Positions 1-30,887 of a stretch of 30,887 nt of DNA are shown here, one piece after another. Origin of the DNA: a virus; IMG/VR virus record IMGVR_UViG_3300007735_000598, positions 1 through 30,887 of that record. One strand, written 5' to 3'. The notes below the pieces were generated by a model, which saw nothing but the letters and a program-made list of their open reading frames with translations, ran no database searches and was not told the DNA's origin. Position 1 is the stretch's first letter, and every line of letters starts with the position of its first letter. The translations under genes and the position numbers were made by a program.

Positions 1-141
1 TGAAAACGGATCGGGCTCTGGGCCGTCGCAGTCGTAAGCCTCCTTCTCGAAATCGCGCCGCCCGAAATGCCGGCGAGGCGGTGCGTCATCGGGGTTCTCG
101 CGTTCCCAGAACGAATCGAAGCCGGCCGGGTAGTTACTCAC
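1..141 (-). CDS. Hypothetical protein, 3' end missing (runs off left edge)
   Basis: Forty-seven codons are visible on the minus strand, beginning at a GTG at 141-139 and still open at base 1. The start overlaps the stop of the next upstream minus gene as GTGA, the same coupling used elsewhere in this genome, which is why the GTG is chosen. The visible peptide is hydrophilic and acidic, rich in Asp, Glu, Pro and Arg (it begins VSNYPAGFDSFWEREN), with no signal peptide or membrane segment. I do not recognise it. It is the third gene of a small leftward operon. The real length is unknown because the window cuts it. Confidence 0.6.
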   Translation of the reverse strand, partial: MSNYPAGFDSFWERENPDDAPPRRHFGRRDFEKEAYDCDGPEPDPFS

Positions 142-485
142 GCCTGCACCTCCACCACGAGCGATCCGCAGTGCAGCATGAACGCGGCCTCGGCCTGTGC
201 CCGGCTGTCTGCGGCTGCATCGAGCCCGTCCTCGGCCTCCTCGATGAGGGTGCTGCTGTTAGTGCCAGCAGCCTTGCCGAGAACCCGATGGCATGCGGCC
301 TCGTGGCGGTATGCCCGGCTCAGGGTGCGTGCCGCGTCCAACTGAATGCGGGTCAGGCTGATGACCCGGGCAGGTGCGAGCACGGCGTCGAGGCACGCCC
401 GGAGCATCCGCTCCACGGTCGGCCTGCCGTCGCCCTCTGCGTTGCTGCTGCGGTCGTTCACGAGTTGGTCTATGGTTCCGTTCAC
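138..485 (-). CDS. Hypothetical small protein of leftward operon
   Basis: This is a 115-residue protein starting at GTG 485, eight bases after an AGGAG in the context AGGAGACACCAGC. That strong ribosome site decides the start. The protein looks alpha-helical, with Ala- and Arg-rich stretches (VERMLRACLDAVLAPARVI, then RAYRHEAACHRVLGKA) and an acidic AEDGLDAAADSRAQAEAAF segment near the end. There is no signal peptide, membrane segment or known motif. It sits between two other minus-strand genes and its stop overlaps the start of the downstream gene. Its upstream leader carries a hairpin and a near-copy of the leader found before the rightward ERF gene. No function can be given. Confidence 0.6.
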   Translation of the reverse strand: MNGTIDQLVNDRSSNAEGDGRPTVERMLRACLDAVLAPARVISLTRIQLDAARTLSRAYRHEAACHRVLGKAAGTNSSTLIEEAEDGLDAAADSRAQAEAAFMLHCGSLVVEVQA

Positions 486-515
486 GCTGGTGTCTCCTGC
501 GGTCTTGCCGCGTTT

Positions 516-571
516 GGGTGTCTCGTTTTCCTGCGTTGAAGGTGCAGGGCAGGCCGCCCCTCCGGGGCGGC
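516..571 (-). promoter_or_regulatory. Leader with GC hairpin and duplicated CTGCACCTTC...GCAGG element
   Basis: Between two minus-strand genes lies a perfect 8-bp inverted repeat (553-560 and 564-571, GCCGCCCC/GGGGCGGC, 3-base loop). Next to it, read on the minus strand, 549-516 spells CCTGCACCTTCAAC then GCAGGAAAACGAGACACC, which can form a CCTGC/GCAGG stem. Almost the same string precedes the rightward gene at 1188. Such an element could be an intercistronic hairpin or a regulatory leader. The repeat is visible; any role is inference. Confidence 0.5.
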
Positions 572-584
572 GAGCCGAGCATCT

Positions 585-890
585 TTAGGCCGCGTGCGCC
601 CACGAAACCTTCGTGTTGAACTTGCGGCCATCGAACTTGATCTCGTAGGTTCCTGCAACCGAAGTGAGGGCGCAGTAATCGGGGACACACGCCAGCATTT
701 CGATCACGACGCTGCTGATCCAGCCCTTGCGCGACATTCGCACCTTCACGGAGCGAACATCCGTTGCAAACCACTTGTTCGAAAACAACTGAATGCGATC
801 CAGCATCATTCGCGCATAGAAGGGATCAGAGGTCTTGGCCAGGATGCTCGTGCGCACCATGTCATCAATTCGATTGTTGCTGCTCGTCAT
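585..890 (-). CDS. Hypothetical protein, first gene of leftward operon
   Basis: This 101-residue protein starts at ATG 890, preceded by GAGGAGACACAA, a strong ribosome site. The sequence is mixed alpha/beta (RTSILAKTSDPFYARMMLD, then KWFATDVRSVKVRMSRKG and GTYEIKFDGRKF) with several short hydrophobic strands, but no signal peptide or catalytic motif that I recognise. It is the promoter-proximal gene of the leftward set and lies opposite the ERF-led early operon, the position in which phages often keep regulators or host-takeover proteins. That suggestion rests on place only. Its base composition is slightly less GC-rich than the replication genes. Confidence 0.65.
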   Translation of the reverse strand: MTSSNNRIDDMVRTSILAKTSDPFYARMMLDRIQLFSNKWFATDVRSVKVRMSRKGWISSVVIEMLACVPDYCALTSVAGTYEIKFDGRKFNTKVSWAHAA

Positions 891-922
891 TTGTGTCTCC
901 TCGGCCTACCGGGCCGTGCGGT

Positions 923-939
923 GTCCCCGCCCCGGGGAC
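923..939. repeat. Perfect inverted repeat in the leftward leader
   Basis: GTCCCCG at 923-929 and CGGGGAC at 933-939 form a perfect 7-bp stem with a CCC loop. It lies between the candidate leftward -10 box (946-951) and the ATG at 890, so it would be at or near the 5' end of the leftward transcript. It could stabilise the mRNA or act as an operator. Confidence 0.5.
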
Positions 940-945
940 GCATTC

Positions 946-973
946 ACGATACCCCATTTTCGGCTAGGTGCAA
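946..973 (-). promoter_or_regulatory. Candidate leftward promoter
   Basis: On the minus strand a TTGCAC (973-968) is followed after 16 bases by TATCGT (951-946). Both resemble sigma70-type boxes only partly. The placement, upstream of the first leftward gene in the divergent region, is the main support. No start site has been measured. Confidence 0.3.
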
Positions 974-983
974 GGGGGAACTA

Positions 984-1070
984 GAGGAAATCCGGAGGAT
1001 TCCCGAAATAGTGCCGGGAACCCCGTTTCTACGCTTCCACGGGCTATTTCGGAAATCTGGAGGAAATCTG
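984..1070. repeat. Inverted and direct repeats in divergent control region (operator candidate)
   Basis: A 14-base motif GGAAATCYGGAGGA occurs at 986-999 and again at 1051-1064 (one mismatch), and its core GGAAATCTG repeats at once at 1062-1070. The first copy extends to a palindrome, AATCC-GGA-GGATT (989-1001). Separately, 998-1011 (GATTCCCGAAATAG) is the reverse complement of 1044-1057 with one mismatch. This is the arrangement expected of multiple operator sites for a dimeric regulator between two divergent promoters. The small Cro/C1-type protein at 5174 is one possible partner; nothing here shows binding. Confidence 0.5.
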
Positions 1071-1080
1071 TAATGTGGGC

Positions 1081-1108
1081 TTGCATTCCTGCCGATATCG
1101 GGTACAAG
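1081..1108 (+). promoter_or_regulatory. Candidate rightward early promoter
   Basis: TTGCAT at 1081-1086 and TACAAG at 1103-1108 are separated by 16 bases, mirroring the spacing of the candidate leftward promoter. The match to sigma70 consensus is partial. It lies directly after the repeat cluster and about 80 bases before the ERF start. Confidence 0.3.
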
Positions 1109-1157
1109 TAACAAAACCGACGGCGCAAGCCCCACCGTCCCTCCGGGGGCAGAACGG

Positions 1158-1187
1158 CCTGCACCTTCGCAGGAGAAACGAGACACC
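1158..1187 (+). promoter_or_regulatory. ERF leader: SD-overlapping hairpin, copy of the 516-549 element
   Basis: CCTGC (1158-1162), loop ACCTTC, GCAGG (1169-1173) forms a short stem whose 3' arm overlaps the AGGAG ribosome site at 1171-1175. It is followed by AAACGAGACACC directly before the ATG. The stem, its loop start and the GAGACACC tail recur on the minus strand at 549-516. Fold-dependent control of translation is possible but inferred. Confidence 0.45.
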
Positions 1188-2114
1188 ATGACAAAGCAGC
1201 AAGGACTCGCCAGCGCGTTGCTGGCCGCACAGCAAGCCCTGCCGAGCGTCGGCAAGGACAGCCAGTTCAAGAGCCAGTCTTACGGCTACGCCTACACAAG
1301 CAGCGAAACCATGATCGCCGCGTGCCGGGAAGTCCTGCACGCCGCCGGCCTGACGCTTCGCCGGGCTGGCTGGAAGTTCGACGGCACGCCGGAGGGCGGC
1401 GGGCTGGTCACGAGCCAGTTCATCCTGACGCATGCGGCGACCGGCGAGAGCGTCGCGGATGAGGTCGCGTGGGTGGCGGTGCCCAGGGGCCAGCAGCCCA
1501 TCGACAAGGCGGTGGCGGGTGCCCTGACGGCCAGCCTCGGTTACTACCTGCGGGATCTCCTGCTCGTGCCCCGCGAGGATGAGAACGAGATGGACAAGAG
1601 GGATGACAGCGCCTATCAGCCCCGCAAGGCTCCTGCACCGGCTCCCCGGCCGGCCCCGGCGCCTGCACCCCGCCAGACGCAGCAGGATGCCCCACGGGCG
1701 GTTCCTGCCCCCAAGGCGGCTCCGACCCCGCCCAAGGCCACGGAATCGACCACGGAGGCTTCTAGCGGCCCCATGCGGGAGGTTATCGGTAGCCGTCCCC
1801 CGGCTGCGGCCGCGTGGCGATCTGAACCCCTCCGCATCCTGAAGGCGGTCAAGTCTGACAAGCCGACCAAAAACGGAAGCACGCGGTGGGCGATCCTGTT
1901 CCAGACTTCGGGCGATGACACATGGGCCAGCACCTTCGACGGCGATGTTGCCGACGCGGCCAGCGAGGCACGCGATGCGGCGGTCATGGTCGAGGCTCTG
2001 GTTGCGGATGGTCAATACGGCTGGACGCTGTACGGGCTCCGGTGGCCGGAGGTACCATCGGCTGCACCGGCCCCGCAGCCCGTCGAGGTCGCAGAGGAAC
2101 ACATTCCGTTCTAA
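1188..2114 (+). CDS. erf: ERF-family single-strand DNA annealing protein with SSB-like C-terminal tip
   Basis: The N-terminal half (about residues 5-155) matches the ERF superfamily: an SYGYAYTSSETMIAACREVL segment, a LTHAATGESV strand, and AVAGALTASLGYYLRDLLLV followed by an acidic EDENEMD. Known ERF proteins anneal complementary single strands in phage recombination and genome circularisation. Residues about 156-230 are a Pro/Ala-rich linker. Residues about 234-295 look like a small beta-barrel (OB-fold-like) domain. The protein ends EVAEEHIPF, closely resembling the acidic -IPF tip of bacterial SSB that recruits partner proteins. At 308 residues it is longer than a minimal ERF domain because of these additions. 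It opens the rightward early operon; ATG 1188 follows AGGAG. The ERF call is firm, the OB-fold inferred. Confidence 0.88.
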   Translation: MTKQQGLASALLAAQQALPSVGKDSQFKSQSYGYAYTSSETMIAACREVLHAAGLTLRRAGWKFDGTPEGGGLVTSQFILTHAATGESVADEVAWVAVPRGQQPIDKAVAGALTASLGYYLRDLLLVPREDENEMDKRDDSAYQPRKAPAPAPRPAPAPAPRQTQQDAPRAVPAPKAAPTPPKATESTTEASSGPMREVIGSRPPAAAAWRSEPLRILKAVKSDKPTKNGSTRWAILFQTSGDDTWASTFDGDVADAASEARDAAVMVEALVADGQYGWTLYGLRWPEVPSAAPAPQPVEVAEEHIPF

Positions 2115-2120
2115 TCCCCC

Positions 2121-2161
2121 GGAAGGGTTCGGCGGTTGACGCAAGTCCCGCCGAGCCTTCC
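2121..2161 (+). repeat. Intercistronic hairpin between ERF and Gp157-like genes
   Basis: GGAAGG (2121-2126) pairs with CCTTCC (2156-2161) and TCGGCGG (2129-2135) with CCGCCGA (2148-2154), giving 13 base pairs with a small internal loop and a 12-base apical loop. There is no T-run after it, so mRNA stabilisation or attenuation is more likely than full termination. Confidence 0.5.
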
Positions 2162-2185
2162 ATTTCATCCACACGAAAGGAAACC

Positions 2186-2707
2186 ATGAGCGCACTCACA
2201 CGCATCTACGAAGCAACGGAAGCCACGAAGAAGATCGAGGATCTGATCGCGGCCAGCGAGGAGAACGGCGGCGACATCAGCGAGATCGTCACCGTGCTGG
2301 ATGAACTAGCACGCACGGCGGAATCACTCCCCGCCGCGATTGACGATCTGCTCTCGCTCACGCGGGAGATCGAGGTCCGGGCCGAGGCCCGCAAGGCGGA
2401 AGCCGACAGGCTCCGGCAGCGAGCGAAGCGCGACGAGGCCATCGCCGCATGGTTCAAGTCGCAGGTGTTGCGGATCATGCAGGCAGAAGGGTTCAAGAAA
2501 CTTGAAACTCCACGCTGGAAGGCGACAGTGGCGACGCCCGGCGGCAAGCCGGCGCTGGAGGTGTTCGATGATGTCCCCGAGGAGTTCATGCGGGAGATCG
2601 TCACCCGCGAGATCGACAAAGACGCGATCCGCTCGGAGTTGGAGGCTGGCAAGACGCTGCCCTTCGCCCGGCTGGTCGAGAAGTTCCCCTACCTGAGGAT
2701 TTCCTGA
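2186..2707 (+). CDS. Siphovirus Gp157-like protein
   Basis: This 173-residue protein is chosen to start at ATG 2186 because AAAGGAAACC precedes it; the frame is open further upstream but only inside the ERF gene. It has an acidic alpha-helical N-terminus, a long charged coiled-coil-like helix (about residues 62-100), then a C-terminal block with VPEEFMREIVTREIDKDAI and SELEAGKTLPFARLV. This is the pattern of the Gp157 family (PF05565-type), in which an 'iP.ey' strand precedes an 'I+..lk.G' helix. Members sit beside annealing proteins in phage recombination modules, as here. The biochemical role is unknown; cooperation with ERF is inferred from neighbourhood. Confidence 0.8.
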   Translation: MSALTRIYEATEATKKIEDLIAASEENGGDISEIVTVLDELARTAESLPAAIDDLLSLTREIEVRAEARKAEADRLRQRAKRDEAIAAWFKSQVLRIMQAEGFKKLETPRWKATVATPGGKPALEVFDDVPEEFMREIVTREIDKDAIRSELEAGKTLPFARLVEKFPYLRIS

Positions 2708-3012
2708 TGTACCAGAGCGAACTCGTCAAGGCGGCAGTGTTGAAGGCTCTCGCGCAGCGTGGCTTCGCGTGGCCGGAGGACGGGGCCAAGGACAAGGATT
2801 CCGTCGCAGCCAGGCGGCTCGCGTTCGCCGCCATGTACCGCTACACCGGCATGAGCCGGACGGCGGTGGCCGAGGCGGTCGGCAGCAGTGCGGCCAACGC
2901 CAAGGCGTTGCAGGAGGCGTGCGAGGCCGCGTTCAGGCAGCCGCAGGAGCGGCAGGCGTGGCTCGATGATGTGTCGAAGGCTATCGCAGAAAGGGTGGCG
3001 GGCGGCTCGTAA
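2707..3012 (+). CDS. Small DnaA-domain-IV-like helix-turn-helix protein
   Basis: This 101-residue protein starts at an ATG sharing one base with the preceding stop (TGATG). Its centre, ARRLAFAAMYRYTGMSRTAV then AEAVGSSAANAKALQEAC, has the layout of the DnaA C-terminal DNA-binding domain: a conserved 'AmY..r..tg.S' helix, a turn, then a recognition helix. The usual DHTTV signature of real DnaA is absent, so sequence specificity probably differs. Placed just before the replication initiator gene, it could be a regulator or an accessory factor for origin melting. The fold assignment is moderate; the role is inference. Confidence 0.6.
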   Translation: MYQSELVKAAVLKALAQRGFAWPEDGAKDKDSVAARRLAFAAMYRYTGMSRTAVAEAVGSSAANAKALQEACEAAFRQPQERQAWLDDVSKAIAERVAGGS

Positions 3013-3119
3013 GGCTTCCCACCCAGTAGCCTGATCGTTACAGTAAGCGAAACGGCCCGCCTGTGGACGGCGAGCCGCTTCTAACCCCGTAGCGGCGTAG
3101 AGGCCGCAGAGAGGCTGCG

Positions 3120-3914
3120 ATGAGTCTACAACCTGAACGGAGCGAGGGCACGCCGCTGGCGTTCCTGAAGTTCTACGGTAGCGACTTCCTGAACGCGACC
3201 GCATCATGGACGATGGAGGAGCGGGGCATCTACCTGACCCTGCTCTGGTATGCGTGGGTCAACGGCGGTCTGCCCGGCGACATCGACCGGATCGACCGGA
3301 TGGCACCGGGCGCGAAGGCGTGCTGGTCGGTGCTGGAGGGCAAGTTCCCGATCAGCCCGGACGGCATGCGACGCAACCCACGGCAGGAGCGCGACCGGGC
3401 GATCATGCGTGACCGCAGCGACTCCGCAGCCGAGCGTGGCCGGAAGGGTGCAGCCCAGCGATGGCACAGCCATGGCAATAGCCATCCGGTAGCCATGCAG
3501 CAGCCATCGAATCGGGATGGCTACGGGATGGCGAGTCAGAGATCAGAGTTCAGAGATCAGAGTTCAGAGGTCAGACCATCAGAATCAGAGAAAACACATA
3601 CGCTCGGCGGTGCCGAGCATGTGCCTGATAACTCAAGGCCAAAGATGCGGATGCCGGACGGGGCGCTGGATCGGCTCTGGGCTCTGTTCCCTCGCAAGGT
3701 GGGCAAGCGGAAGGCGCTCGCCCTGCTGGAGAAGGAGATCCGGGCCTACGCCGACGAATGGGAACTGCCAGACCTGACCGACGCGGTAGAGGTGTTCCGC
3801 GAACACATCGTTCGCATGGCGACCAAGTACCGCAACACCGAGGAACGATTCATCCCGCACCCGGCCACTTGGCTTTCGCAAGGCCGCTACCTTGACCCCG
3901 TGGAGACACCATGA
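3120..3914 (+). CDS. DUF1376-type phage replication protein
   Basis: The first about 95 residues fit DUF1376 (YdaU-like): LKFYGSDFLNATASWTMEER, then GIYLTLLWYAWVNGGLP and a W..L..KFPIS segment. The C-terminal third (about residues 180-264) has ALFPRKVGKRKALALLEKE and ends FIPHPATWLSQGRYLD, a module common in phage initiator or helicase-recruiting proteins. The middle is a low-complexity linker (His, Gln, Ser, Arg) encoded by DNA full of short repeats, which makes it a candidate origin. The 264 residues are typical for the family. Such proteins are thought to act at the phage origin with helicase loaders. ATG 3120 is preceded by AGAGAGG. It overlaps the next gene as ATGA. Confidence 0.8.
   Translation: MSLQPERSEGTPLAFLKFYGSDFLNATASWTMEERGIYLTLLWYAWVNGGLPGDIDRIDRMAPGAKACWSVLEGKFPISPDGMRRNPRQERDRAIMRDRSDSAAERGRKGAAQRWHSHGNSHPVAMQQPSNRDGYGMASQRSEFRDQSSEVRPSESEKTHTLGGAEHVPDNSRPKMRMPDGALDRLWALFPRKVGKRKALALLEKEIRAYADEWELPDLTDAVEVFREHIVRMATKYRNTEERFIPHPATWLSQGRYLDPVETP
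3468..3522 (+). repeat. Iteron-like AGCCAT repeats, helically phased
   Basis: AGCCAT starts at 3468, 3480, 3491 and 3502 (steps of 12, 11 and 11 bases, close to one DNA turn), followed by its reverse complement ATGGCT at 3517-3522. The cluster lies inside the linker-coding part of the replication gene. Regular spacing of a short word on one face of the helix is typical of initiator-binding iterons. Confidence 0.55.
3537..3575 (+). repeat. 14-bp tandem repeats CAGAGATCAGAGTT
   Basis: Two exact 14-base units occupy 3537-3550 and 3551-3564, followed by a partial degenerate unit (CAGAGGTCAGA, 3565-3575). They encode the Arg/Asp/Gln/Ser-rich linker of the replication protein. The unit length is not a multiple of three, so the two units are read in different frames, which suggests selection on DNA, or slippage, rather than on the peptide. 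Confidence 0.65.
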
Positions 3915-4714
3915 ACCCATACAAAATTGAACCGCCGTTCTATGTGTCTTTCAGCGGAGGGAGAACGAGCGGTTACATGCTGCGGCACATTCTGGATGCC
4001 TGGGGCGGCGAATTTCCAAAAGGCGGTCATTGCTTGTTTGCGAACACTGGGCGGGAACACGAGCGAACCCTTGAGTTTGTGGAAAGAATCGGACGGGAAT
4101 GGTGTCCCGTTTCGTGGGTTGAGTGGCGACATGATGGGTTTGAGGAGGTGTCACCAAGCACAGCCAGCCGAAACGGAGAACCGTTTGCGGGGCTGATTCG
4201 GAAGCGGAAGTTCCTACCAAACCCGATTGCTAGGTTTTGCACGAGCGACCTAAAGGTTATTCCGATGCGGCGGTGGATGGAAAGCCGTGGATACGCGGAG
4301 TTCACTACTGTGATCGGCTTGCGAGCCGACGAGCAGCGGCGCGTCGCCAAACTTCGCGGAGACCAGTCGCGTGACATTGCCATGCCGCTCGCCGATGCGG
4401 GCGTGCACTCCGAGATGGTAAAAGAGTGGTGGCGGCAGGCTGCGTTCGACCTGCAACTACCCAACGGAGATGTCGCCTTCGGAAATTGCGATCTCTGCTT
4501 CCTCAAGAACCGAGCCGCAACCGAACGAGTGATGGAGGCCGAGCCCCAGCGCGCGAAGTGGTGGATCAATCTCGAAAACGAGATCGGTGGCACCTTCCGA
4601 AAGGATCGACCCCCATACGCCACCATCCTGCATCAAGTGACGATACAGGGTCGGCTATTTCCTGAATCAGATGATCCGAACGACATAACAATCCCATGCG
4701 ATTGCACGGAGTAA
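3911..4714 (+). CDS. PAPS-reductase-like (PP-loop) sulfur-transfer or reductase family protein
   Basis: The 267-residue product has the PP-loop SGGRTS (residues 15-20) that binds the pyrophosphate of ATP or PAPS, and GLRADEQRR (136-144), which resembles the second signature of the CysH/DndC superfamily. Cysteines at 110 (RFCTSDLK), 193 and 196 (CDLC) and 263 and 265 (CDC) could hold an iron-sulfur cluster, as in DndC-like proteins. The substrate cannot be told: sulfate assimilation, tRNA thiolation and DNA phosphorothioation are all served by relatives. No dndD/E or cysteine desulfurase lies nearby. Sampled G+C is 52-58% (3961-4080, 4201-4260), below neighbours, suggesting recent acquisition. 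ATG follows GGAGACACC. Confidence 0.75.
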   Translation: MNPYKIEPPFYVSFSGGRTSGYMLRHILDAWGGEFPKGGHCLFANTGREHERTLEFVERIGREWCPVSWVEWRHDGFEEVSPSTASRNGEPFAGLIRKRKFLPNPIARFCTSDLKVIPMRRWMESRGYAEFTTVIGLRADEQRRVAKLRGDQSRDIAMPLADAGVHSEMVKEWWRQAAFDLQLPNGDVAFGNCDLCFLKNRAATERVMEAEPQRAKWWINLENEIGGTFRKDRPPYATILHQVTIQGRLFPESDDPNDITIPCDCTE

Positions 4715-4718
4715 CACC

Positions 4719-5177
4719 ATGACACACCCGAAAATGCTCGCCGTGCTGGAAACATTCCCGACCACGCCGTGGGCGAAGGAAACCAGCAAGAAGTACGCCG
4801 AATCGCTCGGAAGCCTCTCGACCTTCAACGATGTCGAGGTAGCCGATGCTCTCAAGTCGCTACGCCGAACCCTGTTCCGATCACACCTCACCACCGACGA
4901 GATCGTGGCCGAGATCCGGCGACTACGCCGACGCTCCGACCTCGTGGCAAAGGCCGAGGCGGACAGCCTGAACGAAGCGGAGGTGCAGAAGGAACGTGAG
5001 GACATCCGGCGGCTCCTGCTGCTGGCATCACGCGAGGACATCGCGGCCGGCGTCGCACACGCCCGGCAGGTGAAGGCGATCTCGCCCGAGCCCCTGCCGG
5101 CACAGGTCGATGAATGGACGGACTACGCACGGGGAATCGTGTACGCCGCTATGGAGCGGGAAGGGGTGTTCGGATGA
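4719..5177 (+). CDS. Hypothetical protein, possibly helicase-loader-like
   Basis: This 152-residue, mostly helical and highly charged protein starts four bases after the previous stop. Its first part (LAVLETFPTTPWAKETSKKY, then a helix DVEVADALKSLRR and TTDEIVAEIRRLRRR) loosely follows the pattern of small phage helicase loader/inhibitor proteins of the G39P type: a short 'FP' segment, a helical domain and a basic end. The middle (residues about 70-105) looks like a coiled coil. The C-terminal TDYARGIVYAAMEREG is unrecognised. Position in the replication block agrees with a loader role, but the similarity is weak. It overlaps the next gene as ATGA. Confidence 0.6.
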   Translation: MTHPKMLAVLETFPTTPWAKETSKKYAESLGSLSTFNDVEVADALKSLRRTLFRSHLTTDEIVAEIRRLRRRSDLVAKAEADSLNEAEVQKEREDIRRLLLLASREDIAAGVAHARQVKAISPEPLPAQVDEWTDYARGIVYAAMEREGVFG

Positions 5178-5476
5178 AACGGAAGGCATGGAATCCGAAG
5201 CCACTGGTCGTGACGAAGATGGCCGGAAGCAAAACCCGAGTCCTTGCCAAGGTGGTTTCCACGCTGTTCCACCACCGGGCATATCAGGAATTGGTGCTGA
5301 CTGCCCACGGTCCCACGGCAATCGAGATGGCAAAGCGGGGTCGCAGCCTGCGGCAACTTGCCAAGGCGACGAAACTCAGCCCCACCTACCTGTCGCTCGT
5401 CGCAAACGGTCGCCAGCGAGTCAGCCTTGCGGCCCTGCACGCATTGCTCGGAGAGTGCGAGGGGGTGATGCGATGA
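5174..5476 (+). CDS. Cro/C1-type (XRE) helix-turn-helix regulator
   Basis: The start is taken as ATG 5174, which overlaps the previous stop as ATGA and has GGAAGGGG upstream. The 100-residue product carries a clear helix-turn-helix at about residues 58-80: SLRQLAKATKLSP, then TYLSLVANGRQRVSLAAL, the Cro/C1 pattern with a 'S.iS.l..Gkr..s' recognition region. The N-terminal 50 residues are basic and unrecognised. It is the only canonical transcription regulator in the window and so the natural candidate for the repeats at 984-1070, although it lies deep in the early operon rather than next to them. The HTH is well supported; the target is inference. Confidence 0.75.
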   Translation: MKRKAWNPKPLVVTKMAGSKTRVLAKVVSTLFHHRAYQELVLTAHGPTAIEMAKRGRSLRQLAKATKLSPTYLSLVANGRQRVSLAALHALLGECEGVMR

Positions 5477-5730
5477 CAGGATCACAGACGGCGAACGACA
5501 TCATCGGCATGCTGCGGCATGTCGAGGAAGAGATTCGACGCGAGCGGGAACACATGGAGGCCAACGGCGAGTGGCTGCACCGCTGGTCGTTCTCGACATG
5601 GATCGCAACCGACGAGGTACGGGTAGAGATGTCGTGGGTCGGTACGGAGGGGCGATTGATCCACCTCGGATTCAGCAGGCCGCTAACGCAACGGGGAATG
5701 AAAAGTTGCCCAGAGGAGATGAAGCCATGA
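5473..5730 (+). CDS. Hypothetical small early protein
   Basis: This is an 85-residue product starting at ATG 5473 in an ATGA overlap with the regulator gene. It has a charged N-terminal helix (MLRHVEEEIRREREHMEANG) followed by a Trp-rich stretch with alternating strands (LHRWSFSTWIATDEV, VEMSWVGTEGRLIHLGFS). There is no signal peptide, membrane segment or family that I recognise. It belongs to a run of six short, tightly linked genes between the replication genes and RusA; such runs in phages usually encode host-modifying or regulatory proteins. Confidence 0.6.
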   Translation: MTGSQTANDIIGMLRHVEEEIRREREHMEANGEWLHRWSFSTWIATDEVRVEMSWVGTEGRLIHLGFSRPLTQRGMKSCPEEMKP

Positions 5731-6050
5731 AAGACGATCCAGACCGCACCGAGCAGTTCAAGCGGGAAAACCGTATGGCACAGATGGCAAAGTTGCGCAT
5801 CCGATGGGAGTCAATGGGCGAGATGGCAAACATTGAACGCGCTCTTGCAGCAGGCACAATCCAAGACCTGATGGATGAGGTCGAGGCTTGGCAGAAAGCC
5901 ATGCAGAAGGCCGAACGAGACATCGCCCAACTGCGAGCAGAGCGCGACGGGGCGAGGCGATTGGTCTGTCGGCATACAAAGAAACGCTATCGAACTCTGC
6001 GAGAAATGGCAGAAGAGCGCGGCTGGGACTGCTTCAAGGAGAAGCCATGA
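5727..6050 (+). CDS. Hypothetical coiled-coil protein with RDGARRLVCR...GWDCF motif
   Basis: The 107-residue product begins at ATG 5727 (ATGA overlap, GAGGAG upstream). Residues about 1-75 are helical and strongly charged, likely a coiled coil (KAMQKAERDIAQLRAERDGA). The C-terminus has ARRLVCRHTKKRY, then EMAEERGWDCFKE. The next gene encodes a second protein with the same closing pattern, so the pair are probably diverged paralogues. The Cys and the Gly-Trp-x-Cys-Phe ending are the most constrained-looking residues. No enzymatic motif is seen. Confidence 0.6.
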   Translation: MKDDPDRTEQFKRENRMAQMAKLRIRWESMGEMANIERALAAGTIQDLMDEVEAWQKAMQKAERDIAQLRAERDGARRLVCRHTKKRYRTLREMAEERGWDCFKEKP

Positions 6051-6262
6051 CCGACGAACCGACCGCACAAGACTGCCGCACACCTGTCGAGCGTTCGCTC
6101 TGGCGAGAACTACAGAACGCACGCAAGGAACGCGACGAGGCACGGCGGGAAGTGTGCCGGTGGCTGGCCGAAGCCGAGGGCGGCACGCCAGAGGAACATG
6201 CAGCCGATCAGGGGTGGGCCTGCTTTGACGAGGACGAAAACGGTACGATGAACGCACCCTAG
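6047..6262 (+). CDS. Hypothetical protein, paralogue of the preceding gene product
   Basis: This 71-residue product starts at ATG 6047 with another ATGA overlap. It shows the same plan as its upstream neighbour in shorter form: a charged helix (WRELQNARKERDEARREVCR) followed by EEHAADQGWACFDE. The shared skeleton is RDxARRxVCR, then a 10-20 residue spacer, then GWxCF. The first 20 residues are unrelated to the neighbour. Tandem duplication followed by divergence is the simplest reading. Function unknown. Confidence 0.6.
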   Translation: MTDEPTAQDCRTPVERSLWRELQNARKERDEARREVCRWLAEAEGGTPEEHAADQGWACFDEDENGTMNAP

Positions 6263-6292
6263 CCCATAAGGGGAGGGGGTTTGGAGCGCGCT

Positions 6293-6481
6293 ATGGACAT
6301 CGACCCGCTGGACGAAATCAAAGACCTGCCTGCGATCCTGCTGAACCGGGCGAACAACATCGGCGATCCATGCGCCGACCTGCTCCGCATCGCTGCGGGC
6401 CGGATCGAGAAACTCGAACACCGCATACGACACGGGGACTGGCCCAAGCCGCCGCAGCCGGAACTGGAGGGGCTGGAGTGA
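6293..6481 (+). CDS. Hypothetical 62-residue protein
   Basis: ATG 6293 is preferred because GGAG (6283-6286) sits six bases upstream. A TTG at 6281 would add four residues but is too close to the upstream G-rich stretch. The product is acidic and helical (IDPLDEIKDLPAILLNRANN, then DLLRIAAGRIEKLEHRIRHG) with a Pro-rich end. It resembles the short helical proteins common in phage early regions. No family is recognised. It overlaps the next gene as GTGA. Confidence 0.5.
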   Translation: MDIDPLDEIKDLPAILLNRANNIGDPCADLLRIAAGRIEKLEHRIRHGDWPKPPQPELEGLE

Positions 6482-6726
6482 CCCTACCCCGCGAGCGGTT
6501 CGCAGCCATCGCAAGGACGCGGCACCTGCTGGGGGCGCTTGTTGACCCCAAGCGCACCCCGGCGGTGCCCAAGCCGATCCGCGACGAGGCCAGCCGGTGC
6601 CTGAAGCACTACCCAACGGCGCTCGACATGGAGGAGGCGATGCACGGCCTGACCCTCGCGGCCCGCGTGTGGGCCGCCATCGAGCCGCTGCCGCGACACA
6701 AGCGGCGACCGCCGCCGGTAGACTGA
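6478..6726 (+). CDS. BPSL0761-like small phage protein
   Basis: The start is GTG 6478 in a GTGA overlap, with GGAGG about seven bases before it. The 82-residue product begins MTLPRERFAAIARTRHLLGA and continues with LVDPKRTPAVPKPIRDEA and CLKHYPTALDME. This combination (TLPxERxxAIxxTRxxL, an xDPxxTPxVPxxIR turn, an LxHYP helix) matches a widespread small phage/prophage protein family (BPSL0761-like). Its function is not known. The last 15 residues are basic and Pro-rich. Confidence 0.65.
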   Translation: MTLPRERFAAIARTRHLLGALVDPKRTPAVPKPIRDEASRCLKHYPTALDMEEAMHGLTLAARVWAAIEPLPRHKRRPPPVD

Positions 6727-6794
6727 TCTCACGCGAGATGGCAGAGGGCCACGGACGGCCCGATGCCTTGCATCGCGGGACTCTGGGAGGCAGC

Positions 6795-6824
6795 ATGACC
6801 GCATGGCTGCGGAAGCGTTGCTAG
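6795..6824 (+). other. Possible leader peptide ORF before rusA
   Basis: GGGAGG (6785-6790) is followed after four bases by ATG 6795, opening a nine-codon frame (MTAWLRKRC) that ends at a TAG whose last base is the G of an in-frame GTG (6824) of the RusA gene. It could couple translation to RusA. The spacing is short, so it may equally be chance. Confidence 0.25.
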
Positions 6825-7189
6825 TGACCGTGGCGATCCCCTCGCGGGTGTTGAGCCCCAACGCACGCGCACACTGGTCGATGGTGATGAAGGCCAAACG
6901 GGCCGCTCGCGTCGAGGCGTGGGCAGCGGTTCAGGTCGCCATGCACGAGCAGAGCGTGACCGGCAAGTGGAAAGCGGCCGAGTGCCGCGTGGTCTGGTTC
7001 GCACGAGACTCCCGACGCCGCGACCGGGACAACCTGCTCGCCACGCTCAAGGCAACCTTCGACGGGCTCGTGGACGGCGGGCTCCTCGTGGACGATGCCG
7101 GACTTACCCACCTGCCGCTCGCCGTCGAGGTAGACAGCAAGCGGCCCCGCGTAGAACTCCACCTGAAGGAAACCGATGGCGAAGCGTAA
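6803..7189 (+). CDS. rusA: RusA-family Holliday junction resolvase
   Basis: The product (128 residues from ATG 6803) has the RusA signature: RVLSPNARAHW near the start, then RRRDRDNLLATLKATFDGLV followed by DGGLLVDDAG. Aspartates at about 74, 76, 97 and 98 correspond to the acidic cluster that binds the catalytic metal in RusA. The enzyme cleaves four-way DNA junctions as a dimer, resolving recombination or replication intermediates before packaging, and its presence fits the ERF recombination gene. The start is uncertain: GTG 6824, just after the small open frame above, would give MTVAIPSRVLSPN and also covers the whole domain. It overlaps the phosphoesterase gene by 14 bases. Confidence 0.85.
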   Translation: MAAEALLVTVAIPSRVLSPNARAHWSMVMKAKRAARVEAWAAVQVAMHEQSVTGKWKAAECRVVWFARDSRRRDRDNLLATLKATFDGLVDGGLLVDDAGLTHLPLAVEVDSKRPRVELHLKETDGEA

Positions 7190-8168
7190 GGCGAAGGCGA
7201 AGCCAGAAGCGGCGCTCGGCCCCGGCGAGATTCTGGGCAAGCCGATCCGTGAACGGTATCCAGACCGGCAGCGGGGTTGGAGCGTTGAACATCATGGCAA
7301 GAACATCCATGTCGTGAAGGTGCACAGGCCGAACGCGAAGAAGGTCGAGCAGTGGGTTCTCCTGCTGGCCGACAACCATATCGACAATCCCAAGGCCAGA
7401 AACGATGTCACCTCCCGCCTGCTGGGCGAGGCCGTCCAGCGGGACGCGGCTGTCATCGTGGTGGGCGACTTCCTAGACCTAATGCAGGGCGTCGCGGATC
7501 GAAGGGCCAGCAAGTCCGCATTGCGGTCTAGCCTTCTGTCCGATGGATACTTCGACAAAGTGATCGACATGGGCGCCGACCTGTGCGCCCCCTACGCCAG
7601 TCACATCGCGGTCATGGCCCAGGGGAATCACGAGTCGGCGTGGCTTCGGCACAACTCCAGCGACCCCACGGAGAACCTCGTCCGGGCGATCAAAGACCGG
7701 GCACACTCACCCATCGGGGCAGGGGCATACGGCGGCTGGATCAAGTTCCAGTTCATGGTCGGCGGCAATCACCTCGCGTACACCATGCGATACCAGCACG
7801 GAACGGGTGGCGGTGCCAGCCCGATGAGCATGGGCGTGCTGGATGCGCGGCGCATGTACTCGTGGATCGAAGGTGCCGATTCCATCGTCATCAGCCACAA
7901 CCACGCCAGCAACGTGGTGGGCATCGCCCGCGAGTACCTGCGATGCCAGAACGGCGCCTACACAGTTGAGAAGCGATACTGCGACATGATCCGCGTGGGC
8001 ACGACGAAGGACGCATGGGCTGACGGCGCGCACGGGTGGGAGGTCGAGAAAGGCTTCGGCCCGTCCCCCATCCGGCAGAAGTGGCTGCGGCTGTTCGTGA
8101 CGTGGGACTACGCCGAGAAGAAGGGCGGCCGGGCTCGCATCGCGTGGGATGTCCACGATGCGCAGTGA
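7176..8168 (+). CDS. Calcineurin-like metallophosphoesterase (Mre11/SbcD-like fold)
   Basis: The 330-residue product has the ordered metal-binding motifs of the family: LADNHID (D66, H68), VVGDFLD (D98, D101), AQGNHES (N151, H152), RYQHGTGG (H208) and ISHNHAS (H241, H243, in place of the usual GHxH). These bind two metal ions for phosphodiester cleavage. The first 55 residues are a basic extension. The aligned motif order supports an active enzyme. No SbcC-like ATPase is encoded nearby, so it may work alone on DNA ends or RNA; the substrate is not determinable. ATG 7176 overlaps rusA, and the stop overlaps the next gene. Confidence 0.82.
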   Translation: MAKRKAKAKPEAALGPGEILGKPIRERYPDRQRGWSVEHHGKNIHVVKVHRPNAKKVEQWVLLLADNHIDNPKARNDVTSRLLGEAVQRDAAVIVVGDFLDLMQGVADRRASKSALRSSLLSDGYFDKVIDMGADLCAPYASHIAVMAQGNHESAWLRHNSSDPTENLVRAIKDRAHSPIGAGAYGGWIKFQFMVGGNHLAYTMRYQHGTGGGASPMSMGVLDARRMYSWIEGADSIVISHNHASNVVGIAREYLRCQNGAYTVEKRYCDMIRVGTTKDAWADGAHGWEVEKGFGPSPIRQKWLRLFVTWDYAEKKGGRARIAWDVHDAQ

Positions 8169-8466
8169 AACCCGCCTGACCATCAACGGCCGGAGGTGGC
8201 GAATCCGTCTGGTGCCAGCCCGCGAGATGCCACGCGACGCTCTAGGCGACTGCGACCACCCGCCCGGCCCGCATCCGACGATCCGCGTGCGGCGATCACT
8301 CTCGCAGCAACGGATGGCCGAAGTGGTGGCCCACGAGGTACTTCACGCGGCATGCCCGGCATTGAGCGAGGAGGCTGTGACCGATGCGGCTGCTGCTATC
8401 GGCCGTGCCCTTTTCTCTTTGGGCTGGCGTCGCAAGTCGCTAGCATCCCGGCAGGTGTCCACATGA
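8149..8466 (+). CDS. Small HExxH zincin-like protein
   Basis: The 105-residue product contains MAEVVAHEVLHAACP (H62, E63, H66), the HExxH zinc-site signature of metallopeptidases, followed by an acidic ALSEEAVTDAAAAIG helix that could supply the third ligand (E74 or E75). Short proteins of this shape are common in phage genomes and resemble trimmed SprT or ImmA-type domains. Whether it cleaves a substrate is unknown. The start may be ATG 8149 or ATG 8158; neither has a strong ribosome site and both lie inside the end of the phosphoesterase gene. It overlaps the next gene as ATGA. Confidence 0.68.
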   Translation: MSTMRSETRLTINGRRWRIRLVPAREMPRDALGDCDHPPGPHPTIRVRRSLSQQRMAEVVAHEVLHAACPALSEEAVTDAAAAIGRALFSLGWRRKSLASRQVST

Positions 8467-8753
8467 CCGAGCAAGCCAAAGACCAGATGACCAAGGCCGT
8501 GAGCGTCCAGACCGTTCTCCAAGGCGTGCAGACGCTCGTCCTGCTCGGCAGCATCGCCGCCGTGTTCCTGACTGTGGGACGCAGGGACGCCATGCTCGAC
8601 GGCCACGGCGACCGATTGAAGGAACTCGCCGCCATCACCTCCGACCTCGCCAAGACCGTGGGAACCCTGTCAGCGACCGACCGGGAGTTCGGCGCACGCA
8701 TCGACAGCATCCTCCTCCGCATCGACCGACTCGAAAGGAAGCCAAATGGCTAA
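8463..8753 (+). CDS. Small membrane protein with coiled coil
   Basis: This 96-residue product starts at ATG 8463 (ATGA overlap). A hydrophobic segment at about residues 20-39 (QGVQTLVLLGSIAAVFLTVG) is a likely membrane helix; the rest (RLKELAAITSDLAKTVGTL, then ARIDSILLRIDRLERK) forms a heptad-like coiled coil. This is the general plan of phage membrane-anchored helper proteins that lie near lysis or tail genes (XhlA-like in concept but with the anchor at the N-terminal side). A lysis role is possible since the next membrane genes lie 2 kb downstream; no family match is claimed. Confidence 0.65.
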   Translation: MTEQAKDQMTKAVSVQTVLQGVQTLVLLGSIAAVFLTVGRRDAMLDGHGDRLKELAAITSDLAKTVGTLSATDREFGARIDSILLRIDRLERKPNG

Positions 8754-9270
8754 CGCAATCATCGCAACCGGACAGCCGAACCTCCAGCGACTCGCCCTTG
8801 CCTCGGTGTCAGCCTCCTACGGCAGCATCGCGCCATCCGGCACCGCAGCGAAGCCGACCGCCGGCGTTCTCTACGATCTGGGAACCAACTACCCGAGCCT
8901 CATCCGCATCATTCCCGTGAGCGATTCCAGCACGGTGCGCACGGGCGTGGGCCTGCGAGTCCTCGGCTGGAGTCCGTTCGTGGACGGTGCGACGAAGTAC
9001 TGGCTGCCCACGGTGCTGGCCGACTTCACCCTCGGTTACACCTCGGGCACGGTGCCGAGCATCACGGTCAGCGGCACCGGCCATTTCTTCTACAACACGG
9101 CCACGCAGGTCGCCGGTACGCCTACGGCGAACATGTACAGCCCCGGAACAGCGGCTGCTGCGAACGTCGAAATCGCCAGCGTCCTCGTGGATACCGTCGG
9201 CTCCATGCTCGTGACGGTGCAGGGCAAGGCGAGCGGCGGTTCGATGGGCTGCTTCTGGTACACGATCTGA
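8746..9270 (+). CDS. Beta-rich virion-type protein, unrecognised
   Basis: This 174-residue product is rich in Ser, Thr, Gly, Ala and Val with short alternating strands (SLIRIIPVSDSSTVRTGVGL, then VPSITVSGTGHFFYNTA and SMLVTVQGKASG), and has few charged residues. Such composition is typical of phage capsid-decoration or fibre proteins. It overlaps the preceding membrane-protein gene by eight bases, with AAAGGAAG before its ATG, and precedes the glycine-rich fibre gene by three bases. I infer a surface structural protein, perhaps part of the fibre complex. No signal peptide is seen. Confidence 0.6.
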   Translation: MANAIIATGQPNLQRLALASVSASYGSIAPSGTAAKPTAGVLYDLGTNYPSLIRIIPVSDSSTVRTGVGLRVLGWSPFVDGATKYWLPTVLADFTLGYTSGTVPSITVSGTGHFFYNTATQVAGTPTANMYSPGTAAAANVEIASVLVDTVGSMLVTVQGKASGGSMGCFWYTI

Positions 9271-9273
9271 CCC

Positions 9274-10134
9274 ATGCGTACCCGCCCTGACTTGGTGCCG
9301 AGGCGGATTCGCCGGCCTGGCATGTTCGCTGGCGGATACGCCATTGAGGTGCTGGTAGTCGCTGGCGGTGCTGGCGGTGGCGGTGCCGTAGCAAACCAGT
9401 GGGGTGGCGGCGGCGGCGGTGCTGGTGGATTACTCACTGGCTCATACACGATCAATCCGGGCGGATCGTTGACCGTGACGGTTGGCGGCGGCGGCAGCGG
9501 TGCTTCTGGCTCCGGTCGCGGTTCGTCGGGGAACACGAGTTCGATCAGCCAACTATCACTGAGTGCGACGGGCGGCGGCGGCGGCGGGTCGGGCCAGATC
9601 GGCGGAACGAACGCAGGAGCCTCGGGGGGTAGTGGTGGTGGATCGGCGTACATCAACCTGTCCGGCGGTAGCGGCACGTCAGGCCAAGGCAACAATGGCG
9701 GCGCTGTTGGAGCGAGTGCCAGTCCATTTCGTGGGGCTGGTGGCGGTGGTGCTGGTGCTGTCGGAGCGGATGGACAATCGGCGGCCGCTACGGGCGGAAA
9801 TGGCTCGTCGGTATTCGGAACGACTTACGCAGGTGGCGGCGGCGGCGGCACGAGTGGCGTGGCGGCATCCGCTGGCGGGACGGGCGGCGGCGGTGCTGGA
9901 GGCATCACCACCATCGGTTCGGAAACCGGCGTTGCGGGTACTGCGAACACCGGCGGCGGTGGCGGCGGTGCGGGAACACGAGGCGGGGGCGGCCCATTCT
10001 CTGGCGGCAACGGCGGAAGCGGAGTGGTGGTGATTCGTTACGCTGGGGCACAGCGGGGCAGCGGCGGAACGGTCACCAGCAGCGGAGGATTCACGCTGCA
10101 CACCTTCACCACAAGCGGAACCTACACGGCCTGA
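9274..10134 (+). CDS. Glycine-rich tail fibre / receptor-binding protein
   Basis: The 286-residue product is dominated by Gly runs (GGGGGGAGG-type repeats), with an N-terminal YAIEVLVVAGGAGGGG strand, a GNGGSGVVVIRYAG motif near residue 250 and the ending GGFTLHTFTTSGTYTA. This is the known architecture of glycine-rich phage adhesins, in which polyglycine II helices pack into a rigid sandwich that displays variable host-binding loops. Start ATG 9274 lacks a clear ribosome site; ATG 9322 is a possible alternative. The DNA is made of GGC/GGT repeats, which invites slippage and variation in repeat number. It is separated from the other tail genes by the whole head module. Confidence 0.75.
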   Translation: MRTRPDLVPRRIRRPGMFAGGYAIEVLVVAGGAGGGGAVANQWGGGGGGAGGLLTGSYTINPGGSLTVTVGGGGSGASGSGRGSSGNTSSISQLSLSATGGGGGGSGQIGGTNAGASGGSGGGSAYINLSGGSGTSGQGNNGGAVGASASPFRGAGGGGAGAVGADGQSAAATGGNGSSVFGTTYAGGGGGGTSGVAASAGGTGGGGAGGITTIGSETGVAGTANTGGGGGGAGTRGGGGPFSGGNGGSGVVVIRYAGAQRGSGGTVTSSGGFTLHTFTTSGTYTA

Positions 10135-10136
10135 CT

Positions 10137-10466
10137 ATGGCACACTTCGCAGAAATCGACGCGAGCGGAATCGTCCAGCGGGTCATCGTCGTGCCGGATT
10201 CGGAAGAAGCGACAGGTGCAGAATGGTGTGCCAACCTGCTCGGCGGTACGTGGGTGCAAACCTCGTACAACGGTCGCATCCGGACGAACTACGCAGGCGT
10301 GGGATTCACCTATGACGCGGTTCGGGATGCGTTCATTCCTCCGCAGCCGTTCCCCTCGTGGTTGCTGAACGAGGCGACGTGCCAGTGGCAGGCACCCAAG
10401 CCGATGCCATCGGGTGGCCCGTGGTATTGGGATGAGGCGTCTGGCGAATGGCTGCTCGTGGTCTAA
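10137..10466 (+). CDS. Small fibre-associated protein of cyanophage-like type
   Basis: The 109-residue product begins MAHFAEIDASGIVQRVIVV and continues with LLGGTWVQTSYNGRIRTNYA and GVGFTYDAVRDAFIPPQPFP, ending in a Trp-rich WYWDEASGEWLLVV. This sequence type is one I associate with many aquatic phages, especially cyanophages, where it lies beside tail-fibre genes; its exact role is not established. Here it follows the polyglycine fibre by two bases, consistent with a fibre tip or attachment component. The family resemblance is strong by eye. Confidence 0.75.
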   Translation: MAHFAEIDASGIVQRVIVVPDSEEATGAEWCANLLGGTWVQTSYNGRIRTNYAGVGFTYDAVRDAFIPPQPFPSWLLNEATCQWQAPKPMPSGGPWYWDEASGEWLLVV

Positions 10467-10954
10467 TCGCCTGCCTGCTCCTCGTCGGCTGCTCGGCTAG
10501 CGAGCGGATCGCAGTCGAGGCCAACACCATCGGCGAGCGGGCTGGCACCATCGAGCGGCTGGCCAGCCGAATCGGTGAGCGGTCGCACGATGCCGATGCC
10601 GTGGCCGACGCCTCCACCATCGTGCTGGAAGCCACGCAGATTCGTCATGGCGTGTCGAATTTGCATGCAGCCCTAACGGGCGTCACGGACAAGGTGTCGC
10701 CAATCTGGGCGACGCTGAAGTGGCTCGGAATTGCTGCCGCCGGTGCCGCTGCCGTTTGGATTCTGACCGCTAGCGGCATCCTCGGTGCCGTCCGGGCTGC
10801 CCTGGGCTGGATTCCAAGGGCCAAGGTGCGGGAAGCCGAACTGGCTCGGGATGCGCTCGACCCCAACAAGGAGGAAACGCTCCGCGAGTGGATTTCGGCC
10901 AAGCGGGCTAGCGACAGGGAGTTCGATGCCGCTTGGCGCAAGGTGGACGGGTGA
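10448..10954 (+). CDS. Lipoprotein with internal membrane segment (u-spanin candidate)
   Basis: The 168-residue product starts MAARGLIACLLLVGC, a lipoprotein signal with the lipobox LVGC (Cys15). It is followed by a helical, probably periplasmic part (about residues 16-88, IGERAGTIERLASRIGERS) and a strong hydrophobic span at about 92-116 (WLGIAAAGAAAVWILTASG). A charged tail of about 50 residues ends it. A lipid anchor at one end and a membrane helix further along is the plan of unimolecular spanins, which bridge outer and inner membranes at lysis. The long cytoplasmic tail is unusual for that class. The gene overlaps the previous one by 19 bases. Confidence 0.62.
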   Translation: MAARGLIACLLLVGCSASERIAVEANTIGERAGTIERLASRIGERSHDADAVADASTIVLEATQIRHGVSNLHAALTGVTDKVSPIWATLKWLGIAAAGAAAVWILTASGILGAVRAALGWIPRAKVREAELARDALDPNKEETLREWISAKRASDREFDAAWRKVDG

Positions 10955-10983
10955 CGTTACAATCCGGGCAGGAGGATCGACCT

Positions 10984-11097
10984 ATGGATCACATTCTTGG
11001 AACCGTGTGGTGGAGTGTCCTGATGTTCGTGCTCGGCGGGCTCGTCGGAGGGCCGGTCGGCAAGTGGCTCTGGAACAAACTTCCCTTCGGTTCGTGA
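10984..11097 (+). CDS. 37-residue membrane protein with glycine-zipper helix
   Basis: ATG 10984 follows a very good ribosome site (GGAGG at 10971-10975, eight-base spacer) and opens a 37-codon frame ending at TGA 11097. The peptide MDHILGTVWWSVLMFVLGG continues LVGGPVGKWLWNKLPFGS: one membrane helix with Gly-x3-Gly spacing suited to helix packing, then a short basic tail. It is the last gene before a strong terminator and follows the spanin candidate, so a holin or antiholin-like role is conceivable. No homologous family is recognised. Confidence 0.6.
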   Translation: MDHILGTVWWSVLMFVLGGLVGGPVGKWLWNKLPFGS

Positions 11098-11145
11098 CGG
11101 TCAGCGAGGCTCCGCTAGTTGCGGGGCGTCGTGGGGTGCAAGGGT

Positions 11146-11183
11146 GAGCCTCGGGTGTCATGGCCCGAGGCTCTATTATTCTT
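11146..11183 (+). terminator. Rho-independent terminator
   Basis: GAGCCTCGGG (11146-11155) and CCCGAGGCTC (11164-11173) form a perfect 10-bp stem with an eight-base loop, followed by TATTATTCTT. It closes the early/fibre block and lies only six bases before the ATG of the methyltransferase gene, so that gene needs either readthrough or a promoter overlapping the hairpin. Confidence 0.8.
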
Positions 11184-11188
11184 GAGAC

Positions 11189-12379
11189 ATGCAGACCCAA
11201 CGCATCGCCATCTCCGAACTGAACCTCGACCCCGCGAATGTGCGGCGGCATCCGGCCCGCAACCTCGACGCGATCAAGGCGAGCCTGAACCGCTTTGGGC
11301 AGCAGCGGCCGGTGCTGGTGAACGCGAAGGGCATCGTCATCGCCGGGAACGGCACGGTGATGGCCGCGAAGGCTCTGGGGTGGGATCACATCAACATCGT
11401 TCGAACGAATCTGGAGGGCAGCGAGGCGACCGCCTACGCAATCGCGGACAACCGGACGGCGGAACTGGCCGAGTGGGACGATGAGGCTCTGGCCCAGCAG
11501 TTGGCCGCGTTGCAGATCGACGATGAGGAACTGGCGAAGGCTGCGGGCTTCAGCGAGGCCGAGATCGCTGAACTAGCGGGTGCGACGGTGGAGGTGCAGG
11601 AGGACGAGGTGCCGGAGGCTCCCGCCGACCCGATCACGAAGCCGGGCGACCTGTGGCTGCTTGGCGAGCACCGATTGCTCTGCGGCGACAGCACAAAGCC
11701 CGAGGACCTCGCGAGGCTGATGAACGGCAAGCGAGCGGACATGCTGCTCACGGACCCGCCGTATAACATCGATTACACCGGAAAGACGAAGGACGCCTTG
11801 AAGGTCGCCAACGACTCGATGTCCGATTCGGACTTCCGGAAGTTTCTCGTGGCCGCATTCGGTGCCGCGTTCGGAGTCATGAAGCCCGGGGCATCGTTCT
11901 ACGTCTGGCACGCCGACAGCGAGGGCTACAACTTCCGGGGTGCGGTCCATGACTGCGGCGAGGAGGTTCGGCAGTGCCTGATCTGGAACAAGAACGTCAT
12001 GGTCATGGGTCGGCAGGACTACCAGTGGAAGCACGAGCCCTGCCTGTACGGCTGGAAGAAGGGAGCCAGCCACGGGTGGTACAGCGACCGCAAGCAGACC
12101 ACCGTGCTCGAGTTCGACCGGCCGAGTCGAAGCGAAGATCACCCGACGATGAAGCCGATCGCCCTCTTCGCCTACCTGATCGGAAATAGCACAAGCCCGC
12201 AGGGGCTGATCCTCGACTCGTTCCTCGGTAGCGGTACGAGCCTGATCGCCGCCGAGCAACTCGGCCGCACCTGCTACGGGCTGGAACTGTCCCCGGCCTA
12301 TTGCGACGTGATTGTCGCACGTTGGGAAACCCTGACCGGCAAGACCGCCGTGCTCGCCGATGGCAAGACGGAAGCCTAA
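11189..12379 (+). CDS. ParB-like domain fused to DNA (adenine-N6 type) methyltransferase
   Basis: Residues 1-125 are a ParB/Srx-like domain (LDPANVRRHPARNLDAIKAS, GNGTVMAAKALG, AYAIADNRTAELAEWD). Residues about 150-390 are a methyltransferase with TDPPYNIDY (DPPYN at 189-193) preceding LILDSFLGSGTSLIAAEQLG (about 340-356); this motif IV-before-motif I order defines the beta class. DPPY favours N6-adenine, although N4-cytosine cannot be excluded. Proteins of this fusion type are frequent in phages and probably protect the phage DNA from host restriction. No cognate nuclease is nearby, so it is an orphan. The start has only a weak ribosome site (TTGAGAC) right after the terminator. It overlaps the next gene by 20 bases. 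Confidence 0.88.
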   Translation: MQTQRIAISELNLDPANVRRHPARNLDAIKASLNRFGQQRPVLVNAKGIVIAGNGTVMAAKALGWDHINIVRTNLEGSEATAYAIADNRTAELAEWDDEALAQQLAALQIDDEELAKAAGFSEAEIAELAGATVEVQEDEVPEAPADPITKPGDLWLLGEHRLLCGDSTKPEDLARLMNGKRADMLLTDPPYNIDYTGKTKDALKVANDSMSDSDFRKFLVAAFGAAFGVMKPGASFYVWHADSEGYNFRGAVHDCGEEVRQCLIWNKNVMVMGRQDYQWKHEPCLYGWKKGASHGWYSDRKQTTVLEFDRPSRSEDHPTMKPIALFAYLIGNSTSPQGLILDSFLGSGTSLIAAEQLGRTCYGLELSPAYCDVIVARWETLTGKTAVLADGKTEA

Positions 12380-12815
12380 GCCCACGGGGCCTATCGAGCC
12401 CCCCGTTCAGCCGGAGACCCCGCCTGAGCCCGCACCGGCCCCGCTGGCGGCTCCCGGGCCCGTACCCCTACCGGCGGCCCTAGACGAGACCCCGGCCCGC
12501 CAGAAGGCCGCCCTGCGGCTCCTCCAGCGGGCAGTCAGCGAGGGATGGGACATACCTGAATCCGTCTGGAAGGCGGCTCCGGGCATCTGCACCCGCATCC
12601 TCGCCGACCCATCGGTGCAGCCTCGCGACAGGCTTCGGGCCACCGAGGTGCTGGCCGCGATGGCTAGAGACAAGATCAACGCCGCCATCGCCTTAGACAA
12701 GATCGAGCGGCTAGAGAGCGGCACGGCCACGGATAGGATCGTGGTGACGCCTGAACTTCAGGCGAGAGCGGAACGCATCATTGCCAAGCGACTCGGAACT
12801 GACGCCGGAACTTGA
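12360..12815 (+). CDS. terS: Putative terminase small subunit
   Basis: This 151-residue product lies directly upstream of, and overlaps by 35 bases, the large terminase gene, the usual place for the small subunit. The first about 45 residues are Pro/Ala-rich and probably disordered. A helical core follows (ALRLLQRAVSEGWDIPESVW, then DRLRATEVLAAMARDKINAA) and a basic C-terminal helix (ELQARAERIIAKRLG). No clear helix-turn-helix is seen by eye. Small terminase subunits recognise the packaging site and regulate the motor. The assignment depends mainly on position, since small subunits diverge strongly. Confidence 0.55.
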   Translation: MARRKPKPTGPIEPPVQPETPPEPAPAPLAAPGPVPLPAALDETPARQKAALRLLQRAVSEGWDIPESVWKAAPGICTRILADPSVQPRDRLRATEVLAAMARDKINAAIALDKIERLESGTATDRIVVTPELQARAERIIAKRLGTDAGT

Positions 12816-14211
12816 GGAGGTGCTGCTCGCAGCCCGGCGGTGTCCCGACACCTTCGCCGAGGTGATGAACTTTGAGCAGGCCGCGATCCACACCCGGCTC
12901 CAGCACTACCTGACCGAGCGGCCCGACGCGACCGTGGGCCTGCCCCGAGGACACGGCAAGAGCGTGCAGGCCGGGCTGCGTGAGGCTTGGGAGATCGGTC
13001 GGAACCCGTCCATCCGCATCAAGCATGTCTGCCAGACGGATGACAAGGCCAGCGAGCAGGTGCGGTTCGTGGGTGCGATTCTTACGAACCCCGTCTATGC
13101 CCTGATCTTCCCGCAGGTCGCCATCGAAACCATCTCGGCCACGAGCATCACGGTCAAGCGTCCGAGGGCGAGCCGGGACGCGACGATGCAGGCGAGCGGC
13201 GTGTTCGGACGGGCCGGCGGCCGTGCCGATCTGATGGTGGGGGACGATGTGTGCGACCTGCGGAACAGCATCCTCGTGCCTGCCGAGCGGCAGAAGGTGA
13301 AGGAGGCGTGGTTCAACAACTGGCTGCCCATGCGAGCCTTCGCGGACGGCAACCCGCAGACATGGCGGCTGTTCACCCCGTATCACACCGATGACCTGAC
13401 CGCCGACTGGAAGCGGAAGGCGCAGGACGGTGGGACGCTGTTCTGGGAGCCGTGTCGGGGCAATGTGTCGCCCTGGCCGGAGGTGTGGACGCCGGAGCGG
13501 CTGGACGAGCAGCGGCGAGAGATGGGCCCGCTGGCGTATGCGCGCGCATACGAGTTGGTGCCAATCTCCAGCGACAGCCTGATCTTCCGGCCCGAGTGGC
13601 TTGAGGCCGGCTACTACATCGGCGAGGTGCCGGAGCAGGTGCTGAACTCCGGCCGGATCGTCGCTGCCATCGACTGGGCGTTCTCGGAGAAGAGCAGCCC
13701 CAAGGGCGACTACAGCGTTTGCATGGTCGGCCTGCTCGACCGGGACGGTGCGGTGTGGGTGCTGGACTGCCTTCGGGTGCAGGCGACCTTTCCCGAGTTC
13801 ATGCGGCGGGCTGTCGCCATGTGCGAGCGGCTAGAGGTGTCGCTGATTCTGGCCGAGGGCAACGGCCCGCAGGCGGGCTTGTGCCAGCAACTCGCAACAG
13901 CGACCCGTATCCCCGTCAATCGGCTGGCCCGCACGAAGGACAAGATCACCCGTGCCAGTGAGGCGCAGGCTGCTGTGGAGCAACGCAAACTGCGGCTTCG
14001 ATGCAGACCGGACGGCGGGCTGGAAGCGGCCATGCAGCCAATCCGTGACGAGATGATCGCTTTCCCTGCTGCCGAGCATGATGACACGGTGGATGGCGTG
14101 GTCGATCTCCTAGAGCATGCCCGAACCCGCCGTTATGATCCACAGAACAAGCCCGCGACCGTCAGGGATGCGCGGGACAAACTGTGGCGAATCTACGGAA
14201 GGAACCCATGA
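12781..14211 (+). CDS. terL: Terminase large subunit (packaging ATPase/nuclease)
   Basis: The 476-residue product has Walker A GLPRGHGKS (53-61), Walker B LMVGDD (151-156), and a C-terminal RNase-H-like nuclease with AAIDWAFSEK (D298), a second acidic strand SLILAEGNG (E359) and AEHDDTVDGVVDLLEHA (D434, D435, D438). It pumps DNA into the procapsid and cuts concatemers. The arginine before the GHGKS lysine is typical of large terminases. TTG 12781 is chosen because the sequence upstream of the ATPase core (ELTPELEEVLLAARRCPDTF) looks family-like; ATG 12867 would remove 28 of those residues. It overlaps the portal gene as ATGA. Confidence 0.93.
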   Translation: MPSDSELTPELEEVLLAARRCPDTFAEVMNFEQAAIHTRLQHYLTERPDATVGLPRGHGKSVQAGLREAWEIGRNPSIRIKHVCQTDDKASEQVRFVGAILTNPVYALIFPQVAIETISATSITVKRPRASRDATMQASGVFGRAGGRADLMVGDDVCDLRNSILVPAERQKVKEAWFNNWLPMRAFADGNPQTWRLFTPYHTDDLTADWKRKAQDGGTLFWEPCRGNVSPWPEVWTPERLDEQRREMGPLAYARAYELVPISSDSLIFRPEWLEAGYYIGEVPEQVLNSGRIVAAIDWAFSEKSSPKGDYSVCMVGLLDRDGAVWVLDCLRVQATFPEFMRRAVAMCERLEVSLILAEGNGPQAGLCQQLATATRIPVNRLARTKDKITRASEAQAAVEQRKLRLRCRPDGGLEAAMQPIRDEMIAFPAAEHDDTVDGVVDLLEHARTRRYDPQNKPATVRDARDKLWRIYGRNP

Positions 14212-16187
14212 GCGACGGCATCCAGCAGAAGGCGGCAGACACTCAGGGCGGCGATCAGATGACCCTGCGGCCGGTCTGGCAGAGCCTCGTCACGCCGGTG
14301 GAGATGCAGCGCTCGTACTACCTGAGCGTCAACAAGATTCTCCGGCAGGGCTCGCTCGCGTTCCGGTCAGACCGTCGCCTCCAGCGACAGATGCGGTACG
14401 ACCCCGACATCATGGGGCCGCTGACCATGCTGCAACTCTCGGTGGCGTGCAGCGAGTGGGCGGTGCAGACGCCGGCCGGCTTCAACGATGACGAGACTTC
14501 GGTCGAGCAGGCCGCGTTCATTGAGAAGGTGCTGAAGTCCACGCCGCGACTGACGGACTTCATGCGGCACCTGCTGGATGCCCTGTGGTATGGCCGGTCG
14601 GCGGTGAACATGGTCTACGGCAAGACGGACGAGGTGGTCTACATCCGCGACTGGCTGCCGATCCATGGCGACAGTCTGACCATGACCGAACTCGGTCAGT
14701 TGGGCCTGAAGGTCGGCCCGAGGTACTACACACAGACCATCGGTGGCGTGCAGCCGGACACGGACAAGATCAACGGCACCGTCATCGGTTGGGACAGCCG
14801 GGTGCTGCCGCTGGACGATCAGCAGCGGGCGACGATTGCCCTGCACACCTATCAGCAGCAGGGCGTGGACTTCGATGATCCATACGAGGCCGAGAACGCC
14901 TATCTCGGTCGCGGCATGCGGGATCTGGTCTGGTACTACTGGTCGCTGAAGCAGGCGGCGCTCCAGAACTGGGCCACCTACATCGAGCGATACAGCAGTG
15001 GCATCCGCGTGGGCAACTACCCCGTGGGCAACGAGCAGGCGAAGTCCGACATGGAAACGGCCATGCAGAACTTGCTTGGCGATGTCAGCGTGCTGATCCC
15101 GAAGAATGCGGACGGCACGGATGCGGGCTTCGGACTGTCGATCATGGAGCCCAACGGCGGCAACGCCGAGGCGTTCGCCAAGATGGTCGAGTACCTGACG
15201 GAGAACATCAAGGAGGTCATCCTCGGCCAGACGGGCAGCAGCCAAGCCGTCAGCACCGGGCTGGGCAGCAGCATCGGCGACCAGCACGCCGCGACGCTCA
15301 ACCGTCAGATGACCTATGTGGCGAACGCTCTGGCGGAAACGATGACCCGCGAGGTGGTCACGCCGCTGTTCCGAATGAACTTCGGCGATGACGGCGTGCC
15401 CCCGCAGTTCTCGTTCAGCGTCAGCAAGCCGAACCCCGACGAGTACATGAAGGCCATCGAGTCCTTCACGAAGTTGGGCGGTCGGGTGTCCGAGCGTGAG
15501 GCCCGGAAGGTGCTGGGGCTGGCCGAGCCGGAGGAAGATGAATCCGTGCTTCAGGCTCCTGCCGAGGGCGGCATGGCCCCGCTGGATGTCCGTCCGATGG
15601 GATCGGAGCCGGAGCCGACCGAGCCCGAGGCCCGCGTGAGCGTCGAGGAGGACGGCGAGCCGACGCCGTTCGCCAAGGATCGCTTTGCCCTGTCGGATGT
15701 TGACCTGACCCCGACCGAGGCGATGGCGAACGCTGCCAAGCGTGGGCTGGAACTGCGGCGGAAGCATGGCAGGGGCGGCACCGAGGTGGGCGTGGCCCGT
15801 GCCCGCGACCTGTCGAACCGTAAGACGCTCTCGCCTTCCACCGTCCGGCGGATGCATTCGTACTTCGCCCGGCACGAGGTGGACAAGCAGGGCGAGGGCT
15901 GGGGCAAGGACTCAGCCGGGTACATCGCCTGGCTCCTGTGGGGTGGAGATCCCGGCAAGTCGTTTGCGGCCCGCAAGGTGAAGGAACTCGACCGAGCCGA
16001 GGGCAAGGACGAGAACGCTGCCGAGGACGATGCCGTGGGCCGGAAGATCGCCGTGCTTCGCGGCGAGGGCTACCCGCAGGATCAGGCGGTCGCCATCGCC
16101 CTGTCCATGCAGCGGCGGGGTGAACTGCACCAGAAGAAGGGCCGCAAGACCAAGGCGGCCAAGCGCAAGACCCGCCGCCGCAAGTGA
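14208..16187 (+). CDS. Portal protein, DUF935 (Mu gp29)-type, with C-terminal accessory domain
   Basis: ATG 14208 follows GGAAGGAACCC and overlaps the terL stop, giving 659 residues. Residues about 1-430 are DUF935-like portal: LRQGSLAFRSDRRLQRQMRY, DIMGPLTMLQLSVACSEWAV, LLDALWYGRSAVNMVYG, and GQTGSSQAVSTGLGSSIGDQ near residue 350. The portal ring forms the DNA channel and docks the terminase and tail. Residues about 501-600 add a separate module, TPTEAMANAAKRGLELRRKH followed by RARDLSNRKTLSPSTVRRMH and GYIAWLLWGGDPGKSFA, which I have seen as a conserved domain in other phage head-region proteins. The C-terminus is strongly Lys/Arg-rich. The fusion makes the protein longer than usual DUF935 portals. 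Confidence 0.88.
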   Translation: MSDGIQQKAADTQGGDQMTLRPVWQSLVTPVEMQRSYYLSVNKILRQGSLAFRSDRRLQRQMRYDPDIMGPLTMLQLSVACSEWAVQTPAGFNDDETSVEQAAFIEKVLKSTPRLTDFMRHLLDALWYGRSAVNMVYGKTDEVVYIRDWLPIHGDSLTMTELGQLGLKVGPRYYTQTIGGVQPDTDKINGTVIGWDSRVLPLDDQQRATIALHTYQQQGVDFDDPYEAENAYLGRGMRDLVWYYWSLKQAALQNWATYIERYSSGIRVGNYPVGNEQAKSDMETAMQNLLGDVSVLIPKNADGTDAGFGLSIMEPNGGNAEAFAKMVEYLTENIKEVILGQTGSSQAVSTGLGSSIGDQHAATLNRQMTYVANALAETMTREVVTPLFRMNFGDDGVPPQFSFSVSKPNPDEYMKAIESFTKLGGRVSEREARKVLGLAEPEEDESVLQAPAEGGMAPLDVRPMGSEPEPTEPEARVSVEEDGEPTPFAKDRFALSDVDLTPTEAMANAAKRGLELRRKHGRGGTEVGVARARDLSNRKTLSPSTVRRMHSYFARHEVDKQGEGWGKDSAGYIAWLLWGGDPGKSFAARKVKELDRAEGKDENAAEDDAVGRKIAVLRGEGYPQDQAVAIALSMQRRGELHQKKGRKTKAAKRKTRRRK

Positions 16188-17236
16188 CCGAGATCGAACG
16201 CATCTATCGGCAGGGCATCGCGGAGGCGGGCCGCTGGTATCGGGCCGCGCTCGCGGCTCAGGTACGCGAGGAGCCCGAGGACGCCGAGGAGGCGTGGGAC
16301 AGGTACGCGGAGGCTATGGGCCGGGTGCTGACCCTCGCGGCTCTCGAGGGCGAGGCACAGGCCCACGCAGCAGCGAAGAAGCAGGGTGCCGAGTGGGATG
16401 CCGAGGACTGGCCCGAGGACAAGCCAGCCAAGTTTGCCGTGGCGAAGCCGTCGTTTGAGGTCGGGACATGGTGGGAGGCTGTCCGGAAGTTCCGGGGCCG
16501 CATACCGATGTCGTGGCGGACGGTGCAACGCATCCGGAGGGAGATGCGGCGGCTTTCGGAGCGGCTGGCCCGGTCGGAGAGCAAGACGGCCATCCGGGAT
16601 CTGGAGAAGCGTCTGGAGGCTCTACGGGCCGTCCTGCGGGGCGGCTTCAGGGCCAAGGGTGCGACGGCTGCACAGGCCCGGCGGCTACAGGAACTGATCG
16701 CCCAAGCGATTGAGAGCCGCACGACGCCCAAGGGGCTCAAGACGGCGGCGCTGTCGAAGTTCATCCGCCGGGCACAGGTTGAGGGCATCATCGGCATGAC
16801 CTCCGCACGGCTGGAAACCGTGTACCGGACGAATGTTGCCAGCGCCTACAACGACGCGACCGTGGACGCGATGGAGGGTGCGGATGTCGCCCGGTGGGCA
16901 CCTCTGCTTCGGCTGGTCGAGATCCACGACCGTCGCACCCGTGGTGCGCCGGGCGGCGTCTACAGGCGAAAGGGGCAGAGCCGGAACCCCGGTTCGCATT
17001 GGCAGATGGACGGCTACATCGCCACGGCCGAGGACTTCCGCGAGCAGGGTTTGGTGCCGCCGAATGGCTTCAACTGCCGTGGCTCGCTGGAGCCCGTGAC
17101 GCGGGACGAGGCGACGGCGATGGGGCTGGTGACGCGGGACGGATCACTAGATCGGAATGCGTTGCGGCGATATAACGCACGGCGGCAGCAGATCATCGAC
17201 AGAGGCGAGTACCCAGACCCCGGATTCAAGCGATGA
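16184..17236 (+). CDS. Phage head morphogenesis protein, Mu gpF / SPP1 gp7 family
   Basis: The 350-residue product starts at GTG 16184 (GTGA overlap with the portal gene). The C-terminal half holds the family core: TSARLETVYRTNVASAYNDA, WAPLLRLVEIHDRRTRG, then HWQMDGYIATAEDF and VPPNGFNCRGSLEPVT (a Cys-Arg-Gly motif). The N-terminal half is helical with a coiled-coil-like stretch (residues about 115-165). Members of this family act early in head assembly at the portal vertex. The position just after the portal is characteristic of Mu-like heads. Confidence 0.85.
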   Translation: MTEIERIYRQGIAEAGRWYRAALAAQVREEPEDAEEAWDRYAEAMGRVLTLAALEGEAQAHAAAKKQGAEWDAEDWPEDKPAKFAVAKPSFEVGTWWEAVRKFRGRIPMSWRTVQRIRREMRRLSERLARSESKTAIRDLEKRLEALRAVLRGGFRAKGATAAQARRLQELIAQAIESRTTPKGLKTAALSKFIRRAQVEGIIGMTSARLETVYRTNVASAYNDATVDAMEGADVARWAPLLRLVEIHDRRTRGAPGGVYRRKGQSRNPGSHWQMDGYIATAEDFREQGLVPPNGFNCRGSLEPVTRDEATAMGLVTRDGSLDRNALRRYNARRQQIIDRGEYPDPGFKR

Positions 17237-17895
17237 CCAACAAGACAGAGGACAAGTTCTACTTCGGCAAGCCCGGCCAGCCCGAGCGGTTTGGCCTTGA
17301 GGATGCGTGTTGGGAGGGCTACGAGCCTGTCGGCACGAAGCAGAAGGACGGGCGCACCGTGCCGAACTGCGTGCCGAAGGATGAGAATGAGCAGCCGGAG
17401 AAGTTTGCGAAGCCGCAATTTCGTTCCGTGAAATTGCACAATGGCTATCTCCGAATTGATGTGAATCAGGGTTCGGGGTGGGAACGATACGACACAACGC
17501 ACGAAGAATCATTCGACGGTCTTGAGGATTACGAGCGCGGTTGGGAAAAGGCATATTCCCGAGGCTTGCGATGGAGTGGTGGCAGTTGGCGTATCCCCAC
17601 GAACAAGTTCTCCCGCCCCGGCTCGCCCGACAAGTTCGACGCTTCCAGCCTTGACCGTGGCAACTTCGCGGAGGCCAGCCAGTCACCCATGCTCGGCAAG
17701 TTGCTCGCGGCGAAGGTGATGCCGGAGGGCGGATGGCGTGCCGTGCAGGTCGGCAGCGATACGCTCGTGATTTCGTTTGAGGATGCGGACTTGGCTAGTG
17801 ACTTCGGCCGCCGCGTGGCGACGAAGGGCTACAACGCGACGAGCCCGGTGCAGGCCATCGGCCGGTACTGGAATGTGGAGGTGAAGAATGGCTAA
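17233..17895 (+). CDS. Hypothetical head-region protein with C...GYEPVGTK...NCVPK motif
   Basis: This 220-residue product starts at ATG 17233 (ATGA overlap). Near its N-terminus it has EDKFYFGKPGQPERFGLED and then CWEGYEPVGTKQKDG / RTVPNCVPKDE, a Cys-GYE-G-NCVPK motif that I recognise from phage head-core proteins but whose role is not known. The rest is charged with scattered short strands (RSVKLHNGYLRIDVNQGSG, WRAVQVGSDTLVISFEDADL). A short block like its beginning recurs in the next protein. The genome position between gpF-like and protease genes suggests head assembly. The function is not determined. Confidence 0.6.
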   Translation: MTNKTEDKFYFGKPGQPERFGLEDACWEGYEPVGTKQKDGRTVPNCVPKDENEQPEKFAKPQFRSVKLHNGYLRIDVNQGSGWERYDTTHEESFDGLEDYERGWEKAYSRGLRWSGGSWRIPTNKFSRPGSPDKFDASSLDRGNFAEASQSPMLGKLLAAKVMPEGGWRAVQVGSDTLVISFEDADLASDFGRRVATKGYNATSPVQAIGRYWNVEVKNG

Positions 17896-18667
17896 CTGGG
17901 AAGTGACCAAGACCAAGAGATACAACAAGCCAATCGAGGAACACACCGCGAACACGAAGAGCGGTTCCTACAAGATCGAAGCCCCAGAGGGATCGCGTTC
18001 CGGCGTTCTGTATCGGTGGGACGATCTGCGCGGCTTTGAGAGAATCGCATCCGGCGACATTGCTTCGCTCAAGCAGCAGGCCGAGAGCATGGGCAAGAGG
18101 GAGGCGAGAGGTGTTGCCGGTATCGAGCGACTCGCCAACATGTCCCGCCCCGGCGAGAAGGACACGATGGCCGTTGATCGCCGCAAGATCATGGCGATCT
18201 TGGTGGAATTGCGGGATGAGGCTCGTCGGATTGGAAACCGCGATGCACGAGAAACCGCCGAGGATCACATCAAGCAGGCTCGACTTGCCAAGACCGAGGA
18301 TGACTGGTTGGATCTGCAGACGGCCACGCATTACATCGATGAGATGATGCATTCCAAGCCCGGCAAGAAGGACAAGATGGCCGTCGAGGATCGCTTTTAC
18401 TTCGGCAAGGGCCGGAAGGAGCGGTTTGGATACAACTGGTGGTCGCAGCAGCAGCAGGAACTTGTTCCCGCAGCATTGCGGGCATCATCTAGCGCTCGCA
18501 TGGCTGCCGCAGATTTGCAGCGCTTGGCAACGCGACTGGAGGCTCAGGGCAAGTTCCTAAAGAGCGTCAAACAGCAAGATCTCACGGGCACCAATCAGAA
18601 GTTGTACGACGCCGTGTACGAGATCATCGCGGACGTGCAGAAGGTCAAGGATCTCCTCGGAGGGTGA
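17888..18667 (+). CDS. Hypothetical head-region protein with repeated linker motifs
   Basis: This 259-residue product starts at ATG 17888 and overlaps the previous gene by eight bases. Two similar internal motifs, SRPGEKDTMAVDRR (about residues 86-99) and SKPGKKDKMAVEDR (about 156-169), frame a helical block (ILVELRDEARRIGNRDARET). The second motif runs on into FYFGKGRKERFG, matching EDKFYFGKPGQPERFG in the preceding protein. The repeats look like linkers or processing sites between small domains. The C-terminus is a helical coil. No known family. Confidence 0.6.
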   Translation: MANWEVTKTKRYNKPIEEHTANTKSGSYKIEAPEGSRSGVLYRWDDLRGFERIASGDIASLKQQAESMGKREARGVAGIERLANMSRPGEKDTMAVDRRKIMAILVELRDEARRIGNRDARETAEDHIKQARLAKTEDDWLDLQTATHYIDEMMHSKPGKKDKMAVEDRFYFGKGRKERFGYNWWSQQQQELVPAALRASSSARMAAADLQRLATRLEAQGKFLKSVKQQDLTGTNQKLYDAVYEIIADVQKVKDLLGG

Positions 18668-18669
18668 AT

Positions 18670-19947
18670 ATGCCAGCCTCCCACTCCGTCGAAACCACCC
18701 CCGAAGGCAAGGTTCGCATCCGCGACCTTGAACTGTTCATGGGCTTCGATCCGGCCATTGACTCCGATGAGGACGAGGCCATGGCGCAGTACGACAACCG
18801 CCGCGTGAAGGACATCGTGCAGCGGACGGGCAAGTTCATCCAGCGGGGCAGCCGCCCGAAGTTGGTCATCGAACACGAGAAGGACGGCAAGCCGACCCGG
18901 CCCGAGGCCGTGGGCGACATCACCGGCGTGCGGTACGAGGAGCGGAACGGCGTCGGCTATGTGGTGGGAGATGTCGAGATGCCCAAGGAGGCGTTCGACA
19001 GCCTGCTCGCCAGCAACGCCTACCCTCGCCGGTCGGCTGAAATCTGGAAGGACAATCACCTGTCCGAGGTGGCTCTGCTGGGGCGGGACACGCCCAGGCG
19101 TCCACTCCCGGACACACGATTCACGAAGCGCGGCGAGAAGGCTGTCTTCGAGCGGCCGCTCGGCACGGTGCGCATATCTCTTGACTCGCCGGCCCGATTT
19201 GCGGAGATTGGGGTCGGCGGTGGACTCAACACTTTCATCCCCTCCGCAGGAACAGGAAAGAAGCAAATGCCCAGCAAGATGAAGAAGCGGATGGAGGCGG
19301 AGGACGAGGCCAAGAAGGCGCTCGCTGCCGCTATGGAGTGCGAGGCCGAGGACGAGGCCAAGGACGAGCAGGAGGCCGACGCCGAGGCGATGGCTGCCGG
19401 CGACGAGGCCGAGGAGATGGCTGGCGCTGGCATGAAGTTCGAGGAGTCCGGCGATGCCGTCCACGTGGATATCGGCTCGCATCAGGGTGAGGAGTCCGAG
19501 GACGAGGACGAGGAAGAGATGGAGGCCGCCTACGGCGGAAAGACCAAGATGAGCAAGTCTGTGAAGGCCGAGAAGGCTCTGTTCGCCCGCGTGCAGGCGC
19601 TGGAGTCTGCCAACAAGAATTTGGAGCGCCAGTTGCGTCTGGAGCGGTTCGGCCGCGAGGTCGATTCGATGCTCTCCGGCGGCTACCGCTGCGGCAAGTT
19701 CCGTAACCAGATGGTCGAGGAACTGGCTGACTGCAAGGCTCCCGAGGCGAAGATCGCCTTCTGGAAGTCCACGATGGCCCGTGACCCGATCAACGTCCCG
19801 CCCGTCGCGGCTCACGCTGTGACCGACGAGAGCGGCACCGAGATGGACGTGAAGTCTGCGACGGCTCGGGCCGTTGCCGAGGCGAAGGGTGACCTCGCCA
19901 AGTTCAAGAGCCTGTTCGCCAAGTACAGCGGCCAGAAGGCCGTCTGA
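18670..19947 (+). CDS. Prohead protease-scaffold fusion (Mu gpI-like)
   Basis: ATG 18670 is chosen because GGAGG (18659-18663) lies six bases before it; the GTG at 18664 would have no spacing. The first about 180 residues look like the Mu I-type protease: KLVIEHEKDGKPTRPEAVG (candidate catalytic H69), then SNAYPRRSAEIW (candidate S122) and VALLGRDTPRRPLPD. From about residue 200 the protein becomes a highly acidic and then helical scaffold-like region (MPSKMKKRMEAEDEAKKA; ARVQALESANKNLERQLRL), 425 residues in all. Such proteins fold the procapsid and then digest it. GGGLNTFIPS at 183-192 is also found near the capsid N-terminus. The protease call rests on pattern and context. Confidence 0.78.
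   Translation: MPASHSVETTPEGKVRIRDLELFMGFDPAIDSDEDEAMAQYDNRRVKDIVQRTGKFIQRGSRPKLVIEHEKDGKPTRPEAVGDITGVRYEERNGVGYVVGDVEMPKEAFDSLLASNAYPRRSAEIWKDNHLSEVALLGRDTPRRPLPDTRFTKRGEKAVFERPLGTVRISLDSPARFAEIGVGGGLNTFIPSAGTGKKQMPSKMKKRMEAEDEAKKALAAAMECEAEDEAKDEQEADAEAMAAGDEAEEMAGAGMKFEESGDAVHVDIGSHQGEESEDEDEEEMEAAYGGKTKMSKSVKAEKALFARVQALESANKNLERQLRLERFGREVDSMLSGGYRCGKFRNQMVEELADCKAPEAKIAFWKSTMARDPINVPPVAAHAVTDESGTEMDVKSATARAVAEAKGDLAKFKSLFAKYSGQKAV
19267..19947 (+). CDS. Probable nested scaffold protein (internal start)
   Basis: An in-frame ATG at 19267 is preceded by AGGAA (19254-19258) with an eight-base spacer, exactly where the protease domain ends and the acidic scaffold region begins. Initiation here would give a 226-residue protein identical to the C-terminal part of the fusion. 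Mu (genes I and Z) and lambda (C and Nu3) make separate scaffold this way. The internal start is inferred from sequence and precedent. Confidence 0.5.
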   Translation: MPSKMKKRMEAEDEAKKALAAAMECEAEDEAKDEQEADAEAMAAGDEAEEMAGAGMKFEESGDAVHVDIGSHQGEESEDEDEEEMEAAYGGKTKMSKSVKAEKALFARVQALESANKNLERQLRLERFGREVDSMLSGGYRCGKFRNQMVEELADCKAPEAKIAFWKSTMARDPINVPPVAAHAVTDESGTEMDVKSATARAVAEAKGDLAKFKSLFAKYSGQKAV

Positions 19948-19960
19948 AAGGAACTGACAC

Positions 19961-20383
19961 ATGGGATCTTTCTCTGACACTCCGGCACTGATCGCGGGCG
20001 GCACGATTCGCCCCTACCGTTTCGTGGTGGCTTCGACTGCGGCTGACAACACCGGCTTGGAGGCCAGCGATGGCACCACGGCTGTGGTCGGCGTGGCCGA
20101 TGGCAGCACCCGCCGTTTCGACAGCGCCAACAACGCCGAGACTGGCGACCCCATCAGCCTTCAGGGCGGCGACGTTGTGCTGGTGCAGTGCCACACGGCA
20201 ACCACCCCGACCCGTGGCGGTCTGGTGCAGGCCCACACGGACGGCACCGCTCGGGCTGCTGACACGTCGGCGGCTGGCGGTTCTGGTGCCCGTCGCTTTC
20301 AGGGCTATGTCGCGCTGGAGGACGGTGCGTCTGGTCGCATCATCCGCATTCAGAAGGTCGCGGGCTTCAACTACTACGCCTGA
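19961..20383 (+). CDS. Capsid decoration protein, DUF2190-like
   Basis: This 140-residue, Gly/Ala/Thr/Ser-rich product lies between the scaffold and the capsid gene, the usual place for a head-stabilising decoration protein. Its pattern (PALIAGGTIRPYRFVVAST, GTTAVVGVADGSTRRFDSA, GDPISLQGGDVVLVQC) resembles DUF2190 and lambda gpD-like beta-barrel proteins: 'G..I....fV' then 'vvGva....' then 'v....GG'. These trimerise on the capsid surface. ATG 19961 follows AAAGGAAC. Confidence 0.72.
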   Translation: MGSFSDTPALIAGGTIRPYRFVVASTAADNTGLEASDGTTAVVGVADGSTRRFDSANNAETGDPISLQGGDVVLVQCHTATTPTRGGLVQAHTDGTARAADTSAAGGSGARRFQGYVALEDGASGRIIRIQKVAGFNYYA

Positions 20384-20423
20384 TCCTTCCACCTGAATCA
20401 CCAAACACAAGGAGCAATGAGCA

Positions 20424-21497
20424 ATGACTGAAGTCGCACCGGGTGGAGGTCTGAATACCTTCGTCCCCACCTTCTCTGCCGCTACTGGGCAGATCCAGAT
20501 TGAGTTCACGCGCAGCCCGAACAAGTTCGCGCTGACCCGCTACGCCCAGTTGGTGCCCGTCCAGCAGATGGCCGGCTGGTTCCTCCGGATCGACGAAGAG
20601 GAGACTGCGAGAGTGGTGGCAACGCAGGATCAGATTTGGCCGCTGGGCGAGGATCGCCCGACCGGCGTCAACAGTGACTTCGATTTCGTCACCTACTCCT
20701 GCGCTCGGTATCAGTCCTCGTTCCACATCCCGCACGAGTCCGCTCGGCAGGCTCAGTGGGACATCGTGGCTTCGCACGCTCGCATTCAGGCGGCGAAACT
20801 GATGACGCTTCGCAGCACTCGGGCGGCGAGCCTCATCAGCACGAACACGTCCTACCCCTCGGCGCAGCGGTATACCAGTTACAACGCTGCAAACCTTGCG
20901 GGTCACTACACCACCTCGACGGCTCTGCTGAACGACAATGTTCTCGCTGGCGGAACCCCGCTGACGGATGGCGTGCAGGCTCTGTTCCGTGCTGCCTGCG
21001 AGAAGATCGTGCAGTCCACCAACGCGGCTGTCGGCCCCAGCGACATCTGCGCGGTGATGAACCCCATCACGGCTCGTCTGCTCGCCAGCACCGACGGCGT
21101 GCGGGACTACGTGAAGAACTACCCCGCGGCGTTCAACTTCCTGCAGGGTGACGCGCAGTTCGCCACCTACGGTCTGCCGAGCCAGATGTTCGGCGTGAAC
21201 GTGGTGGTCGATGACACCGTGCGGGTGACGAACCGCAAGGGCAGCACCAAGGCCGTGTCCTTCTTCTACGGCGACGAGGCCGCCCCCGGCATCGCGTTCG
21301 TGAGCCGTCCCGGTGGCATGATCGGCAATGAAGGCCCGTCCTTCAGCACCGTGACGATCTTCGCCTACGAGGACATGACGGTGGAGACTCTGGACGATCC
21401 GTGGAACCGCCGCATCCGCGGCAGCGTCACGGACAACAGCGCCATCGAACTGACCGCTCCTCTGGCGGCGGTCTACGTGGCTGACCTCAAGACCTGA
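20424..21497 (+). CDS. Major capsid protein, HK97-fold type
   Basis: The 357-residue product begins MTEVAPGGGLNTFVPTFSAA and continues with IQIEFTRSPNKFALTRYAQL and SSFHIPHESARQAQWDIVAS, followed by a long helical spine region and NPITARLLASTDGVRDYVKN, GLPSQMFGVNVVVDDTVRV and GIAFVSRPGGMIGNEGP. The order of an N-arm, an E-loop-like region, a spine helix and 'G..pG...' strands suits the HK97 fold. Its position after scaffold and decoration genes supports this, as does the 357-residue length. ATG 20424 follows AAGGAG by nine bases. The peptide GGGLNTF at residues 7-13 is shared with the scaffold. Confidence 0.85.
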   Translation: MTEVAPGGGLNTFVPTFSAATGQIQIEFTRSPNKFALTRYAQLVPVQQMAGWFLRIDEEETARVVATQDQIWPLGEDRPTGVNSDFDFVTYSCARYQSSFHIPHESARQAQWDIVASHARIQAAKLMTLRSTRAASLISTNTSYPSAQRYTSYNAANLAGHYTTSTALLNDNVLAGGTPLTDGVQALFRAACEKIVQSTNAAVGPSDICAVMNPITARLLASTDGVRDYVKNYPAAFNFLQGDAQFATYGLPSQMFGVNVVVDDTVRVTNRKGSTKAVSFFYGDEAAPGIAFVSRPGGMIGNEGPSFSTVTIFAYEDMTVETLDDPWNRRIRGSVTDNSAIELTAPLAAVYVADLKT

Positions 21498-21498
21498 G

Positions 21499-21556
21499 GC
21501 GGCCCTAACGGCAGCAACTCAAGGGCCGCTCGGCTAATCACCGGGCGGCCCTTCTT
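21499..21556 (+). terminator. Three-arm inverted-repeat element after the capsid gene
   Basis: GCGGCCCT at 21499-21506, AGGGCCGC at 21522-21529 and GCGGCCCT again at 21545-21552, followed by TCTTCTT. The middle arm can pair perfectly with either outer arm, giving two mutually exclusive 8-bp hairpins; only the second is followed by a pyrimidine run, as in an intrinsic terminator. It probably lowers transcription after the highly expressed capsid gene. Confidence 0.65.
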
Positions 21557-21572
21557 CTTGGAGGATTGACCC

Positions 21573-22067
21573 ATGCCTATGGCACAACTTCTCAGCAATG
21601 TCCTGAGTATCCGCTACATCGACGAGCGGCTCCTGAAGGAACTGACCAGCGACACGAATTCCGATGCGACGATTGACGCCAGCAACACGATCCTGACCGA
21701 AGCCCTGCTTCGGGGCGGCGAGGAGGTAGCGTCGGCGGCTACTCGGTCGCAGGCCTACACCGTCACGGAACTGGAAACGCTGGCCACGGACGGGAACGCC
21801 CTAATCCGCGGTCTGGTGGCCGATCTGGCCTTGTGCTACTTGTTCGAGCGTCGCGGCGGCGAGGTGCCCGAGAGCGTCAAGGCGAAGGCCAACCGGGCCC
21901 AGCAGATGCTTGGCGACCTGCGGGACGGCCGGCGGGTGTTCGCAGTCGATTCCAACCGGGAGGCTGGCACGGCGTCCATCTCGGTCATTACGGCGTCCGC
22001 ACGGGGCAGCCTGACCCTCGTGAGCGATTCCCCGTTCTACCCTACCCGTAAGACCCAGACCTACTGA
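21573..22067 (+). CDS. Head-tail connector, DUF1320 (Mu gp36)-like
   Basis: The 164-residue product starts at ATG 21573, seven bases after GGAGGA, and follows the terminator-like element. It is helical with LSIRYIDERLLKELTSD, then SNTILTEALLRGGEEV and VTELETLATDGNALIRGLVA DLALCYLFE-type content, the 'dAs.yidsyL...L..l...vaDlA.y.lf' pattern of DUF1320. Mu gp36 closes the head and links it to the tail. The family match is by eye and moderate, but the neighbours (gpG-like gene next) fit. Confidence 0.65.
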   Translation: MPMAQLLSNVLSIRYIDERLLKELTSDTNSDATIDASNTILTEALLRGGEEVASAATRSQAYTVTELETLATDGNALIRGLVADLALCYLFERRGGEVPESVKAKANRAQQMLGDLRDGRRVFAVDSNREAGTASISVITASARGSLTLVSDSPFYPTRKTQTY

Positions 22068-22573
22068 TGAACCTGCGGGCGACCCTTCTAGGCCGTTTGG
22101 CGGCCGCCAACATCAGCCGAATCCTCGTGAAGCAGGCCCAGCGCCGCATCCGCGAGCGGGGCCGGGATATCGGCGGGTACGCGGCCCTGTGGGCCGACAC
22201 GGCTAGGCTGAAGGTCGGGAAGGGCAAGCGGGCCCGGTTCATCGACCACTACCGCAAGGGCGGCACCCCGCTCTATGACACCGGCGAACTGTTCCGTGGG
22301 CTGTCGAGCGAGCAGCAGCCCGTGGATGGGGGTGTGAAACTGATCCTGCGGGGGCCGCTGCATGCTCTGTTCCACCAGCACGGGTTCAAGACCAGCGGGC
22401 CGAACCGGATTCCGTTCACGCGGCGAGCGGTTCGTGGTGACGCGAAGGGCAAGCGGGAGGCTCTGTACGCCAAGAAAGGTGTGACCGTGCCCGCCCGTCC
22501 GATCTTCGCTATGCCCATTGAGGCACGTCGGGAGGTGGCTCGTGCCATCGCTCAAGCACTTGGGGCTCGTTAG
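22067..22573 (+). CDS. Virion morphogenesis protein, Mu gpG-like
   Basis: The 168-residue product overlaps the previous stop by one base (TGATG). It is basic with GTPLYDTGELFRGLSSE, LHALFHQHGFKTSGPNR and ARPIFAMPIEARREVARAIA, matching the phage virion-morphogenesis (gpG, PF05069-type) pattern: 'LidTG.L..si', 'a..hq.G', 'PaRpFlg'. These proteins serve in joining head to tail or completing tails. The position between DUF1320 and the tail tube is consistent. Confidence 0.78.
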   Translation: MNLRATLLGRLAAANISRILVKQAQRRIRERGRDIGGYAALWADTARLKVGKGKRARFIDHYRKGGTPLYDTGELFRGLSSEQQPVDGGVKLILRGPLHALFHQHGFKTSGPNRIPFTRRAVRGDAKGKREALYAKKGVTVPARPIFAMPIEARREVARAIAQALGAR

Positions 22574-22595
22574 AATCAATTCGGAGGACTAATCC

Positions 22596-23135
22596 ATGCC
22601 CACGGCAATCGAAGTCACTGGCCCCCATACCATCGAATGGAGCGACGCCGCCGGCACCGGGAACACTGTTCTCGGCCGTGGCGACAATAACGATTTGTTC
22701 CGCATTGAGGTGACGAACCGATACGCGGACATCCAGACGAACGAATACGGCGAGATGACGGCGCAAAGCGTAATGGTGGGCGCTACGGCGACCGTGAACT
22801 TTAGCCTCGTGTCATTCGACCGGGACGAGGCTCTGAAGTTGCAGCGACGATCCGGCGGCAATGCTGCTGGCACTGGTTTGGCCGCTTCCTACCCTGTGGT
22901 CGGTGCATTGACCAACGCCGGGCACGGAACTGCCGCGAACGACAACACGATCAAACTGACCGTGAACCCAGACATCGCCAGCCGCTTGGGCATTCAAGTG
23001 GCCCGCGTTCGTGTGACTAGTCTGAACTTCACCGACTTCGGAAATCGTGCGTCGAGGCTCGTGTTCTCTGGTGAAATTCTGCCGGATTACGATACGAGCG
23101 GCGGCGGCACCTTCTACACGCTCACCACAACCTGA
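22596..23135 (+). CDS. Probable major tail (tube) protein
   Basis: This 179-residue, beta-rich product lies immediately before the tail assembly chaperone genes, the usual position of the tail tube protein. It has IEWSDAAGTGNTVLGRGD, FRIEVTNRYADIQTNEYG, then GATATVNFSLVSFDRDEALK and RVTSLNFTDFGNRASRLVFS. Alternating strands and a 'v..sl.f...d.d' turn are typical of tube monomers. ATG 22596 follows GGAGGACTAATCC. No sheath gene lies beside it, favouring a non-contractile tail. Confidence 0.68.
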   Translation: MPTAIEVTGPHTIEWSDAAGTGNTVLGRGDNNDLFRIEVTNRYADIQTNEYGEMTAQSVMVGATATVNFSLVSFDRDEALKLQRRSGGNAAGTGLAASYPVVGALTNAGHGTAANDNTIKLTVNPDIASRLGIQVARVRVTSLNFTDFGNRASRLVFSGEILPDYDTSGGGTFYTLTTT

Positions 23136-23146
23136 CAGGAGACATC

Positions 23147-23404
23147 ATGACCGCAGACACCACTTTCATCCACGAGTTCAGCGTGGGCGACAAGACGTTC
23201 CGCCTCGACGCTCTGCTGGTGCTTTCCGAACTGACGCTTGCTGGAGCCGAGCAGGAGCCGACGAAGGAGCAACTGATGGCCTCCGTTCGAGCATCCGTCC
23301 GGCCGCAAGAAATGGCAGCGAGTCTGACGGATGCAGAAGCCTTGGCGTTGGCTCTCCGTGTGACGATGAGTCTGAAGCACTTGGGAAACGCTGGCGCGCC
23401 GTAG
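23147..23404 (+). CDS. Tail assembly chaperone, short form (G-like)
   Basis: The 85-residue product begins TADTTFIHEFSVGDKTFRLD, then LLVLSELTLAGAEQEPTKE and a helical MASVRASVRPQEMAASLTDA end. It follows the tail tube gene and has AGGAGACATC before its ATG. Short chaperones of this kind guide tape-measure assembly. Near its 3' end a slippery heptamer (23383-23389) and a stem-loop lead into the -1 frame, so that some ribosomes make an extended protein, as with lambda G and GT. The stop TAG (23402-23404) lies within the stem. Confidence 0.82.
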   Translation: MTADTTFIHEFSVGDKTFRLDALLVLSELTLAGAEQEPTKEQLMASVRASVRPQEMAASLTDAEALALALRVTMSLKHLGNAGAP

Positions 23405-23430
23405 CGGTCTTCACGGCTGTCTACGGCGCG
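23383..23430 (+). promoter_or_regulatory. Programmed -1 ribosomal frameshift signal
   Basis: The heptamer GGGAAAC at 23383-23389 is read as G GGA AAC in the chaperone frame, the X XXY YYZ form. After a five-base spacer, CGCGCCGTAG (23395-23404) pairs perfectly with CTACGGCGCG (23421-23430), a 10-bp stem with a 16-base loop. Lambda uses GGGAAAG at the equivalent place. This is textbook architecture for a -1 shift. Confidence 0.87.
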
Positions 23431-23670
23431 ACACCGTGGCAGATGCCCCCGGATGTTGCCTTGGGGCTGATGCTGAATCTGACCACCGCGAACGGATGGA
23501 AGACGCTCCCCGTAGTTCAAGGAGTTGGTTTGGCGTTCGCCAACAAGCCTCACATGGCGGGGTTCATGTCAACGCTCTTGGGCCGCAGCCCTAGCATCAA
23601 AGATCAGATTTCGGCACACTTGGCAATGCAGCAGGAGCAGCAGAGGAGCAACGTATGGCAATCAGCCTGA
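23389..23670 (+). CDS. Tail assembly chaperone extension (T-like), made as frameshift fusion
   Basis: In the -1 frame relative to the short chaperone, an open frame continues from the slippery site to TGA 23670 (RWRAVAVFTAVYGATPWQMP, then DVALGLMLNLTTANGWKTL and HMAGFMSTLLGRSP). It has no credible start of its own with a ribosome site, and the fusion would be 174 residues (81 from G plus 93 from T). The extension is helical. In lambda the GT form binds the tape measure. It overlaps the next gene by 16 bases. Confidence 0.78.
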   Translation, partial: RWRAVAVFTAVYGATPWQMPPDVALGLMLNLTTANGWKTLPVVQGVGLAFANKPHMAGFMSTLLGRSPSIKDQISAHLAMQQEQQRSNVWQSA

Positions 23671-24950
23671 CAGACCTGTACGGACGGCTCGGGAAACTCT
23701 TTGGCATCGCCAAGGCGCAGGTGGACGCCCGGAACACCCTTGTGCAGCGGGTGAACGGTAGCGGTGCGTTCTCTGGCGTCGGGCTTGACGGCCAGTACAC
23801 CTCTAGCACCCGTTACATGATCTCGCAGGTGTTGGACTACTACCTCGCTCTCTACAACGCCTCCGACCCTAGCGTGCGGCAGACGATTGCCGGCGGCGTC
23901 AAGACGCTGACGGAGATGGTCACGGCCGACAATGCCAACATCCCCAAGACCACGGTGGCGGCGTTGACGGAACTGAACCGGCAGATGCGGGCGGCGAGCC
24001 AGTCCCTTCTCCAGAACACGATCACGCAGGGCGCGGTGTCCTACGCCGGGTCAAACGTCGGCAACGGCCGCGTGTTGCTGCACAGCATTCCGTCGCAGAT
24101 GTCGCCTAGTGAAACGCTGACTTTCCAGTGCATCAGCGACACGACCACGGGGGCGACTTCGGGCCGGGAAATCTTCCGCGTGACGGGCGGGCTCCGCGAG
24201 GCGGACGTGACCTCGTACAACTGGCCGGGTGGCAGCGGGGCGAACTTCAACCTCGCCAGCAGCGACTACGTGAGCAGCGACAACACGCTGACGAACGGCG
24301 GGTTCGACTCGTTCACGGGCGGCGTACCGGACTCGTGGACGATTACGAGTGGCGTTGCCAACGTGTCGCAATTGTCCAGCGGCACTTTCCGCAATGGCTC
24401 GGCCCTTCGGATCAACGCCGCGACATTGACGGCGTTGCAGCAAACGGGTTCCAATCGAATCTTGGGCCCGAATCGGCGGCTCATCTTCGGGTTCTGGGCT
24501 AAGAGGGTGAGCGGTTCCACCATTCCAATCTTGCCGAACATCTATCTTGATCTTGACAATGCAACAACTGGCGCAACCGTGGATTCTCTCGGGGCGGCCG
24601 TCACCAGTACATCGTGGAACTTGTTCACGCAGTCGTACACCATGCCGTTCTCGGCGCCAGTGGATAACGTGCGGGTTACGCTGTCGTGCATTGCGAACGT
24701 GGGCAATGTGTACGCAATTGACTGCGCCTTTGTCTACGCACCGTCGCAGGCTGGCGTGAACGGGCAGTTTGTCCAGATCATCGGTGGCAGCACGGACTGG
24801 CGGATCGGGGACTACGCCACGGTGCAGATCACGAACGACTACGCCAGCACCGTGCTGGCCTACACCGAACGATTCTTCGCCCCGTTCGCCAGCGGCATTG
24901 AGTTGGCGACATCCGGCAGCCCGACGATCAACAACAGCGTCATCCCGTGA
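23655..24950 (+). CDS. Tail structural protein with jelly-roll (CBM-like) domain
   Basis: The 431-residue product starts at ATG 23655 after AGAGGAGCAACGT. Residues 1-150 are helical (LTDLYGRLGKLFGIAKAQVD; SVRQTIAGGVKTLTEMVTAD). Residues about 211-358 have the plan of a carbohydrate-binding jelly roll of CBM_4_9 type: LTNGGFDSFTGGVPDSWTI, then FRNGSALRI and SWNLFTQSYTMPFSAPVDNV. The C-terminus (about 375-431) is beta-rich. Such modules in tail proteins can bind cell-surface sugars, though jelly rolls also serve purely structural roles. Placed between chaperone and tape measure, where most phages put nothing comparable, it is unusual. The function is inferred. Confidence 0.62.
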   Translation: MAISLTDLYGRLGKLFGIAKAQVDARNTLVQRVNGSGAFSGVGLDGQYTSSTRYMISQVLDYYLALYNASDPSVRQTIAGGVKTLTEMVTADNANIPKTTVAALTELNRQMRAASQSLLQNTITQGAVSYAGSNVGNGRVLLHSIPSQMSPSETLTFQCISDTTTGATSGREIFRVTGGLREADVTSYNWPGGSGANFNLASSDYVSSDNTLTNGGFDSFTGGVPDSWTITSGVANVSQLSSGTFRNGSALRINAATLTALQQTGSNRILGPNRRLIFGFWAKRVSGSTIPILPNIYLDLDNATTGATVDSLGAAVTSTSWNLFTQSYTMPFSAPVDNVRVTLSCIANVGNVYAIDCAFVYAPSQAGVNGQFVQIIGGSTDWRIGDYATVQITNDYASTVLAYTERFFAPFASGIELATSGSPTINNSVIP

Positions 24951-25414
24951 GCGTCAACGATTCGCCTACGACCATCGGTGCGTTCTTCACGGCTGTTGCC
25001 AGCAGGCTCCAGACGCAACTGTCGGTCGCGGCGAATCGCATCTTCGTGGTGGACAGGCTGCGGCTGATCGACCCGAACGTGCCGAACTTCCAGATCGAAC
25101 CCATCAGCATGAACATCATGGCGGATGAGACAGGTACTAACGCCTTCTATCTGGACTTCCGTGTGCATGCTGTGGTCAAGAGCGAATATGACTACAGCAG
25201 CAAGCCGACCCAAAAACTTGTGCGAGCCACGGCAGACAAGGGAGCCTTCCAGTTGGCAACGGATGTCGCCTCTGCGTTGAACAAGCATGAAGCGACCGGG
25301 GCATCAAACATCGTCATCATGTCTCTGGTGAATGGCGGCGTAGATCAGACCACCGGGCTGTCGCATGCGACGGCGACCTTCCGCACCATGTTGAGGGTGT
25401 TCGCAGATGGCTGA
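24947..25414 (+). CDS. Unrecognised tail protein (tail-terminator-like size)
   Basis: This 155-residue product starts at GTG 24947 (GTGA overlap). It has an N-terminal helix with TTIGAFFTAVASRLQTQLSV followed by strands (NRIFVVDRLRLIDPNVPNFQ, then FYLDFRVHAVVKSEYDYSS) and a final ATATFRTMLRVFADG strand. Size and alternation are reminiscent of tail-terminator or minor tail proteins, but order (after the chaperone) is not the usual one. No family match is asserted. It overlaps the tape measure gene by eight bases. Confidence 0.55.
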   Translation: MSVNDSPTTIGAFFTAVASRLQTQLSVAANRIFVVDRLRLIDPNVPNFQIEPISMNIMADETGTNAFYLDFRVHAVVKSEYDYSSKPTQKLVRATADKGAFQLATDVASALNKHEATGASNIVIMSLVNGGVDQTTGLSHATATFRTMLRVFADG

Positions 25415-26417
25415 AGACCTCGGCGAAATCACGATCAAGTTCGGGGACGGCGACGGCGACGCGAATCGACGTCCAAGCGGTGCCGGACAGCCATCACAAG
25501 CACACACGCGTACCGTGGCGGATGCGGCGCGTGCGGCTATGTCTGGGATCTTGGCGAACATCCCGCTCATCACGAGGGTCGCGCAGGCTGGTGTTCAGGG
25601 CTATGGGCTCGGCGGCGTGGTCGGCGCCACTCGCGTGGCCGCGACGGGAATCGCTGCCGCTGGTTTGGGTGCTGGAGCCGTACTGGCACCAGTGCTGGCT
25701 ATCGCCGCAGGGGTGGGTGTCATCGGCGTTTCGGCTTTGGCGATTCGGTCGGCAGTCGGCCGAATCACCGACAGGGTGAGTGAACTGGCGGCAGTCAATG
25801 GCCCGATGGCACTGCAAGACGCCATGACCCGCATTTCCGAAATGCGGCGAGACATGCGGGAGGCTCGCATCTTGGGGCCGATGTATACGCAGGTGTCCCA
25901 ACTGGTGAACAAGATCAAGGACTTGTTGCAGCCGTTTCTGATGGCCTTTCGAGCGGCGCTCATGTCCATCATCATTCCGATTCTTGAGAACATCGCGGAC
26001 TACCTCCAGCGGCTGTTCAATCTGATTCCGGTCATTGCACAGTACTTGTCGAACCTGTCGAGCGGCCTGCAATCGGTTGGCGGGGTGGGTGGTGCGTTCA
26101 GCCTCTTGAGCAAATCACTTCCGGGCATGCCGGCCGGCGTATCGGGGTTGTTTGGCATCTTGTCGTGGCTGTTCCCGCCTTCGCAGACTTCGGGCACCGC
26201 CAGCACGCTGAACAACATCGCGAACACGCTCATGCAATTCTTCCAGTCGTACAAGAATCAGCAACAGCAGGGCACCAACGGATGGGCGGTGACTACCTTG
26301 AATGCCTTGGCGACGGGTGGCGTGATGACGCAACCGGCCAATCTGCCTGCACCGATCTTCGTGCCCGTTCGCTCATCTTCTAGCCGTGGTCGCAGACCAT
26401 CAGGGCCGACGCCATGA
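25407..26417 (+). CDS. Short tape measure protein
   Basis: The 336-residue product carries several hydrophobic, Ala/Gly-rich stretches in its first half (VGATRVAATGIAAAGLGAGA, VLAPVLAIAAGVGVIGVSA) and a hydrophobic helical middle (LLQPFLMAFRAALMSIIIPI, LENIADYLQRLFNLIPVIAQ). It lies after the chaperone, in the position of a tape measure. In other phages tail length follows tape length at about 0.15 nm per residue, which would predict a short tail near 50 nm. Repeats are not evident, and the length is small for a siphovirus tape. The call rests on position and hydrophobic helices. Confidence 0.65.
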   Translation: MAEDLGEITIKFGDGDGDANRRPSGAGQPSQAHTRTVADAARAAMSGILANIPLITRVAQAGVQGYGLGGVVGATRVAATGIAAAGLGAGAVLAPVLAIAAGVGVIGVSALAIRSAVGRITDRVSELAAVNGPMALQDAMTRISEMRRDMREARILGPMYTQVSQLVNKIKDLLQPFLMAFRAALMSIIIPILENIADYLQRLFNLIPVIAQYLSNLSSGLQSVGGVGGAFSLLSKSLPGMPAGVSGLFGILSWLFPPSQTSGTASTLNNIANTLMQFFQSYKNQQQQGTNGWAVTTLNALATGGVMTQPANLPAPIFVPVRSSSSRGRRPSGPTP

Positions 26418-28186
26418 ACCTACGCTACACCACGCCGAGCGGTACATCGGTCACGCTGAATCAGGTTCGCATCACCGGCTTCAACGTCGAAAACCAGTTC
26501 GACGGCGACGCCTTCAACCGATCCGGCCGAAGGGAAACGATCAGCGGGACGGCCATCATCAGCGGAAACCCGCTGACGAGCAGCACCGGCGCCATCGACG
26601 TCATCCGAAACAGCCTGAATGCGCCCAGAGGCAAACTGGAAGTGCAGTTCGATACGGCTACGGGAACGTGGTACACGCTCGTGGACGGCCGGGGCGGATC
26701 ATCACAAACGCCGGCAGACGCTCGCAACGGGCCGATCCCCACGGTGTCGGTGAGTCGGATTGAGGGAACGCATTCGGCAGCCGTCACCTTTGTTTCGTTC
26801 TCGTACACCTATTTCGGGTGCGGCGATACGCGAATCCAGAAGTTTGAAATGTCGGTTACTCAATCGCTGGACGAAACCGGATTTATCACGATGACCCGAA
26901 CCGGGTCGATTCGTGTCGCGGCTGGTTTGGGAGCAGGCGGTACATCGGTCTACACAAACGCCAGCCCACAGATCATTCCAACGGTCAGCAACGTGGACGT
27001 CGGCCCCAGTCCAGACCTCTATCGGAATCTGGTGTCCGGTCGGCCTGGCCCGTTCTTCCGGCGAGTACGCCAGGACTACACGCTGGACTCGTCACTGACC
27101 ACGCTGTCGTTCACGATTGAAGATCGGATGGTGTTCCGTGAACTGAAGTATCCGGTGATGATGGGCGATGCGTCGTTCGGGTACGAGCGAGCCCTTGGCG
27201 GCATCTCCATGCTTGGCACGAAGACGTTCACGGCGCAATTCGAGGGCGGCCCAGATACGGCTCCGGCCGACCTTTTGAAGGTGGCGGTCGAAGCGGCTGC
27301 GGCTCGTATCGACTTCGTGAATGATCTTGTGCAGTCGATCAGCGTCAGAGAGCCCAACATCTTCACGCGGAACCGAATCGAACTGACGGTTACGGCCGTG
27401 GGGCAGAGCGATGCGCCGGTCGATCTTTCGGTGGTCAAGGCGATGTTCACCGACCCTCATTCGGGCGGCACGACTCGCTACGTGTCGGCCTATGGGTCGG
27501 GCGGTGTGTATGTCAACACGGCCAACGGATTGAAATGGGACGCGTGCCAAGTCCCTTCGATCATCTCCACAATCGTCGCAGAGAATCCCGACTCGGGCTC
27601 CCAGACGGAAAGCACGCTAACCGTCTTGACCGCTCCTAGCGATGCCGATTTGGAAAGCACAGACGGCACGTCCATCGAGGTGGAGCCGGTGCAGGTGGAC
27701 TCGCTGAACCCATCGGACAATCGAATCAAGCATCTCGACGGCCAGCAGGACATCAACACTGAAGACAGCGGAATCCGATATCTGGAAGCAATGGGTGGTG
27801 CAGTTCAGTGGCCCATGCAAATTCGCATGCCGCAGGTGGTCATAACGCAGACCGTGAAATACATCTCCAACACGGAAAGCGCACCGATCCCATATCCGAG
27901 CGTGGATGATCCGTTTGTCGTGTTGACCGAGCGGATCAGCGTGAACAATGCTCCGCCTGATGTCACGGGCAAGCCGGTGTTCGCGGTCGTGGCTACTCGT
28001 CAGATTCAGGTGCAGACCTCAAGCAGCCTGAACACGCGACTGGTCGGAGAGAGCATGCCCCGTCGTGTGTGGTCGCCGCAAAGTGTCCAGCAGGCTCGGG
28101 GGCTCTACACCAGCGGGAACGCCATCAACAATCTGCAAATCACCGATGCGGGCGGCGAGGTGCGGGCCGATTATTCTTCGTCCTGA
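26414..28186 (+). CDS. Distal tail / baseplate structural protein
   Basis: The 590-residue product, started at ATG 26414 in an ATGA overlap with the tape measure gene, is beta-rich throughout (NLRYTTPSGTSVTLNQVRI; IEGTHSAAVTFVSFSYTYFG; YTLDSSLTTLSFTIEDRMVF; RIELTVTAVGQSDAPVDLS). Position right after the tape measure is where phages encode distal tail or hub components. No conserved motif is recognised. Glycines and serines are frequent near the C-terminus (AQQARGLYTSGNAINN-type region). Confidence 0.6.
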   Translation: MNLRYTTPSGTSVTLNQVRITGFNVENQFDGDAFNRSGRRETISGTAIISGNPLTSSTGAIDVIRNSLNAPRGKLEVQFDTATGTWYTLVDGRGGSSQTPADARNGPIPTVSVSRIEGTHSAAVTFVSFSYTYFGCGDTRIQKFEMSVTQSLDETGFITMTRTGSIRVAAGLGAGGTSVYTNASPQIIPTVSNVDVGPSPDLYRNLVSGRPGPFFRRVRQDYTLDSSLTTLSFTIEDRMVFRELKYPVMMGDASFGYERALGGISMLGTKTFTAQFEGGPDTAPADLLKVAVEAAAARIDFVNDLVQSISVREPNIFTRNRIELTVTAVGQSDAPVDLSVVKAMFTDPHSGGTTRYVSAYGSGGVYVNTANGLKWDACQVPSIISTIVAENPDSGSQTESTLTVLTAPSDADLESTDGTSIEVEPVQVDSLNPSDNRIKHLDGQQDINTEDSGIRYLEAMGGAVQWPMQIRMPQVVITQTVKYISNTESAPIPYPSVDDPFVVLTERISVNNAPPDVTGKPVFAVVATRQIQVQTSSSLNTRLVGESMPRRVWSPQSVQQARGLYTSGNAINNLQITDAGGEVRADYSSS

Positions 28187-28188
28187 AC

Positions 28189-30666
28189 ATGAGCAGCGTG
28201 TCCGGCGTCATCTATGCGGGAAACGATTTCGTCGGCTACGTCATCAATCGCAGCCCGGAGTTAGATGCTGACCTGCGACGGGCCGGTATCGACCCGGATC
28301 AGGTGAACTATGCCAAGACGCCTCTTATCGGTGCATCTCGGCATGCCGAGATCGTGGTGTTGGCGTTCATGGCTACGAGTAACGTCCAGCCTCGTCCGTT
28401 CGACTTTGGAGCCCAATCGGCTCTGGCAGGCGGCTCGGCGGACATCCTCTACGGCGTTCGGCTGTACGAACCGCAGGCCGGTGTAGGCGGTGGCACGTCT
28501 GGGCCAATCAAAGACGTCGGCCGCGAGGTGCCTCGACCGGACATCATCGACACGGTGCCCCAGCAGCCACAGGTGCCGGACTTCCCAGACGAGCCGGCTC
28601 CGGGTGGCGGCTTCTCTGGTGACGTTGGCCCGCAGACTGCGGTGGCGTTGCGTTCGGCGTCCGCGACGGCTGCCGCGAATCTTGTGGCGTTCCAGTCCGG
28701 TCGGCAGATGTGGTGGACAAACCTCACGCTGGTCGAGGCCGAGCAGGTCTTGGCGAGCGTGGCAGGCGATTCGCGTATCCGAATGTCGCCGGGGAATCCC
28801 GGCAACGGCGGCTCTCTGTTCCTGCTGCGGTTCGTGGATGCCCGGATGCGATTCTTGGGACAGACGATCTGGGCCGGCACGACCACGAACAACACGGGCA
28901 CGGCACGCGACCAGTGGAACATGCTCGCGGAGAATCCGCTGCATCTCGTCGCGGCGACGGCGAAGTCCTCGACCTATGTACCTCCGGCGGTGGCTGGCCC
29001 GGCGTATCGCGGTGCCGGCGTCCTGAACACCCAGATCATGCGGGGCATTCCGGCGCCGAGTCGGTGGTATCAGGACGAGTGCTATACGGCCGAGGAGATC
29101 ATCGCGGCCTACGTCGGCCAGTCCACGCTGGGACAGTTTGGTCGCAGCCCGATCACCTACCGCTACAGCACGCAGGCGAGGGCATCCGAGCGGAAGGGCG
29201 ACATGCTGAACCTCGACCTGCGAGGCAAGAGCATCGGGCAGGCGTTGGACGAGGTGGCGGCGCGTATCGGGTGTGTGTGGGCGTGGGACAGGTACGCGGC
29301 CAATCTGGAACTGAAGCCGTTCGACTTCGGCGTGCCGAATGGGAGCGCGGCGAACTATCCGCTGTCGCTCTGGGAGTCCTTCAACGCGGCGTTCCGATGC
29401 GGTGGCGGGTTCAGCGTGGTGACGAACGACATGCCGTACCGAGTGGCTTCCGTTCATCCGGTGCGGTATGTCAGCGTCTACGGCCGTGCGGACGAGTCGA
29501 ACATGTATGTGGACTGTCGGAGCATGGCGACGCCTGACGGTGTTCGGTCGCCCACGATCCAAGCCTCGGGATCGCCTCCGCTCTACTACGCGACGCCTGG
29601 CAGCGGCACCGGCCGCGTGCATTTCTTTGGCGACCATGTGCCTGCCTACTACGGCATGCAGGGCTCGGAGGCCGATCTTCCGATCTCTGCTACGCCTCCG
29701 GTGTCTGGCTGGTCGATCTGGAACGCCACGGTGCCGGGGACGCGGTGCAACTGGTGGAGCAAGTCCTGGGCGACAAGCATCGCCAACAGACGGCAAGACC
29801 TGTCCGACCGATACTTGAAGGCGGGCATTCTCATAGACGGCGAGGTGATTCTGAACCGCCTGCCGGCCTATGGCACGGTCGGCCCGATGATGTCCTCCGC
29901 TCCGTGTGCGAGCCTGAACTGGGACGAGGTGCGTTTCGGCATGGGTGGCGAGCCGTTGCAGTATCGCCTGTGGGGCAAAAACAACGATCCACTGATCTTC
30001 CCGCACCTGCTGCCTGCGGATCGCGTGCAGGGGCTGGGCATCGGGCAGACCTACAGCGCGCACGGCTGCTTGAACCTCCAGCGGTTTGAGCGTCGCAGCG
30101 GCATCGTGCGGATGTTCCTTGCCAGTTTCGCCCGCATCGAAGTGCTGAAGCGTGACCCGCAATCGTCCGATCCATACGTCTGGCTGTATGCGTTCACGGA
30201 GGTGTCGCCGGACAATCTGGCGAGCGGCAGTTTCCGCAAGGGCAACGAGTGGGGCGACGAGGCTCTAGCGATGGAGGGCCGAGCCTTGAACCTGTGCGAG
30301 ATGGCACCGCTGGACGTTGGCACGGTATCGGCCACGCCGGACTTCAACTTCGACGGCGGCACGCTTCGATACAACCCAACGGCGAGCGAGGTGAAGATCG
30401 TCCGGGCGGCCCCTTCTGGCATCGCTCCGTGCTACGAGTACATCACGCCGGCCGGCATGACCGTGTACTACCTGTTCGCCCCGCCCGGCGTTCGCGTGTT
30501 CTGCCCCGGCAGCACCACACCGCTGCTGGGCACGGGCTGGCAGAACAGCGGTGCGAGCGGTTCAGCGTTTGCGGATCGTGTCCCGCTGTCGGGTATCGTT
30601 TCCGAGATGCCGGTCGCCAATCGGGAGGTGCCCATCGCCAGCACTGCAACGGAGTCGAATCCATGA
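28189..30666 (+). CDS. Large tail-tip protein (hub or central fibre)
   Basis: ATG 28189, three bases after the previous stop, gives 825 residues; the open frame extends upstream only inside the preceding gene. The protein begins MSSVSGVIYAGNDFVGYVIN. A Pro/Asp-rich linker spans about residues 100-155 (RPDIIDTVPQQPQVPDFPDE). Then come RQMWWTNLTLVEAEQVLASV and, at about 350-395, a GKSIGQALDEVAARIGCVWA segment that resembles the 'l.dvL..ia...G' domain of tail hub proteins. The C-terminal half is beta-rich. The overall plan suits a tail-tip hub; no lysozyme motif is seen. It ends with ATGA overlap to the next gene. Confidence 0.6.
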   Translation: MSSVSGVIYAGNDFVGYVINRSPELDADLRRAGIDPDQVNYAKTPLIGASRHAEIVVLAFMATSNVQPRPFDFGAQSALAGGSADILYGVRLYEPQAGVGGGTSGPIKDVGREVPRPDIIDTVPQQPQVPDFPDEPAPGGGFSGDVGPQTAVALRSASATAAANLVAFQSGRQMWWTNLTLVEAEQVLASVAGDSRIRMSPGNPGNGGSLFLLRFVDARMRFLGQTIWAGTTTNNTGTARDQWNMLAENPLHLVAATAKSSTYVPPAVAGPAYRGAGVLNTQIMRGIPAPSRWYQDECYTAEEIIAAYVGQSTLGQFGRSPITYRYSTQARASERKGDMLNLDLRGKSIGQALDEVAARIGCVWAWDRYAANLELKPFDFGVPNGSAANYPLSLWESFNAAFRCGGGFSVVTNDMPYRVASVHPVRYVSVYGRADESNMYVDCRSMATPDGVRSPTIQASGSPPLYYATPGSGTGRVHFFGDHVPAYYGMQGSEADLPISATPPVSGWSIWNATVPGTRCNWWSKSWATSIANRRQDLSDRYLKAGILIDGEVILNRLPAYGTVGPMMSSAPCASLNWDEVRFGMGGEPLQYRLWGKNNDPLIFPHLLPADRVQGLGIGQTYSAHGCLNLQRFERRSGIVRMFLASFARIEVLKRDPQSSDPYVWLYAFTEVSPDNLASGSFRKGNEWGDEALAMEGRALNLCEMAPLDVGTVSATPDFNFDGGTLRYNPTASEVKIVRAAPSGIAPCYEYITPAGMTVYYLFAPPGVRVFCPGSTTPLLGTGWQNSGASGSAFADRVPLSGIVSEMPVANREVPIASTATESNP

Positions 30667-30887
30667 GCCAGAGTTTCCTGCTGCGTAAGGCGTTGACCAC
30701 GGACGAGGCTCCGCTGCTGATCGCGGCGGGCTCGTCGTACTTCTTCCGGCGTATCACGATCTGCAACCAGAACAACAGCACCGTGCACGTGTTCCTCGCA
30801 GTGACAGCGGGCCGGGCTTTCGCGGAACAGGGTGACTGGGTGCTGTACCACTATGACATCACGGGCTACGGCATCCTCACGCTCGAC
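30663..30887 (+). CDS. Tail-region protein, 3' end missing
   Basis: ATG 30663 overlaps the previous stop (ATGA) and the frame is open to the window's edge, 75 codons so far. The visible part (SQSFLLRKALTTDEAPLLIA, then YFFRRITICNQNNSTVHVFL and VLYHYDITGYGILTLD) is beta-rich with the 'a.i...n.....v.l.v' feel of small phage virion surface proteins. The full size and function cannot be told. Confidence 0.65.
   Translation, partial: MSQSFLLRKALTTDEAPLLIAAGSSYFFRRITICNQNNSTVHVFLAVTAGRAFAEQGDWVLYHYDITGYGILTLD

Follow-up and report, generated by a model that had tools for sequence, protein, structure and literature searches.

A predicted ERF-family phage annealase carries a portable OB-like tail with an SSB-like tip

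Introduction

The C-terminal tail of SSB is a hub that organises bacterial DNA repair, and annealases have so far been reported as readers of this tail. One gene, P0001, in a viral DNA fragment raises the question of whether an annealase can also acquire such a tail for itself and, if so, what the tail would do there. The fragment, hereafter the window, is the whole 30.9-kb stretch that was analysed and encodes a terminase and a portal protein of the tailed-phage type. An initial annotation of this DNA had read P0001 as an ERF annealase with its own SSB-like C-terminal tip, separated from the annealase domain by a Pro-rich linker and a small beta domain, possibly an OB fold, and had proposed that this tip may recruit host or phage enzymes directly.

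In the Sak4 and SSB pair of HK620 and in the Sak and SSB pair of 80alpha, annealing depends on an SSB-type C-terminal tail (PMC5928155, PMC11846896). Indeed, the NDYPPF tail of SSB_HK620 is needed for most of the stimulation of Sak4 recombineering and for the binding of Sak4 to SSB-coated DNA (PMC5928155), and SSB-coated DNA is annealed efficiently only with both the C-terminal domain of Sak80alpha and the last seven residues of SSB80alpha (PMC11846896). The C-terminal domain of lambda Red-beta binds lambda exonuclease and may also contact SSB (PMC9512822). In Firmicutes phages, erf adjoins ssb in almost 80% of cases, and Gp157 or Gam-like genes are often found upstream (PMC8093625).

Results

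The start of P0001 (Table 1) is preceded by an AGGAG at positions 1171-1175, about 12 nt 5′ of the ATG, and the equivalent methionine is the start in its relatives. The protein matches Pfam ERF (PF04404) over residues 8-158 with 34.1 bits (cut-off 25) and, in PHROGs, phrog_155 (Erf-like annealing protein, E 9e-10). On these matches the ERF assignment of the initial annotation holds: P0001 is an ERF-family annealase by sequence, with an annealing activity predicted from its ERF domain. The translation also agrees with the end EVAEEHIPF read there (the protein terminates in VEVAEEHIPF), and the Pro-rich linker corresponds to a Pro/Ala/Gln-rich stretch for which disorder is predicted. Among the ORFs of at least 50 aa in the window, P0001 is the only one to end in an acid-[ILVMFP]P[FLWY] motif.

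Table 1. Positions of P0001, its parts and its neighbour in the window
Feature	Position	Strand	Remarks
Whole gene P0001 (ERF, linker, OB-like domain, acidic IPF tip)	1188..2114	+	308 aa, stop included
ERF single-strand annealing domain, residues 7-142	1206..1613	+	Pfam match, predicted fold, 45-49% identity to ERF-only relatives
Pro/Ala/Gln-rich disordered linker, residues 143-197	1614..1778	+	residues 143-194 with pLDDT < 50
C-terminal OB-like domain T1, residues 198-290	1779..2057	+	predicted elements, OB-fold matches
Variable spacer ahead of the tip, residues 291-299	2058..2084	+	pLDDT < 50, little conserved
SSB-C-terminus-like tip EVAEEHIPF, residues 300-308	2085..2111	+	IPF 23/23, acids enriched at -4 to -6
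Gp157/Mu Gam-like gene, neighbour of P0001	2186..2707	+	PF05565 E 3e-27, phrog_253

Full-length P0001 was modelled with AlphaFold2 from a 24-sequence alignment. The C-terminal domain, T1, is confidently predicted (pLDDT 84-93) in the order β-β-β-α-β-β (β1 215-222, β2 234-239, β3 244-249, helix 252-264, β4 267-275, β5 278-285), and modelling the domain alone gave identical elements with a mean pLDDT of 80. Residues 291-308, including the EEHIPF tip, are predicted to be unstructured (pLDDT < 50); a buried tip, which would have spoken against the SSB-like role proposed initially, is not seen.

Searched with Foldseek, the T1 model matched mainly OB folds, among them RPA and the SSBs of bacteria and mitochondria, although no match has a strong E-value (0.016 for the best one in the PDB). 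With VIA-align, Z scores of 9.4 for PriB, 8.8 for the RecO N-domain, 8.7 for Rim1 and 8.6 for Bartonella SSB were obtained. OB folds of unrelated function score equal to or higher than the SSB-type proteins, and therefore the fold is not used to assign a function. The model thus supports the OB fold suspected in the initial annotation, and T1 may bind ssDNA. By sequence, T1 has no match in Pfam even at E 10, thus none to the SSB family PF00436, and a sequence search of the PDB returned no relative of T1 or of the domain T2 described below. The C-terminal domain of P0001 is predicted to be beta-rich with one helix, which does not correspond to a three-helix bundle of the Red-beta type.

We compared the tip at residue and codon level in 23 T1 members. 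All of them (23/23) end in Ile-Pro-Phe, encoded by codons that vary synonymously (ATT/ATC, CCG/CCA, TTC/TTT). Position -5 is Asp or Glu in 22/23, and positions -10 to -7 drift, with three to six different residues each. The C-terminal domain of P0001 is just 40-47% identical to the other T1 domains and yet IPF is kept; the tip was therefore preserved where the domain diverged. The tip is under purifying selection at the protein level. The full architecture of P0001 is common to the close relatives found, and the acidic-IPF end, whose absence would have weakened the initial proposal, is kept in all close homologues.

A search with the C-terminal domain only identified four loci (L051, L054, L055 and L063) in which the linker, T1 and the tip lie behind RecT, not ERF; their RecT domains (PF03837) score 97-109 bits (cut-off 24). 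A fifth such locus, L166, came from the RecT search. In one phage group, RecT-T1 and ERF-T1 loci are homologous at the DNA level upstream of the gene, then over a stretch that runs from within the linker beyond the stop codon, then downstream, and their annealase domains have no DNA similarity. The homology between ERF- and RecT-bearing phages starts inside the linker, and the shared 3′ stretch of the genes measures about 430-520 bp with 66-85% identity (75-85% for the closest pairs). The linker, the OB-like domain and the tip form a cassette that has moved between unrelated annealase domains. The pattern of DNA homology indicates that the annealase was exchanged in place with the tail staying, or the reverse.

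ERF relatives devoid of the module (L031, L033-L044) are 45-49% identical to P0001 over the ERF domain, have no tip and end in short, probably helical C-termini. Among named phages, we found no relative of the T1-ERF over its length and no record covering 80% of the T1-RecT or T2-RecT proteins. A stretch of ~170 bp located 3′ of the RecT gene of L051 (5378-5552) matches L025:4548-4720 and L028:4304-4470 with 81-86% identity; in these ERF-bearing relatives it sits inverted and upstream of the gene. At L011:4001-4974, and also in L032, the ERF gene reads as scrambled and frameshifted (40% identity), which reflects a gene that is broken or an assembly of poor quality.

The C-terminal domain of a tipped RecT is T1 or one of two others, T2 and T3. 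An [ILVM]PF end is present in 4/79 complete canonical ERFs versus 33/77 complete RecTs related to L054. T2 is found on ERF (L250-L285, L328), on RecT and on a divergent RecT-like family, phrog_561, which has no Pfam match above cut-off; 49 of the 55 distinct complete T2 members are tipped, the usual end being acidic-[ILV]PF. The phrog_561 proteins with both T2 and the tip are L286-L292, L298-L302, L306-L310, L312-L313, L321 and L324. T2 and T3 have the architecture of T1, and their strand patterns may be compatible with OB folds; homology of T1 with T2 or T3 is unsupported (hhalign probability 12 and 27, no significant sequence match). This kind of tail therefore sits on at least three different annealing proteins in related phages. 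While the SSB-like tip on an annealase with an adjacent OB-type domain stands as initially annotated (EEHIPF behind a predicted OB fold), its scope is wider: the tail is a portable module on several annealase families, and its being unique to P0001 is ruled out by T1 on RecT and T2 on further annealases.

On some ERFs the tip follows other C-termini (L083, L087, L143, L071). The L071 protein, from a Nitrospirota genome (G119), consists of an ERF, a Gln/Pro-rich linker and another C-domain, and ends in GEEKDDLPF; apparently, its SSB-like tip was gained independently. On the RecT tree, the tip also disappeared three times or more from proteins that kept T2 (L175, L202-L204, L206, L209, L211), and the T2 ERFs of six related contigs (L264-L269) end in KEEVF or KEEIF, having lost the proline and kept the acids and the terminal Phe. 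The tip is therefore dispensable or alterable in these lineages, and the tipless T2 RecTs are natural controls for its role.

The association of tip and module was examined in 108 annealases, 90% non-redundant and chosen by their N-domain. A tip is present in 14/19 annealases with a module versus 3/89 without (Fisher 5e-11), a value that is inflated by relatedness and pseudo-replicated, because the RecT tree shows no more than three origins of the modules; on this tree, the module type changes three times and the tip six times, leaving too few independent pairs for a phylogeny-corrected comparison. [ILVM]PF ends were found in 58 of the 1141 non-redundant ORFs of these loci, 52 of them annealases; since some loci were chosen for their tipped annealases, the evidence lies in what the remaining six are. 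Four match the SSB profile and two, small ORFs near ERF, are SSB-like by eye.

Discussion

Like the ERFs of named phages (PF04404/phrog_155), P0001 has an N-terminal ERF domain scoring over the cut-off and a Gp157/Gam-like neighbour, but the named-phage ERFs examined lack the OB domain and the IPF tip. In Bacillus phage Silence, a DDDLPF tail is carried by a separate SSB encoded directly downstream of ERF, whereas P0001 has its own. With the bacterial and phage SSBs (PF00436, DDDIPF), P0001 shares a predicted OB fold, a flexible linker and acids followed by a terminal Ile-Pro-Phe; its tail differs in having no detectable sequence match to them and in being fused behind an annealase. T7 gp2.5 also combines an OB fold, an acidic C-terminal tail and annealing activity. 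However, gp2.5 anneals via its own OB domain, while in P0001 and its RecT counterparts a separate domain, ERF or RecT, would do the annealing. In HK620 and 80alpha, the annealase is acted on in trans by a tail that belongs to a distinct SSB protein; in P0001, the annealase itself bears the tail. Lambda Red-beta also has a linked C-terminal domain for protein contacts, including the exonuclease and SSB, and this domain is a three-helix bundle interacting with SSB (PMC9512822, citing Caldwell 2019); that of P0001 is OB-like and itself SSB-tipped. In the open-access literature searched, no record of a natural fusion of annealase, OB domain and SSB tip was found.

We propose, with a probability of about 0.58, that P0001 combines an annealase with an SSB-like half whose tip docks enzymes that read SSB tails. 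The ERF domain would oligomerise and anneal complementary strands, and the OB fold would help to hold single-stranded DNA or contact the annealase. Each subunit would expose one tip, which could fit the pocket in which RecO, ExoI, PriA, RecQ or primase read DDDIPF, and the annealase would then present itself as SSB-coated DNA. Repair or replication-restart enzymes would thereby be brought to annealed products, no SSB being needed at that spot. The docking of the tip on such readers is what we infer from its likeness to the SSB motif. In its favour are the invariant IPF, the presence of T1 and T2 on several annealase families, the predicted OB fold, the near restriction of such ends to annealases and SSBs, the lack of separate ssb ORFs beside tipped annealases and the phages in which an annealase works with an SSB tail in trans. 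Against it, T1 has no sequence relation to SSB, and some T2 RecT lineages do without the tip.

The tip could instead act within the annealase oligomer by folding against the DNA groove of the OB or ERF domain to which it is linked, where it would block DNA binding until complementary ssDNA displaces it, as reported for the acidic tails of E. coli SSB and T7 gp2.5. Acidic tails are reported to contact their own DNA-binding sites (PMC5928155, discussing Su et al. 2014), and the T1 tip is always linked to the OB domain, as such a cis mechanism would require. We consider it unlikely, however, as Ile/Leu/Val-Pro-Phe tips follow three C-domains with no detectable relation, occur in three annealase families and are also found behind C-termini in which no module was detected (L083, L087, L071), so that an equivalent cis partner would have to exist in all these proteins; moreover, charge masking alone would not need Pro-Phe. 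A partner encoded by the phage itself is rather improbable, even though candidates are encoded in the P0001 region, such as the exonuclease-like protein at 7176-8168 (phrog_7339) or the Gp157/Gam-like neighbour, and the Red-beta C-terminal domain offers an analogue by binding lambda exonuclease (PMC9512822). Similar annealase tips on many different phage contigs suggest a partner common to many hosts; in addition, the motif is that of SSB, for which host readers exist.

That the IPF end would be a chance sequence or a non-functional remnant of a Pro-rich tail appears highly improbable. While several T2 RecTs have lost IPF and some ERFs keep only EEVF or EEIF, the synonymous changes under an invariant IPF in such divergent domains, the retention of the tip through the annealase swap and the near restriction of such ends to annealases and SSBs all argue against it. 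A chance origin in particular is ruled out by this restriction, by the invariance among T1 members and by the single such ORF in the window.

More tentatively, the docking reading may be extended: the annealases of several phage lineages could act as their own SSB, through a cassette repeatedly fused to ERF, RecT and RecT-like domains that would coat and pair ssDNA, summon the host partners of SSB and replace the ssb gene. Separate ssb ORFs were detected next to 15 annealases without a tip and next to none with one (Fisher 0.02, kinship ignored), and PF00436 has no match in the whole record of the window, which thus has no detected SSB-family gene. However, no ssb gene was detected within the record fragments of the ERF-only relatives (L031, L033-L044) either, and its absence is therefore not special to tipped phages. 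Replacement of a separate ssb gene by the tip is thus weakly supported and, at best, suggestive.

The retention of the cassette while the annealase is exchanged points to a function that is independent of the annealing mode, and makes it directly testable whether SSB tails act in cis or in trans during annealing. Outside the host it comes from, an annealase frequently fails in recombineering, and one proposed reason is its coupling to the host SSB. An annealase with its own tail might therefore be less host-restricted, and a self-tailed annealase may have practical use in recombineering.

As to the host, the sole genome match among the relatives is L045, a 3.9-kb contig in a Nitrospiraceae MAG that is possibly mis-binned. 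The SSB of this MAG (L070) ends in EVEEQG, without the usual acidic-IPF tail. In the window itself, a tRNA search returned none, and the Gp157/Gam-like gene next to P0001 belongs to the usual neighbours of erf modules (PMC8093625). A PAPS-reductase-like gene lies among the early genes at 3911-4714 (phrog_424, E 5e-44), and a single ORF at 11189-12379 matches both ParB-like and DNA methyltransferase phage families, as a ParB-methyltransferase fusion.
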